Part shown: piece by piece, positions 1-64,000 of the stretch | Position numbering within the stretch: position 1 is the stretch's first letter | How the letters are laid out: every line of letters begins with the position of its first letter | Assembly: GCF_002954385.1 (NCBI RefSeq) | Contig: NZ_MQVY01000001.1 | Location: 38,892 to 102,891 of the forward strand | Direction: 5' to 3' | Length of the DNA: 64,000 nucleotides | From: Tenacibaculum sp. SG-28 | GTDB lineage: Bacteria; Bacteroidota; Bacteroidia; Flavobacteriales; Flavobacteriaceae | Made by a program: the position numbers and the translations under genes | The notes under the pieces: generated by a model | Databases searched by the model: none | Told to the model about the DNA's origin: nothing | Seen by the model: only the letters and a program-made list of their open reading frames with translations

Positions 1-48
1 GTAGTTTGTCTTTTCTTTTGCGCTATTGTACTAGTACATACAAAAAGC

Positions 49-80
49 AATAGTACGACTGTAAGTCGTAGGCTATTTTT
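49..80. terminator. Candidate bidirectional terminator
   Basis: TACGACT (54-60), loop GTA, AGTCGTA (64-70) is a perfect 7-bp stem. It is extended by AATAG and CTATT around a GG bulge, and T(5) follows at 76-80. An A-run upstream gives a T-tail on the minus strand as well. It probably ends a gene lying left of the window. Confidence 0.45.
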
Positions 81-527
81 AAACATAATTTAAGATAGTT
101 TAGTTAGTAATTTTTTATAAAACTATAAAAAAAATACAGTAAATACAAATAGATTTAATGAGCTTAAGTGTTGCTTTTATTAAGGGTAATTATTTTGTTT
201 ACTATTTTGGATATTATTTAAAACAAACATGTAGTGTTACTGAATAACTTATTAAGATATTAACGAGAATACCGCCTGAAAACCAATAGTTTTTTTTGTG
301 AAAATCATCAAAATTACTTCATGCTGTTTTACTTTTTTTTAAAATTATTTAACAATTATATTAATAAAAAAAATGATTTATTATTGCTTTTTTAAATTTT
401 ACAGGATACCGTGATTTTACCAATCCATAAACATTAAGTAACTATTACTTTAAGAGGAAACATCTTTTTTGTTTTATTATTACAGTGTTATTCCATCATA
501 AAAGTATGTTATAATTAGTTGTGTTAG

Positions 528-555
528 AAACCATGTTGTATAGCATGGTTTTTTT
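528..555 (+). terminator. Candidate intrinsic terminator
   Basis: AAACCATG (528-535), 8-nt loop, CATGGTTT (544-551), then four more T. The T-tail favours the plus strand, where no gene precedes it in the window. It also sits about 40 bp past the stop of the minus-strand gene at 595-963 and could serve that gene weakly. Confidence 0.45.
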
Positions 556-594
556 ATTTTTACTATTATATACCAGTGACTTTAATTTAGAATA

Positions 595-963
595 TTATTT
601 TTTAAACAAGAGCTTTCCATCTTGGTATACTGTTATTTCTTTACCTTTTCCTCGAACTTCAAAATTTTCTCCTTTATACCAAATGCCTGACCCCGGTTTT
701 TGATTTTCTAAAATATAGTCTTCACTTTGGAATTGTAGAACCATTTCTTCTTTTTCGTTGTAGAATTTCAAAATTAACTCTTGTCCTGTGCTAATGTTAA
801 TGGTATCTACACGTATTATTGGAGTTGGTAATGGTTTACTTTTTTTGATTCCGATGTACACAAGATACAGGTTGAAATAAGTAAAATAGAACCCAGGAGA
901 TATCGTAGCATGATGATTGATTTTTATTTGGTTCAAGATACCATTATTGTTGTTAAATTGCAT
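595..963 (-). CDS. Hypothetical protein
   Basis: A 122-residue protein that I do not recognise. Residues 20-40 are aromatic and hydrophobic and may be a short membrane or surface segment. The C-terminal half reads as beta-strands rich in Lys, Glu and Gly and ends GKLLFKK. There is no signal peptide or lipobox. It stands alone, divergent from the adhesin operon. The open frame is clean and its composition resembles that of other genes here, but its start (ATG at 963) and function are uncertain. Confidence 0.45.
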   Translation of the reverse strand: MQFNNNNGILNQIKINHHATISPGFYFTYFNLYLVYIGIKKSKPLPTPIIRVDTINISTGQELILKFYNEKEEMVLQFQSEDYILENQKPGSGIWYKGENFEVRGKGKEITVYQDGKLLFKK

Positions 964-1143
964 TTGTTTACATCATAAAAATATTAGAAATTAAATCTTT
1001 TTATCAAAGTTTGCCTTCTTTAGTTCAACGAAATGATTTTTCAGTTTAAATTCTTCTTTCTATTGCTACAAATATTATTATATTCGTACTACAATTCCCC
1101 TCAGTGTACTGTTTATTTTAAAATTGTTAATGCTTTGTATTCT

Positions 1144-4100
1144 ATGATTTCTAGAAAAGAGAGATTTAAGGTAGTTGTTTTTGTTCTTTTTTTATATTTA
1201 TCAACTTTTACTATTAATGCTCAGAATTGTTCTGTAAACGCCGGTGTGGATTTTACTATATGTGAAACAGAAACACTTACGCTAAACGGTGTTTTGGGAG
1301 GGCAAATTGCCTCCTCTTTGTGGGTGCAAACTAGCGGTCCTTCTACCATTATACAAAATCCGAACAATGCAGTTACCGATGTAACCGGTATTGTTGGAGG
1401 TAATGTGTATACCTTTGAACTAACTGCAGTTTGTGGGGACACTGTCGCAGCAAATTCTCAGTCTATTTCAGTTACTGTAAATCCTATACCCATAGCTAAT
1501 GCTGGAGCAGATATTGAAGGTTGCCCTGGGACCTACAATTTACAGGCTAACTCCTTTGATACTAGTTCGGGTGATGTCATTGGATATTGGATGGTGCTCG
1601 GTAGTAATCAGGCAGGAGTAACTTTTAGTGACAAAAGTTCTCCGACATCTAGTATTACCTTGTCGGATACTTCTGTAGGGACCACCACACTGCGCTGGAC
1701 CATTGAAAATACTAAAACAAATTGTATAACCGAAGATACGATGGTCGTAACAAATTTTGGGGGAGAGCCTATAGCAATTGCTGGTCCTGATAAGACCTTG
1801 TCAAATTGTTACATGACAACAACCTCCACAGAATTAGATGGATCTATAGGTGGGGATGGAACTGGTTCGCAAATTGGTACCTGGTCTTTTGTTTCTGGTC
1901 CTAATGTGCCTAATATTTTAGACCCAAATGATGAAAAGACACGAGTTACTGGTCTTATCGAAGGTGTATACGTTTTTCGTTGGACGGTTACAGGGCCCTG
2001 TGCGACAGGAAAAGACGAAGTAACGATTACTGTTCCTCCAGCCACACAAGATATTACCGATGCAGTGGTTAAAAGAAGAAATATTAGATTTTGCGATCCT
2101 ACTGTAACTACGGCTGTTTTAAAAGGAAATGTTCCAGAATTTGCAGGAGAAACTGTGCAATGGACACAGGTGGGAGGACCAACTTTGCCGCCAGGCTCGA
2201 TTGTTAGCCCTAACAGTCCTACAACACAGGTAATTAATTTGGATGGCTCCTCTCCAAAGGTATATACCTTTAGGTATAGTATTATTGGAGGTGCTTCCAA
2301 TTCAAATTGTATTTCGAGAAGTGAAACTAAAATTCATTTCAATAAACCATCGGTTACCATTGCGATTAATAATGGAAACGACATGGTGTTAAATTTAGAC
2401 CAAACGGTAGTTAATGTTCCCTATTCGATAAAAGGAGGAAACCGTACTCGTTATGAAATTATTGCGGCACCCGATCCTTCTGGGTTAGTTTCTCTACAAA
2501 ATGCAGGACAAAGTCCTTTGCGATTGGATTTAAATGCAGGGCCAGGTGTATATACCCTAAGAATGGTGCGAGATTCCCAAGGCGATGTGTTAACAGGTTG
2601 TAACCTAGCTTCTGATGAAATAAACATCACGGTGTCGCTTTCTCCCACAGATTCGAATGCAGGTTCTGATTCGGTACTCGATTGTGGGCAGTCTTCCACT
2701 TCCCTTGCCGGAAATCCAGTAAGTGTAGGAATCGCTACGTGGTCTCAGGTTAGTGGACCCAATACAGCAGTTATATCCGATATCAATATCCCGAATCCTA
2801 CTGTAACTGGTTTAATTCCGGGAGAGTATGTGTTTAGATATGTAGTTTTTGCAGGGCCTAACGCACCAGTTTCTTCGTCTGATACAAAAGTAACCTATGC
2901 AACGCCACCGGTAGCAGATGCTGGCCCAGACGATTCCATATGTGCAGGAACCTATCAACTTCAAGGAAATACTCCAGAGCCAGGACAAACTGGTAAATGG
3001 ACGGTAAATCCAAGTGCTGGGATTGTTTTTTAGACGATGCCCTGCCCAATACTTCGGTTTCTGGATTACAAAAAAATCAAACGTATGTATTTACATGGAC
3101 CGTTAGTACTTTAAAATGTGGTAATGCCTCGGATGACGTAACTATCGACACTAAAGTCGTAGAAGCTCCTTCAAGAGCTGATGCAGGACCAGACCAATGT
3201 TTAAACACCGGCAGCTCTGCGATAGTTTTAACAGCAGTAGAAACGGAGACGCCATTTCGAGGAAAAGGAGAGTGGACCTTCGTTTCCGGGCCTTCCGTTC
3301 CAATAATTGTAGCAACAGGAGATTTTACAGCCAATGTGTCAAGTATGACTAGTGATGGAACTTACGAATTCAAATGGACGGTAAATGCTCTGTTTTGTTC
3401 TGCGTCTACAGAGGATACTGTTTTAGTTACCATAGGGCCAGATACTAGTATTGGTATCGATGCAGGTCCGGATCAAGAGGTTTGTTCGGATAGGGTAGTT
3501 ATGGATGCGAATGTCCCTGCTGCAGGACTTTCCGGAAAATGGGAGCAAGTTTCAGGAAATGCGGGTTGGACGGTAGACGATATCCATAACCCAAAAGCTA
3601 CTTTTACCAATTTAATCGAAGGAAAGTATAGTTTTAAATGGGTAGTTTCGAAAGGCAGTTGCGAGTCTTCGGAAGATCAGATTGATTTTTCAATTAGCCA
3701 AGGACCTACTCCTGCAGTTGCAGGCCCAATAGCAGATGTTTGTAATGCTGCTACCTTAACGCTTACGGGAAATATAATTACGCAAGGAACAGGAACTTGG
3801 ACGGTAGTCTCTGGTCCGAATAACCCAACAATTGTTGATCCAAATGATCCTACCTCTGAAGTGAGAAATTTAATTAGTGGTCGTTATGAGTTTAAATGGA
3901 CTAGTAGAAATGGTTTTAATTGCCCAGATTCGGAAGCTACAACTACAGCCGAAGTGGTTGCAGAAATTAATTTGGATGGTAAAGACCAAGAATTATGTGC
4001 AGCAACACAAGTTTTATTGGAAGCGAACAAAGGAGCTATTGGAGTTTGGACACAAACAGCACCTATAAATACTGCTGTGGTTTCTTTAACCACCACTTCA

Positions 4101-7100
4101 GATAATACTGCTATTGCAGAGCTAGATCCATTGGTGACCGATACGTATGTTTTTACTTTTACTGCGGGAACAACCTGTACGAGTTCCGATTCGCTAGAGA
4201 TAAAGAATACAAAATTACCAGATACGCCATATGCTGGCCCAGACCAAGAAATTTGTACCGACACTACAAGCAGTGTAATCATGGCCGCTACGGGAGAACC
4301 TGGAAATTGGATTTTAGTAAGTGGTCCAAACACCCCAACGATTTCAGACGATACCGATAAAAATGCTACGATATCTAACCTTATCCAAGGGCTTTATATT
4401 TATGAGTGGAATGTCGGGTCTGCACCGTGCACAGAAATTAAAGATGTGGTTAGAATTAATGTGTATGATACACCGTCAATAGCAGATGCAGGTCCTGATC
4501 AAACAGGAGGTGCATCTGCTTGTCAAGTTTTACCGCAGTTAGATGCCGTGCCACCAACAACTGGTATTGGTACCTGGACGTTAACTGCGGATCCCTCGGG
4601 AGGAACTGGAATTATTATTGATAGCCCGAACGATCCGAAATCAACTCTTACAGTTAATAATCCTTTTACCTTACCGCTGGGTAGTTATGAGTTTACATGG
4701 ACAGTTTCCAATGGAAACCCTGTATGTTCTGATTCTGTAGATACAGTTATTGTAGAATTTAATGAGCCTCCTGCCTCTGATGCCAATGCAGGACCAGATC
4801 AGGAGCTTTGTGATGCGGATACTACTACCTTATTTGGTAATACTATCAGCGTTGGGACTGGAACTTGGACACAAGATTCCGGACCAAGTTCTGCAGTAAT
4901 TGCTAATCAATTTGCTCCTGAAACAGCAATTTCAGGCTTGCAATCGGGAACTTACGTTTTCCGATGGACCGTAACCAGTGGCGGTTGTAGTACTTTCGAT
5001 ACAGTAGAAATTAAAATATACGACGATTCTACCATAGCTACTATAGATGCAGGACCCGACCAAACTGTAGGACAGTTTGATAATATTTTTATGAGTGCTT
5101 CTGATGTCACTCCTCTAGTAGGGGAATGGTTGTTTAAGAATGGTCCATCCACACCTGTAATTATCAATAAGAATGATCCAAACACCCAAATTACTGGGGT
5201 TATTCCAGGAACCTATGAATTTACTTGGAATGTTTCTTTTGGCGTTTGTCCACCAAAAGAAGATACGGTGATTATTACCGTTACAGGAGTTACAGATATT
5301 AGTGTAGCAAAATCGGTAAGTGTACCAAATCCAATAATAGGATCTACGGTTACCTATTCGATAGCGGTTAAAAATGAAGGAATAAATGATGCTACTGGAA
5401 TTGTTATTTTAGACGAGCTACCTGTTGGTATTTCGGTAGTAACAGGTTCTGTAAGCGATAACGGAGTTTTAAATCCAGGAAACAGAACCATTGAATGGTC
5501 TAATCTTGCTATTGATGTCGCTAATTCGCAAGTACTAACCTATGAGGCTACTGTTCTCGATCCTACCAATGTAGCAGACGAGTATAAAAATACCGTTAGC
5601 CTTCAATCTTTAAATGAAATTGATGAGAATCCAGATAATAATGAAGATAGTGTCGAATTAACGCCAGTATCTTTGGTAGATGTAATACTGACAAAAACAG
5701 TGAATAATTCGGCACCGAATGAAGGAGAAAATATTTTCTTCAGAATAACGGTAGAAAATAATTCTTTAAGTTCGATTACCAATACTGTTATTACAGACCT
5801 ATTACCAACAGGTTTAACCTATGTGAATGCAACAACTACAACACCAAATTGGAATTATCCAAATTGGAATATTGGAACTATGTTGCCAGGAGCAAAAGAA
5901 CAATTGATTATTGAGGCAACGGTCGATACTGGAACTGCCGGACAATCTATCACGAATGTTGTTTCGAATTCTCAAGACCAAGAAGATAAAAATTTAACGA
6001 TAGATGACGACACTGAGACCATTCAGGTGACAAGTACAAATTTAGTTACTAAGAAAACAGTACAAAAACAATTAGTTGAAGAAGGAGAGACCATTTGGTT
6101 TACGATAAATGTAGCGAATAAAGGACCTGGGTTAGCCACCAATATATCGCTAACCGATGTTTTGCCTACTGGTTTAGACTATGTCGTCGATGTTGCAAGT
6201 CAAGGAACCTATAATTCTGGAACAGGTTTATGGAATATCGGAGATATCAAAAATGGAAGTGATGCCTCTCTGCGCTTATTTACTAAAGTGGGTGCTGGGA
6301 CGCAAGGACAACGAATCACCAATACTACCACAGCAGCAAAGGGAGATCAATCCGATCCAATAACCGATGAAGATATTTTACAAGCTACCGTTTTCGTAAA
6401 TACTTTTACAGACATTGTAGTAAACAAAGTAGCAGATAACCCAACGCCAAACGTTGGTGATATCGTGAACTATACAATAAGTGTTACCAATGCAGGTAAT
6501 ATTGCAGTGACCAATCTCGTCTTAACCGATTTGCTACCAAACGGATTAACCCATGTTTCTGGAAACACCTCTGTTGGCGTATGGTCTCCACCTAATTGGA
6601 GTGTTGCTGTAATTCAACCTGGAGTTACCGAAGTTTTAACATTAGAGGTTCTCGTAGGACCAGGGACAGAAGGACAATCCTTAACTAATGTGGTAACACA
6701 CCAACAAGATCAATTTGACTTAAATCAGAGAGCAGACGATCTAGAGGAAACAGTAACCGTGACATTATCTGATTTGGTAACGGTTAAAACTGTTGACAAT
6801 ACTCTGGTTGGAGAGGGGGATGTGATTACGTATTCGATTGCGGTAACCAATAACGGCACAAGTGATGCTACTAATGTTAGTTTAATAGATGTTTTACCTA
6901 GTGAAGTAACCTATATTAGTGACAATAGCGCCGGAAACTATAATATTGGTTCTGGTCTTTGGAATATTGGTGATATTAGTTCAGGAGATACAGAAGTGTT
7001 AACAATTCTCGCTCGCACCAATACCGGTACTGCAGGGTCAAAAATTACCAATACTACCACTGCAGCGATTGGAGATCAATCTGACCCTAGTACCAAGGGT

Positions 7101-10100
7101 GATGTTTTAGACGCAGAGGTATATGTAGATAACGGAACGGATATCGTATTGCGTAAGGTAGTAAACAACAAAACGCCAAATGAGGGCGATACGGTTTTAT
7201 ATGAAGTGTCGGTGACAAACAATGGTACAATAGCCGCCACAAATGTAGTAATTACAGATGTTTTAGATGCAGGTTTAGTTCCTGTTGGAGGTGTCCCTTC
7301 AGAGGGTATTTGGTCGTATCCAACTTGGAATATTGGAACCATTGCTCCGGGCGTTACCGAAAATTTAGTTTTACAAGTTTTTGTTGCCAACGGAACTGCT
7401 GGACAAACTTTAGTAAACAGAATTTCAAATACACAAGACCAATTCGATCAAAATATAACGCCAGATGATACTGAGGAGTCTCTCACTGTTAATAGCTCGG
7501 ATTTGATTACTGTTAAATCTGTAAATAATAGTAGACCAACTATTGGAGATACTGTTATTTATACTATCGCTGTAACTAATAACGGACCTAATGATGCCAC
7601 TCGAGTTTCTTTAATAGACAAATTACCAAATGGCGTTACCTATATAAGAGATGATGCAAATGGTTCGTATAATGTGGGTTCAGGTGTTTGGTTTGCAGGT
7701 AATTTGGTAAATGGTGCTACCAAATTACTTAATATAGAGGTTAGTGTTGATAATGTTGCGGGTGGAACAACCATTGTTAATAAAACCACTGCAGCCGTGT
7801 CAGACCAAACAGATTTATCTACCAACGGGGATGTATTGGAAGCATCTTTATTTATCGATAATGAAACCGATATTGTGCTAGCAAAAACTGTAGATAACTC
7901 CAATCCAAATGAAGGAGATAGAATATCTTACACGATAACGGTTACCAATAACGGACCAATTGATGCGACAAACATTAGCGTTGCTGATATTCTTCCTTCC
8001 GGTTTAATTTACGTATCTAGCCTTGCTACTAATGGTGCCTATTTGAATTCGAATTGGGAACTACCTTCTTTATCAAAGGGTGCTACAGAAACCCTAATTT
8101 TGGAAGTTTTAGTGGATGGAGGAACCGCAGGTCAATCAATAACAAATACTATTTCTAATACACAAGATCAATTTGACACAAACATTACCACAGATGATTC
8201 GGAAGAAACCATACGAGTTACTTCGGCAGATTTGGTAACGGTGAAAACAGTTGATATTTCGGAACCATCAGAAGGAGAAAGTATCACATATACCATAACA
8301 GTTACCAATAATGGACCAGATGATGCTACCAATATTGTTTTAGTAGATAATTTACCAAATGGGGTGACGTATCAAAGTGACGATTCAAACGGTACTTATA
8401 ATAGTGCCACTGGAGAATGGAAATTCCCAACACTTACAAACGGTGCTATTGCAGTATTAAATATTGTGGCATCGGTAGATGTGGGAACTTCGGGAAGCTT
8501 TATAAAAAACCATACCACAGCTGCACAATCGGATCAGACCGATACAACCACGAACGGTGATGTATTGGATGCTACCATTCACATAGACAACGCCGCAGAT
8601 ATTGTTATTTCCAAAACAGTTAATAATGCAACTCCAAATGAAAATGAGATCATCGAGTATACCATTAGTGTAGTAAATAATGGCCCTGTTCAGGTAACAG
8701 GATTATCAATTAAAGATATTTTACCAAATGGATTAACTTTTGTCTCTGCCACTCCATCTGCAGGTTTTTGGAATAATGCAGTGTGGAATGTAGGAACACT
8801 TGCCAATGGAGCTAATGCATCACTTTCTTTAAAAGTACGCACGAACCAAGGAACAGCAGGCTTATCGATTACCAATACGATTAACAACAGTCAGGATCAG
8901 TTAGATACAAATCTTACTTTAGATGATAATACCGAAACCATTGTTGTTTCAAGTGTAGATTTAATAACTACTAAAATTGTAGATATTACAAATCCAGAGG
9001 AAGGAGATACGATAACATATACAATTACTGTAACCAATAATGGACCTAGTGATGCAACTAATGTACGTTTAACAGATAACCTTCCTTTCGGAGTGAATTA
9101 TAGCAGTGATAATAGTTCCGGACGATACAACAGTAGCACCGGAATATGGGATATTGGTTCACTTGCAAAAAGTAGTAGTGCTTCTCTCCAAATTCAGGCG
9201 CTGGTTGCCCCAGGAACAGCAGGAAAATCGATAACTAACAGAACTACTGCAGCTGCTGGAGACCAATCTGATTCGCAAACTACAGGCGATAGTTTAGAAG
9301 CAACCATTTTGGTTAAAAATGAGGCAGATGTTGTCATCGCAAAAGCAGTAAATACTAATACTCCTAGTGAGGGTGAAGAAATAATATACACTATTACAGT
9401 GACTAATAACGGTCCTATACCAGTAACTAACTTAGTGGTTGAAGATGTGTTGCCTTCGGGCTTAAGTTATATTCAAGGAATCGCCTCTGAGGGAACATGG
9501 ATTGCACCAAAATGGAATGTTGGTACCTTAGCATCAGGAAACAGTGAAACCTTGCGATTAAGGGTACTTGTAAATTCCGGAACAGCAGGAACTGTATTAA
9601 CCAATACCATTACCAATACACAAGATCAAATAGATACCAACCTAACACCAGATGACGCAAGCGAAACCATACGAGTTTCTTCTGCAAATTTGGTAACTAT
9701 TAAATCAGTAGATAATAACACGCCGAGTGAGGGAGATACGATACAGTATACTATTGCTGTAACTAATAAAGGACCAAACAACGCAACCAACGTAGTCTTG
9801 ACAGATATTTTACCAAATGGAGTTACCTATATTAGTGATACGAGTGGCGGAGCTTACAATAGTGGTTCCGGAATTTGGAATATTGGTGATGTTTCCAACG
9901 GTTCCTCTGTTGCATTAACAATTGTCGCTGAGGTTGACGCTGGCACCGCAGGAACTAGTATAACAAATACTACTTCCGCAGCAAAAGGAGAGCAATCGGA
10001 TACAACCATCCAGGGCGATGTTTTAGATGCAACGATAACTATTTACAATACTACAGATATCGTCCTTTCTAAAACTGTAGATAATAACCTACCCAATGAA

Positions 10101-12236
10101 GGAGATATAATAGAGTACCAAATTACAGTGACTAACAATGGTGCGATTGCTGCAACCAATTTAATAGTGGAAGACGCATTACCATTAGGTTTAACTTTCG
10201 TGCAAGCAATACCTTCGGAAGGATTGTGGTCTTCTTCACAATGGAATATTGGAACACTAAATGCTGGGGCTAGTGAAACTTTATTACTTCGTGCTGTCGT
10301 TAATACTGGCACAGCAGGACAAACTATCGTCAATTCAATTTCCAATACACAAGACCAAATAGATGGGAATGTAACTCCTGACGACTTAGAAGAATCAATA
10401 CAAGTTGCTAGCATAGATTTGGCTGTTACGAAAACGGTAGATAATGCAATTCCTATTGAATTAAGCACTGTTAATTACACGATAACAGTAACTAATAATG
10501 GAGTAAACCGTGCCACCAATGTGCGTATAACCGATGCTTTGCCAAATGGCGTAACGTATGTAAGCGATGATAGTTCGGGTGCCTATAATAGCGGTTCAGG
10601 AATTTGGACTATTGGTACTTTGCAAAGTGGAGAAACCGCTACACTCGTTATTGAAGCTAGGGTTAATATTGGTACCATTGGACAAACCATTACAAATACA
10701 ACATCTAATTTATCTGCGGATCAAACAGATATGGACGTATCGAATAATGTAGGCAGTGTTTCTATTGTTCCCGATCGAGGGGTTGATTTGAGCTTGACCA
10801 AACAATTTGTAGATAATGATGGGGCACCAGTGAACGGAAATATTAAGACTTTTGAAATAATAATTTCTAATTCAGGAGCTTCCATTGCGACAGGAGTTGA
10901 GGTTACCGATGTATTACCATCAGGTTATAAGTTTGTCAATTACAGTTCTACAAGTGGTACCTATGACGAAACAACTGGAATTTGGAATATCGGAACCGTA
11001 GTACCTTCTGTAAATATCGTACTTTTAATAGATGTCGAAGTTCTAGGATCAGGGAATTACCAAAATTGTGCCGAGATTACCAAAATGAATGAAGACGATT
11101 TAGATTCTATTCCGGGTAATTCGGATCCAAATGAAGATGATTACGCTTGTGCTTCCATATCTTTTGGTTCAGACCTCGATTTAGGCCTTGAAAAAACCGT
11201 GCAAGGAAGTGCCAATGGATTTACCATTGGAAGTGAAGTTACCTTTCAAATCGAGTTAACTAATTACGGGTTATTAGATGTTAGAGAGGTAGTCGTTGAA
11301 GATATCGTACCAAACGGATATACGTTTACCAGGTATCAGGCAACCTCAGGAGTATATGATACCTCTACTGGATTCTGGACTATTACCAATATGATGAAAG
11401 ACACTAGTGAGGTACTAACAATTATTGCCACGGTAAATAGTACCGGGAACTATGAGAATTGTGCTTCCATAGTTAGTTCTACCATTACGGATAAAGACCC
11501 TAGCAATGATCAAAGTTGTGCATCGATTAGTCTTACAGATCTAATCGACTTGGAGTTGGTAAAAATAGTAAGTACCAATAATTCGTATGCGCTAGATCAA
11601 GTAGATTTTACCATTCAAGTTTCTAACGAAGGTCCAAGCACTGCAACAGGTGTAACGATTCTTGATGTACTTCCTACTGGTTACGAATTTATATCCTACA
11701 CCGCTAGTGTAGGAGTATACGATGCAACTACTGGTATATGGGATTTGAATACTAGTTTGAATTCAGGTGCTGTAGAAACTCTCGACATTACTGTAAAAGT
11801 TTTACCGTCTGGAAATTGGAAAAATACTGCGGAAGTTCTTACTGCAGGCCAACAGGATGCAGATTCTACTCCGGGGAATGGAAATCCTAATGAAGACGAT
11901 TTCGATTCTGCAGATTTGGACGTAGATGTACGAGTAATTGCTCCAGAAGAATTTACACCTAATGGGGATAATATCAACGATACCTTTGTTATCCAAAATT
12001 TACAGATAGTATACCCTAATTTTAAAATCGTTATCGTTAATCGATGGGGAAATAAAGTTTACGAATACCAGCACAATGGAAATCCTAACAAAGAGCCTCT
12101 GTGGTGGAACGGTATTTCACAGGGAAGAATGAATACGGGTGATGGCATTATGCCAGATGGCTCCTATTTTTATTCTATTGAGTTTAACAATGGAGATCGC
12201 AAACCTATCACAGGGTGGGTTTATTTAAGACAATAA
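1144..12236 (+). CDS. Giant PKD/DUF11-repeat surface adhesin with gliding-motility (CHU_C) C-terminal domain, one frameshift
   Basis: A cell-surface protein of about 3,697 residues once one base is added, probably exported by the type IX secretion system. I start it at ATG 1144, not the in-frame 1033, because 1144 gives a signal peptide (basic MISRKERFK, hydrophobic core, ending INAQ). In order there are about 15 PKD/Ig-like modules marked by DAGPDQ-type motifs (to about 5285), 18 DUF11 modules (5286-11930), and a C-terminal domain with EEFTPNGDNIND and VNRWGNKVYEY, the hallmark of TIGR04131 (CHU_C, a type B CTD). The frame breaks at T(6) at 3026-3031: GIVF then stop, with DDALPNTSVSG continuing in the next frame. 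A seventh T restores GIVFLDDALPNTSV inside a PKD module. It is followed directly by its PorP/SprF and OmpA partners. SprB-like adhesion or gliding is inferred. Confidence 0.88.
1222..5285 (+). repeat. Array of about 15 PKD/Ig-like protein modules
   Basis: Modules of roughly 85-105 residues, each opening with a variant of ADAGPDQ-x-C and closing with YVFRWTV or YEFKWTV followed by an acidic strand. Modules 4 and 5 (about 2060-2640) have lost the opening motif. The DNA is not closely identical between units, so this is an old, diverged protein repeat. Confidence 0.75.
5286..11930 (+). repeat. Tandem array of 18 DUF11 (B_ant_repeat-like) modules
   Basis: Each module is about 120 residues and matches the DUF11 pattern: TKTVDN, EGD-x-I-x-YTITVTNNGP, ATN, DVLPNGVTY, WNIGTL. 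Repeat 1 is divergent. Repeats 2-15 (about 5673-10778) alternate strictly between type B (ending NTQDQ-D, then DD) and type A (ending TTAA-x-x-DQSD, then GDVLDA), seven pairs of about 729 bp. Repeats 16-18 form a third type with DVLPSGYKF and conserved Cys/Asn motifs. Confidence 0.85.
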
Positions 12237-12257
12237 AATGCTAATTGATTGAAAATA

Positions 12258-13157
12258 ATGAATAAAATCAAATTTATAGTTATACTGTGTGTTTTTGGTA
12301 TTACCAGCGTATTCGCGCAGCAAAATACACAAATAACACAATATATGTATGCCATGCCGGTATTGAATCCTGCATATTCAGGTTCCAATGGAGTTCCGGT
12401 GGTTCGAGTATTAGGAAGAACCCAATGGGTTGATGTTGTTGGCGCTCCGAGAACTGCAGTTCTCAGTTTTGATACTCCTATCGGAAGATCTTTAGGATTG
12501 GGGGTATCGGTACTTCACGATAGGATAGGTCCAGTACGAGAAAATAGAATTACCACTGATTTATCTTATACCGTTTTTACGGGTTCAGAGGGGAGATTAG
12601 CTTTTGGTTTGAAAGCAGGATTAAATACCTTTGATTTAGGAACGTTAACTACCATTGATCCCGATCCAATAAATGTTCCCATTAATAAAACATCTGCTAT
12701 CCTTGGTGCGGGAATTTTTTATTATACCGATAAATTTTATGCAGGCTTTTCTTCACCGAATTTACTAAAACTAAAATATGATGACTTAGATGTAGACGAT
12801 AATATAAATACCGATGATACGGCACCATTTTATATTACTTCAGGATATGTTTTTGAAATATCCGATAATATTAAATTAAAGCCATCAACGATGTTGAAAA
12901 TGGCCTCTGGGTCGCCTATTTCCATTGATTTGTCTACGAATTTATTGCTTAATGATAATTTAGAATTTGGTCTTTCCTACAGAGTAGATGATTCTCTTGC
13001 GGCAATGATGGGAATTCAAGCTACTCAAAAATTTAGAGTTAGTTATGCCTATGAGTATTCGTTATCCGATTTTGGTCGTTTTAATTCTGGTACCCATGAG
13101 CTTTTACTTATATATCAATTTAACAGAAGAGACATGAAAAGTCCTCGATTTTTTTAA
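12258..13157 (+). CDS. PorP/SprF family outer-membrane protein
   Basis: A 299-residue outer-membrane beta-barrel of the PorP/SprF family. In gliding Bacteroidota these proteins support secretion or anchoring of a neighbouring CHU_C-type adhesin (SprF for SprB). An N-terminal signal peptide ends SVFAQQ. The family hallmark NPAYSGSNG follows near residue 35, and alternating beta-strands run to a C-terminal LLIYQFN. I choose ATG 12258; TTG 12249 is in frame but has no advantage. The gene starts 21 bp after the adhesin stop and 11 bp separate it from the next gene, so it is operonic. Partnership with the upstream adhesin is inferred from gene order. Confidence 0.88.
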   Translation: MNKIKFIVILCVFGITSVFAQQNTQITQYMYAMPVLNPAYSGSNGVPVVRVLGRTQWVDVVGAPRTAVLSFDTPIGRSLGLGVSVLHDRIGPVRENRITTDLSYTVFTGSEGRLAFGLKAGLNTFDLGTLTTIDPDPINVPINKTSAILGAGIFYYTDKFYAGFSSPNLLKLKYDDLDVDDNINTDDTAPFYITSGYVFEISDNIKLKPSTMLKMASGSPISIDLSTNLLLNDNLEFGLSYRVDDSLAAMMGIQATQKFRVSYAYEYSLSDFGRFNSGTHELLLIYQFNRRDMKSPRFF

Positions 13158-13168
13158 CCTAAATAGAT

Positions 13169-14920
13169 ATGCAGAAGCCTTATATTTTTACAGTATTTAT
13201 TTTTCTAGCAGCTAGCAATCTTCTTTTTTCACAAGAGGATAAGTGCTCCGTTAAAAATTTAAATCTGAATTCCAAATACCAAGATTTTGATTTGTTTTCC
13301 TATACAGACTCTACAGTCATATTTTCTTCTTCTAGGAAAGAGAGGTCGATTCGTCAGCCTAAATGGAGTGGGAATAACCAACCTTTTTTAGAATTGTATA
13401 CCGCGACGCTAGGAAAAAATGGAGAATTCTATGGCACAAAGAAGTTTTCTAAATCGATTAATACAAAATTCCATGATGCTGATGTAGAATTCACCAATGA
13501 TTTAAATACCATCTATTTTTCTAGAAGTAATTATTTTAAAAAGAAATATGTGAAAGATTCTCTTGGAAGAAATTTAATTCAGTTGTACAAAGCCGTTCGC
13601 GATACCCAGGGAAAATGGGTGGAGCAGGAAATGCCTTTTTCCAACAAAAATTACCAAACTGGGCATCCCGCATTAAATGCAGACGAAACAAAATTATATT
13701 TTGTTTCGGATATGCCGGGCGGATATGGAGAGACTGATATCTATATGGTAACTATTTATCCGGATGGCAGTTATGGAAGCCCCATTAATTTAGGACCTAA
13801 AGTAAACACCAAAGGAAAAGAAGTTTTTCCTACAGTTTGGAAAAATAACGAATTGTATTTTTCAAGTGATGGTTATGTTTCTGGCCAGGGAGGCTTGGAT
13901 ATTTTTTCGGTTTCTTTAAACGAGGATGGCCTTCCTACTGCAGAAGCAAAAAATTTGCCTCGACCATTAAACAGTTACAGTGATGACTTTTCCATCTCTT
14001 TCCGAGATACCAAAAATAGTGGGTACTTCTCTTCTAATAGACCTGGGGGTAAAGGAGATGATGATATATATTCTTTTGAATGCAGTTGTATGCAATACAT
14101 CAAAGGGATTACCTATAAAGAACCTAAACGATTAGATTCGATTCAGGCGATGGAGTATTATTTTCATGATGAAATGAAAAGAATACGTGATTCTATTCAG
14201 GGCGTCTCTACAAAAAGTTCTATTGCTATAGCGAATAATACGATCACAGAATCGAACACTAAATCTTTCATTGATAGTATATTACAGACAAAAACAGCCG
14301 GGAAAACTATATTACCGAATGTAAAAGTGAATTTATATCAAGAAAATACGGGTAAAGTAGATAGTGTTTTTAGTAATGCCAAAGGAGAGTTTTTGTTCAG
14401 CGTAAACTGTTTTGAAAAACTCGATCTCATTGCAGAAAAACCCCAATTTTCAAAAGATAGTATCCAAATTAGTTCTACCGAGCAAAATGCAGATACAATT
14501 TATGTAGCACTTACTCTTAAAGAGAAAGATATCTTAATTGAAAATAACGAACATGTCTTAAATATTGCACCCTTTTACTATGATTTTGACAGGGCGGATA
14601 TCTCTACCCAATCGGTACTTAATATCTTAACCATTGTGGATATAATGCGAAAATATCCTAGTTTACACATTGAAATTAATTCGCATACAGATAGCCGAGG
14701 AAGTGATTCGTACAATATGGAATTGTCACAGAAGCGTTCTGCTGTAATGAAACAATGGATTCTCGCTAGAGGAATAAAAGAAGATAGAATTTCGACCAAT
14801 GGATATGGGGAGTCAAGACTTACGAATAAATGTTCGGATGGAGTACCTTGTTCGGAAGACGAACATGCCATGAATCGCAGAAGTGAATTTATAATTACAA
14901 AATACACGCCACAGAAGTAA
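13169..14920 (+). CDS. OmpA family protein with PD40 repeats
   Basis: A 583-residue secreted or periplasmic protein. A signal peptide (ending LLFSQ) is followed by PD40/WD40-like propeller strands (about residues 30-310, with motifs such as LYFVSDMPGGYGETDIYMV and YFSSNRPGGKGDDDIY). Next come a variable linker, a carboxypeptidase-regulatory-like fold (about 380-445), and an OmpA domain (about 462-583). The OmpA domain has FDRADIS, NSHTDSRGSDSYN and LSQKRS, the Asp and Arg positions that bind peptidoglycan. It lacks the TPR region of PorE. It is third in the adhesin operon and probably tethers the surface complex to the cell wall. Confidence 0.87.
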   Translation: MQKPYIFTVFIFLAASNLLFSQEDKCSVKNLNLNSKYQDFDLFSYTDSTVIFSSSRKERSIRQPKWSGNNQPFLELYTATLGKNGEFYGTKKFSKSINTKFHDADVEFTNDLNTIYFSRSNYFKKKYVKDSLGRNLIQLYKAVRDTQGKWVEQEMPFSNKNYQTGHPALNADETKLYFVSDMPGGYGETDIYMVTIYPDGSYGSPINLGPKVNTKGKEVFPTVWKNNELYFSSDGYVSGQGGLDIFSVSLNEDGLPTAEAKNLPRPLNSYSDDFSISFRDTKNSGYFSSNRPGGKGDDDIYSFECSCMQYIKGITYKEPKRLDSIQAMEYYFHDEMKRIRDSIQGVSTKSSIAIANNTITESNTKSFIDSILQTKTAGKTILPNVKVNLYQENTGKVDSVFSNAKGEFLFSVNCFEKLDLIAEKPQFSKDSIQISSTEQNADTIYVALTLKEKDILIENNEHVLNIAPFYYDFDRADISTQSVLNILTIVDIMRKYPSLHIEINSHTDSRGSDSYNMELSQKRSAVMKQWILARGIKEDRISTNGYGESRLTNKCSDGVPCSEDEHAMNRRSEFIITKYTPQK

Positions 14921-14975
14921 GAATAATATTTTTATTTGGTGTTCAGGGGTAACAAATGATAACTATTAATTTACG

Positions 14976-15003
14976 TTGGTTAGGCGTAAAAAGGTTAATT
15001 TTG
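14976..15003 (+). promoter_or_regulatory. Candidate Bacteroidota promoter in the operon 3' region
   Basis: TTG at 14976-14978, 17-bp spacer, TAATTTTG at 14996-15003, matching the TAnnTTTG element with its upstream TTG. The only thing downstream is the terminator at 15051-15080, so it may drive a short RNA of about 70 nt. A chance match in A+T-rich DNA is possible. Confidence 0.35.
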
Positions 15004-15050
15004 CCTCGTATTAGGGAGATACAATATAAAAACTTTGAATTAGTTAGAAC

Positions 15051-15080
15051 AAAACACCATGGTTTGCCCATGGTGTTTTT
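15051..15080 (+). terminator. Intrinsic terminator of the adhesin operon
   Basis: A perfect 12-bp stem, AAAACACCATGG (15051-15062) and CCATGGTGTTTT (15068-15079), with loop TTTGC and a T-run. It lies 130 bp after the OmpA-gene stop and just before the convergent PhoX gene. Confidence 0.8.
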
Positions 15081-15133
15081 TATTGTATTTGCTAAGATTT
15101 ATAAAAATGATAGCAAGGGGTTCTACACTATTT

Positions 15134-16816
15134 TTATACATTAGCCTCTAACAATTGTAAATTATTCATTTTTTCAATTAGGGCACCTGTAATCGCTACT
15201 ACGGTAGGTTTGGGTATCTCATCGTCATCAAAAGGGAATTTACTTGTCGGATTTAGAATATCTTTTGTTTGCTCGCCAGGGTGTTGTACACTTAAAAATA
15301 ATGTTTTTCCATCTGGGGAGAACCAAGGCCCTGTAAGTTCTGCGTCTGTTGGAGCAGAAGCCACACGAATAACTCTACCTTCGTCTTTGCCATACCTGGG
15401 AATTACGAATAAACTATTGTTTTTAAAGGGCATGTATGGCCTGTCTATTCTATTCATAGAACTTCCAGATATATCTGATGTAAACCATAAATTACCAGCC
15501 ATATCAAAAGCCATATTATCCGGACACGAAAAACCATTTTCTTCCCCTCCAGCAATATAGGTAGAAGCTTTAAAAGTTAAAGCATCAAACGCACCTCTGT
15601 GTTCTTCAATTTTTAGAATAGACCCATGATAATCATTTTTTCTTTTATTGTTGGTTAAGGTGATTAGAATATTTCCGGTAATCGGATCAATTTCAATATC
15701 TTCCGGTCTATTAAGCGGGGTAGCACCCAATATTTTAGCAGCTTCTCTAGCTCGGATTAAAACTTCTGTTTGATTTTTAAACCTCTTCTGTAAGCTTGGT
15801 TGTGTTTCCCAATCTAAGGCTAGCCATTTTCCGTTTAAGGTATCTGCAACATATAAAGTTCCCTCTTTTAACGATCTTGGTTTCGAGGACACAAATTTAT
15901 AAAGATGCTCATCGTTAGCATCATCCCCTGTGTACGCTACAACATGCTTATTAGGTAATTCGTATAGCGTACAACATTCATGCGCAAATCGTCCAAGCGC
16001 AATGTGCTTTTGCGCGGTTCCATCTTTTGGGTCGATTTCAACGACCCATCCATAATGTTCCGGGGGATAGTTATAAAATTTTTCCCATCCATAAGAGCTG
16101 GCTCTGTGCGAAGGATTATTATTGGCATCGTATACGGTTTCCCCAAAACAATCATCGTAATTTTCTTCACAAGTTATAAAAGTTCGCCAAGGCGTTAAAC
16201 CACCGGAACAATTACTATTAGTTCCAATTACTGTGTTCTTACCCATAATAGCTTCGTCCCAGTTTAATGCTATTGGTGTTGAACCATTTATTCTTCTATT
16301 ATGCGGATCATTTTCTACAATAGTCCAAGTGCCATTTGTCTCTTTAATTCGAACAATACTACCACCAACATTATACATTTCTTTGGTTACTTGTTCTTTA
16401 GTTCTGTGTGCCTCCGGATTCGTAAATTCTCGGTGGTTAAATCCAGATACAAACAATGGGTTTACCGATTCGTGATTCACCCATAGCAAACCATCTTTAG
16501 GATTCGTATCGTCAAGAGGAATAAAGCAGGTGAAATCATTATTAAAACCAAAGGTGTCTTTATCGTTAATTTTATCTCCCCATTTAAGTACTGTATGATA
16601 GTGTAAACCTTCTGTAAGTACTAAATCATCCCTGTCGGTAGGCGCAAGGTGTTTTAAAGCAATGGTTTTAAGTTTTTCTAGTGTCCTCTTGGATATTGTT
16701 CCCTTTTCAAAAGGACTAGTTGTGCTACTACAATTCACCAAAAACGGAGGAACGAATACTGCTCCTATGCTCGCTTTTCCTAAAAATGAAATAAATTTTC
16801 TTCTGTTATACGTCAT
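15134..16816 (-). CDS. PhoX family phosphatase (DUF839)
   Basis: A 560-residue exported protein of the PhoX/DUF839 family, Ca- and Fe-dependent alkaline phosphatases that release phosphate from organic esters. The N-terminus (YNRRKFISFLGKASIGAVFV, then LVNC) has a Tat-like twin arginine and a possible lipobox Cys. Family features seen are WGDKI, NHESVNP, EDIEIDPITGNILITLTNN, FSCPDNMAFD, and LTGPWFSPDGKTLFLSVQHP near the end. I did not verify the full metal-ligand set, so true alkaline phosphatase activity is probable but not shown. It is a single gene on the minus strand, convergent with the adhesin operon, about 1.3 kb from a second exported phosphatase (e(P4)). Confidence 0.85.
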   Translation of the reverse strand: MTYNRRKFISFLGKASIGAVFVPPFLVNCSSTTSPFEKGTISKRTLEKLKTIALKHLAPTDRDDLVLTEGLHYHTVLKWGDKINDKDTFGFNNDFTCFIPLDDTNPKDGLLWVNHESVNPLFVSGFNHREFTNPEAHRTKEQVTKEMYNVGGSIVRIKETNGTWTIVENDPHNRRINGSTPIALNWDEAIMGKNTVIGTNSNCSGGLTPWRTFITCEENYDDCFGETVYDANNNPSHRASSYGWEKFYNYPPEHYGWVVEIDPKDGTAQKHIALGRFAHECCTLYELPNKHVVAYTGDDANDEHLYKFVSSKPRSLKEGTLYVADTLNGKWLALDWETQPSLQKRFKNQTEVLIRAREAAKILGATPLNRPEDIEIDPITGNILITLTNNKRKNDYHGSILKIEEHRGAFDALTFKASTYIAGGEENGFSCPDNMAFDMAGNLWFTSDISGSSMNRIDRPYMPFKNNSLFVIPRYGKDEGRVIRVASAPTDAELTGPWFSPDGKTLFLSVQHPGEQTKDILNPTSKFPFDDDEIPKPTVVAITGALIEKMNNLQLLEANV

Positions 16817-17107
16817 TTGAACTTTTTAATAAATATTTTGAAATATCATAGAATTTATATGGGTTTCTTTGACCTAAGCAATTTGTAATATAATCCTATA
16901 CCCATAGGATAAGGTTTGAAAAATAGCTATTTAATTTTAAAAATAATATTTCGTGAATGTTAAATTATTTTAAAATCCGCACCAGTAATCCTTGAATTGT
17001 ATTGTCGTGCATGTTTAAAATAATAAAACCTGTAATTTTAAGGTAAGTAATTAGTATACAGAGCTAACATCAAATAACGTATGATTTAAATATTACTGGG
17101 TAAATTA
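16817..17107. other. Intergenic region upstream of the PhoX gene
   Basis: No gene is visible. A 7-bp perfect inverted repeat ATCCTAT-ACCC-ATAGGAT lies at about 16892-16909, some 80 bp upstream of the PhoX-family start, and could be an operator or a chance hairpin. I find no good TAnnTTTG promoter on the minus strand here. Confidence 0.35.
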
Positions 17108-17863
17108 TCAGGGCTCTAAAACCCATTTTTTTGCTGCTTCAAATTCAGAAAAATCGAAAGCTTTTATCGAAACGCCAGGAAGTAAAAGGTCAGTAGTTTT
17201 GGCAAGCGTATCCATATATGCTACTTCGGAGACAATGGCATATTTGTGAAGTCTACCAAATATTTTTAAATCTACTTTTAAACCTTCTATGAGAGTTTTG
17301 AAATTTTCAATCGATGGGATTTCTAGAAATTTTATAACTAAATTGATTTTACTTCCCTTCTCTAAGTTTTCTAAAATTGAGGATAAGGCTGTCATTGCAG
17401 CATGATCTATTTTTTCATTATTTAGTTCTATCAAATAACACCGTGTGCCAAGCTTATCTATTGTTATACCCGTTAAGTAATCTTCTGGTAAGTATTCTTT
17501 GTTTTCTTTTTTTTCTAACCATGCAATCGCCGCTTCTTTGTCACTTTTAGGGAATGACTTAACTTCAAAAGAAGGAGTAAAAAAGTTAGCTATAGGAATG
17601 AGTTCCTTTAAACGTTTTTCGTCAGCGAGAATCGCATACTTTCGAATAATACCAAAACCCTTAAACTTGAGTTTAAAAAAACCACTAAGAGTAACAAGGT
17701 TACTAAAGGTAGGGAAGCTATCAAAAATGGCCAGTAAATTTATTTTCTCTCCTCTATCGTGAAATTCCTGAAAGGTACATGCCATTATATCAAAATCTTC
17801 TTCGGTTATTTCTTTGTGAATATTAAATTCGTAGGTACGGTCTGCAATTCTATATAATCTCAT
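17108..17863 (-). CDS. Tandem SpoIIAA-like (STAS/SEC14-type) protein
   Basis: A 251-residue cytoplasmic protein made of two homologous halves (about 1-118 and 122-251). Each half has the SpoIIAA-like pattern: a short beta-strand pair, a helix, INLLAIF or INLVIKF, then a helix and the strand KYAILAD or KYAIVSE, ending in F-x-x-x-x-x-EAAIAWL or EAAKKWV. The family (PF11964-like) is often tied to membrane or lipid-stress contexts, but its role is poorly known. There is no signal peptide. It appears to be a single-gene unit. The duplication is evident by eye; the family name is an inference from pattern. Confidence 0.65.
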   Translation of the reverse strand: MRLYRIADRTYEFNIHKEITEEDFDIMACTFQEFHDRGEKINLLAIFDSFPTFSNLVTLSGFFKLKFKGFGIIRKYAILADEKRLKELIPIANFFTPSFEVKSFPKSDKEAAIAWLEKKENKEYLPEDYLTGITIDKLGTRCYLIELNNEKIDHAAMTALSSILENLEKGSKINLVIKFLEIPSIENFKTLIEGLKVDLKIFGRLHKYAIVSEVAYMDTLAKTTDLLLPGVSIKAFDFSEFEAAKKWVLEP

Positions 17864-18128
17864 AGGTATGGATTTTAGGATACTTTTTCACTTTTTAGTA
17901 CAATAATTTGGAGAAAAAACAAGTTGACACGCAGTTCCCAAAAGGTAAAGCTTTTGCTTGAAATTCTTAATCTTTACGATTCTTTACAGCCGGTAATAAT
18001 AACAACTTTTGAGAAACATTTATGGGTTTTTTAAAGATACAAAAAAATTAACGTAGTAGAATTACAGAGCCAATATTTTACGATGTAAATATCTCTTTTT
18101 ATCATATAAAAAAGACAGTTTTACACTA

Positions 18129-18951
18129 TTAGAAGTCATTAAGCTTAGATTTACGAATGGAATCTTTTTGGGAATCGCTCCAACTTTTTTTGTTTTCATA
18201 GATGCCTTTGGATTCCCAGTCTCCATACATTGGATTTGGAAAAACAATAAATTTAGTGCCAAAATCATTGCGTAAACTGTCCACTATTTTATTTCTTTGC
18301 ATGGTGCTTTTAAGGTCAAATTGCGCTGAGAAATCAGATAAGTTATCCCCTAAAAACAATGCTACTTTGTAATTTTTTAAAACTTCATCCCTTCTTTTTT
18401 GTTTGGCGCTAGTTTCTTTTTTTAAAAAACATGTTTTGCATCACAATTTGGAAGTTGCCATTTTTTAAGATTGTTTATTGTTTCTTGAAGTTGTTCATTC
18501 GATCGATTGGAAATATAAAATACAGAAAAACCTAAAGAATCTGCTAGGGTAAAGAATTCTACTGCGCCAGGAAGTGCTTTTGCTTTTTCCAATTTCCCCC
18601 ATGTGATCCAATCTTTACTATTAAAATCAACATCTTTTTTTATTTGCATAGCACTGTAAGGACTATTATCTAGAACGGTTTCGTCGATATCGGTTATTAC
18701 AGCATATTTAAACCCTTTTTCAAGTTTCATTTCTTTTAACTTTAAAGCGGCAATATTAAAAGCTTGATGCACAATGCTTTATATTCTGCAGCATTTTGTT
18801 GCCATAAAACTGCTAGCGAAGTATGCTCTTTTATCTTTTGAATGTCTGCTATCTCTTTTTTTTCATTTACCGTTGGTTTTGTTTTCGAACAACCATTTAA
18901 TAGTAATATAACCACTATTAAAAGTTTAGTAATAGTATCTTTTGCGTTCAT
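18129..18951 (-). pseudogene. 5'-nucleotidase, lipoprotein e(P4) family (class C acid phosphatase), two frameshifts
   Basis: Three reading-frame pieces (18742-18951, 18422-18772, 18129-18359 extended upstream) join into one 274-residue protein if one base is added at each break. This is the usual length of lipoprotein e(P4) acid phosphatases, which dephosphorylate nucleotides outside the inner membrane. Visible are a lipobox (LLLNGC), WQQNAAEYKAL, the HAD motif DIDETVLDNS, the motif WITWGKLEKAKALPGA, SNRSNE, and GDNLSDF. Break 1 is near 18775 (AAEYKAL to HQAFNIA). Break 2 is at the run 18417-18429, where a seventh T on the coding strand gives HVFLKKETSAKQ. The active-site motifs are intact, so sequence error is as likely as true decay. 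Confidence 0.8.
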
Positions 18952-19026
18952 TGATTTTCATTTTTAACAATCTCACTTACTGTAAATATAGATATTTTAA
19001 ATTTTTAAAATTACTTTTTACTTTCC

Positions 19027-19461
19027 TTAGAAATAGCCTATATCCCTTGTAAGTGCTATTTTACTTTTTACAAAATTTCCTGTACCAAAAGCTATTGGGT
19101 TTCCTTCCTCATTGTACAAAATCGATTCTGCGATAAAGAGATTTTTCGATTGGTGCTTTAATTTGCCGGTTGCCCTAAGTTTTCCTTGGTTTTCTGGTTT
19201 TGTTAAATTTACGTGAAACGATGTAGTAAGAACAAATACATCTTCCACGATAGAGTTAACTGCGAAAAAAGCGGCGTCATCTAACAATTTAAAGTATACG
19301 CTGCCATGAATAGCTCCGAGTGAATGAAAGTACTTTTCAGAAATAGTTAATCCTATTTCGGCACTTTCTTTTGCGATTTTGCATGTTGTGGTATTGTAGA
19401 GCATGGCGTTTACGTTTGCTCTAAGGTACATATTTTCTAGTTTTTCAAAATGTGATGCCAT
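19027..19461 (-). CDS. PaaI-like hotdog-fold thioesterase
   Basis: A 144-residue hotdog-fold protein of the PaaI/YiiD thioesterase group, which cleaves acyl-CoA thioesters in the cytoplasm. The central helix GAIHGSVYFKLLDDAAFFAV carries the HG and the acidic residue (LDD) expected of the active site. The strands FVLTTSFHVNLTKP and LRATGKLKHQSKNLFIAES complete the fold. The natural acyl substrate cannot be told from sequence. It stands alone on the minus strand, with a long upstream gap that contains an orphan plus-strand terminator. Confidence 0.75.
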   Translation of the reverse strand: MASHFEKLENMYLRANVNAMLYNTTTCKIAKESAEIGLTISEKYFHSLGAIHGSVYFKLLDDAAFFAVNSIVEDVFVLTTSFHVNLTKPENQGKLRATGKLKHQSKNLFIAESILYNEEGNPIAFGTGNFVKSKIALTRDIGYF

Positions 19462-19667
19462 GTGGTAATGATTGTGATATTCTGTGCTAAAAAGTCTACT
19501 ATTATAAAATGAGATTTTGTATTAAAATTGTGTCGGCTTCATAAAACGAAATGAAATTATTTTAAATAATTAGTAATCAAGTAGTTGTTTTTTATGATTA
19601 TCAAGTAAATTTTTAATATTTAACATTTTTATAAGAGCATTACTAATTTTTATTTTCGAAAATTAAT

Positions 19668-19675
19668 TAATTTTG
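19668..19675 (+). promoter_or_regulatory. Candidate TAnnTTTG promoter element
   Basis: TAATTTTG followed by a purine-rich start region. There is no clear TTG about 20 bp upstream. It is about 45 bp before a strong plus-strand terminator. Confidence 0.35.
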
Positions 19676-19681
19676 CAATAG

Positions 19682-19746
19682 GATTTTAAATTATTGCGTA
19701 TTAGTTTGAGTCCTTTTATGAACCCGTTATTTTTAACGGGTTTTTT
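19682..19746 (+). ncRNA. Candidate small RNA of about 65 nt
   Basis: Inferred from a TAnnTTTG box at 19668-19675 and a strong Rho-independent terminator at 19721-19746, with no open frame between. Both flanking genes are on the minus strand, and no plus-strand gene occurs for at least 3 kb upstream, so the terminator has no other obvious client. The 5' end is estimated 6-7 nt after the box. Family and target are unknown. Confidence 0.35.
19721..19746 (+). terminator. Intrinsic terminator without an obvious gene
   Basis: AACCCGTTA (19721-19729), four-T loop, TAACGGGTT (19734-19742), then T-run to 19746. The upstream side has no A-run, so it works on the plus strand only. Confidence 0.7.
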
Positions 19747-19771
19747 CGTCTGAAAACTCTGGTTATTATCT

Positions 19772-20721
19772 TCATCGTATACACTGCATTGGGTCTGGAA
19801 ATTTATAGCTATATTCTAAATATTGTTTACTTTTTTCATTACATACCTTTTTATAAGCTGTTGTTGCTGTATTTTTAAATTCTGGAGGAGTAAGGCCCAA
19901 GTTTTTGCTAGCCAAGCGGTAAAATTTTTCCCGTAAGGGATGTTTGTCTGCACAGCCATTTATGATTTCTCCCCAAATATTTTTATGAAGTATCGCTTGA
20001 ATTAATCCAATGCAGTCGTCTCTGTGAATAAGGTTAACAGGAGCCATTGCATTGTCTAGGTTTTTTTATTTGCCAAAAATCGACCTGGTTGCCGATCATT
20101 TCCAATAAGGCCTGCAAAACGTACTATTGTTAGTCGTTCGCTAAAGGCTTTAGAGAGGATATTTTCTACTGCAAGAATAGCTTTTCCAGACTGTTTTTTA
20201 GGAGTACAAATCAAGTTCTCATCTACCCAAGAGTTTGTGTTGGGATATACGGAGGTAGAACTAATGAAAATTACCTTCTGCGTATTGTTTATAAATGGCA
20301 AAACACTCTCAATTTGCCTCTGGTATAGCGCTACTATATTCTCAGATCTCTTTGGAGGAAAGCTAATAATTATACTTTCACTGTCTTTTAAAAATAAGGC
20401 TAAAGAATCGTTTAAATCTTCATTTCCTAAGGCAAATGTAAAAGGTATTATTCCGTTATTTTTAAATAGAATTTCTTTGGATTTTGATGTAGAAGAGCCT
20501 TTAACTTTATATCCCGCACTGACCAGAGATTTCGCAAGTGGAAAACCAAGCCATCCACAGCCTAATATGCTTATTTGTTTATTTCCCAATTTACCATTTT
20601 TTATGTCGCTGTTAACTGTTAGTAGAAACAGCCTGTCTATTTTCTTTATTATACGTGGTATTATCAAAGATACGTTAGGATTTATTAAATCAAACAGATG
20701 GTTGGTCTTTTTTTGTGACAA
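19772..20721 (-). CDS. NAD-dependent epimerase/dehydratase family protein (YeeZ-like), one frameshift
   Basis: An SDR-superfamily protein of up to 316 residues. The Rossmann motif ISILGCGWLGFPLAKSL binds NAD(P). FISSTSVYPNTNSWVDE carries the Ser and Tyr of the extended-SDR active site, and IVRFAGLIGNDRQPGRFLA is typical of YeeZ-like members. The frame stops at 20056 and resumes at 20047. One more base in the T(7) run at 20061-20067 restores GRFLANKKNLDNAMAPVNLIH. The residues before NKQISILG (starting MSQKKTN) do not look like SDR sequence, so the true start may be about 40 codons downstream, for example at a TTG. The substrate is unknown. Confidence 0.75.
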
Positions 20722-20779
20722 TCGATCTCTGTAAGTTAATCTACTTTAGTAAATTAAGAAACTGTTAACATGACTTACT

Positions 20780-20787
20780 TATCTTTG
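20780..20787 (+). promoter_or_regulatory. Candidate promoter of cobU-cobT
   Basis: TATCTTTG matches TAnnTTTG, 75 bp before the cobU start. The leader is too short to hold a cobalamin riboswitch. Confidence 0.45.
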
Positions 20788-20862
20788 GACATATGAATTT
20801 TAGTAACACCTCAAACATTTTCACTGAAATTCTATTATTTTTACCACTTTAAAAAACTAAAC

Positions 20863-21366
20863 ATGCTTTATTTTATTACTGGAGGCGAACGATCTGGGAA
20901 ATCAACTTATGGGGAGAAGTTAGCACTTTCTTTATCAAAATCTCCGGTTTACTTGGCAACTTCAAGAATTTGGGACGCTAACTTTAAACAACGAATAGAG
21001 TACCACAGAAATACTAGATCGGAGGCTTTTATCAATAGAGAGGAGGAAAAGAATTTAGCCACTGCAATTTTTGAGGATGAAGTGGTTTTGATAGATTGCG
21101 TTACTTTGTGGTTAACTAATTATTTTAGTGACTTAAATTCTAATCTGGAAGCCTGTTTAGCACTAGCAAAGGCAGAAATAGATAAAGTAGTTTCTATAAA
21201 CGCTACGGTAATATTTATATCCAATGAAATAGGAATGGGGATGCATGCAAGTACTCCAGAAGGAAGAAAATTCACTGAACTTCAGGGTTGGGTAAATCAG
21301 TATATCGCAGAAAAAGCAACGAAAGCTACGGTGTTAATTTCTGGTTTACCATTGCATTTAAAATAA
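20863..21366 (+). CDS. cobU: Bifunctional adenosylcobinamide kinase / adenosylcobinamide-phosphate guanylyltransferase
   Basis: CobU phosphorylates adenosylcobinamide and then transfers GMP to give adenosylcobinamide-GDP, a late step in cobalamin assembly or salvage. The 167 residues include the P-loop GGERSGKSTYGE at 7-18, the Arg/His segment RIEYHRNTR containing the guanylylated His region, and VLIDCVTLWLTNYF (Walker B-like). Length is slightly short of the usual 170-180 but no motif is missing. It lies 6 bp upstream of cobT. No cobS or cobC follows, which is unusual because they often complete this cluster. Confidence 0.9.
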   Translation: MLYFITGGERSGKSTYGEKLALSLSKSPVYLATSRIWDANFKQRIEYHRNTRSEAFINREEEKNLATAIFEDEVVLIDCVTLWLTNYFSDLNSNLEACLALAKAEIDKVVSINATVIFISNEIGMGMHASTPEGRKFTELQGWVNQYIAEKATKATVLISGLPLHLK

Positions 21367-21372
21367 TATAAA

Positions 21373-22401
21373 ATGATAAAAAGTACTTCCAATCATCCAT
21401 TAGAACTCGAGTTACAAAACAAAATAAATTCAAAAACCAAACCACAAGGAGCACTTGGAAAGTTAGAAACCATTGCTTTGCGATTGGGAAAAATTCAACA
21501 TACTTTAACTCCAGAAATAACACAACCAACAGTAGTGGTGTTTGCGGGTGATCACGGTATAGCAGAGGAGGGTGAAGTGAACCCTTTTCCTCAGGAAGTT
21601 ACCAGCCAAATGGTATATAATTTTTTATCTGGAGGTGCTGCTATTAATGTTTTCAGTAAAACCAATGCCATCGCTTTAAAAATTGTAGATGCAGGGGTAA
21701 AACACGATTTCACCTTTCATTCAAATTTATGGGACCAAAAAGTAGCTATGGGAACCAAGAATTATCGGTATGAGAAAGCAATGACAAAAAAGGAATGTAG
21801 TATTGCCATGGAAAGAGGAGCTATCATTGTTCAGAAGGTGTTTGATAATGGTTGTAATACCATTGGTTTTGGGGAAATGGGGATTGGAAATACTTCAGCA
21901 GCAGCTTTACTTATGAGTTATGTCACTAAAATTCCTATTGAAGATTGTGTTGGTGCAGGTACAGGTTTACATTCGGAGGGGATTCTAAGGAAAAAGGAGA
22001 TTTTAAAGGAGGTGTTCGCAAAACACGCACCTGCGTCAGCTTTAGAAGCGTTACAGTGTTTTGGCGGTTTTGAAATAGCCATGATGTGTGGTGCTATGTT
22101 AAAAGCAGCTGCCCTTCAAATGGTTTTACTCATTGACGGTTTTATTGTGAATGCAGCTTTGTTGGTAGCTAAAGAATTGCATGTAGAAGTTCTCGATTAT
22201 TGCTTTTTCTCGCATTGTTCTAATGAACAAGGGCACCGTAAGGTTTTAGAGTATTTAAACGTCAAGCCGATACTTGAATTGGATTTACGATTAGGAGAAG
22301 GAACAGGAGCCGCACTAGCCGTTCCTATCGTAAAAGCATCTTGTGATTTTTTGAACCATATGGCAAGTTTTGAAAGTGCGAAAGTATCGGATAAAACGTA
22401 A
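21373..22401 (+). CDS. cobT: Nicotinate-nucleotide--dimethylbenzimidazole phosphoribosyltransferase
   Basis: CobT makes alpha-ribazole phosphate from nicotinate mononucleotide and the lower-ligand base, for attachment to the cobalamin nucleotide loop. The 342 residues are full length for the family. Visible motifs are KPQGALGKLE near the start, VVFAGDHGIAEEGEVNPFPQ, FGEMGIGNTS, and LRLGEGTGAALAVP near the C-terminus, which holds the catalytic Glu. The gene is cotranscribed with cobU. The absence of a cobS/cobC neighbour suggests those functions are elsewhere in the genome. Confidence 0.93.
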   Translation: MIKSTSNHPLELELQNKINSKTKPQGALGKLETIALRLGKIQHTLTPEITQPTVVVFAGDHGIAEEGEVNPFPQEVTSQMVYNFLSGGAAINVFSKTNAIALKIVDAGVKHDFTFHSNLWDQKVAMGTKNYRYEKAMTKKECSIAMERGAIIVQKVFDNGCNTIGFGEMGIGNTSAAALLMSYVTKIPIEDCVGAGTGLHSEGILRKKEILKEVFAKHAPASALEALQCFGGFEIAMMCGAMLKAAALQMVLLIDGFIVNAALLVAKELHVEVLDYCFFSHCSNEQGHRKVLEYLNVKPILELDLRLGEGTGAALAVPIVKASCDFLNHMASFESAKVSDKT

Positions 22402-22539
22402 ATCACATCGACCCTTCTTTTTTGAAGAATTCAATATTAGCGATTTAGTATATATAGCTTCCAAGACCTTAATTTTACTAAGATTTATCTAGTTTACTTT
22501 TGTTTTAAAAGTGAAATTTAATAATTTTACACAAAAAGA

Positions 22540-23177
22540 ATGAGCTTAACTAGAAAAGACCAAACTTTAAAAGTTTTAATTGTTGAGGATGAGGTAACTA
22601 TAGCCAGAAATTTGTTTTCCATAGTGTCTCAATATGCAACTGTAAAGATGGTGCATACCTACGAAGATGCGGTTGCGATTTTACCAGATTATAAACCTTC
22701 CCTGATATTATTGGATGTAAACCTTGAGGCAGTTCTAAAAATGGAATTGATTTTGCGGCGGAATACAAAGAAAAATACCAATTCGAAGTTATTTTTATCA
22801 CAGCCTATTTTGATGGCCTAACTTTTTCTAACGCCAGTAAATTGACTCCTTTAAATTACATTATTAAACCATTCAAAAAATCACAATTAGTTATCACTTT
22901 AAAATTGATAATTGCAAAAATATGGATGGAAGAAACTAAAAGAGAAGATATTTCCAAGCATTTAGAGGAACTCACCCCGAATGAGAAGAGAATTCTTTAC
23001 CTTGTGAGCTTAGGATTGTCTCCAAAACTTATTGCGCTAGAATCTAAAAAATCCACCAAATCTATATTTGACGCACAAAAATTAATAGAGTCTAAACTAG
23101 GATTGGAAAACTCGGAAACATCACTTCTAGAGTGGTCTATCGCACAAAGGGATCACATCTTACAGGTTTTGCAATAG
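22540..23177 (+). CDS. Response regulator with receiver and LuxR-like helix-turn-helix, one frameshift
   Basis: Adding one G to GG at 22738-22739 joins two frames into a 212-residue protein: DVNLEGSSKNGIDFAAEYKE, then EVIFITAYFD. Receiver domain: LKVLIVEDE (acidic pocket), LILLDVNL (phospho-acceptor Asp), FITAYFD and NYIIKPFKKSQL (Lys). The C-terminal 65 residues (LTPNEKRILYLVSLGLSPKLIA, then STKSIFDAQKLIESKLGL) resemble a divergent LuxR/GerE DNA-binding domain. There is no adjacent kinase, so it is an orphan regulator here. The target is unknown. Confidence 0.75.
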
Positions 23178-23197
23178 AAATTAAATTTTGTAATCTT

Positions 23198-24445
23198 CTA
23201 TCGGTACCTTTCTACGTTAAAGGGGGAAAGGTTTAAACTTGTTTGTTTATCCATCAGTAATTCTGATATCAATTTACCGGTTGCAGGAGCTAGGCTCCAT
23301 CCCATCATAGCGTGCCCAGTTGCAACGGTTACATTATTGTACTCGGATAATCTTCCGAGGTAAGGAAGGCCATCGGGTGAGCAGGGGCGAAAACCAGATT
23401 GTGCCTTTTTAATTTCTGTATGGCTTAATTTTAGGTTTTTAAAATAAGATTCGGAAGTATTTACCATTCCATTGATTTTAGTCAATTTTATTTTTGTATT
23501 GTATCCACCTATTTCCATAGTTCCGGCAAATCTAGTAAATCCACGCATTGGTGTTACGGCCACTTTCGCCTCTGTTAAAATGGATGGAATTGTTATTCCT
23601 GTTTTCTGCATTGTATCAATAGCATATCCTTTTCCTGGTTGAATTGGAATCGTGATACCTAATGTTTTTATCAATTGTGCAGTCCAAGCACCACCTGCTA
23701 CTATAATTTCGTCTCCTTGAATGCATTTTTCGTTGGTTTCTATTCCAGTGATTTTAGTACCTTTTTTGATAAATCTTTCTGCCTTTGTCTGTTCGATAAA
23801 AAGAACGCCTTTTTTTTGCAGATATGCCTTCATTTTAGCCATAAATTCGATGGGGCTCGAATGGGCATCGCAGTCATAGTGAATAGCGCCATCTACCTGT
23901 AGTTGCGCATTGGGTTCTATTTTTTTAACCTCGGATGAAGATAGTCTTGTAACCTGTAATCCTTCCTGTATTGCTCTTTGTGCAATAGACCATTCTTGAT
24001 CTCCTTTTCTTTCTGATTTAAAGTACATTAGTAGTCCTTTTTTTTCAAAGTGAAAGTCAAAATCTTTGGAAGTCCTTAGATCTTCATATAGTTCTTTGCT
24101 AAAAAGATTTATGTCTTTTAAAATAGGGATAGCGGTAGCTACTTTTTTAGCATTTGCTGCCTTTTTAAACAAGTATAACCATCTAAAAAATTCAGTATTG
24201 AGTTTTGGTTGAATGGCGAAAGGACTGCTCGAATCTAACATCCATTGTATGCCTTTTGAAATTACTCCTGGTGCTGCTAAGGGAATAATATGACTTGGTG
24301 TAATTATTCCTGCATTAACATAGGAGGCCCCTGACGATAGGTTAGATTTATCTATAATGGTAACTTTATGCCCTTCTTTTTCAAGGTAGTACGCACTACA
24401 TAATCCTATGATACCTGCTCCAACTATTAAAATTTCTTTTGCCAT
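23198..24445 (-). CDS. FAD-dependent D-amino-acid dehydrogenase (cis-4-hydroxy-D-proline dehydrogenase)
   Basis: A DadA/DAO-family flavoenzyme of 415 residues. The N-terminal ILIVGAGIIGLCSAYYL is the FAD-binding Rossmann motif. The substrate-side motif GFRPCSPDGLPYLG and the C-terminal ATGHAMMGWSLAPATGKL are typical of D-amino-acid dehydrogenases. In this operon it would oxidise cis-4-hydroxy-D-proline, the epimerase product, to 1-pyrroline-4-hydroxy-2-carboxylate. That substrate is inferred from context; the fold alone does not specify it. It is last in the operon, 3 bp after the epimerase. Confidence 0.87.
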   Translation of the reverse strand: MAKEILIVGAGIIGLCSAYYLEKEGHKVTIIDKSNLSSGASYVNAGIITPSHIIPLAAPGVISKGIQWMLDSSSPFAIQPKLNTEFFRWLYLFKKAANAKKVATAIPILKDINLFSKELYEDLRTSKDFDFHFEKKGLLMYFKSERKGDQEWSIAQRAIQEGLQVTRLSSSEVKKIEPNAQLQVDGAIHYDCDAHSSPIEFMAKMKAYLQKKGVLFIEQTKAERFIKKGTKITGIETNEKCIQGDEIIVAGGAWTAQLIKTLGITIPIQPGKGYAIDTMQKTGITIPSILTEAKVAVTPMRGFTRFAGTMEIGGYNTKIKLTKINGMVNTSESYFKNLKLSHTEIKKAQSGFRPCSPDGLPYLGRLSEYNNVTVATGHAMMGWSLAPATGKLISELLMDKQTSLNLSPFNVERYR

Positions 24446-24448
24446 TAG

Positions 24449-25453
24449 TTAAATTACTTGAAATCCGTAAGCATAAGGATCTTCGGTGTCTATCGTTATG
24501 GTATTATGACCATAAACTCTAGCCCATCCTTGGATGCTTGGAACTATTGCTTTGTATTTTCCTACTTTAGTTTCTTGCGTTACTCTTCCAATAAACTTAC
24601 TTCCAATATAACTTTCGTGAACATAATCTTCATTTAAGGAAAGCAGCCCTTTTGTGTAGAGTTGCGCCATTCTTGCAGAAGTTCCTGTGCCACAAGGACT
24701 TCTGTCAATAGCTTTGTCGCCATAAAACACAGCATTTCTACCAGAGGAACCTTCATGTACTGTTTTACCGGTCCAAAGGATATGCGATACATCTTTAATG
24801 GTAGCATCCTCGGGATGCATAAAATTATTCGGATATTTTTTAGCAATTGCACTTCGAATAATTGGAGAATATTGAATCAGTTTCGCAGCAGTATAGTTTT
24901 CCACTCCTTTGTAGTTTTTTTGAGGGTCAATAATGGCATAATAATTCCCGCCATATGCGACGTCAAAATGAATTTCTCCTAATTCAGGACATGTGATCGA
25001 TAGGTTTTCTGCGGCCAAATAACTTTTTACATTTGTTAAGCGCACCCAGTCTACCTTGTTACCAGTTTGTTGGTATATTGCTTGTACAATTCCAGCCGGA
25101 GTTTCCATGCTTATTTTACCCGGGTATTTAGGCGTTATGAGGCCTTCCTCAATAGCTATCGTTATACTTCCAATACTTCCGTGACCACACATGGGTAAAC
25201 AACCAGATGTTTCAATAAATACAATAGCAAAATCGTTATTTGGATTCTCTGGAGGATATAAAATTGAACCACTCATCATGTCATGTCCGCGAGGTTCAAA
25301 CATTAATCCTTTTCTTATCCAGTCAAATTCAGTAATAAAGTGTTTTCGCTTTTCGTGAATACTTTTTCCTTTTAATTCTGGAGCTCCTCCAGCAATTACT
25401 CTTACAGGATTACCACAGGTATGGCCATCGATACAAAAAAATGTTTTTTTCAT
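24449..25453 (-). CDS. 4-hydroxyproline 2-epimerase (proline racemase family)
   Basis: A cofactor-independent epimerase that inverts C2 of trans-4-hydroxy-L-proline to cis-4-hydroxy-D-proline. The 334-residue protein has both catalytic cysteines, Cys89 in LPMCGHGSIG and Cys254 in DRSPCGTGTSARMA. This separates it from trans-3-hydroxyproline dehydratases, which have Thr at the second site. GHDMMSGS and the pattern around FIDG/CIDGHTCGNPVR also fit. It sits between the aldehyde dehydrogenase and the flavoenzyme in one operon, which supports the hydroxyproline substrate over plain proline racemase. Confidence 0.9.
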   Translation of the reverse strand: MKKTFFCIDGHTCGNPVRVIAGGAPELKGKSIHEKRKHFITEFDWIRKGLMFEPRGHDMMSGSILYPPENPNNDFAIVFIETSGCLPMCGHGSIGSITIAIEEGLITPKYPGKISMETPAGIVQAIYQQTGNKVDWVRLTNVKSYLAAENLSITCPELGEIHFDVAYGGNYYAIIDPQKNYKGVENYTAAKLIQYSPIIRSAIAKKYPNNFMHPEDATIKDVSHILWTGKTVHEGSSGRNAVFYGDKAIDRSPCGTGTSARMAQLYTKGLLSLNEDYVHESYIGSKFIGRVTQETKVGKYKAIVPSIQGWARVYGHNTITIDTEDPYAYGFQVI

Positions 25454-25541
25454 TGGTGAACTATACTACCAACCCACCATCTCCATGTTAGAAAAAATAC
25501 CCTTCTACATTTTTTCAGTTCGGAGAGGTGAAGTTAGTTTA

Positions 25542-27143
25542 CTATATTTTTGAATTGGTGAATTGGTTGTTAACTAATCTTTTAATCTTCAGCGTGTTTT
25601 CATTTTGCAGTGCCACCGGTAAGAGCGAATCTGGCCAATTTTGAAAACTAAAAGGTCTCACCCATCTTTTTATAGAGTTTGCACCAACAGCAGTGAATCT
25701 AGAATCTGTTGACGCGGGGTAAGGTCCACCATGAACCATGGCATTACACACTTCAACCCCGGTAGGGACACCATTAAAAATAAGACGACCCACTATAGAA
25801 GATAAGACGGTTATGATATTTTTATACTCTTTTATTTCAGAATTATTTCCAATTATAGTTCCGGTAAGCTGTCCTTGTAAACTTTGCAATACCGCTGCAA
25901 TTTGGTTTTTATCTTTACATATAACCACAAGAGAAAATGGGCCAAAAACTTCTTCTTGAAATCTTTGATTTTTAAGGAAGTTCGTTGCAGTAATAGAGGC
26001 TATACTCGGTTGTCCGTAATTATCGTCGCAGTGATTTGTTGCAGTAATGGAAGAAACATGCTTCTGTTCTACAATTTTTTCTCTATTTTTTTCAAAGGCT
26101 CCTTTAATCTTAGGATGTAACATACAGCTGGGTTCCACAGCTATTATTTCTCTTTTTAGTTTTTTTAGAAATAGCTGGAGTGCTGCATCATCAATAGCTA
26201 ATAATAAGCCAGGTTTAGTACAAAACTGGCCGCTACCGGTTGTTATCGAATTAGCAAATGATACGGCAAGTTCTTCTCCTCTTGTTTTTAATGCCTCCGG
26301 AAGTAATACTACAGGATTAATACTTCCCATCTCTGCAAAAACTGGTATGGGAATATCTCTTTTTGCAGCAATATCTAGTAAGGCTCTTCCTCCGGTAATA
26401 CTACCGGTAAATCCAACCCCACAGGTAGCGGGGTGTTGTACTAGTTTTTGCCCTACCGCAATTCCTTTGGAATTCAGGTTAGAAAAAACTCCGTTGGGCA
26501 TATTTGTTTTTTTTGCTGCTGTAACAATCGCTGAGGCAATTAATGTTCCTGTACCGGAATGCATAGGGTGTGATTTTACAATGACAGGGCATCCTGCAGC
26601 CAATGCTGACGCTGTATCACCACCGGCAGTGGAATATGCCAAAGGAAAGTTACTAGCTCCAAAAACCACTACCGGACCAATAGGTATGTTCATTTTTCTA
26701 ATATCCGGTTTGGGAATTGGTTTGCGTTCTGGAATTGATGTCTCGATGCAAGCCTCTATCCATGAATATTCTTCAACAACATCTGCAAAAAGACGTAATT
26801 GTAACAAGGTTCTGGCTTTTTCTCCATGAGCTCTATTCTTTGAGAGTCCTGTCTCATTGCAATACATGTTAATTAGTGTCTCCCCTAAGTTTTCAATTTC
26901 CTCGGCAATTGTTCTTAAAAAATTAGCTCTTTGTTTCGCAGACGTTTCCTTGTAGAATGGAAATGCTTTTTGTGCTAACGATAACGCATCTTCTATTTCC
27001 TGATCACAAGCTTCATAAAAGATAGTAGTATTGTCGACTTTAGTTGCCGGATTATGGGTCTTAAAGGTTATAGTACCATTAGATGATTTTTGAAATCCAA
27101 TATAGTTTTCTCCAGTTATTTTTACAGTGTTTGCTATTGTCAT
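25542..27143 (-). CDS. 2,5-dioxovalerate (2-oxoglutarate semialdehyde) dehydrogenase
   Basis: An NAD(P)-dependent aldehyde dehydrogenase of 533 residues, the length of the ketoglutarate-semialdehyde group. Catalytic Cys308 lies in GSGQFCTKPG and the general-base Glu271 in FAEMGSINPV. VVFGASNFPLAYSTAGGDTASA and VIVKSHPMHSGTG are subgroup signatures, and FNGVPTGVEVCNAMVHGGPYP is typical near the C-terminus. It catalyses the last step of the pathway, giving 2-oxoglutarate. It lies 62 bp after the deaminase gene and 88 bp before the epimerase. Confidence 0.9.
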   Translation of the reverse strand: MTIANTVKITGENYIGFQKSSNGTITFKTHNPATKVDNTTIFYEACDQEIEDALSLAQKAFPFYKETSAKQRANFLRTIAEEIENLGETLINMYCNETGLSKNRAHGEKARTLLQLRLFADVVEEYSWIEACIETSIPERKPIPKPDIRKMNIPIGPVVVFGASNFPLAYSTAGGDTASALAAGCPVIVKSHPMHSGTGTLIASAIVTAAKKTNMPNGVFSNLNSKGIAVGQKLVQHPATCGVGFTGSITGGRALLDIAAKRDIPIPVFAEMGSINPVVLLPEALKTRGEELAVSFANSITTGSGQFCTKPGLLLAIDDAALQLFLKKLKREIIAVEPSCMLHPKIKGAFEKNREKIVEQKHVSSITATNHCDDNYGQPSIASITATNFLKNQRFQEEVFGPFSLVVICKDKNQIAAVLQSLQGQLTGTIIGNNSEIKEYKNIITVLSSIVGRLIFNGVPTGVEVCNAMVHGGPYPASTDSRFTAVGANSIKRWVRPFSFQNWPDSLLPVALQNENTLKIKRLVNNQFTNSKI

Positions 27144-27205
27144 AAAATTGGTTCGTTTTGAATTTTTATAAACTACCTCTGATTGTCCGTTTCCTAAAAC
27201 TAGTA

Positions 27206-28132
27206 TTATAATTCTAAAATTACTGCTAACGAATCGAGACAGGGACGACTTTTGATACCTTTTTCGATGATTTGCAATACCTGTGCTCTTTCTTCCCCTA
27301 TTAATTGCAGTCTTGGCTCTCTTACGTATGGAGTTCCAATACCTGTGGCAACCTCTGCTAGTTTTATGTTTTGTACTAATTTAGTACTTATATCTAATTC
27401 TAACAATGGTAAAAACCATCTGTAAATCTCTAGCGCTTTTTCAATGTTTCCTTTCTTAATTAAATTATAAATTGCTACGGTTTCCTGCGGGAAAGCACAA
27501 ACTAGCCCGGCGACCCATCCGTCTGCACCAAGGACCAAACTCTCAAGAGCTAGTGTATCTACACCACTTAAAATCGATAATTTTTTTCCAAATTTACTTT
27601 TGAGTCTTGTGATATTAGAAATATCTCTGGTAGACTCTTTTACGGCTTTGATATTGGGGCAAGATGTTACTAATTCCTCCAACATATCGATAGTTACTTC
27701 GATACCATAGTCAATAGGATTATTGTATATCATTACAGGTAAATCAGTTGCATTTGCAACTTTTTTGAAGTAGGTAATTGTTTCTCTTCGGTCTGCTTTG
27801 TATCGCATTGGAGGTAACAGCATTAATCCGTTTACACCATTTTTTTTTGCATTTACAGCAGCTTTGATTGCTCCTTGGGTTGTCTGTTCTGCTATATTCA
27901 TGATAACGGGAATTGTTCTGTTTACAATTCTAAGGGTTTCTCTACTTAAAATTTCCTTTTCTTTGGTACTTAACGTAGAGGCCTCCCCGAGGGTTCCTCC
28001 TAATATGATTCCATGAACTCCAGCATTCATTTGTGCTTTAATGTTCACTTCAAACATGGTAAGATCTAATGTATCTTCTCTTGTGAATTTTGTGGTTACT
28101 GCAGGCATTACACCTTTCCAATCTATGTGCAT
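27206..28132 (-). CDS. DapA-family 1-pyrroline-4-hydroxy-2-carboxylate deaminase
   Basis: A 308-residue (beta/alpha)8 aldolase-superfamily enzyme of the dihydrodipicolinate synthase family. Schiff-base Lys165 lies in IKAVKESTRD and Tyr136 in MIYNNPIDYG. GGTLGEASTLS near residue 45 is the carboxylate-binding loop. In this operon it most likely deaminates 1-pyrroline-4-hydroxy-2-carboxylate to 2-oxoglutarate semialdehyde, as in other hydroxyproline clusters. On sequence alone it could be another DapA-like lyase. It is the first gene of the operon, with a TAATTTTG promoter box just upstream. Confidence 0.85.
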   Translation of the reverse strand: MHIDWKGVMPAVTTKFTREDTLDLTMFEVNIKAQMNAGVHGIILGGTLGEASTLSTKEKEILSRETLRIVNRTIPVIMNIAEQTTQGAIKAAVNAKKNGVNGLMLLPPMRYKADRRETITYFKKVANATDLPVMIYNNPIDYGIEVTIDMLEELVTSCPNIKAVKESTRDISNITRLKSKFGKKLSILSGVDTLALESLVLGADGWVAGLVCAFPQETVAIYNLIKKGNIEKALEIYRWFLPLLELDISTKLVQNIKLAEVATGIGTPYVREPRLQLIGEERAQVLQIIEKGIKSRPCLDSLAVILEL

Positions 28133-28150
28133 GGTTCTTTATTTTATTGC

Positions 28151-28158
28151 CAAAATTA
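28151..28158 (-). promoter_or_regulatory. Candidate promoter of the hydroxyproline operon
   Basis: CAAAATTA on the plus strand reads TAATTTTG on the minus strand, about 20 bp before the first start codon. The leader would be very short. No clear TTG lies at the expected upstream distance, consistent with a promoter that needs an activator. Confidence 0.45.
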
Positions 28159-28196
28159 ATGGTATCAAGTATGTGTTATTTAGATACAATTACCCT

Positions 28197-28220
28197 AAAT
28201 TGATATTATATTATCAATTT
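28197..28220. promoter_or_regulatory. Palindromic candidate operator between AraC gene and hydroxyproline operon
   Basis: AAATTGATA (28197-28205), 6-bp spacer TTATAT, TATCAATTT (28212-28220): a perfect 9-bp inverted repeat. It is about 40 bp upstream of the operon's TAATTTTG box and about 50 bp upstream of the regulator start. This is a plausible site for the adjacent AraC-family protein. Its A+T-richness makes chance a real alternative. Confidence 0.4.
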
Positions 28221-28268
28221 TATATAAATATATGTGTATAATAAGTATATATACTATATATTTCCGCT

Positions 28269-29114
28269 ATGAAAGTATATCCTTTTAAAATTCCAAAAGC
28301 ACAAAATATTGGTTTAATTTACCAAGAAGATAAAGAGATTGTGTTCTACGACAAGTTGCATCAACACGATGAAATTCAAATTAGTTACATAGCTCGCGGT
28401 GAAGGAACATTAATTGTCGGAGATGCTGTTAAAGATTATTCTTGTGGTGATATAATTGTTGTTGGGGCAAATCAACCACATTTGTTTAAATCAGATCTAA
28501 GGTTTTCAGAGGAGTCCTACATGATTTCTTTATTTTTTACCAAAGAATCTTTCGGTGAATTATTTTTTGAATTAGATGATTTTAAAATATTAAAAACCTT
28601 TTTCCAATGGGCCGCAGTAAGCTTTAAGGTAATCCAACCAGAAACCAGATTGCGTGCTTATTTTTCCGAATTGTCCTATCGAAGTTCCTTTGAAAGATTC
28701 ATCATTTTTATGAAAATTCTAGAATTTATTACCTTCTGTGAGAAGGAAAAACTTTCTTCTATGTCTTATGCAAATGAACTTTCGGATAGAGAAGGGAAGA
28801 GGATGCGTAACATCATAGACTATACTTTAAATAATTTTCATCTCCCAACAAACCTTGCTACTATTGCTAGTATAGCCAACTTATCAACCAATTCTTTTTG
28901 TCGCTATTTCAAACAAAGAACCAATAAAACCTACACGGTATTTTTGAATGAAATTAGAGTAGAGTACGCATGTAAATTACTGCGTTCTTCTGATGCCTTA
29001 GTTTTAGAAATTTCGGAACGTTGTGGATTTAACAATATTTCAAACTTTAACAGGAAGTTTAAGGAATTAAAGGGGGTGCCACCATCCCAATATAGAATTG
29101 CACAGCCTAATTGA
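28269..29114 (+). CDS. AraC family transcriptional regulator
   Basis: A 281-residue regulator. The N-terminal cupin (about 20-100: HQHDEIQISYIARGEGTLIV, GANQPHLF) probably senses a small molecule. The C-terminal pair of helix-turn-helix units (about 185-278: LATIASIANLSTNSFCRYFK, then ISERCGFNNISNFNRKFKEL, then PSQYR) is classic AraC/XylS. It is transcribed divergently from the hydroxyproline operon across a 136-bp gap with a palindrome, so it very likely controls that operon. The inducer (hydroxyproline or an intermediate) is inferred. Confidence 0.9.
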   Translation: MKVYPFKIPKAQNIGLIYQEDKEIVFYDKLHQHDEIQISYIARGEGTLIVGDAVKDYSCGDIIVVGANQPHLFKSDLRFSEESYMISLFFTKESFGELFFELDDFKILKTFFQWAAVSFKVIQPETRLRAYFSELSYRSSFERFIIFMKILEFITFCEKEKLSSMSYANELSDREGKRMRNIIDYTLNNFHLPTNLATIASIANLSTNSFCRYFKQRTNKTYTVFLNEIRVEYACKLLRSSDALVLEISERCGFNNISNFNRKFKELKGVPPSQYRIAQPN

Positions 29115-29166
29115 AAAAACAGATAATTTTTTGATAAAAATTAACAGTCATTAATTTCCTGTTAAG

Positions 29167-29174
29167 TATCTTTG
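29167..29174 (+). promoter_or_regulatory. Candidate promoter of PorP/SprF gene
   Basis: TATCTTTG (TAnnTTTG), 21 bp before the start codon of the gene at 29195. Confidence 0.4.
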
Positions 29175-29194
29175 GTACCGTTATTTTAGAATGC

Positions 29195-30169
29195 ATGAAA
29201 AAATTACGTTTTTTAACCCTGCTATTTCTTGTCAGTGTTTATTGTAAATCCACGGCGCAAGAGACCTTACCTATTTACTTTGATTATCTATCCGATAACG
29301 TGTTTTTGCTACATCCTGCTGCTGCGGGAATTGGGGAATGTGCAAAGCTAAGATTTACAGCGCGTCAGCAATGGGTTGGACTTCAAGATGCTCCGGAACT
29401 ACAAACCTTAAGTTACCATTCTAAAACAGGAACGGACTCCAAGGCAGGATTTGGTGTAGTCTTATTTAATGATAAAAATGGATACCATTCTCAAAAAGCC
29501 ATACAGGGTACCTACGCTTATCATCTAGACTTTGGTAGTGAAAATTTATTTAACCAATTATCTTTTGGTCTGTCTATGTCCGCAGTGCAAAATCAAGTAG
29601 ATCAAACTGGCTTTATAAACGACCCAACTATTAGTCAGGTGATAGAAAGTAGTGCCTACTTTAATGCTGACTTTGGAATGGCCTATCACTATGGAGGCTT
29701 TGCCTCTTATCTTACCGTAAAAAATCTATTTCTATCGGCTAAAGATAATCTGAATTCGAATTTTGAATCGTTTAACCTTAGAAATTATATTTTTGGTGCG
29801 AGTTACTTTTTTGGAAAAGAAGATTTCCTACAGTTTGAACCGTCTATTATGTTCCAATTTAAAGAGCAAACCAAGGAAAAAATAGGAGATTTAAACTTTA
29901 AAGTCTATAAGAAATTTGACAAAACGCAATTATGGGCAGCACTTTCTTATAGAAGAAGTTTTGATGGGCAAGTTTTTGGAGATGCCTCTTATGTATCGCC
30001 TATTCTGGGGATTAATTATAAAAAAATCATGTTCTCTTACACGTATACAAAACAAACAGGAGATATTGTTTTTTCTAACGGTAACTTTCATCAAGTCACT
30101 CTTGGTGTAGATGTTTTTTGCAGAAAAAGACGTGCCTCAGCGTGTCCTAATATAAGCAATGGATTTTAG
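29195..30169 (+). CDS. PorP/SprF family outer-membrane protein, orphan
   Basis: A 324-residue beta-barrel of the PorP/SprF family. The signal peptide ends KSTAQ, followed by the family hallmark LHPAAAGIGEC and FTARQQWVGLQDAP. Strands of alternating hydrophobicity run to the C-terminus, which has a short Cys-containing tail (CRKRRASACPNIS) absent from the paralogue at 12258. Unlike that paralogue it has no CHU_C adhesin next to it and appears monocistronic, with its own TATCTTTG box. It may serve a distant T9SS substrate. Its 3' end overlaps the convergent murI by 4 bp. Confidence 0.86.
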   Translation: MKKLRFLTLLFLVSVYCKSTAQETLPIYFDYLSDNVFLLHPAAAGIGECAKLRFTARQQWVGLQDAPELQTLSYHSKTGTDSKAGFGVVLFNDKNGYHSQKAIQGTYAYHLDFGSENLFNQLSFGLSMSAVQNQVDQTGFINDPTISQVIESSAYFNADFGMAYHYGGFASYLTVKNLFLSAKDNLNSNFESFNLRNYIFGASYFFGKEDFLQFEPSIMFQFKEQTKEKIGDLNFKVYKKFDKTQLWAALSYRRSFDGQVFGDASYVSPILGINYKKIMFSYTYTKQTGDIVFSNGNFHQVTLGVDVFCRKRRASACPNISNGF

Positions 30170-30963
30170 AAGTTTGTAGTTGATATCGTAACGTTTTTGT
30201 ATTCCTTTACGATCTCTTTTATCAGAGCGCTGTTTTTGTTGCATAGAAATGTATAGCTTGGTTTTGTATTGGTAAACCTGTTGAGTTTTTGTTCGGTAAG
30301 TATTTTTTTGGTTTGGTTTGCTACCGCATATCCTGAATCTATAATGCGTATTTCTCCTCCTGTAATTTGTTCGATTTGTTTTTTAAGATACGGATAATGC
30401 GAACAACCCAAGACAATACAATCTACATTTGCTGCTTGCATTGGAGCAAGATAGGTTTTTAAAAGACGATTCATTTCAGGAGTCTCTATCTTTCCGGCTT
30501 CAATTAATTCTACCAATCCTTCACCAATTTGTTCAGTAACGCTAATAGTACTCTTTAAAGTAGCTGCGGTTTTTTCAAATAGCGCACTGTTTAGCGTCCC
30601 TTTGGTAGCCAATACTCCTATAGAATTTGTTTTTGTATGTAATGCTGCAGGTTTGATAGCAGGTTCAATTCCGATGAAGGATATCGAGGGGTATTTTTTT
30701 CGCAAGGTTTGTATGGCATTTGTCGTAGCAGTATTACACGCTACCACAATTAGTTTACAACCTTTAGCTAATAAATAATCTGTATTTTTTACAGAAAATT
30801 GTATAATGGTTTCCCGATTTTTTTGCCCGTAGGGAGCATTTGCACTGTCGGATAAATAAATGGTGTCTTCCAGTGGTAATACCTTTTGAATTTCTTTCCA
30901 AATGGATATTCCACCTATTCCAGAATCAAATATACCAATAGGAGCCTCTCTTTGTTTTGTCAT
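30166..30963 (-). CDS. murI: Glutamate racemase
   Basis: MurI supplies D-glutamate for peptidoglycan. The 265 residues contain IGIFDSGIGGISIWKEI with the conserved Asp-Ser, catalytic Cys76 in VVACNTATTNA and catalytic Cys187 in VLGCSHYPYL. It is full length. It closes the minus-strand envelope cluster (ompH-ompH-bamA-uppS upstream). A strong terminator lies between it and ompH, so it may have its own promoter or rely on read-through. Confidence 0.94.
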   Translation of the reverse strand: MTKQREAPIGIFDSGIGGISIWKEIQKVLPLEDTIYLSDSANAPYGQKNRETIIQFSVKNTDYLLAKGCKLIVVACNTATTNAIQTLRKKYPSISFIGIEPAIKPAALHTKTNSIGVLATKGTLNSALFEKTAATLKSTISVTEQIGEGLVELIEAGKIETPEMNRLLKTYLAPMQAANVDCIVLGCSHYPYLKKQIEQITGGEIRIIDSGYAVANQTKKILTEQKLNRFTNTKPSYTFLCNKNSALIKEIVKEYKNVTISTTNF

Positions 30964-30975
30964 AGTAACAAAAAT

Positions 30976-31005
30976 AAAAAACCTACTAGTATAAGTAGGT
31001 TTTTT
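30976..31005. terminator. Bidirectional terminator between ompH and murI
   Basis: AAAAAACCTACT (30976-30987), 6-nt loop, AGTAGGTTTTTT (30994-31005): a perfect 12-bp stem with runs on both sides. It would stop minus-strand transcripts of ompH before murI. Confidence 0.75.
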
Positions 31006-31025
31006 GTAATAAAGGATATTTTGTC

Positions 31026-31535
31026 TTAAAATCCTAATTTTGATTTAACAGCATCGTAAATATCGTCTCCCTTGTCGTAAACGATTAAACCTTTACCTGG
31101 AGATGCGTCAAAAACATAAATAATTCCTTTTTCTGCTGCTACTGCTTTTATTGCATCCTCAGCTTTCTTTAATATAGGAAGAGTTTTTGCTTGGTATTTT
31201 GCTTGCATATCCTTACTAGCTGCTTGTTCCGCTTGTTGGATTTTTAATCGGTCTTGTTGCACTTCTGCTGCTCTTTTTTGATTTTCTTCTTGCGTTTGCG
31301 CTTTTCCTTCTGCTTCGTATTTCTTTACTTTAGCTTCTAGTTTTTTAAACATTGCCTCTATATCATCACGATAGGTTTTATTTAACTTTTCCAAATCAGC
31401 TTTCATTGCTTGTGTATCTGGCATTTCCGCTAATAATTTGTCAGTGTTAATATGTGCAGTTTTTTGTGCGTTTACAACACCGTTCATTCCCATCGTAAAA
31501 ATTGCAACTAATAATAACGTTTTTAAATGTTTCAT
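31026..31535 (-). CDS. OmpH/Skp family periplasmic chaperone
   Basis: A 169-residue Skp-like chaperone for outer-membrane proteins. A signal peptide (ending GVVNAQ) is followed by AHINTDKLLAEMPDTQAMKA, a long charged coiled coil (about 45-125), and the strand IIYVFDASPGKGLIVYDKGDD characteristic of the family. It lies directly downstream of a second OmpH gene and BamA, matching its role in carrying barrel proteins to the BAM complex. Confidence 0.9.
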   Translation of the reverse strand: MKHLKTLLLVAIFTMGMNGVVNAQKTAHINTDKLLAEMPDTQAMKADLEKLNKTYRDDIEAMFKKLEAKVKKYEAEGKAQTQEENQKRAAEVQQDRLKIQQAEQAASKDMQAKYQAKTLPILKKAEDAIKAVAAEKGIIYVFDASPGKGLIVYDKGDDIYDAVKSKLGF

Positions 31536-31575
31536 CTTTGTCGTTTTGATTTAATTTATTGTCTCTATTTTTTAT

Positions 31576-32382
31576 TTATTTACTTTCGTTTTTCTTTTCT
31601 TCTTCTAATTTATTCTTTTCTTCTTTAGCTTTTTTTAATGCTTCTCGTTTTTCTTGTAATAATTTTCTCTTGTCTGCTTTGGCTTTCAGTGCTGCCTGTC
31701 TTTTTTCTTCTATCCTTTTAATTCTTTCTTCTCTTTCGGTAAGCTTTTTTTGTTTTAATGCTTCTTTTTTCGCTTTAGCTTCTTTTTGTTGTTCGGTTAA
31801 ATTATCATCTTTTAACAATTCTTTTTTTGCTGCTATTTTTTCTTTCTTCGCTTGTTGTCTCTGATCTATATTAATCATTTTTACAATTAGGTCGCTAATA
31901 TCGTGTTTTTTATTAGAATATAGCATTACTAATTCAGAAGATTTATCAAAAACAAAATCATATTTTTTTCTTGTTGCTATAGTTTGAACTGCATTATAAA
32001 CCTGGTCTTGAACTGGCTGCACTAATTGCTTCCTTAGGTTAAACAGATCTCCCCTAGGGCCAAAGTATAAGGATTCTAATCTTCGCAGGGCTTCTTGTTT
32101 AATTTGAATATCTTCTTCACGTTCTTCGATTAAATCTTTGGTTAAAATTGCTTTTTCTGTGGCGAGATCACTTTTTATTAGTTCAATATTTCTCGCTTCT
32201 TTATCTAATTGATTTCTCCATTTCGTAACCTTGGCATTTAATGATTTTTGGGCTTCTGTATATTCAGGTATGTTTTGCAATATATATTCCATATCAATGT
32301 ATGCAATACGTTGTGTTTTTTGACTAAACAACGTTGAAACTGTAAGTAAAAGAACGAAGGCGTATACGTTTTTTTTCATCAT
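31576..32382 (-). CDS. OmpH/Skp family protein with long charged C-terminal helix
   Basis: A 268-residue Skp paralogue. Signal peptide (ending LFSQ), then RIAYIDMEYILQNIPEYTEA, a coiled coil, and the strand YDFVFDKSSELVMLYSNKKHDI close the Skp core at about residue 170. The remaining 95 residues are almost wholly Lys, Glu, Ala and Arg and should form one long helix. This two-Skp arrangement beside bamA is usual in Flavobacteriia. The extra helix may lengthen the chaperone's tentacles or contact the envelope, which is an inference. Confidence 0.88.
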   Translation of the reverse strand: MMKKNVYAFVLLLTVSTLFSQKTQRIAYIDMEYILQNIPEYTEAQKSLNAKVTKWRNQLDKEARNIELIKSDLATEKAILTKDLIEEREEDIQIKQEALRRLESLYFGPRGDLFNLRKQLVQPVQDQVYNAVQTIATRKKYDFVFDKSSELVMLYSNKKHDISDLIVKMINIDQRQQAKKEKIAAKKELLKDDNLTEQQKEAKAKKEALKQKKLTEREERIKRIEEKRQAALKAKADKRKLLQEKREALKKAKEEKNKLEEEKKNESK

Positions 32383-32411
32383 TATATAATGTGTTAAGGA
32401 AAAACCGTGCC

Positions 32412-32446
32412 AAAAAAACCTGACACCTTACAAATGTAAGGTTTTA
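32412..32446 (-). terminator. Hairpin at the bamA 3' end
   Basis: On the minus strand AAAACCT at the bamA stop can pair with AGGTTTT further on, followed by extra T. A competing inner hairpin, ACCTTACA and TGTAAGGT (32425-32442), overlaps it. It is a possible terminator or attenuator between bamA and ompH. Confidence 0.4.
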
Positions 32447-35013
32447 GAACTGTCTTCCAATAATAAAATGTGTTTGCCAGCCAGATTTTTGAGGGTTAAT
32501 TGTATTTTCAAGACCAGGTAACGGATCAAAGCCATGAGCAAAGTCGATACCTAGTAAACCAAAAGCGGGCATAAAAATACGAACCCCGAGTCCTGCCGAA
32601 CGTTTTAACTTAAACGGATTAAAATCGCTAAAATTGTCATAAGAGTTACCAGCTTCTAAAAACCCTAATGTATAGATAGAAGCAGATGGTTTATCGGTTA
32701 TGGAGTAGCGTAATTCTAACTGAAACTTATTGTAAATTGCACCTCCGTCAATATCACTAAGACTATTGTTTTCATATCCTCTTAAACCTACTACCTCTCT
32801 ACCATCTAATTGTCCTTGCGCAATCCCATCTCCACCAACAAAATATCTTTCAACGGGGGTAAGACCTAATTCGCTATTGTAATATCCTAAGAAACCAATT
32901 TCAAAGTTAGACATTAGTACTAATTTTTTTGCTAATTCAGTATACCATTTTCCTTTGGCGGATATTTTATAATATTCTAGCCATTTGTATTTGTCGGCAA
33001 ATAATCTTGTTCCTCCGGTGATCCTGGGTATGCATCATCAGGTCTTGAATAATCTTTATTGTTCAAGAGAGAGTATGGTATTGTAGCTTTGGCGCGTAGC
33101 GTAAAATCCGATCCATAGGTGGGGAATATCAAACCAGGACCAGCATCTTTTCTATTTAACGCTATGGTATACGCTAAATTATTTAAGTCACCTTGGCTTA
33201 ATATGTCATTTGATGAACCCACGCGATACCCATAGTTGTTTAATTCAATTCGTTGGAAACTTATTGATTGTGATAACGAAAAATAATCATCCGGCCAACG
33301 CAATCGTTTACCAAGCCCTATTTGTGCACCAATAATACCTAAATTTTCATCTCTTATAACATTATTGGTTTGAAAATCAAAGCGATACTGATTCGAGTAA
33401 TATACAGAGAAAGACAAGGATTGTGGCTTTCTTCCACCTAACCAAGGTTCTGTAAAGGAAAAACTATAGGTGCTGTAGGTTCTACTAGCTTGCAGACGAA
33501 GTGATAAACTTTGTCCATCTCCCATGGGAAGCGGTTTGTAAGCTTCCTTATTGAATAAGTTTCTTACAGAAAAATTGTTAAAAGAAAGACCAAGTGTTCC
33601 GATAAAAGATCCTCCACCGTATCCACCTTGTAATTCTATTTGACTTCCACCTTTTTCTACTACAGAGAATTCTATGTCGGTAGTTTTGTCTTGATAGTTT
33701 GGGTTAACATCTGGAGTAACATTCGCGTCAAAAAAGCCCAATTGCCCTATTTCTCGGATCGATCGGATGATGTTTTGACGACTAAATAAATCTCCTGGCT
33801 TTACTCGCAATTCTCTGTATATTACATGGTCGTTTGTTTTATCATTACCAACCACAGTTACTTTTTTAATAGTTGCCTGCTCGTCTTCACGAATTCTAAT
33901 TTCTAAGGTAATCGAATCGTTTTCAACCTTGGTTTCTATTGGGTTGATTTGTGAAAATAAATAACCGTTGTTTTGGTAAAAACTTTGTAAATCTTGTGAG
34001 GTCGGTGTACCATCTCCAGAAATTCGTTCTTTGAGTACTTTTCCGTTGTAGACGTCTCCTTTTTCAATGCGTAACAAACTTTGAAGTTGTTTGTCTGTAT
34101 AATTTTTGTTTCCAACAAACAATATATCTCCAAATCTGTACTGACGTCCTTCCTCTAGTCTAATACTTAAATTGATGGTGTTATCATTATTCCACGTTAC
34201 ATTATCGGATAATATTCTTGCATCTCTATACCCATTTTCACTATACTTTTCTAAAATTGCCTCCAAGTCTTCCTTGTAGTCTTCTTGTATATATTTAGAA
34301 CTCTTCCAAAAACGACCTAACATTTTTTGTTTGGTGTTTTTCATGGCAGATCGAAGGGTTCTGTCAGACAATGCTTCATTCCCTTCAAAATTTATTTCTC
34401 TAATTTTTATTCGATTCCCGCGATCGATAAAAATACTCATACTTACAGTATTAACATCTGAGCTATCTTTTTTAGTATCTAGGTTTACTTTTGTTTTGAG
34501 AAATCCTTTATCGGTATATTTTTTGGTTATGTAGTTTTTGGTGGTTACAATAAGATTTTCTGTAACCATCATTCCTTTTTTTAGTTCTGTCTCTTTTAGA
34601 ATTTCTTTTTTCTTCGATTTACTTATTCCTGAGATTGTCACATCGGTAAGCTGTGGAAGTTCTAAAACATCAAATTGAAGATATACTGTTTCGCCATCTA
34701 ATTTTGAAATGTAAACATCTACTTGGCTGAACTGTTTACTTTCATATAATTTCTTTATGGCGCTAGTAAGTTTATCTCCAGGAAGTTTAATGGCTTGTCC
34801 GTTGATAAGGCCGGTGTATACTCTAACAGTTTCTTCGCTAAATTTTTGAAGACCGGTAACCGTTATACCTCCCAATATATAATCCTTTCCTTTTTCGTAT
34901 TGGATAACATTGTTGTTTACAGCAGTAGTATCTTTAACTGTTTCTTGTGCTTGCGTATTTCCTATAGTTAAGGCACTAACTAGTAGTACTACTAAAAATG
35001 AAATCTTATTCAT
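32444..35013 (-). CDS. bamA: Outer membrane protein assembly factor BamA, one frameshift
   Basis: BamA inserts beta-barrel proteins into the outer membrane. Repaired length is 856 residues, normal for Bacteroidota. I start at the second Met (ATG 35013, MNKISF, signal peptide ending NTQAQ), overlapping uppS by 8 bp. Five POTRA domains (about 50-450) are followed by a 16-strand barrel with the loop-6 motif VVGLRGYENN and a C-terminal Phe (IIGRQF). The frame breaks near 33000: one more T in TTT on the coding strand gives EEQDYFADKYKWLEYYKIS. Loss of BamA is lethal in known bacteria, so the break is probably sequence error. Confidence 0.92.
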
Positions 35014-35758
35014 TGGTTTCAATCTGTTCACTTGTTTTTCCAAATCTTCTCTCCCTGTTTTGATAATCTAATATGGCGTCGTAAAGATGTTCTTTTCTAA
35101 AGTCTGGCCATAGTAAATCTGTAAAGTAAAATTCTGCATATGCCATTTGCCAAAGTAAAAAATTACTTATTCTTTGCTCTCCACTTGTACGTATCATTAA
35201 ATCAACGTCAGGCAAATTAAATGTATATAAATGATTATTTATAATATTATTGTCAATTTTTTCAATTTCGATTTCATTATTAACAACTTTTTTAGATATG
35301 TTTCTAATAGCGTTAACAATTTCTTCCCTAGAACCATAGCTCAGCGCAAAGGTTAAGGTGATTTTGGTGTTGTTTTTTGTTTTTTCGATTACATTGTTTA
35401 GAACTTTTTGCGCTCTTTTTGGTAAGTTTTCCGTATTTCCAATAGCATTTACCTTCACATTTTTTCTAATAAATTCTGGTAATTCTTTCTGTAGGTTAAT
35501 AATTAAAAGATTCATTAAGGCTTCTACTTCCAGTTTTGGTCTATTCCAATTTTCGGTAGAAAATGCATAAAGTGTTAGGTATTCAATGCCTAAATCGCTT
35601 GCAGTATCTGCCGATTCTCTGATTGCTTTTAGGGCGTTCCTGTGACCAAAAACCCTTTGCATCCCTTTCTTCTTCGCCCAACGACCATTTCCATCCATTA
35701 TGATGGCAATGTGATTAGGTTTTTTGTGTGAATTAATACTAAGTAGTTTTTTGTCCAT
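35006..35758 (-). CDS. uppS: Isoprenyl transferase (undecaprenyl diphosphate synthase)
   Basis: UppS condenses isopentenyl diphosphate onto farnesyl diphosphate to give the C55 lipid carrier for cell-wall synthesis. The 250 residues include IIMDGNGRWAKKKG with the catalytic Asp, GHRNALKAIRE, LTLYAFSTENWNRP and DLMIRTSGEQRISNFLLWQ. Its stop overlaps the bamA start (ATGAATAA), implying translational coupling. Confidence 0.95.
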   Translation of the reverse strand: MDKKLLSINSHKKPNHIAIIMDGNGRWAKKKGMQRVFGHRNALKAIRESADTASDLGIEYLTLYAFSTENWNRPKLEVEALMNLLIINLQKELPEFIRKNVKVNAIGNTENLPKRAQKVLNNVIEKTKNNTKITLTFALSYGSREEIVNAIRNISKKVVNNEIEIEKIDNNIINNHLYTFNLPDVDLMIRTSGEQRISNFLLWQMAYAEFYFTDLLWPDFRKEHLYDAILDYQNRERRFGKTSEQIETNE

Positions 35759-35761
35759 CTT

Positions 35762-36442
35762 TTATTTCGTTAGTCCACTGTAACACTGCGGTTTGCCAAA
35801 GGTATAAACTATTGCTAAACCAGAAAAGACATACCAATCATTTCCATTACCCGTAAAATTAAGGGCGGAGATTTCTGCAGTGCTGTAATCCAATTCATCG
35901 GTAAATGTGTATCTAGCGCCTATCTCAAAGGATATGGCTATATTGTTTATCAATTGTCCTTTAAACCCTACACCAACGGGTATACCGTATGAAAAATCGC
36001 TCCTAAAGAGCACATTATTATCGGGAGTTAAACTTTCAGGAGCTCTGTAGTTAAATGCAGCAAATTCAACAAAGAGATAAGGGGTGTATCTCGTTTTGTA
36101 GTTCGCAATGTTGTAGTCAAAATAATTTATTTCTATTCCAACCGCAATCTCATGAATCGTATTGCTAAAGCTTCTTCCTTGGTTTTTTCTATAGGCATTA
36201 TCCGAGTCGATATCATTTCCTTTAATAGGAAGGTACGTATAAGTTCCTCTTGCTACTATTCTAGGATTAATGTTGTATTTGTATACAAGCCCACCAGCAA
36301 ATTGGTTGGGATAAATATAATTTGTCCTACCAATATCCCCAATGTAATTAGACCCACCAAAAGAGAATCCAATTTCATGGCTTTGTGCCACGGAAACAAA
36401 AGTTACGAGTGTAAATAATATGCTTGAAATAAATTTTTTCAT
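35762..36442 (-). CDS. DUF6089-like outer-membrane beta-barrel protein
   Basis: A 226-residue exported protein starting MKKFISS with a signal peptide ending SVAQS. EIGFSFGGSNYIGDIGRTNYIYPNQFAGGLVY and alternating strands to VYTFG resemble the DUF6089 family, small barrels found between nadK and uppS in flavobacteria. I chose ATG 36442 over the in-frame 36460 because it begins a clean signal peptide. Its place in the bamA-uppS operon hints at an envelope role, but the function is unknown. Confidence 0.78.
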   Translation of the reverse strand: MKKFISSILFTLVTFVSVAQSHEIGFSFGGSNYIGDIGRTNYIYPNQFAGGLVYKYNINPRIVARGTYTYLPIKGNDIDSDNAYRKNQGRSFSNTIHEIAVGIEINYFDYNIANYKTRYTPYLFVEFAAFNYRAPESLTPDNNVLFRSDFSYGIPVGVGFKGQLINNIAISFEIGARYTFTDELDYSTAEISALNFTGNGNDWYVFSGLAIVYTFGKPQCYSGLTK

Positions 36443-36548
36443 TGTAAAAATAGCTGGCAAATATAAGGATTTGTATTCGCTTTAAAAAGTTAATAATAGG
36501 TCTTTTTTGATTAACTTTTTTTTACATTTTTATTGTAGAATGCGCAAC

Positions 36549-37444
36549 TTATAGTGACTCGTTTCTAGTATCTTCACCCCATAGTAATTTGCTTCTTAAT
36601 GTTTTTAAATAGGATTCATTATTTGGTAAAATGCTTTTAATTGTAAAAGGCGCTTTTCGAATTTTAATCTTAATTTTTTTATTTGCAGTAGCAATTCTAG
36701 AGTCTAAGGTGATTAGAAAATCTTTTTCACGAGCACTTACCTCTAATTCAATAATCGTTTCGTCCGGAATTACAATTGGTCTTGCGTTCAGGTTGTGTGG
36801 CGCAATCGGGGTAATTACGATGCTTTTAGAATCGGGTAATATTACCGGTCCTTCGCAGCTTAAGGAGTATCCGGTAGATCCTGTAGGTGTACTGATAATT
36901 AGGCCGTCAGCCCAATAGTTTGTTAAGTATTCGCCATTCAAATAGGTTTTAACTCCGATCATGGAAGTGGTATTTCTTCTGGCTATGGTGATTTCATTTA
37001 ACGCAAAGTCTATTTCCTCAAATGCTTTAATTTTGGGATCTGTTTCAATTTCTAGTAAAGTTCTCTCTTGGATGCTGTAATCGTTATTGAGTAGTAATTC
37101 GATTGCTTGTTCAATTTCGTTTTTTTGTACAATAGCTAAAAATCCTAATCTCCCTGTGTTAATTCCCATAATAGGATGTTGAGGTCTCTAACATAGGTAA
37201 CTGCTCTTAAAATTGTTCCGTCTCCACCAATTGTAAATAAAACGTCGAAAGAAGAGGACAGATCATTAAAATGTGCGAAAGTTGGATATTTTTTATCCAA
37301 TATGTCATGTTCTATGAGCAAGTCGTAAAAGGCTTTTTCAAAAAATACGACTATCTGTTTATTTCTTAGAATATCCAATAAAATCAATAATTCTTTCTCT
37401 GAAGATATGGTGTAAGCTTGTCCGTATATGGCTACTTTTTTCAA
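36549..37444 (-). CDS. nadK: NAD kinase, one frameshift
   Basis: NAD kinase makes NADP from NAD and ATP. Two frames (37145-37444 and 36549-37169) join to 298 residues when one C is added to the CC run at 37174-37175 (coding strand), giving RDLNIPIMGINTGRLGFL. The motif FTIGGDGTILRAV carries the GGDG catalytic loop, and ISTPTGSTGYSLSCEGPV the second family motif. Pathway essentiality makes a real null mutation unlikely. It lies between the CBS gene and DUF6089 in the envelope cluster. Confidence 0.92.
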
Positions 37445-37477
37445 GATATGTAAATTTTAGGTGATATAATAATTGGA

Positions 37478-38137
37478 TTACATGTCTAGATATTTCTTTA
37501 GATATCGAGCTCTGTCTTTAAGTTCTTCTAGGTAGTTGTCGTCATCGTGTTGTGTTAACACGGTATAGTCATACCTTCTGAAAGTTTGAATAATTTCATT
37601 AATGATACTCGTGGATACTTTTAATGTGATTTGAACAATATCTTGCCCTGCATGAGAGATATACATTCCTAAAAGCTTACTGTTATTGCTTTCGATTATT
37701 TGTGCTATTTCACTCATGGAATAGTCATCCTTGTTTTTTTGTATCATTAACGTTTCGCTTTCAATATGTAAAAAAGGACTGTCTGCAAAAGCATCGAGAA
37801 TGTCACCTAATTCGTAGTAACCAACATAATTTAAATCTTTGTCTATTACAGGGATAAAATTACTATCGTTATCTGCAAAAAGTGCCACTAAGTCTAATAG
37901 TGTGGTATTCAGATGCGTGTAAAAGTGATCTAATAAATAGTCTAATTCTTTAATACTGTCTTCCTTGTTTTCGATGGTTTGAATGTCTCTTTTTGGCAGG
38001 CATCCAACTAATTTACCTTTTTTGAGTATTGGTAAATGCGTTAAAGGCAACTCCTCAAACAGTTGCTGCGCCGAAAGAATAGAAAAATCTAAACCAAGCT
38101 CTTGAATATCATTGGATATGAAATCATTAATTTTCAT
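37478..38137 (-). CDS. CBS domain-containing protein
   Basis: A 219-residue cytoplasmic protein. A pair of CBS motifs (about 5-60 and 75-130: LPLTHLPILKKGKLVGCLP and NFIPVIDKDLNYVGYYELG) usually binds adenosyl ligands. The C-terminal 75 residues (LLGMYISHAGQDIVQITLKV, TFRRYDYTV) look like an ACT-type regulatory fold. It is the first gene of the minus-strand nadK-uppS-bamA cluster and divergent from pdxJ. The ligand and target are unknown; adenylate sensing is a guess from the domain. Confidence 0.82.
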   Translation of the reverse strand: MKINDFISNDIQELGLDFSILSAQQLFEELPLTHLPILKKGKLVGCLPKRDIQTIENKEDSIKELDYLLDHFYTHLNTTLLDLVALFADNDSNFIPVIDKDLNYVGYYELGDILDAFADSPFLHIESETLMIQKNKDDYSMSEIAQIIESNNSKLLGMYISHAGQDIVQITLKVSTSIINEIIQTFRRYDYTVLTQHDDDNYLEELKDRARYLKKYLDM

Positions 38138-38171
38138 TAGTATCTATATAGGTTAAAATGATTTAATGAAT

Positions 38172-38179
38172 TACTTTTG
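38172..38179 (+). promoter_or_regulatory. Candidate promoter of pdxJ
   Basis: TACTTTTG (TAnnTTTG), 51 bp before the pdxJ start, in the divergent gap with the CBS gene. Confidence 0.35.
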
Positions 38180-38230
38180 TAAGGTATTAATTAGTCGTTT
38201 TGTAATGACGTAAAATAGACTGAAACACCC

Positions 38231-38947
38231 ATGACAAAGTTAAGTGTAAATATAAACAAAATAGCAACGCTAAGGAATTCAAGAGGAGGGAATGTTCCTA
38301 ATTTGATAAAGGTAGCTGAAGATGTACAACACTTTGGTGGAGAAGGTATAACAATACATCCAAGGCCTGATGAACGGCATATTCGGTATCAAGATGCATA
38401 CGATTTAAAACCTGTTGTTTATACAGAGTACAATATTGAAGGCAATCCGATACCACAATTTATGGATTTAGTCTTAGCAATAAAGCCAACACAAGTGACG
38501 CTTGTTCCAGACGGTGAAAACGTATTGACTTCCAATGCTGGATGGGATACCGTTAAACACCAATCTTATCTAAAAGAAGTTATTGCCGAGTTTAAAAAGG
38601 AAGGTATTAGAACCTCTATTTTTATTGATACAGATAAAAAATTAATAGCAGCAGCAGCCACAACAGGTACCGATAGAATTGAGTTGTATACAGAAAAATA
38701 TGCTAGAGAGTATGAATTAGGAAACCAGGAGGCTGTTAATGCATATAAGGAAGCTGCAATATTGGCAAGTGATCTAGGGCTAGGGGTAAATGCTGGGCAT
38801 GATTTAAATCTTGATAATATTAAGTTTTTTAAAGATAATGTACCGGGATTAGCTGAAGTTTCGATTGGGCATGCTCTTATTTCAGAGAGCTTATATCTCG
38901 GGATTGAAAACGTAGTTAATATGTATTTACATAGATTAAAATACTAA
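38231..38947 (+). CDS. pdxJ: Pyridoxine 5'-phosphate synthase
   Basis: PdxJ condenses 1-deoxy-D-xylulose 5-phosphate with amino-acetone phosphate to pyridoxine 5'-phosphate. The 238 residues contain LSVNINKIATLRNSRGGN, ITIHPRPDERHI, VTLVPDGENVLTSNAGWD, RIELYTEKYA, and GVNAGHDLN, with the phosphate-binding and catalytic His and Glu positions. It is full length, and 24 bp separate it from the downstream hydrolase. Confidence 0.96.
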   Translation: MTKLSVNINKIATLRNSRGGNVPNLIKVAEDVQHFGGEGITIHPRPDERHIRYQDAYDLKPVVYTEYNIEGNPIPQFMDLVLAIKPTQVTLVPDGENVLTSNAGWDTVKHQSYLKEVIAEFKKEGIRTSIFIDTDKKLIAAAATTGTDRIELYTEKYAREYELGNQEAVNAYKEAAILASDLGLGVNAGHDLNLDNIKFFKDNVPGLAEVSIGHALISESLYLGIENVVNMYLHRLKY

Positions 38948-38971
38948 CGAAGAAGTAAAAGGTTTCATGTA

Positions 38972-39739
38972 ATGCAAGAACTGTATTCAAAAATTATAGG
39001 AGAAGGAAAGCCTCTGTTGATTTTACACGGCTATTTTGGAATGGGCGATAATTGGAAAAGTTTAGCTACTAAATTTTCGCAAATGAACTTTGAAGTTCAT
39101 TTGATAGATCTCAGAAATCACGGTAGAAGTTTTCATTCGGAAGTTTTTAATTATGAGGTTATGGTTGCTGATATACACAATTATATTACCGCAAATAATC
39201 TTGAAAAGGTTTCTGTTATAGGGCATTCTATGGGAGGAAAGCTAGCGATGGCTTTTGCAGCCCAATATCCAAGCATAGTTAAAAAATTAGTTGTTGTGGA
39301 TATCTCCCCAAAATACTACGTTCCGCATCACAATGAAATTCTTGCAGCACTCAATGCCGTTGATTTTTCAAAACAAAATACAAGAAAGTTGGTCGATGGT
39401 AAACTTGCGGAGTATATTGAAGAAGTTGGTGTGCGACAATTTTTGTTAAAATCAGTATTTTGGAAGGAGAAAGGGGTTTTAGATTTTCGCTTTAACGTAA
39501 AAGCACTTACAGTGAATAACAAAGAAGTTGGAAAAGAACTTGCTGCAAAAGCTTTTTATCTTGGTCCAACACTTTTTTTATCGGGAGAAAACTCTGCCTA
39601 CATTAAAGAGGAGGATGTTTTGCTAATTAAAAAACATTTTTCAAACGCAGCCATAATTACTATACCTCGCGCAGGTCATTGGTTACATGCTGAAAATCCG
39701 GGCATTTTTTTTGACGAGGTTTCTAGATTTTTGCAATAG
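38972..39739 (+). CDS. Alpha/beta hydrolase (YbfF-like esterase)
   Basis: A 255-residue cytoplasmic hydrolase. The oxyanion region LLILHGYFGMGDNW, nucleophile Ser86 in VIGHSMGGK, and the C-terminal GHWLHAENP with the catalytic His form the usual triad. DLRNHGRSFHS resembles the YbfF esterase group. The substrate is unknown. It is probably cotranscribed with pdxJ. Confidence 0.85.
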   Translation: MQELYSKIIGEGKPLLILHGYFGMGDNWKSLATKFSQMNFEVHLIDLRNHGRSFHSEVFNYEVMVADIHNYITANNLEKVSVIGHSMGGKLAMAFAAQYPSIVKKLVVVDISPKYYVPHHNEILAALNAVDFSKQNTRKLVDGKLAEYIEEVGVRQFLLKSVFWKEKGVLDFRFNVKALTVNNKEVGKELAAKAFYLGPTLFLSGENSAYIKEEDVLLIKKHFSNAAIITIPRAGHWLHAENPGIFFDEVSRFLQ

Positions 39740-39889
39740 AAAATATATGGTAATTTGATGTTTTCGTTTTTTTGGTAAGTTCTTGATTTCTAACATCTCT
39801 TTATTACAGAAAGAACTGACAAAAATGCAGTATTATGGTTTTTGGTACAGTTATGGTATTGGTTATCTCTGAATGAAAAAAAATTAACA

Positions 39890-40234
39890 ATGAAATTTTT
39901 ATTGAAACTATTATTAACCGCTGTAGCTGTTATTTTTTTATCTAATATTTTACCCGGTATCTTGGTAGATAATTACACTACTGCAGTAGTTGTGGCTTTT
40001 ACGATTGCATTATTAAATATGTTTGTAAGGCCTTTATTGGTATTCTTTACCTTGCCGGCAACAATACTTACATTTGGCTTGTTTTTATTTGTTATTAATG
40101 CAGTCATTGTACTTTTAGCAGGGAAACTAGTAACAGGTTTTGCCGTTAGTGGTTTTTTTACGGCACTATTGTTTAGTTTGTTACTATCCGTATTTAGATC
40201 TATGTTATTTGCATTGATCAAAGAAGAGTCATAG
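39890..40234 (+). CDS. Phage-holin-like membrane protein (YvlD/DUF360 family)
   Basis: A 114-residue inner-membrane protein with about four hydrophobic segments: LLKLLLTAVAVIFLSNILPG, AVVVAFTIALLNMFVRPLL, ATILTFGLFLFVINAVIVLL, and FFTALLFSLLLSVFRSML. The pattern with NMFVRPLL and ILTFGLFLFVINA is characteristic of the YvlD group, named holin-like but not proved to be holins. I start at ATG 39890 because the 16 codons upstream are not conserved-looking. No phage genes are nearby. Confidence 0.8.
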   Translation: MKFLLKLLLTAVAVIFLSNILPGILVDNYTTAVVVAFTIALLNMFVRPLLVFFTLPATILTFGLFLFVINAVIVLLAGKLVTGFAVSGFFTALLFSLLLSVFRSMLFALIKEES

Positions 40235-40323
40235 CGTAAATACAGAATAACAAACTCATAACCAGAGTTGAACCAAGTTATCGAATATATAAATGTGTTA
40301 AATACTACTTGTTGTCAAAAGTC

Positions 40324-40354
40324 TTGGTTCTCAATAAGAAAAGTAGTAATTTTG
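40324..40354 (+). promoter_or_regulatory. Promoter of tig
   Basis: TTG (40324-40326), 20-bp spacer, TAATTTTG (40347-40354), the full Bacteroidota promoter arrangement, about 30 bp before ATG 40384. Confidence 0.65.
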
Positions 40355-40383
40355 CACCCGATTTTAAAGAAACAGAATTTAAG

Positions 40384-41718
40384 ATGAACATAACAAAAGA
40401 AAACGTAGATGCATTAAATGCAATTGTAAAAGTAGATATTGTTGCAGAGGATTATAAAGAAAAAGTAACAAAAGTACTTAACGATTATCGTAAAACTGCA
40501 AATATACCAGGATTCAGAAAAGGGCATGTGCCAATGGGAATGGTAAAAAAACAGTACGGTAAAGCGGTGATGATTGATGAAGTAAATAAACTTTTGCAAG
40601 AATCGTTGAATAACTTTTTAGTAGAGGAGAAGTTGGATATTTTAGGGAATCCATTACCAAAAGTTTCTAATGATTTTTCATGGGATAAAGATCAATTTTC
40701 TTTTGAGTTTGAATTAGGTTTGGCTCCTGAGTTTGATGTGGATTTAAAAGCTAGTAAGGTAAAGCAATACAATATAGTTGCCACCGAAGAATTAATCGAC
40801 AAAGAGGTTGAAAACATTAAAGATCGTTACGGTAAATTGGTTTCTCAAGAAGAAGCAACGGAGGAATCTAGCTTAACAGCAACGTTTGTAAATGAGGAGA
40901 AAGACATCAATAATAAGGCGACCTTTGCTATATCGGATGTTAAAGGTAAGGTGAACAAGAAAAAATTAGTAGGTAGTAAAGTTGGCGATAGCATTGAACT
41001 AAATACCAAAAAGCTATTTGAAGACGAGACCAAATTACAACAAGTACTTGGGTTGTCTAAGGAAGAAATAGATGGGTTAGAGATAAAAGTAGTACTTACC
41101 ATAGAGGAAGTTAATATTACCGAGCAAGCAGAGTTAGATCAAGAATTGTTTGATAAGTTATTTGCTGATGGAAGTGTAAAAACAGTAACCGATCTAAAAG
41201 AGAAGATAAAAGAAGATGCAGAAAAACAATTCCAACAACAGGCAGACCAACAATTGTTAAATTCGATTACAGAGTCTTTAGTTGAAAACACAAAATTTGA
41301 CCTTCCAAGAGAATTCCTAGAGAAATGGTTGCAAACTGCAGGAGAAAAGGAGTTAAATGCTGAAGAAGCTGCAGCTGAATTTGAAAAGTCTGAAAAAGGG
41401 TTGCGCTATCAATTGATTGAAGGGAAGTTAATGAAGGAAAATAGTACTCTTGCCATAGATTATAAGGAGTTGTCCGATTATGCTAAAGGTTTTATCAAGT
41501 CGCAAATGGCCCAATTCGGGAATATGAATCCAGAAGAAAAAGAATTGGAGGATATAGCTGGAAGAATTTTATCGAACCAAGAAGAAGCAAAACGTCTTCA
41601 GGATCAATTGATGTCTCAAAAGCTTATTACATTTTTCAAAGAAAACATGAAATTTGATACGAAAGAGGTGTCCTACGAAGACTTCATCAAAGAGGTTTAC
41701 AAGGTAGACGAAAAGTAA
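40384..41718 (+). CDS. tig: Trigger factor
   Basis: A ribosome-associated chaperone for nascent chains. I start at ATG 40384 (MNITKENVDALNAIVKV), since the promoter lies between it and the in-frame 40309. The 444 residues have an N-terminal ribosome-binding domain with PGFRKGHVPMGMVKKQYG (about 34-51), a divergent PPIase-like middle (about 150-250), and a helical C-terminal domain. The ribosome-docking GFRxGxxP motif is intact. It is followed by a terminator, then clpP and clpX, the usual tig-clpP-clpX order. Confidence 0.95.
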   Translation: MNITKENVDALNAIVKVDIVAEDYKEKVTKVLNDYRKTANIPGFRKGHVPMGMVKKQYGKAVMIDEVNKLLQESLNNFLVEEKLDILGNPLPKVSNDFSWDKDQFSFEFELGLAPEFDVDLKASKVKQYNIVATEELIDKEVENIKDRYGKLVSQEEATEESSLTATFVNEEKDINNKATFAISDVKGKVNKKKLVGSKVGDSIELNTKKLFEDETKLQQVLGLSKEEIDGLEIKVVLTIEEVNITEQAELDQELFDKLFADGSVKTVTDLKEKIKEDAEKQFQQQADQQLLNSITESLVENTKFDLPREFLEKWLQTAGEKELNAEEAAAEFEKSEKGLRYQLIEGKLMKENSTLAIDYKELSDYAKGFIKSQMAQFGNMNPEEKELEDIAGRILSNQEEAKRLQDQLMSQKLITFFKENMKFDTKEVSYEDFIKEVYKVDEK

Positions 41719-41732
41719 TACATTATTTGTTT

Positions 41733-41762
41733 AAAAGCCTGAACAATTGTTCAGGCTTTTTT
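41733..41762 (+). terminator. Terminator of tig
   Basis: AAAAGCCTGAAC, loop AATT, GTTCAGGCTTTT, then TT: a perfect 12-bp stem just after the tig stop. Confidence 0.88.
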
Positions 41763-41835
41763 GCTTTCTACTTAACGTTACTTTTATTTTATACTTCTTA
41801 TATTTACATATTAATAACTTGAAATAACTTTACAA

Positions 41836-42495
41836 ATGGATTACGGAAAAGAGTTCGAAAAATATGCCACTAAACATCACGGAATAAGTAGTACCTATTT
41901 TGGAGAAATAACAAGCAGTCTTACTCCATACATTATGGAGGAACGCCAATTAAACATAACACAAATGGATGTTTTTTCTCGTTTAATGATGGATAGAATA
42001 ATATTTTTGGGAACGGGAATTAATGACCAAGTTGCTAATATTATCCAGGCACAATTATTGTTTTTAGAAAGTGTTGATGCTAACAAAGATATTTCCATCT
42101 ACATCAACTCTCCAGGAGGAGGAGTGTATGCAGGTTTGGGTATTTACGATACGATGCAATTTATAAAACCTGATGTTGCAACTATTTGTACTGGTATGGC
42201 AGCCTCTATGGGAGCTGTGTTAATGTGCGCAGGAGAGAAAGGGAAGCGCTCTGCGTTACCACATTCTCGAATCATGATTCACCAACCACTTGGAGGAGCC
42301 CAAGGACAGGCCTCAGATATGGAGATTACAGTGAAAGAAATTGGGAAGTTGAAAAAAGAACTTTACGATATTATAGCATTACATTCAGGGCAATCTTATG
42401 AAAAAGTTCACGAAGATTCGGATAGAGATTATTGGATGAAAGCAGAAGAAGCGAAAGCTTATGGTATGGTGGATGAAATCCTTGCCAGAAAATAA
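41836..42495 (+). CDS. clpP: ATP-dependent Clp protease proteolytic subunit
   Basis: ClpP is the serine protease core that degrades unfolded substrates fed by ClpX. The 219 residues include NSPGGGVYAG, nucleophile Ser124 in TGMAASMGAVLM, His149 in RIMIHQPLGG and an acidic pocket with the Asp near residue 196 (HEDSDRDYWM). It is full length. A 50-bp gap separates it from the clpX start. Confidence 0.96.
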   Translation: MDYGKEFEKYATKHHGISSTYFGEITSSLTPYIMEERQLNITQMDVFSRLMMDRIIFLGTGINDQVANIIQAQLLFLESVDANKDISIYINSPGGGVYAGLGIYDTMQFIKPDVATICTGMAASMGAVLMCAGEKGKRSALPHSRIMIHQPLGGAQGQASDMEITVKEIGKLKKELYDIIALHSGQSYEKVHEDSDRDYWMKAEEAKAYGMVDEILARK

Positions 42496-42545
42496 AACAG
42501 AAACTAATGCTGGTGAAATTAGTTCATCAGATAAATGAGGATATC

Positions 42546-43784
42546 ATGTCGAAAGAAGAAAATTTACAATGTTCCTTTTGTGGTAGAAAAAAGTCAGAGA
42601 CAAATTTATTAATTGCTGGATTAGATGCGCATATTTGTGATAAATGTATCGAACAAGCTTATGGTATAGTGCAAGAAGAAATAGCAGAGTCTAAAACGAG
42701 CACTTTGTCTAAAGATTTGACATTAAAAAAGCCTAAAGAAATAAAAGAATTTCTAGATAGTTATATTATCGGACAGGTGCCCACAAAAAAAGCGATGTCT
42801 GTGGCTGTATACAATCATTACAAACGATTATTACAACCTGTAGATGACGAAAATAATGTAGAAATTGAAAAGTCTAATATCGTTTTGGTTGGAGAAACAG
42901 GTACCGGAAAAACTCTTGTAGCTAGGACTATCGCTAAAATGTTGAATGTTCCTTTTTCTATTGTTGATGCTACTGTATTAACACAAGCGGGTTATGTTGG
43001 AGAAGATGTAGAAAGTATTCTAAGCAGGTTACTGCAAGCCGCTGATTACGATGTAGAAAAAGCAGAGAGAGGTATTGTTTTTATTGATGAAATTGATAAA
43101 ATTGCGCGAAAAGGTGACAACCCGTCTATTACAAGAGATGTTTCCGGAGAAGGTGTGCAGCAGGCCTTATTAAAACTTTTAGAGGGTTCTGTTGTAAACG
43201 TAGCCCCCAAAGGTGGTAGAAAACACCCAGAACAAAAATTCATTGAAGTAAATACCAAAGATATTTTGTTTATTGCAGGAGGAGCATTTTCCGGAATAGA
43301 CAGAATAATTAGTAAGCGTTTAAACATGCAAGCTGTTGGTTATAGTGCAAGTATAGACGAGGATAAAATTGACGAAAATAATCTATTGCAATACATTATT
43401 CCATCAGATTTAAAAAGCTTCGGGTTGATTCCAGAGATTATTGGAAGGTTGCCTGTTTTAAGCTACATGAATCCGTTGGATGCAAAAACGCTACGAGCAA
43501 TTTTAACAGAACCGAAAAATTCTATCATTAAGCAATACCAAAAGCTATTTTCTATGGATGGTGTGGAGTTTTCTATGGAAGAAGAAGCATTACAATATGT
43601 AGTTGATAAGGCAGTTGAGTACAAGTTAGGTGCCCGAGGGCTACGTTCTCTTTGTGAGGCAATTTTAATGGATGCTATGTTTGATTTACCAAGTTCTCAA
43701 GAAAAAACCTTTGTTGTTGATAAGGCATATGCAGAAAGTAAATTAACTAAGAATGCGTTGGCAAAATTAAAAGCTGCTTCTTAA
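42546..43784 (+). CDS. clpX: ATP-dependent Clp protease ATP-binding subunit
   Basis: ClpX is the AAA+ unfoldase partner of ClpP. I use ATG 42546 (MSKEENLQCSFCGRKK), giving 412 residues. The N-terminal zinc-binding domain keeps all four Cys (9, 12, 31, 34). Walker A is GETGTGKT, Walker B IVFIDEIDKIAR, and the pore/IGF region and sensor-2 (LGARGLRS) are present. The retained zinc domain contrasts with DnaG and AccD in this window. Confidence 0.96.
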   Translation: MSKEENLQCSFCGRKKSETNLLIAGLDAHICDKCIEQAYGIVQEEIAESKTSTLSKDLTLKKPKEIKEFLDSYIIGQVPTKKAMSVAVYNHYKRLLQPVDDENNVEIEKSNIVLVGETGTGKTLVARTIAKMLNVPFSIVDATVLTQAGYVGEDVESILSRLLQAADYDVEKAERGIVFIDEIDKIARKGDNPSITRDVSGEGVQQALLKLLEGSVVNVAPKGGRKHPEQKFIEVNTKDILFIAGGAFSGIDRIISKRLNMQAVGYSASIDEDKIDENNLLQYIIPSDLKSFGLIPEIIGRLPVLSYMNPLDAKTLRAILTEPKNSIIKQYQKLFSMDGVEFSMEEEALQYVVDKAVEYKLGARGLRSLCEAILMDAMFDLPSSQEKTFVVDKAYAESKLTKNALAKLKAAS

Positions 43785-43810
43785 TAACAGCAGTTTATTT
43801 AGTATAGTAA

Positions 43811-43842
43811 AAAAGTCTCGTTTGTAAACGGGGCTTTTTTTT
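43811..43842 (+). terminator. Terminator of clpX
   Basis: AAAAGTCTCGTTT, 2-nt loop, AAACGGGGCTTTT: 13 pairs with two G-U, then more T. Confidence 0.8.
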
Positions 43843-43878
43843 CAAGTATTTTAATGTATGATACTATTTTTGAAAGGT

Positions 43879-43945
43879 AAGAAACGGTTGTATAAAGAAA
43901 GAGAAAAGAAATAGTCCCCTAAAAATATTTCTTTTCTCTTGTTGT
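43879..43945 (+). ncRNA. Candidate small RNA with long A/T hairpin
   Basis: A TATTTTTG box (43865-43872) is followed by a 15-bp perfect inverted repeat, AAGAGAAAAGAAATA and TATTTCTTTTCTCTT, around a loop with GTCCCC (about 43899-43940). There is no proper T-tail, so it is not a standard terminator. It could be a small RNA, a processing site, or chance. No open frame explains it. Confidence 0.25.
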
Positions 43946-44128
43946 CTATAATAAATTATGATGAATAATTATACTCAAATTTAATAAAGAAGCTTAAAAA
44001 AAAGAATACAATTAGATAACTAGCAAAATTTCATCGATTAGTGGTATGCTTTCTAGTGTTAGATACTTAGTGTCTTACGTCCCGATTAATGTAAGGTGCT
44101 AATTTACTCATTTAGTGATTTCTGACTT

Positions 44129-45013
44129 TTATTCAAGCGATGGTAGGGTGCTAAATTTTTGAATCCATATGTTTAATTCCTCGTTGCTGAGATTGTATTT
44201 TTTTACTAGTTTACTTTGCTCTGTTTGCAGGTGTTTTTTGTTGAGAATATTTTTTTCATACTCAGCAACTACTTTTTTTTGAAAGTTTTCCTCATAATTT
44301 TTTACTGTACTGCTTTTTTTCTTCTGTTCACTTGTTTTCACTGCATTGTTTTTTATGGAGTTTTCCATGTCCTTGTCACTCAAATAAGAGGTGTTTGCAT
44401 CTTTGTACCAAATATCTTTATTTTCTTGGTATGCAAACTTGTTTACAGTGATAAAACGAAGTGCATTATCACTTGCGTCTAAGTTTTCAAGCGATGCACA
44501 ATTCGATATGTCTAGTTCTTGCAATCTGTTGGTATTACAAAATAAATCAGTTAGAGCGGTATGTTTTCCTAAAATTAAGGTTTCTAATTGGTTGTTGTCG
44601 CAACTTACTGTGGTAAGGAGTGTATTGTCTCTTATATTAAGTTCTTTTAGCTGGTTGTAGGAGCAATTTAGAAACGTTAGATTTTTATTTTTTGAGAGAT
44701 TTAAGTTTTGAATTTTATTATTACTACAGTCTAACCTTTTTAAATTGGAGAAGTGTTCAATACCCGAGAGGCTTTTAATGGCAGAAAATACATTTGGTAA
44801 GTTTTTATTATTCTCAGGATTGTTGATGTTTAAATTGATTATCGTTTCTGCATCACTTCGCAAAATATTGCCATTTAAGCCGTTAGAATCAAGGTTTAAA
44901 TCAATGAGTGCTTCTTCAAATCCAATATCCGGAATTGGAATAGTTTCTTGCGAATAAATATAGGATAAGTGACTTACTAATACTATTATTATATAGTGTT
45001 TGCTGAATTTCAT
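44129..45013 (-). CDS. Secreted leucine-rich repeat protein
   Basis: A 294-residue protein starting MKFSKHY with a signal peptide ending YIYSQ. After FEEALIDLNLD, typical of flavobacterial LRR proteins, come about five 21-residue repeats (LKRLDCSNNKIQNLNLSKN, LTFLNCSYNQLKELNI and similar). The C-terminal 100 residues are a charged, predicted helical tail with no T9SS sorting domain. It may be periplasmic or bound to the surface by another route. A TTG-N20-TAAATTTG promoter lies upstream, divergent from dnaG. Binding partner unknown. Confidence 0.82.
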   Translation of the reverse strand: MKFSKHYIIIVLVSHLSYIYSQETIPIPDIGFEEALIDLNLDSNGLNGNILRSDAETIINLNINNPENNKNLPNVFSAIKSLSGIEHFSNLKRLDCSNNKIQNLNLSKNKNLTFLNCSYNQLKELNIRDNTLLTTVSCDNNQLETLILGKHTALTDLFCNTNRLQELDISNCASLENLDASDNALRFITVNKFAYQENKDIWYKDANTSYLSDKDMENSIKNNAVKTSEQKKKSSTVKNYEENFQKKVVAEYEKNILNKKHLQTEQSKLVKKYNLSNEELNIWIQKFSTLPSLE

Positions 45014-45031
45014 AATAAGGGGATTTGCCAA

Positions 45032-45062
45032 CAAATTTATAGAATTTTATTCTTGTTTTCAA
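45032..45062 (-). promoter_or_regulatory. Candidate promoter of the LRR gene
   Basis: On the minus strand TTG (45062-45060), 20-bp spacer, TAAATTTG (45039-45032), about 20 bp before ATG 45013. Confidence 0.5.
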
Positions 45063-45088
45063 TTTAAATAAGTGCTGCAATAATCCGT

Positions 45089-45096
45089 TATATTTG
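45089..45096 (+). promoter_or_regulatory. Candidate promoter of dnaG
   Basis: TATATTTG (TAnnTTTG), 21 bp before the dnaG start. Confidence 0.45.
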
Positions 45097-45117
45097 TAAC
45101 CAATAGTTTTTGCAATT

Positions 45118-47108
45118 ATGATTACACAAAGTACCATTGATAAAGTTTTTGAAGCTGCTCGCGTAGAGGAAGTTATTGGAGAATTTGTTCAGTTAAAAAA
45201 GGCTGGTAGTAATTTTAAAGGGTTAAGTCCGTTTACCGACGAAAAAACACCTTCTTTCGTGGTTTCTCCTGTAAAACAAATTTGGAAAGACTTTAGTACA
45301 GGTAAAGGAGGTAATTCTATTTCGTTTTTAATGGAACACGAGCATTATACCTATCCTGAAGCCATACGTTGGCTTGCAAAAAAATATAATGTAGAAATTG
45401 AAGAGACAGAGCAGTCGGATGCGCAAAAGCAACAAATGAATGAAAGAGAAAGTTTGTTTTTGGTTTCAAAATTTGCAAAGGATTATTGGCATGATCTTTT
45501 AATGAATAGTCAAATCGGAAGAGCAGTAGGGTTGTCTTATTTCAAGGAAAGAGGTTTTCGAGAGGAAGTAATTGAAAAATTTGATTTAGGATACTGCAAA
45601 GACGAATGGGATAATTTTACCAAAGCAGCACTTGCAAAAGGTTATGATTTAAAATATCTGAAAGAGACTGGGTTAACCATTGTAAAAGAGGGTGGAGCTG
45701 AGGTTAAGAAGTTTGATCGATTTAAAGGGCGTGTATTGTTTCCTATACACAGTATGTCGGGTCGAATATTAGGTTTTGGGGGCCGTATACTAACGAATGA
45801 AAAAAAGCGGCGAAGTATTTAAATTCTCCTGAAAGTAAAATTTATCACAAGAGTAAAATCTTATACGGTCTTTACCAAGCCAAAAAAGAAATCGCAAAAC
45901 AAGATAATTGTTTTTTAGTAGAGGGGTATACAGATGTTATTTCTTTTCATCAGTCAGGGGTTGAAAATGTAGTTGCATCATCAGGAACTGCCTTAACACC
46001 CGACCAAATACGCTTAATTAATCGACTTACAAAAAACATCACTGTTCTTTTTGATGGAGACGCCGCTGGAATACGGGCTTCTATTCGAGGAATTGATCTC
46101 ATTCTTGAGCAGGGAATGAATGTTAAAGTTGTTTCCTTCCCAGAAGGCGAAGACCCGGATAGTTTTGCTAAAGCACATTCTAATGAGCAACTTAAAGTCT
46201 ATTTAGAGGAGAACGCATTAGATTTTATCGAATTTAAAGTATCGCTTTTAATGCGAGAGGCTAAAAACGATCCCGTAAAAAAAGCTGGTTTAATACGTGA
46301 CATCGTGACGAGTATTTCTAAAATACCTGATGGGATTCAAAGAGAGGTATATGTCCAAGAGTGTGCTAGGATCATGGATATCTCCGAACGAGTTTTGTTT
46401 AGTGAATTAGCTCAATTGGTGCAAAAAGGAATACAGAGTAAGAATACTACCTCTATGGGGCAGGCAGAAATTCTCTCTAAAACCGAAAACCCACAGGGTT
46501 TAGTTAAAATTCCTGGAGATGGAAGTAAAGCGCCAAAAATTGATCAGCTAAGTATATTAGAGAAAGAGATTCTGCGAATTTTATTGTTGTACGGAAATGA
46601 AATTATTCATTTCGAAAACTGGGTAGATTCGCATGATAAACACGGAAGGCCTGTTTTAGAAAAAGAAGAGTACGAAAATACAGTGTCTAACGAATTGTAT
46701 TTAAATCTGCAAGAGGATGAAATTGAATTTTCTAACGAATTGTTTAGATTGACGTATTTTGAGTTAGTACATCAATTAAATCAGAAAGAAAAAATTGTTA
46801 TTGAGCATTTGGTGATGCATGAGAATACAGAGATTTCAAATTTAGTTACAAATATTCTAATGGATGAAGAAAGGTATACGTTGAGCAGTTGGGAGAGAAA
46901 AGAAGTCTTTGTTACCGATACGATAAAAATTCTACCCAAGCTTGTTACCGATGCAATCTTAAATCTTCGACGCGTTCTTATCGATAAAAAAATACAAGGA
47001 ATTATGTTAGAGTTAAAAAATAATTCCACACCTGCAGATCTCGAAGAAATTGGAAATTACACCGAATTAAAAAAAATGTTATTTGACAAATTAAACAGAG
47101 TTGTTTAA
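45118..47108 (+). CDS. dnaG: DNA primase, one frameshift, zinc ligands absent
   Basis: DnaG synthesises RNA primers for replication. Adding one A to the A(7) at 45800-45806 gives TNEKKAAKYLNSPESKIYHK and a 663-residue protein. The frame is otherwise open to 47108, and the Toprim motifs VEGYTDVISFHQ and LFDGDAAGIRAS follow the break. The N-terminal CHC2 domain is recognisable (FKGLSPFTDEKTPSFVVSP, KDFSTGKGG), but the four zinc ligands Cys, His, Cys, Cys are replaced by Ser37, Thr40, Asp58 and Thr61 with exact spacing kept. The C-terminal region is a helicase-interaction type. Essentiality argues that the frameshift is an error. Confidence 0.92.
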
Positions 47109-47202
47109 TTTTTATATTGTTTTCTCTTAGGTGTTTTTCTTGTTTTGCTAACTTATTTTTTTTTACTATATTCGCGCTGAAAAGAATAAGGAAAAAGTAA
47201 TT

Positions 47203-47337
47203 ATGATGATTAAGTTAAAGCAGTTCTTCGAACTTATAGCCCTACTAATAATGTTACCTTTTAATATTTCAAAAGGACACAAGAAAAAAGCTTACAAAAA
47301 AATAAAGCAACAGATGGTATCTGTTAATTTACTTTAA
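47203..47337 (+). CDS. Possible small membrane-associated protein
   Basis: A 44-codon open frame, MMIKLKQFFELIALLIMLPFN then a Lys-rich tail (GHKKKAYKKIKQQ). An upstream TTG-N19-TATATTCG at about 47145-47175 resembles a promoter. The hydrophobic N-terminus and basic tail look like a real small protein. It overlaps the 3' end of nadE on the other strand by 9 bp. I know no family, so this is tentative. Confidence 0.35.
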   Translation: MMIKLKQFFELIALLIMLPFNISKGHKKKAYKKIKQQMVSVNLL

Positions 47338-48126
47338 ATTTTTCGGTATTTCACAAACGGGAATAGGGAGCATTTTATGTTGATTTATTCGGTTTAACCT
47401 GGTGTATATTTTAAAAACCTCTAGGTGTCTCCCTGTAAAATCTTCATTGGTTTTTTGTTGCGCTTGCATTTTCATAGCCCATTCCAATTCATCGTAGGAA
47501 GCTCCAATTTGATCTTCATCGGTTCTACTGTCTCCAAATAAACCGTCGGTAGGTTGCGCTTTTAAAATAGATTCAGGAACTTCTAAAAATTCTCCAAGTT
47601 GGTAAACTTCTGACTTTAAAAGATCGGCTATTGGACTTAAATCTACACCTCCATCACCGTATTTTGTGTAAAATCCAACGCCAAAATCTTCCACTTTGTT
47701 TCCGGTTCCTGCAACTATGCTTCCATGTATTCCTGCAAGATAGTACAATGTCGTCATTCGCAATCGGGCTCTAGTGTTAGCTAATGATAGATCTTTTTTG
47801 GGAGAGTCTTTTTCAGCTGGAATCACTTGTTTAAAATTCTCGAAAGTACTGGTTAAATCCACCTCTGTTTCTGAGACATTCTCAAAGCGACTTCTTAATT
47901 GTTTTATGTGTTCGTTAGCTCTATTAACCTGATTTATGTGTTGATGAATAGGCATTTCTACACACAGCGTAGGAAGCCCAGTTTTTGCACATAGTGTGGA
48001 GGTTACAGCGCTGTCTATACCACCAGAAACTCCAACGACAAAACCGGTAACCTTTGCATTTTCAGCATACTCTTTTAACCATTTTACTATATGCTCTGCT
48101 ACTTTAGGTACATTCATTTTATACAA
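47329..48126 (-). CDS. nadE: NH3-dependent NAD+ synthetase
   Basis: NadE amidates nicotinate adenine dinucleotide to NAD+. The 265-residue, ammonia-dependent form has the PP-loop GVSGGIDSAVTS, NTRARLRMTTLYY, GTGNKVEDFGVGFYTKYGDGGVDLSPIADL and QPTDGLF. No glutaminase domain is fused. An in-frame Met three codons downstream (MNVPK) is an equally good start. It is monocistronic, divergent from gldB. Confidence 0.95.
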   Translation of the reverse strand: MYKMNVPKVAEHIVKWLKEYAENAKVTGFVVGVSGGIDSAVTSTLCAKTGLPTLCVEMPIHQHINQVNRANEHIKQLRSRFENVSETEVDLTSTFENFKQVIPAEKDSPKKDLSLANTRARLRMTTLYYLAGIHGSIVAGTGNKVEDFGVGFYTKYGDGGVDLSPIADLLKSEVYQLGEFLEVPESILKAQPTDGLFGDSRTDEDQIGASYDELEWAMKMQAQQKTNEDFTGRHLEVFKIYTRLNRINQHKMLPIPVCEIPKNLK

Positions 48127-48195
48127 TTATTAGGTGTTCAATAAAACTATTTTATTACTTTCGACGTTAAATCACATGTAAAGATACTAAAGTTA

Positions 48196-49155
48196 ATGAA
48201 AAATATTTTACTTCTTGCAATGCTAATTTTTCTTTGTTTTTCTTGTGAAAAGAAGAAAAAAAATACGGCAATAGTTCCTGTATTTAGCCAAGATCTACAA
48301 TTGCAAAGATTTGACGTTGATTTTTATAAAAATCAAACCAAAAGTTTAATGGATTTAAAAAAACAATATCCATATCTATTTCCAAAGCAAATAGAGGATT
48401 CTGTCTGGGTAAATAAACGAGTAAATCCCGAAGAATTGGAATTGTTTGCGGAAACACAAAATTTATATGCAAATGATGTATTTTTGCAAAAAGAATTGGT
48501 CTCTTTGTTTGCGCATATTCAGTATTACTTCCCTAAGTTTTTGCCACCAAAAATTGTAACCTTACTTACTGATATAGACTACGATAGTAGAATTATATAC
48601 AACCAAGAACTTTTACTAATATCTTTAGATTGTTATTTGGGAGCTTCGCACGATTATTACTTTGATTATCCAGACTACATAAAACAAAATGCTACTAAAG
48701 AACACCTTATTGTGGACATAGCATCTACAATCATTACTAACCAGTATCCAGATTCTAGGGCTAGAACTTTTGTAGATAAAATGATTGATAAAGGGAAAAA
48801 AATGTACCTTTTAGAAAAGTATCTGCCAAATGTATCGACCCGTGAACTATTTGGATGTTCGGAGGAGAAATACCAGTGGGCAGTCGCAAATGAGGAGCAA
48901 ATTTGGAAGTATTTCATTGAAAAAGAGTTGTTGTTTGATACAGATAAAAATTTAGACCGTAGGTTTTTAGATGTTGCGCCATTTTCTAAATTTTACTTAG
49001 AAGAAGATCGCTTTTCCCCTGGGAGAATTGGAGTATGGGTTGGTTGGCAAATTGTTACCTCTTTTATGAAAAATAATGACGTATCTTTGCAGAAATTACT
49101 AACGACTAGTAATGATGTTGTTTTTAAAAAATCTTTATATAAACCAAAGCGATAA
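48196..49155 (+). CDS. gldB: Gliding motility lipoprotein GldB
   Basis: GldB is an essential gliding and T9SS-associated lipoprotein of flavobacteria. The 319 residues begin with a lipobox (LLLAMLIFLCFSC) and contain the family features LQRFDVDFY, YPYLFP, LLTDIDYDSRIIYN, YLGASHDYYFDYP, and the C-terminal RIGVWVGWQIVTSFMKNN. Its stop overlaps the gldC start by one base (TAATG). Confidence 0.94.
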   Translation: MKNILLLAMLIFLCFSCEKKKKNTAIVPVFSQDLQLQRFDVDFYKNQTKSLMDLKKQYPYLFPKQIEDSVWVNKRVNPEELELFAETQNLYANDVFLQKELVSLFAHIQYYFPKFLPPKIVTLLTDIDYDSRIIYNQELLLISLDCYLGASHDYYFDYPDYIKQNATKEHLIVDIASTIITNQYPDSRARTFVDKMIDKGKKMYLLEKYLPNVSTRELFGCSEEKYQWAVANEEQIWKYFIEKELLFDTDKNLDRRFLDVAPFSKFYLEEDRFSPGRIGVWVGWQIVTSFMKNNDVSLQKLLTTSNDVVFKKSLYKPKR

Positions 49156-49496
49156 TGGGTGTAGTACATAAATCAGAAATTACATTTACGGTAGAATTAG
49201 ACGAAAATAAAGTTCCAGAATACATAGCTTGGAATGCAGAAGATGGAGGCGTACACAATGAGCCCTCTAAAGCTATTATGTTATCGGTTTGGGACCATAA
49301 GAAAAAAGATACTTTGCGAATGGATTTATGGACCAAAGACATGCCTGTTGATGAAATGAAACAGTTTTTTCATCAAACTTTGGTCTCTATGGCAAATACG
49401 TTCGAAAGGGCAACCGACGATCAAAAAATGAGTGCGACCATGCGCGATTTTTGTGATTATTTTGCAGAGAAATTGGAGCTTATTAATAAAAACTAA
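49155..49496 (+). CDS. gldC: Gliding motility protein GldC
   Basis: A 113-residue cytoplasmic or membrane-associated protein whose gene always accompanies gldB. HKSEITFTVELDENKVPEYIAWNAEDGG, ALMLSVWDHKKKDTLRMDLWTKDMPVDEMK-like segments and FCDYFAEKLELI match GldC. Start is fixed by overlap with the gldB stop. A terminator follows, so gldBC is a closed two-gene unit. Confidence 0.94.
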   Translation: MGVVHKSEITFTVELDENKVPEYIAWNAEDGGVHNEPSKAIMLSVWDHKKKDTLRMDLWTKDMPVDEMKQFFHQTLVSMANTFERATDDQKMSATMRDFCDYFAEKLELINKN

Positions 49497-49501
49497 TTGG
49501 T

Positions 49502-49530
49502 AAAGCTATCTATGTACAGATAGCTTTTTT
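49502..49530 (+). terminator. Terminator of gldBC
   Basis: AAAGCTATCT, 6-nt loop, AGATAGCTTT, then TTT. Confidence 0.8.
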
Positions 49531-50655
49531 AATGTGTTTTTATGCGATGTAAGATGTGTTCATAATCGTTTTTGTTGTTTACAAAATCAAGATTTGAAAC
49601 ATCAATAACTAAAATATTTAGCTTTTCTTGCTGTGTTTGTATAAAGTTACTGTAGCCATCGTGAATTTGTTGTAAGTAGCTAGCCTCAATATTTTGTTCG
49701 TAAGTTCTCCCTCTTTTCTTAATGTTTTCAAGTAGTCGCTCAGTGTTTTGGTATAGGTAGACGTATAAGTCTGGTTTGGTAATTTCCTTGTACATTAAAT
49801 CAAACATTTTTCGGTAAATCGAATACTCGTCGTTTGCAAGGTGATTTGTGCAAAAATTAAAGACTTGAATATGTAGTAATCGGATATTAAAAAGTTTTTG
49901 AATAGGTCAAATTGTGCAAGGTCATCGGATAACTGCTGGTACCGGTCTGCTAAAAAACTCATCTCCAACGGAAATGCAAATCTTTCCTGATCTGCATAGA
50001 ACTTTGGTAAAAAGGGATTGTCAGCAAAACGTTCGAGTACTATCTTTGCGTTAAACTCATCTTCCATTAGTTTTGTTAAGGATGTCTTACCCGCCCCAAT
50101 ATTACCTTCAATTGCAATATAATTATACTTTTCAGTGATTGGAATTGGTCTTATGAGCTCCTCTTCTACTTTATGAATGCTGGTCTTGTCTTCGCAATTT
50201 TTTAAACAGTGGATTATTTTATTTTTTGATATGGGATGAATTTTATCAGCAGCTATATCCGCTAAAGGGATAAGTACAAATTTACGGTCTAAAATTTTTG
50301 GATGTGGTACAACCAGATCTTTTGAAAATATAATTTCATCATCAAATAAGAGAATATCGATATCTATACTTCTATCCGAATATTTCTTTGAATTACTTCT
50401 TGTTCTTCCTAGTTTTTTTTCAATTTTCAACAGACAGTTTAATAAAACTTCTGGTGGATGGTAGGTAGATACTTGTATACAGATATTGTAAAAATTAGCA
50501 CTTTGAAATCCCCAAGATTCCGTTTCATAGATATTTGAAATTTTTAAGATAGCTCCGGCTTTTTCTGCAATCAAGTCAATCGCATCTTGCAAATTTGATA
50601 GCTTATTTCCTTGGTTTGTTCCTAAGGAGAGGTATGTAATTCGTTGTATTTTCAT
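49529..50655 (-). CDS. folK: FolK (HPPK) fused to deoxynucleoside kinase, one frameshift
   Basis: Adding one base at the single G near 49837 (coding strand TTGCAAACG to TTGGCAAACG) joins two frames into 375 residues. The N-terminal half (1-160) is 6-hydroxymethyl-7,8-dihydropterin pyrophosphokinase of folate synthesis: YLSLGTNQGNKLSNLQDAI, ETESWGFQSANFYN, RSIDIDILLFDD, VVPHPKILDRKFVL. The C-terminal half (about 170-375) is a deoxynucleoside kinase: P-loop IEGNIGAGKTSLTK, DRY, KRGRTYEQNIE lid and PDLYVYLYQN. Such fusions occur in Bacteroidota. The break falls in the kinase half. A free-standing paralogous kinase is at 59083-59697. Confidence 0.88.
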
Positions 50656-50802
50656 TGTCGATACAAAGAAAAATAAAAAATATTACTCCGACTATGAATC
50701 GGGAATTTTTTATTGGTATAATGTTTTATTGGTTGCCGATGTGTAAATTAATTGTAAACCTCTATCGATAGTGATTGGTTCCTGTAGTGAATGTTGAAAA
50801 TA

Positions 50803-50831
50803 AAAAAGCTACCTGTGTTAGGTAGCTTTTC
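50803..50831 (-). terminator. Terminator of pnp
   Basis: On the minus strand AAAAGCTACCT, 5-nt loop, AGGTAGCTTTT, then TT, just after the pnp stop. Confidence 0.8.
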
Positions 50832-50851
50832 AAGTTTATTTTAACAAAAGA

Positions 50852-53074
50852 TTACGCTTCTTTTTTAGGTTGTCGTGGTTTTCTATCATCACGCCTTTGG
50901 TCTCTTCTGTTGTCTTTATTTCTATCGTTATTTCTCGGTTTAGAAACATAGCCTTCCGGTTTTGGTAATAACGCTTTTCTTGAAACTTTCTCTTTTCTAG
51001 TTTTTGGGTCGATACCAAAGTATTTTACTTCTAAGATATCTCCCATATTAACTACATCTGTTACGTTGTTCGTGCGCTCCCATGCTAGTTCACTTACGTG
51101 TAATAAAACTTCGTTCCCTGGTGCTTGTGTATATTCGACAACCGCTCCAAAGTCTAAAATTTTAATTACTTTAACCTCGTAGGTATTACCTCTCTCTGGT
51201 TTAAATAGCATTGATTCTATACGATCTATAACTTTATCGATACCTTCCTGACTAACTCCTAAGATTTCCACAATTCCCTCCTCAGTTACAGGGTCTTCAT
51301 TAATAACAATGGTAGTTTCCGTTTCTTTTTGAAGTTCTTGAATATGCTTCCCTCCAGGTCCAATGAAAGCTCCAATAAGTTCATTTGGAATAACTCTTGT
51401 TACCATTTTTGGAGCATGCGGTTTCACATCTGCTTGCGGACTTTCAATTGTGTCGGTTAATTTTTCCAAGATATGAAGTCTTCCATCCCTTGCTTGTTTA
51501 AGCGCTTTTACTAATATCTCGTACGAGAGTCCTTTGATTTTAATATCCATCTGGCAGGCAGTGATACCGTCTGCAGTTCCAGTCACTTTAAAATCCATGT
51601 CACCTAAGTGATCTTCATCTCCTAAAATATCCGATAAAACGGCAAAACGATCTCCATCAGTAATCAATCCCATGGCAATACCTGAAACTGGTTTTTTTAG
51701 CTGTACTCCAGCGTCCATAAGTGCCATCGTACCAGAACACACGGTAGCCATAGAAGAAGAACCATTTGATTCTAGTACTTCTGCTACCACTCTAACGGTA
51801 TATGGGCAATCTTCAGGAATCATTCCTTTTAGAGCTCTTTGCGCAAGATTTCCATGACCTATCTCACGTCTTGAAGTTCCGCGTAAAGGTCTTGCTTCTC
51901 CTGTTGAAAATGGTGGGAAATTATAGTGTAAATAGAATTTTTCTTCACCTTGAACCGTTGGAGAATCAATCATGTTAGCGTCTCTTGAGGTACCAAGAGT
52001 AACCGTTGCTAAAGCTTGTGTTTCTCCTCTTGTAAAGATAGAAGAACCATGTGTTTTAGGTAAATAATCAACCTCACACCATATTGGTCTAATATCCGTG
52101 GTAGTTCTACCATCTAAACGAAGGCCTTCACTCAAGGTTAGGTCTCTTACTGCTGCTTTATGGGCTTTAGAGAAATACTTCTTAATTAAATCTCCGTAGT
52201 CTTCAATTTCTTCCTCTGTAAATGTCGCTATAATAGCATCCTTTACTTCAGAAAAAGCTTGCCCTCTTTCTTGTTTTGAGGTACCTTTTTTTGCAATATC
52301 GTAGCATTTTTGATACGCCGCTTCATGTATTTTCTTGGCTAATTCTTCGTCTTCTCTCTCTCCTTCGTATTCTCTTGTTTCTTTTTTACCAACTGCTTCT
52401 GCTAGGGCAACTTGCGCAGCACATTGTACTTTAATAGCTTCGTGCGCGAATTTAATTGCATCCGCCATTTCTTCCTCAGAAACTTCGTCCATTTCTCCTT
52501 CCACCATGGCAACAGAATCTGCAGATGCTCCGATCATCATGTCAATATCTGCTTCTTCCAATTGTTTAAAACTCGGATTGATAATAAACTCACCGTTAAT
52601 TCTAGCAACACGAACCTCTGAAATAGGTGTTTCAAAAGGTATGTCTGATAATTGAATTGCGGTAGATGCTGCTAAACCGGCAAGTGCATCTGGCATTACA
52701 TTTTCATCATGAGACATTAATTGAATCATAACTTGTGTTTCCGCGTGATAATCTTTTGGGAATAGTGGTCGTAGTACACGATCTACTAGTCGCATGGTCA
52801 ATATTTCATCATTGCTTGGTCTTGCCTCACGCTTCATAAAGCCACCAGGGTAACGACCTGCAGCTGCAAATTTTTCTCTATAATCTACCGTTAGCGGTAA
52901 AAAGTCAATGTCTGGATTCGATGTTCTTGCAGATACAACTGTAGCAAGTAACATGGTGTCACCCATTCTAACAACAACAGAACCGTCTGCTTGTTTCGCT
53001 AATTTTCCAGTTTCTAATGTGATGGTTCTTCCATCTCCAAGATCTATAACTTGGCTAAATACTTTTGGAATCAT
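50852..53074 (-). CDS. pnp: Polyribonucleotide nucleotidyltransferase
   Basis: PNPase degrades RNA 3' to 5' by phosphorolysis. The 740 residues show two RNase PH cores (about 10-220, with [20 protein letters not shown]; and 325-540, with [20 protein letters not shown] and [16 protein letters not shown]), a helical linker, a KH domain (about 560-615, [18 protein letters not shown]), an S1 domain (about 625-695) and a basic, Arg/Asp-rich tail ([19 protein letters not shown]) that may bind RNA. It lies downstream of rpsO, the usual rpsO-pnp order, with a terminator between. Confidence 0.96.
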
Positions 53075-53225
53075 AAAATGTTTTTTCTAATTTTCTGTAA
53101 TTCGTTTTGTGTTGTTGTGTTGTGTATGTTGTTGTTTCAATGGAAGTATATAAGCATACTTTGTATTTACATCTTTTGTAAAGAATGATGTAAAAATAAT
53201 GAATTTAATGTAATTATTTTAAAAT

Positions 53226-53258
53226 AAAAAAGAGGCAGGAATTTCCTGCCTCTTTTTT
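53226..53258. terminator. Terminator between rpsO and pnp
   Basis: AAAAAAGAGGCAGGAA (53226-53241) and TTCCTGCCTCTTTTTT (53243-53258): a 16-bp inverted repeat with T-tails on both strands. It is a few bases after the rpsO stop at 53268. Confidence 0.85.
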
Positions 53259-53267
53259 GTTAAGGAA

Positions 53268-53536
53268 TTATTTTCTAATACCTAGTTCTTTAATAATCGC
53301 ACGATATCTGCTGATATCTTTCTTCTTTAAATAGTCTAGTAACTTCTACGTTTACCTACCATTTTAACAAGCGAACGCTCCGTGTTAAAATCTTTACGAT
53401 TTTTCTTTAAGTGCTCTGTTAAGTGGTTTATTCTAAAAGTGAATAAGGCGATTTGTCCTTCTGCTGTCCCAGTATCGTTATTTCCTTTACCGTGTTTAGC
53501 AAAAATTTCTTGTTTTACTTCTTTTGTTAAATACAT
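53268..53536 (-). CDS. rpsO: 30S ribosomal protein S15, one frameshift
   Basis: S15 binds 16S rRNA early in small-subunit assembly. The frame stops after RSLVKMVGKRRSY, but one extra T at the TT run 53341-53342 (coding strand) gives GKRRSLLDYLKKKDISRYRA and ends at 53268 with ELGIRK. The repaired length is 89 residues, exactly the family norm. GNNDTGTAEGQIALFTFRINHLTEHL matches S15 throughout. A null mutation in this gene is not credible in a growing cell, so the break is most likely a sequence error. Confidence 0.94.
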
Positions 53537-53590
53537 GCCAATATTATTTAAATGATTATTATGTATACAATGCTATTTACATTGAAGGTG

Positions 53591-53598
53591 CAAATATA
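53591..53598 (-). promoter_or_regulatory. Candidate promoter of rpsO
   Basis: CAAATATA on the plus strand reads TATATTTG (TAnnTTTG) on the minus strand, followed by CACC, about 55 bp before the start codon. Confidence 0.45.
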
Positions 53599-53740
53599 CA
53601 ATGATTTTTTTTGTTGCTGCTGTTTTTGTTTAAAAAATATGCGAGGTTCGCTCGGTTTTACTTTTTAACATGTAGAATGAAAATTACCTTTTATAAAACT
53701 AGTTTCATTCCATATTTAAGGCGCTCTGTCTCTCGATGGT

Positions 53741-54598
53741 TTACGCTCTTATTGGTAAGTTTTGAATTAAGTCAATGTATAAGTTAATTTGCTTTTTTAG
53801 ATCTTTTCTCTCGTAAATACCATCTAAAAATCCATGCTCTAAAACGAATTCAGATCTTTGGAATCCTTTAGGTAAATCTTTTCCTGTAGTATCTTTTACT
53901 ACCCTAGGGCCTGCAAATGCAATTAACGCATTTGGTTCGGCTATATTTATATCTCCGAGCATCGCAAAGGAGGCAGTAGTTCCACCAGTAGTAGGGTCGG
54001 TACATAAAGAGATATACGGTATTTTAGCATCTGCAAGCTGTGCTAATTTTGCAGAGGTCTTTACCAATTGCATAAGAGATAAGGAAGCTTCCATCATACG
54101 AGCCCCTCCTGATTTTGACACCATTAAAAAAGGAATGTTATTTTTGATAGCGTAATCTATGGCACGAGCAATTTTCTCACCAACAACACTTCCCATTGAG
54201 CCTCCAATGAAAGCAAAGTCCATACAAGCAATAACGAGATCTTTTCCCATAGATTTACCTATGGCAGTGCGAACAGCATCTTTCAATCCTGTTTTTTCCT
54301 GTGCTTCTTTTAAGCGTTCTGGATATTTTTTAGTGTCTTCAAATTTTAGAGGATCCTTTGCAGATAACTTAGGGTTTAATTCCTCAAATTCATTATTATC
54401 AAAAAGTAATTCGAAATATTCTTTACTGCCAATACGAACATGATATCCATCTTCAGGACTAACATAAAGATTTTTCTTTAACTCTTCGGTATCGATAATT
54501 TTTCCACTAGGCGTTTTGTACCACAGGCCTTTTGGAGTGTCTTTTTTTTCTTCTGTTGGGGTATGAATACCCTTGTCTTTTCGTTTAAACCAAGCCAT
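53741..54598 (-). CDS. accD: Acetyl-CoA carboxylase carboxyltransferase subunit beta, zinc ribbon absent
   Basis: AccD forms malonyl-CoA with AccA in fatty-acid synthesis. The 285 residues have the carboxyltransferase core ([69 protein letters not shown]). The N-terminal zinc ribbon normally holds four Cys; here the aligned segment is [20 protein letters not shown] then [12 protein letters not shown], with no Cys in the first 60 residues. The fold may persist without metal. It is monocistronic or read with fbaA upstream. Confidence 0.94.
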
Positions 54599-54664
54599 AA
54601 TAAAATGCTTTTTTAGTTATCAGTATTTGGTTTTCTCTTTCACTGTTTTTTTGTGCGAAAACTA

Positions 54665-55723
54665 CTATAATGTATTTACATTGTTAAGATCCTCAAAAGC
54701 TTGCTTTAATCTACTTTTAAAGGTTTGCTCTCCTTCACGTAACCATTTTCTTGGATCGTAATATTTCTTGTTTGGAATATCATCTCCATCAGGATTACCG
54801 ATTTGAGACTGCAAATATGCAGATTTTTCCGTAATATAATCGCGAATTCCCTCTGTAAATGCATATTGCAAATCGGTATCTATATTCATTTTTATAACTC
54901 CGTAACCAATTGCCTCTCTTATTTCTTCCAAAGTAGACCCCGAACCACCGTGAAAAACGAAGTCTATTGTGTTTTCTGGAACATCGAATTTTTTAGAAAT
55001 AAATTCTTGTGAATTTTTTAAAATTTTAGGGGTTAATTTAACATTGCCAGGTTTGTAAACTCCATGTACATTTCCGAATGCAGCTGCTATAGTAAACTGA
55101 TCACTTACTTTTGATAATTCTTCATAAGCATAAGCGACCTCTTCTGGTTGTGTGTATAATTTTGAACTGTCTACATCGGTGTTATCAACTCCATCTTCTT
55201 CTCCTCCTGTAATTCCTAGTTCAATTTCTAAAGTCATTCCCATCTTGCTCATACGAGCAAGGTACTTCTTACAAATTTCTATATTTTCCTCAATAGGTTC
55301 TTCGCTCAAATCAATCATATGCGAACTGTATAAAGATTTACCAGTTTCTGCATAGAATTGTTCACTTGCATCTAATAAACCGTCTATCCAAGGAAGTAGT
55401 TTTTTAGCCGCATGATCGGTGTGTAGTATCACTGGTACTCCATAAGCCTCTGCTAATAAGTGAATATGTTTTGCCCCTGCTACAGCACCAGCAATAGCAG
55501 CCTTTTGGTTTTCATTTGATAAACCTTTACCAGCGTTAAATTGTGCTCCTCCGTTAGAAAATTGAATAATAACGGGTGCGTTTACTTCTTTTGCAGCCTC
55601 CAATACTGTGTTTATAGTGTTGGAACCTACTACATTCACCGCAGGTAATGCGAAACTTTTTTCTTTTGCTAATTTAAAAATCTCTTGAACTTCTTTACCA
55701 GTGGCAACTCCAGGCTTAATCAT
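54665..55723 (-). CDS. fbaA: Fructose-bisphosphate aldolase, class II
   Basis: A zinc-dependent aldolase of glycolysis and gluconeogenesis. I start at ATG 55723 (MIKPGVATGKEVQEIF), giving 352 residues. VPVILHTDHAAKKLLPWIDG carries the catalytic Asp and metal His; GITGGEEDGVDNTDVDSSKL, AAFGNVHGVYKPGNVKL and FVFHGGSGSTLEEI are the other class II signatures. It is of the long (class IIA) type. A TAGATTTG promoter box lies at 55764-55757. Confidence 0.95.
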   Translation of the reverse strand: MIKPGVATGKEVQEIFKLAKEKSFALPAVNVVGSNTINTVLEAAKEVNAPVIIQFSNGGAQFNAGKGLSNENQKAAIAGAVAGAKHIHLLAEAYGVPVILHTDHAAKKLLPWIDGLLDASEQFYAETGKSLYSSHMIDLSEEPIEENIEICKKYLARMSKMGMTLEIELGITGGEEDGVDNTDVDSSKLYTQPEEVAYAYEELSKVSDQFTIAAAFGNVHGVYKPGNVKLTPKILKNSQEFISKKFDVPENTIDFVFHGGSGSTLEEIREAIGYGVIKMNIDTDLQYAFTEGIRDYITEKSAYLQSQIGNPDGDDIPNKKYYDPRKWLREGEQTFKSRLKQAFEDLNNVNTL

Positions 55724-55756
55724 TTTGTGAAAATTATTTATAGTTGTTATCAAAAA

Positions 55757-55764
55757 CAAATCTA
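55757..55764 (-). promoter_or_regulatory. Candidate promoter of fbaA
   Basis: CAAATCTA on the plus strand reads TAGATTTG (TAnnTTTG) on the minus strand, about 35 bp before ATG 55723. Confidence 0.4.
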
Positions 55765-55810
55765 CACTTTTTTACTAAAGTAGGGTTAATTTTTTACGAT
55801 AACGTTTTTC

Positions 55811-58287
55811 TTAAAAAGGGTAATTAATACCTATATTAAGTATGGAATCAGAGAAGTTGAAACTCCTAAACCATCGATTCTCCACCTCATATGGTTCGTG
55901 CATTTTAAATGCCAAATCTAGTCTTAGAATTAAAAAACTTAGGTCATATCGCGCTCCAAAGCCAGTGCCAATGGCAATGTCTTTTAGAGAGGATAAGCCA
56001 TTAAAAGCATCTAAATCTCTATCTATTTCAGAGTTAGAGATATCCCAAATATTACCAACGTCTACAAATAAAGCGCCTTTAAAAGAGCCTAATATGTCAA
56101 ATCGATATTCCAAACTACTTAAAAATTTAAGACTCCCGATGTTGTATTCTAAACCCGAGGTCTTCTTCCTGGTCCTAGTTCATAGGTTCTCCATGCTCTT
56201 ATGTCGTTCGATCCTCCTGCAAAATAACTAACAGAAAACGGAATTTCAGAATTGTTGTAGTTAAAAATAGCACCGAGAAAAGTACGGTGTGCTAAAGTTG
56301 AATTTCCTCTTAAATTCCAATACTTTTTATATTCGATATCGGTTTTAAAATACTGGGCAAGCGGAATGTTTAAGATGGTTGTCTTACCTAAGTCATTTGT
56401 TTTATTCGATATAAGGCCTAAAATATTTCCTGAATTGGCGATTCGAAATTTAAAACTTGAAAATTCTTGGTCTTTAATGTTCTCTTGATTGTTGTAGGTA
56501 AAGCCATAGGCAATTTCAGGAATTAAAAAGTCTGAAGTGATAATATTTAGCCTTTCGTCTATGTTTAAAGCATCTACATAAGCATCTGGATTTGTTAGCC
56601 TAAATTCATCGCTGTCTTCTATTTCGGTTAAGATATCTTTAATGTCGTAGTATTCATCTGGGGTGTTTTCTGGGAAGACTAAATTCTCATCGTAGAGGTT
56701 AGCGATACTTTTAAGTTTTTCATATTCAGAGGCATAAACTAGAAAGTAATTTTCCACATTTAAATTTTTAATATACTGCCCGTTTATCAGTTCTAATTGA
56801 ATGGTTTTCTGTTTATTGAATTTCCATTTATAGTCAATTCCAAGATTTATATTCTGTCGGTCTAAACCGATGTTTTTTTGGATATTGATACCCGTGTAAA
56901 ATCTCGTTTTAGGAAACATTCGTTTCGGAACAAATTTATTTAACCCAAAAGGGGCAAGAAATCTTGGTACCTCCAGAGAAATGTCAGTTCCAAATTCCCA
57001 TCCAGGACCATTATTAGAGTTAAAATAAGAACCAAGTAAGGAAACCTGAAAAACTTCGGCTCCTTTAAAAGTATTCCGATTCGTGAGAGAAAATCTTCCT
57101 GAAATATCAAAATTCCTGATATTAGAACGAGATAATTCCGTGTCAAATCCTAGCGTGTATTTTTCTATTGGAGTTAAATATATGTTGGCTTCTAGCTCTT
57201 CGTCATTCAGTTCTGTAAAGCGGATAGCGGTAGACTTAAAATTGTTTAATCCTCTTAGGTGGGTTCTTGTTAAATCAACAAGCGTATCACTATAAATGGT
57301 ATTTGGCGAAATAAAAACAGATTGAGAAAGATATTTTGGGTTGTAACGAAGTTTTTGGTATGCTAAAAAATTTATGTCTTCGTAAGAAATAGAATCCGCA
57401 ATTGGTTTGTCTTTTCTACTGTAACTGTAATCACTATACACATTGATAGATTTAATTTTTTGAACTCTGTAGGGTTTTGCCGAGTAGATACCATTATTTT
57501 CTATTATTCTGTCGGATATAACAAGCTCTACATCTGTCTTTAAATCGGTAGTGTCTGCATAAAATGCAATACTTTCGTTCTTCGTAAAGTGATAGATTCC
57601 ATTGTTGCGGAATAATTTTGTTAACCTATCTGCTTCCTTGATAAAATTGGCATCATTGTATTGTTGTTTTGGTTTCAAATGCGTTTCTATCGTATTCAGT
57701 TTATAGATAGAGTCTAAAACAGGAGAATTGATTTCTCTATAAATAGAGTCGATAAATAAAGGATCTCCCTTATTAATGTTATAGGTAATAGTACCAGTCT
57801 TTTTTTCTATGGAATCGGTAGTAGCATTTATCGTAGCTCTGAAGTATCCTTGATTTTGAAAGTATGTTTTTAAATTCGCTACCGTTTTTTTTGTTTTTTT
57901 ATTGTCAATTATCACGGGTGCCTCTCCACTTTTAAGAAACCAATTGTTAATTCCTATAGACGATTTTGCAACAGAGATACTTTGTTTTTCAGAAAAAGCA
58001 TTTTTAAAAAACGCATATGTTTTTGGGTTTTTCTCTCCCCACTCACTTGGCGATTTTGGCCCGTCGGGGTCTCCTAAGTTGTAAAAGTTTAGTGCAAGTG
58101 GTATTCCAAATGCTTTTACATTTGGTCTTTGTAAGATTAATTCGTCAATATTTTTGTTTTTGTTTTTAACACTATCAATATATATGGTATTTTCTTTGAG
58201 TAAAAGCTCGTTCTCTTTAACGTATTTCACAGTGCTACATGAAAATAGCACTGACATTAAAACGAAATAGAAAGAAAGTTTTTTCAT
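55811..58287 (-). CDS. BamA/TamA-family outer-membrane lipoprotein (TamL-like), one frameshift
   Basis: An Omp85-family protein of 825 residues after repair. I start at ATG 58287 (MKKLSFYFVLMSVLFSCSTVKY), which gives a lipobox with Cys17; a lipidated TamA variant is called TamL in Bacteroidota. Several POTRA-like domains are followed by a barrel with AGGSNDIRAWRTYELGPGRRPRG (loop-6 motif). The frame ends there; one extra G at the run 56155-56157 (coding GGG to GGGG) restores PRGLEYNIGSLKFLSSLEYR and runs to 55811. It probably moves or inserts outer-membrane proteins or lipoproteins. No tamB is visible in the window. Confidence 0.82.
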
Positions 58288-58311
58288 TAACTTTACGCCA
58301 CGATTAATAAT

Positions 58312-58319
58312 CAAAAATA
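58312..58319 (-). promoter_or_regulatory. Candidate promoter of the TamL-like gene
   Basis: CAAAAATA on the plus strand reads TATTTTTG on the minus strand, about 25 bp before ATG 58287. Confidence 0.35.
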
Positions 58320-58357
58320 CATTTTTTTTGGTGTTAAAAGATAGTAAATATAAATTA

Positions 58358-59091
58358 ATGAGTTTGTCTAAAAGCAATAGTAAACTAATAAAAAGTTTAC
58401 AGCAAAAAAAGTATCGTCAAAAACATAAATTATTTATTGCAGAAGGGGTAAAGGTGGTTACAGAATTACTACAGTCGAACTTAGAATTGCATAGTGTTTT
58501 TATGACTAGTGAGGTTCTAAATATTCCTGATTCTTTTCCAATAACTATGGTCTCAGAAGCTGAATTAAAAAAATTAGCGTTTTAAAATCACCTAACAAAG
58601 TCGTTGCATTATTTAAAATTCCTTCTAATTTTTTTACGGAACCTACACAATTTACATTGGTTCTAGATGGGGTAAATGATCCGGGTAATCTCGGAACCAT
58701 AATTCGTTTGTGCGATTGGTTTGGCGTTAAACAGCTTTTGTGTTCGAAGAATACAGTTGACTGTTATAATCCGAAAGTAGTGCAGTCTACAATGGGGTCT
58801 ATAACCAGAGTATCTGTACAATACTTAGATATAGTACCATTTTTATCACAGACAAAACTACCGGTATTTACTGCAGATATGGAGGGAGTAAATGTATATA
58901 AAGCTACTTTGCCAGAGCAAGCAGTTTTAGTAATGGGTAATGAGGCTAATGGTATTTCTGAGGAAGTTAAAGCTGTCGTACAAAAAAAGCTCACCATACC
59001 TCGTTTTGGTCCAGATAATGTAACCGAGAGCCTTAATGTGGCTACAGCTACTTCCATTTTATTAAGTGAGTTTAAAAGAAGCTTAGAATAA
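58358..59091 (+). CDS. TrmH/SpoU family RNA 2'-O-methyltransferase, one frameshift
   Basis: A SPOUT methyltransferase using S-adenosylmethionine on rRNA or tRNA ribose. I start at ATG 58358 (MSLSKSNSKLIKSLQQKKYR). The frame stops at 58585; one extra T in TTTT at 58580-58583 gives KKLAFLKSPNKVVALFKIPS and 244 residues in all. Motifs present are VLDGVNDPGNLGTIIRLCDW (motif 1), VLVMGNEANGISEEV (motif 2) and VTESLNVATATSILLSEF (motif 3). An N-terminal substrate-binding domain suggests the RlmB/TrmH-like branch, but the target nucleotide is not predictable. Confidence 0.87.
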
Positions 59092-59697
59092 GCCGTTTAT
59101 TTGTGCGTCAATTTTATCAATAATGCTACCTAAATCTTCAGGATTCTCGACGAAATCAATATCATCTACATCAATGATAAGTAAATTGCCTTTGTTGTAT
59201 TTGGTTATAAATGCTTCGTATCGTTCATTTAGTCGACTCAGGTAATCAATACTAATAGAGTTTTCATATTCACGCCCTCTTTTGTGAATTTGACCAACTA
59301 AAGTGGAAATATCTGCACGCAAGTATATTAGTAAATCGGGTGGTGTTACTAGATTCTCCATGAGCTCAAACAAAGAGCTGTAATTGCTGTAATCTCTATT
59401 GGTCATTAGTCCCATGGCATGTAGGTTGGGCGCAAAAATATGGGCATCTTCATAAATTGTCCTATCCTGAATTATTTTCTTTCCCGTCTTCCGTAAATCA
59501 AGAATTTGTCGAAACCTACTGTTTAGAAAATATACTTGTAAATTGAAAGACCATCGTTCCATCTCTGCATAAAAATCATCCAAGTAAGGATTTTCATCTA
59601 CAGATTCATAGTGCGGTTCCCAGCTATAATGTTTTGCTAATAATTTAGTTAAGGTAGTTTTACCAGCACCGATATTTCCTGCGATTGCTACATGCAT
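59083..59697 (-). CDS. Deoxynucleoside kinase
   Basis: A 204-residue deoxynucleoside kinase of the dCK/dGK family, which salvages deoxynucleosides. P-loop IAGNIGAGKTTLTKLL, substrate Glu in ESVDENPYLDDFY, IQDRTIYEDAHIF with the DRT/Arg motif, PDLLIYLRAD and the lid HKRGREYENSI are all present. It is a clear paralogue of the kinase half of the folK fusion 9 kb away. Convergent with the methyltransferase gene, overlapping it by 9 bp. Base specificity is unknown. Confidence 0.9.
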   Translation of the reverse strand: MHVAIAGNIGAGKTTLTKLLAKHYSWEPHYESVDENPYLDDFYAEMERWSFNLQVYFLNSRFRQILDLRKTGKKIIQDRTIYEDAHIFAPNLHAMGLMTNRDYSNYSSLFELMENLVTPPDLLIYLRADISTLVGQIHKRGREYENSISIDYLSRLNERYEAFITKYNKGNLLIIDVDDIDFVENPEDLGSIIDKIDAQINGLF

Positions 59698-59751
59698 GAT
59701 TTATAATTTTCTGGATGTAAACTTACACAAAAAAATAGAATTTTAAGAGGT

Positions 59752-60432
59752 TTAACATGTCAATTTATACCCATATCCGCGAACGTTTAGTATTTCAATA
59801 CTTTTATCATGGCACAATTTTTTACGAAGTTTAGAAATAAAAACATCCATGCTTCGGGCACTAAAATAATCGTCATTTTTCCATAGTTTATTTAAAATAT
59901 AAGATCTGTCTAATATTTCATTTCTTTTTTGACACAAATGATAAAGCAAGGAAGATTCTCGATGGGTTAAAGGAATTAGATCACCGTTGAATGTTAAGTG
60001 CTGCTTGGTGGCATTAAATGTATATTTTCCTAGCGTAATGTTTTCGGTATCCAGGCGCATGACTTGCCTATTTAGTAACGCATTAATTCTTACGATCAGC
60101 TCCTCTATCGAAAATGGTTTTTTAAGGTAATCGTTTCCACCAACGCTAAAACCTTCTATTACATCTTTTGTTTGTGATTTGGCAGTTAAAAATACAATCG
60201 GGACATACTTATTTTCTTTTCTTATTTCTTGCGCAAGTGAAAAACCGTCTTTTTGAGGCATCATAACATCTAAAACCAAAATATTTGGTGTATCACGGTG
60301 ATATAATTCTAGTGCCTCTTGTCCGTTTTTAGCATAAATTACATGAAAATCTCTACTCTCTAAACTTTCCTTAACAATTTGTCCTAAACTAGGTTCATCT
60401 TCGGCAAATAGTATTTTTACTTTTTTTTTCAT
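59752..60432 (-). CDS. OmpR-family response regulator
   Basis: A 226-residue regulator. Receiver domain: ILFAEDEPSLG, phospho-acceptor Asp55 in LVLDVMMPQKDG, FLTAKS and YLKKPFSIEEL. The C-terminal winged helix (about 130-226: LTHRESSLLYHLCQKRNEILDR, SARSMDVFISKLRKKL, VRGYGYKL) is OmpR/PhoB type, which commonly binds direct repeats spaced 10-11 bp. Its start overlaps the kinase stop by 4 bp (ATGA), so the pair is coupled. Three GTTAAC repeats with 10-bp spacing lie upstream of the operon. Confidence 0.93.
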   Translation of the reverse strand: MKKKVKILFAEDEPSLGQIVKESLESRDFHVIYAKNGQEALELYHRDTPNILVLDVMMPQKDGFSLAQEIRKENKYVPIVFLTAKSQTKDVIEGFSVGGNDYLKKPFSIEELIVRINALLNRQVMRLDTENITLGKYTFNATKQHLTFNGDLIPLTHRESSLLYHLCQKRNEILDRSYILNKLWKNDDYFSARSMDVFISKLRKKLCHDKSIEILNVRGYGYKLTC

Positions 60433-61982
60433 TTTGGAAGCAATATTTTAAATATAGTTAGCGATGGTTTTGAGTTTAATTCCACAGTTCCGTTATGCTT
60501 TTCTATAATTTTTTGAACGTAGTATAATCCTATTCCAAAGCCTTTTACATTATGGGTATTTCCTTTAGGAACTCTATAAAATTTTTCAAAAATTTTCTGT
60601 TGTTGATTTTTATCAATTCCTTTTCCATTATCGGTTACAATTAATTGAATAGCTTTAGGTAAGGGGTTCATTGTCAATTCAATACTGCTTCCGCCGTATT
60701 TTATAGCATTGTCTAAGAGGTTAGATACTACATTCTCCATATGAAAACGATCTATATTGATAGTTAGTTCTTTAGTATGCGATGTATACAGAATTTGTTT
60801 TTGGGTAAGATGTTTATGACGCTGTACTATCTTTTCTACAAATTCAACTATATCCGTAGGCTCCTTTTGCAACAGCAATTTTTCACTGTCTAACAATGCG
60901 GTCTCCAGTAATTTTTCGACCATAGTTTGTAGCTTCAAAATTTGATTGGAGGAAATAGCAAGGTATTTATTTGTCTTTTCTTTATCGTTAATAGCGTTAA
61001 AGTTGGTAATGCCCTCTATGGCTGCAGATATAGTAGTAATTGGAGTTTTAAATTCATGAGTTATGTTACTAATAAGGTCATTTTTGATAAGGGCTAGTTC
61101 TTTTTGTTTTTTAATAATTGCTACCAAATAAAAGATACTACCAATAATTACTATAGATAGTAATAGGGAAAGTAAAATTCCAAAAGAACTCCTTTTAATT
61201 GCCAAGCCATTTGGTTTTTGATAGTATACTGTAATCTTATCTTCAAGTTTTAAAAAAGTTGATTTTGCAATAGTACTCGCATTTAGTTTTTTATTACTTA
61301 GTGTTCTTTCTACATTATTTAGGATACTATCGTTTCTTTTATGTTCTATATAAAAATCAGTGTTGATGCCTTTTATTCCTAATTGATTTTTAAATAAAGA
61401 ATCTAACTTTTGGTAGTTAATACTTTTATTATTTAGACTTATCATTAAAGAGGTAATATCATTAATTTCTCTTTGAATTCGCAAACTGTCTGCTTTACTC
61501 TTACCGAAATACACTTTTAAATTGGAGTTCTTGTTTGTGTTTTCTGTCTTTTTTTGGAGGTAGAATTTATCTCTGATTTCAGTTTCAAGTTTATCCTCTA
61601 AAGTAGTAGATATAGAATCTAATAGCGCCTTTGATTGTTCATAGTTTTTATCATCGGAAGATATTTCAATTGATTCAATTTTGAAAGATATTGTGTCTTC
61701 ATTTTTTGTAGGAAGACCAAGAAGTGATTTTGATATTTTAGATACTGTTTTTTTATAGTCCTTAGACTTTTCCGGTTCTTCTACAATAGTATAAATAGTC
61801 TCTTTTTGTTCTCTGCTGAAATATTCTTCACAAGCACCATCTATACTTTCTTGTATCTCCGTATGGATATATTGCTGGTTTTGTTGGTAATTTTTTAAAT
61901 TCCAAAACAACTGCACCGCAATAATTATCAGTACGGTTATAGATATAAGAACTAATGTTACTCTTTCATTTTTAAAATTCAT
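60429..61982 (-). CDS. Sensor histidine kinase
   Basis: A 517-residue membrane kinase. TM1 is VTLVLISITVLIIIAVQLFW (about 9-28), followed by a roughly 230-residue periplasmic sensor region, and TM2 at about 270-292 (LLSLLLSIVIIGSIFYLVAI). The H box is LISNITHEFKTPITTISAAI, the N box NVVSNLLDNAIKYGG, and the G boxes VTDNGKGID and GFGIGLYYVQKI. There is no HAMP domain visible. The large extracytoplasmic domain suggests envelope sensing. It is the first gene of the two-component operon and divergent from a small secreted protein gene. Confidence 0.93.
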   Translation of the reverse strand: MNFKNERVTLVLISITVLIIIAVQLFWNLKNYQQNQQYIHTEIQESIDGACEEYFSREQKETIYTIVEEPEKSKDYKKTVSKISKSLLGLPTKNEDTISFKIESIEISSDDKNYEQSKALLDSISTTLEDKLETEIRDKFYLQKKTENTNKNSNLKVYFGKSKADSLRIQREINDITSLMISLNNKSINYQKLDSLFKNQLGIKGINTDFYIEHKRNDSILNNVERTLSNKKLNASTIAKSTFLKLEDKITVYYQKPNGLAIKRSSFGILLSLLLSIVIIGSIFYLVAIIKKQKELALIKNDLISNITHEFKTPITTISAAIEGITNFNAINDKEKTNKYLAISSNQILKLQTMVEKLLETALLDSEKLLLQKEPTDIVEFVEKIVQRHKHLTQKQILYTSHTKELTINIDRFHMENVVSNLLDNAIKYGGSSIELTMNPLPKAIQLIVTDNGKGIDKNQQQKIFEKFYRVPKGNTHNVKGFGIGLYYVQKIIEKHNGTVELNSKPSLTIFKILLPK

Positions 61983-61986
61983 GTAT

Positions 61987-61994
61987 CAAATATA
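61987..61994 (-). promoter_or_regulatory. Candidate promoter of the two-component operon
   Basis: CAAATATA on the plus strand reads TATATTTG on the minus strand, only a few bases before the kinase start codon, implying a near-leaderless message or a different true start. Confidence 0.35.
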
Positions 61995-62020
61995 GAAAGT
62001 AAGTAGTTACATTTTTCACT

Positions 62021-62046
62021 GTTAACAATCGTTAACGTTGGTTAAC
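62021..62046. promoter_or_regulatory. Three GTTAAC repeats at 10-bp spacing, candidate response-regulator site
   Basis: GTTAAC occurs at 62021-62026, 62031-62036 and 62041-62046, exactly one helical turn apart, in the 131-bp gap between the kinase gene and the secreted-protein gene at 62114. OmpR-family regulators bind such phased direct repeats, so this is the likely site of the regulator encoded at 59752-60432, giving autoregulation and control of the divergent gene. Function is inferred from spacing and position. Confidence 0.5.
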
Positions 62047-62113
62047 TAGGAATATAAATAAGATATCCAAACTTTGTAATACTAAAATAAAAATACTATT
62101 AAATTAATATATC

Positions 62114-62476
62114 ATGAATGTAAAAATTATCGTAACAATTGTTTTGTTTTTTATCTATTGTATTGCAAATGCGCAACAAAAACCGCAAAAATATGCGGTA
62201 GATTCTATACAAGCCGTAGTGACTAAATTGGAGCTAAAAATTGAAAGTATACAAGAATTACAAAGTATAGATTGGAATATAATAGAAGAGATGTTTAAGG
62301 ATAACCTGCCAAGTAAAGAGATTGCTATTGTACTAGAATATCAACCTAAACAAAACGAGATTAAAACATATAAGAAAGTAGATAATTTCAGAGTAGAACT
62401 CAAGGGTAAATCCTCAGATACTTCATGGATAGTAACTAAAATGAAGGCAATTGTTAAGAGAATAGTAAAGCTTTAG
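62114..62476 (+). CDS. Small secreted protein of unknown function
   Basis: A 120-residue protein with a signal peptide (MNVKIIVTIVLFFIYCIANA, cleaved before QQ). The mature part is alpha/beta and Lys-rich (DSIQAVVTKLELKIESIQEL, IAIVLEYQP, VDNFRVELKG). I recognise no family. It is divergent from the histidine kinase operon and downstream of the GTTAAC triplet, a position that suggests a regulated envelope protein or an accessory to the sensor, as CpxP is to CpxA. That analogy is positional only. Confidence 0.7.
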   Translation: MNVKIIVTIVLFFIYCIANAQQKPQKYAVDSIQAVVTKLELKIESIQELQSIDWNIIEEMFKDNLPSKEIAIVLEYQPKQNEIKTYKKVDNFRVELKGKSSDTSWIVTKMKAIVKRIVKL

Positions 62477-62586
62477 TGAACAAGATAGCAGAACATACTT
62501 TCCCTAATTTATTTTTTAGATGTTTTGTTGTGCTCTATTATAGTTTATAGTCTCAGAATTTATGAACTTTTTAGAAAGCAAGTTAT

Positions 62587-62615
62587 AAAAAGCGAGTCGA
62601 TTAGACTCGCTTTTT
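62587..62615. terminator. Bidirectional terminator
   Basis: AAAAAGCGAGTC, loop GATTA, GACTCGCTTTTT: a perfect 12-bp stem with A- and T-runs on both sides. It lies directly after the T9SS-protein stop (minus) and about 110 bp after the small secreted protein gene (plus). Confidence 0.85.
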
Positions 62616-64000
62616 CTACTTTATGATTAGCTTTGAGATTGTTTGTTTACTACCGTTTTGAACTTGTAATAAGTACATACCTGCTTTAACCGAATCAAAA
62701 TTTAAGTTTTCTGAAAATACTCCTAATGCCTCTGGAAAATGCAAATCCTGAAGCACTCTTCCTCTTATATCGTATAGCTTTACGGTAACTCCTTTCTCAT
62801 TTTTGAGTAGAAAAGATAGTTGAAATGCTCCATCAGAGGGGTTTGGATATATTTTAAAATTTTCAAAAACAGTAGTATTGGTTGATGCTACAGCATCTAT
62901 AACTACAGTGTAATCCTCTACTTCTCCATCGAAGTTTGTTTCGCATGCCGCAGGGTCTCCATCGTTTAAATACTTCGTAGAAATTCTTAACAATGTATTT
63001 CCGAGTTCAGCATTTTCAGGAATAGTAATTTGTAATGGGCTATTACTTGTAATTCCATTAGAATTAGAATTCACAATACCTAAATCATATTCTTCCTCGG
63101 GGTCTAGTTTGCAATTCTGATTCCAATCAAACCATGCGAAGGTTTTCGTTTGAAAAGCACCATCGGTATTTGCATATACAGTAAGTGGTATAGATTCCCC
63201 TTGTTGCACAAGAGTTGAAATGGCAGTGAAGTCATTATATCCCTGCGTTTTGTTGGGAGTAGCGTTGTCAATGGTATTAAATCTTACTAAAGTTGTACTA
63301 GTGTTGTATTGTGTAGTTCCTGAAGAAGTACAAATACCATCAATAATATTTAGCCTAATAGGGATATTTTGTGTAAACGAAGTGCTTTGTGCATTCAATG
63401 TGATTTCATAAGAGTCAGATAACACGTTTTCCAGATTCGAAATATCTAGATAAAAGTTTCCGTTTTCACTGATATTTTCTGCGCTCAAATTACTCGTTGC
63501 TCCCGGGGGTAGATCTTGTATGCTTAACGATACGTTTTCAGTGTAATTAGAAGATTTTAGAAAATCAAAATTAAATCGAATTTCTGTGGTAACCTCATTG
63601 CAGATTTCAGTGTCTCCGGTGGTATTAGTAATTGCGAAATTCGGTGTTGTATTAATTCCAAAAGAGGAGGTAATGTTATAAAAAATATTATCGGCTGCTT
63701 CCACCATTATATAAGCACTAGTACTGGTTGTGACCGTATTTGGTAAAGTGATAGTTTCCTGGCCATCATTATCAGTATTTGTTGCTAAGGTAACAGGAAA
63801 TGTACTTCCTCCATCTGTAGATAATTTAATATTTACTTTTTTACAGTTTATTGGTGTTTCATTTGTTTTACCAACTACCCAAGCTACATCTATCGTTTCA
63901 TTTTGCTCTAAATTAGGAAGGTTAGTTACCGTAAAAATAGGAGCATTCACTACATTTACAGTAACATCATCTCTGGAGTTGGCACCTCCATTAGTGTTGT
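62616..64000 (-). CDS. T9SS type A sorting-domain protein, probably reprolysin-like metalloprotease, C-terminal part
   Basis: The reading frame is open to the window edge, so only the C-terminal 461 or so residues are seen. The part next to the edge ([19 protein letters not shown]) and the following Ig-like region ([15 protein letters not shown]) resemble the tail of flavobacterial reprolysin-like metalloproteases, whose catalytic domain would lie beyond 64000. [12 protein letters not shown] domain follows, and the last 75 residues ([45 protein letters not shown]) are a type A sorting domain for secretion by T9SS. Protease identity is an inference; the sorting domain is clear. Confidence 0.85.

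Follow-up and report, generated by a model that had tools for sequence, protein, structure and literature searches.

The intergenic site at 19668-19746 of the window (the whole 64,000-nucleotide stretch of Tenacibaculum sp. SG-28 DNA that was analyzed, corresponding to bases 38,892-102,891 of contig C1 in a genome of 2.80 Mb and 17 contigs) on balance appears to hold a small RNA gene. Its predicted product, a sigma-A-driven, trans-acting sRNA of 67 nt, would block SusC translation by pairing with the start codon of the mRNA. Judged from the sequence, it is quite likely that a discrete transcript is made from this site and that the RNA is real.

In the mechanism that we propose, RNA polymerase carrying the primary sigma factor would start at 19680 and end at the terminator, yielding a two-hairpin RNA of 67 nt. 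Its first hairpin would use the 8-nt loop to contact the susC mRNA at the start codon and the bases immediately before it, and pairing could then spread along the 3' arm, opening the hairpin and giving 21 continuous base pairs over positions -17 to +4. The start codon would be kept from ribosomes and less SusC made, by analogy with the way in which FopS of Bacteroides acts on susC. A probable paralogue of this RNA gene has the same type of promoter box and the same hairpin arms; its loop differs, and it therefore probably aims at another mRNA.

The features of the site are as follows:

19027-19461, minus strand: 4HBT hotdog-fold thioesterase (PF03061, 5.4e-08; TIGR00369, 7.1e-11)
19668-19675, plus strand: TAATTTTG, sigma-A type -7 box (TAnnTTTG), from the sequence, with consensus and -12/-5 position as given in passages of PMC9723704
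19680-19746, plus strand: predicted small RNA, 67 nt (+1 from the box position, end at the T-run)
19680-19714, plus strand: 5' hairpin starting at the predicted +1 (-8.6 kcal/mol, z -3.15; arms kept in the paralogue)
19691-19711, plus strand: proposed seed, able to form 21 contiguous pairs with the susC mRNA (-17 to +4), perfect over 19693-19709
19694-19701, plus strand: apical loop UUGCGUAU, where pairing is proposed to nucleate; it is unpaired in the MFE fold and complementary to AUACGCAA
19720-19746, plus strand: intrinsic terminator (stem 19720-19743, T-run 19741-19746)
19772-20721, minus strand: NAD(P)-binding oxidoreductase-like gene in two frames (20056-20721 and 19772-20047), its N-terminal part matching Pfam only below threshold and its C-terminal part not at all

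Promoter, terminator, and predicted fold

The original prediction described a promoter box and a plus-strand-only terminator in a gap between minus-strand genes, and both were found as described, flanked by the thioesterase gene on one side and the oxidoreductase gene on the other. The terminator stem, with 10 pairs and a 4-nt loop, starts 44 nt after the TAATTTTG box, and the minus strand of the stem lacks a T-run. Equally correct was the claim that no plus-strand gene ends near upstream: no plus-strand ORF of at least 30 amino acids lies between 19217 and 19822, and none ends within 450 nt upstream. The site has two of the properties of an independent intergenic sRNA gene, a sigma-A type promoter box of its own and an intrinsic terminator of its own that is not the end of an upstream gene. 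By eye, no clear -33 element was seen upstream of the box. Since the sigma-A box of F. psychrophilum sits at -12 to -5 (passages of PMC9723704), the predicted +1 is 19680, which is also the first paired base of the 5' hairpin, a hairpin that had been folded before we met the box-spacing rule.

By itself, such a pair is weak evidence, because boxes are common (TAnnTTTG occurs 54 times on the plus strand and 50 times on the minus strand of the window, 104 times in total) and 3 of the 9 strong terminator-like sites in the window have one 20 to 160 nt upstream. A filtered scan of 916,266 bases of the genome returned three orphan-like box-terminator pairs outside same-strand coding sequence; for two of these, the 19668-19746 site among them, the 150 nt upstream are free of any same-strand ORF. 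Another pair in the window (14996/15051; 14996-15085, plus strand) consists of TAATTTTG and a two-way terminator after a gene of the OmpA type (named by eye) that ends at 14920, and might represent a 3'-UTR RNA; as a susC-directed RNA it was rejected, as its 5' part ranks susC just 168th among 823 start regions.

The stability of the fold is more telling. The RNA at 19680-19750 folds at -22.1 kcal/mol, compared with -8.65 ± 2.38 in shuffled sequences (z -5.65; none of 200 as good), and consists of two hairpins, the 5' hairpin and the terminator. For the 5' hairpin alone, 1 of 200 shuffles was as good. An Rfam scan at gathering thresholds gave no match at the site. Permissive scanning returned weak minus-strand matches below gathering, to STnc430 (31.3 bits, against a gathering threshold of 47) and SpF10 over the stem and to sau-59 elsewhere in the gap, all of which we discarded. 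Far from the site, at 53534-53598 on the minus strand, the window holds an S15-Flavobacteria ribosomal leader (RF03161, 79 bits), a feature that makes this DNA look like that of a member of the Flavobacteriaceae. A peptide reading was rejected by eye: the in-frame ORF would begin with TTG (19694) or ATG (19719), and its stop codon, TGA at 19751-19753, lies beyond the terminator. Antisense control of the thioesterase is likewise unsupported, as no minus-strand TAnnTTTG is present in the gap.

Complementarity to the start of a susC gene

A BLAST search with a 126-base query returned a 17-nt exact antisense match on contig C4, which turned out to be the translation start of a gene on the other strand, with a start region reading ...AATTCAAACTAATACGCAATGAAAACA. 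Five non-self matches, this one included, reached an E value of 0.0881 or lower, so that a 17-mer at E 0.088 is not rare. The matched gene encodes a SusC/RagA-family TonB-linked protein of 1,085 amino acids with plug and barrel domains (TIGR04056, 1.7e-189); it is followed by a SusD-like gene, with ribosomal-protein genes and fusA nearby (named by eye).

The complement of the loop, AUACGCAA, extends up to and into the susC AUG, and nucleotides 12 to 32 of the RNA, comprising the hairpin loop plus 3' arm, are predicted to pair without interruption with susC positions -17 to +4 (21 bp, two of them G-U, with 17 nt perfect). Seven further pairs are possible between RNA nucleotides 2 to 8 and the susC coding region. 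The duplex of RNA nucleotides 1 to 37 with the susC start has a predicted energy of -30.1 kcal/mol and ranks first both among 530 and among 823 start regions, with the next at -22.7. Among 58,122 shuffled start regions and 54,644 shuffled hairpins (112,766 controls together), not one reached this value; the closest in the two sets were -29.4 and -29.7. When the whole RNA including its terminator was used, 1 of 7,862 shuffled start regions equaled or passed the susC value. Cofolding of the RNA with the susC start gave -46.2, compared with -22.1 and -0.4 for the two apart.

Extrapolation of the tail suggests a chance of roughly 5e-6 per gene, or an expectation near 0.01 for some 2,500 genes. Such figures flatter the match somewhat, because it was found after looking at several candidates; for each of the two key results, target and paralogue, we put the chance expectation at about 0.01 to 0.02 after several looks.

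A probable paralogue on contig C6

A covariance model built from the single sequence (R1) gave, as its third match in the genome itself, a second locus of the same kind:

C6, about 49229-49312: probable paralogue (L154/L194), R1 match at C6:49240-49312 with E 0.19

This locus carries a TACTTTTG box at nearly the same distance as TAATTTTG in the 19668-19746 site, and the GATTTTAA...TAGTTTGAnTCCTTT hairpin arms are common to both RNAs, while the loop and the terminator are different. Taken as a whole, the paralogue RNA folds into the same two-hairpin form (z -5.56); its 5' hairpin taken alone is not significant (z -1.66, with 15 of 200 shuffles as good). It is flanked by minus-strand genes for a thioredoxin-like and an aquaporin-type protein and sits within a 104-aa ORF that has no Pfam match at E 1 and that we judged to be spurious. 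The overlap with this probably spurious ORF explains why the paralogue was missed by the orphan-pair filter. Just upstream of the TACTTTTG box lies a palindrome, AGATGTGAATACATCT (L194, 7212-7227), a possible operator.

Anchored on the box, the similarity of the paralogue scores 25.25. None of 152 other boxes of the same genome exceeds 13.5, and in a set of 1,532 boxes from 916 kb the runner-up scores 19.0. Random boxes reached 25.25 in 2 of 600,000 cases under an intergenic model and in 0 of 600,000 under a window model. With approximately 4,500 boxes per genome, a number scaled from the window, about 0.015 chance matches as good as the paralogue would be expected. The shared 15-mer has 32 near-copies in the genome, with 34 in a reversed control. 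Inspection of 30 of the 32 showed a box at -34/-33 for the two exact copies alone, and at -56 for one other. In a structure-fitted alignment of the pair, 10 of 13 pairs of helix 1 are unchanged, none is changed on both sides, and the paralogue lacks the 2 outer ones. Helix 2, the terminator, shows six two-sided changes.

None of 823 start regions stands out as a partner of the paralogue (best, -20.5), which pairs only weakly with the susC start (-14.5). On the same contig (L295, 14025-14100; C6 about 34025-34100, plus strand), another orphan box-terminator pair lies between two minus-strand ORFs. Here, too, a strong 5' hairpin (ACTTAGGAGACGTCCTAAGT) begins at the predicted +1; the architecture is the same, and no sequence relation was seen.

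Conservation across species

Covariance searches in relatives, the check proposed with the original prediction, did not bear it out: no recognizable homologue was found in other species among the 166 genomes of the genus and 397 of the family searched, the large searches having used stricter filters, which lose weak matches. R1 matched at E 1 or better in 43 of 146 genus genomes, at E 0.02 or better in 6 of 166, and at E 0.003 or better in 6 of the 397 family genomes, the latter two counts including the genome itself. A second model, R2 (R1 plus the paralogue), matched 92 of the 166 genus genomes at E 0.5 or better; its best match outside the genome scored 39.0 bits, compared with 92.2 and 85.8 bits for the two own copies, of which the 92.2 bits of the paralogue is a circular value, as R2 was built with it.

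The cross-species matches of both models that were inspected, a subset, look by eye like ordinary terminators, and one follows a tRNA. Of 31 loci inspected by eye, 29 of which came from R2, none combined a box with the shared arms and a terminator; two of the 31 lacked the match sequence because they lie at contig ends. One locus has a box-like string 12 nt before its match (L202) and another has one inside the match (L220). An exact pattern drawn from the two own copies recovered, in 166 genomes, the two own sites and one other (G132), with one control site; we rejected the G132 match, which has no TAnnTTTG box and is of the same kind as the control match. A second exact pattern recovered nothing but these own sites, against 2 sites in the control. 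Viral contigs gave no match. Beyond the stem, then, conservation as seen in the sequences amounts only to one probable paralogue in the same genome, with nothing wider found in the genomes searched.

Three other observations came from these searches. A further R1 match in the genome itself (L153) was weak, lacked a box, and was set aside. At L155, about 1501-1556 (C3:309896-309951, minus strand), a weak R1 match, TATATTTG stands directly 5' of a strong GC-rich hairpin and T-run, and the shared arms are absent. In three genus genomes (L125, L127, and L131, about 1501-1566), the sequence leading into a terminator is alike (AAAGTTATCTA...ACTTTAAGTT); this might be the conserved 3' end of a gene.

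Flanking genes and alternative explanations

In ten genus loci (L160-L169; 52 to 62% identity), both parts of the oxidoreductase gene are in one frame, with stops inside the match in two of them; the split seen here may reflect either decay or a mistake in the assembly around the T-run (about 20061-20067). The two flanking genes were never found together in the congener stretches examined. An acid-phosphatase-B gene at 18129-18951 (minus strand) likewise seems to be in pieces (PF03767 for 18422-18772; 18742-18951 and 18129-18359 assigned by eye), possibly because of small indel errors in the assembly.

Such broken-looking genes nearby invite the thought that rearrangement left behind a leader, decayed or orphaned, that once was a 5' attenuator or 3'-UTR terminator and has no present role. 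The thioesterase has relatives in just 4 of 146 genus genomes, its own included, no thioesterase relative was found in the stretches examined around 21 oxidoreductase relatives, and the RNA is not conserved across the species searched, all of which would fit. Nevertheless, the site still has an intact box, +1, hairpin, and terminator, no Rfam leader matches it at gathering, and the second copy, which matches, stands in a different setting and has an unrelated terminator, so we regard this origin as improbable. Less probable still is a random box near a terminator that merely shields the oxidoreductase 3' end from plus-strand transcription, with no defined RNA: boxes are indeed common near strong terminator-like sites, but the fold z-score, the hairpin exactly at +1, the paralogue, and the fact that filtering left just two clean orphan pairs in 916 kb all argue against it.

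The most serious competitor accepts the stand-alone RNA and treats the SusC match as chance, the RNA having other targets or another function, e.g., as a sponge or a protein-binding RNA. The transcription signals hold without the target, the target is not shared by the paralogue, and its extrapolated genome-wide expectation, near 0.01, was obtained after several looks. On the other hand, the match falls exactly on a start codon and uses the entire loop, and the gene hit is a susC, the very class targeted by the FopS sRNAs of Bacteroides (passages of PMC11697453). We therefore consider a chance match possible but rather unlikely and continue to prefer the sRNA directed at susC. The original view that a stand-alone RNA of about 65 nt is the simplest explanation still holds; it has gained from the 5' hairpin at the predicted +1, the paralogue, and the SusC complementarity, and has lost the expected cross-species conservation; neither the 5' hairpin nor any function had been part of it.

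Comparison with known sRNAs

MicA and RybB are short enterobacterial sRNAs, Hfq dependent and driven by sigma-E, that block the translation starts of major outer-membrane proteins. The RNA starting at 19680 resembles them as a short sRNA with a predicted block of the translation start of an outer-membrane protein. A closer parallel is found in Bacteroides thetaiotaomicron, where FopS sRNAs repress translation of SusC homologues and RbpB acts against this; the RbpB-associated FopS family (with GibS) is described, in the passages of PMC11697453 concerned, as having sigma-ABfr promoters, 14 copies, a single-stranded 5' seed, and a terminator hairpin. Like FopS, our candidate is predicted, in silico, to have a sigma-A type promoter, to end in a terminator hairpin, and to pair beside the start codon in an mRNA of the SusC family. 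Unlike in those FopS passages, the seed is not a single-stranded 5' stretch before the terminator hairpin but lies in the loop and arm of a predicted hairpin, and two copies were found, i.e., one probable paralogue compared with the 14 FopS copies (PMC11697453). Scans with Rfam release 15, in which FopS may be absent, gave no FopS match. Given the seed within a hairpin and the lack of any sequence or Rfam relation shown, we do not class the 19680 RNA as a FopS. A scan for RRM-like motifs in 916 kb, about one third of the genome, returned two matches in frames of 57 and 21 amino acids, neither of them convincing.

Within the family, Rfp18 of Flavobacterium psychrophilum, an sRNA studied with a deletion mutant, is comparable as an independent Flavobacteriaceae sRNA with a strong fold and proposed mRNA pairing; as described in passages of PMC9723704, it differs from the 19680 RNA in being widely conserved in its genus, pairing via its third stem-loop, and affecting metalloprotease mRNAs. 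For a haem receptor, an sRNA has been suggested, and no more than that, in passages of PMC9331221.

Implications

Control of SusC importers by sRNA has been described in gut Bacteroides (passages of PMC11697453), and the Flavobacteriaceae include degraders of algal polysaccharides (PMC6298971); among the best matches of our literature searches, there was no Flavobacteriaceae sRNA paired to susC. It is tempting, if doubtful, to go further and see in the two copies a small Flavobacteriaceae sRNA family in which the two hairpin arms stay fixed and the loop can be exchanged, every loop addressing the start codon of a different outer-membrane importer; its loop-first control of SusC translation would have arisen independently of FopS. 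With a named target site and a paralogue at hand, the SusC prediction is directly testable. If true, it would mean that translational control of SusC by short sRNAs extends to another class of bacteria, with a different RNA architecture.
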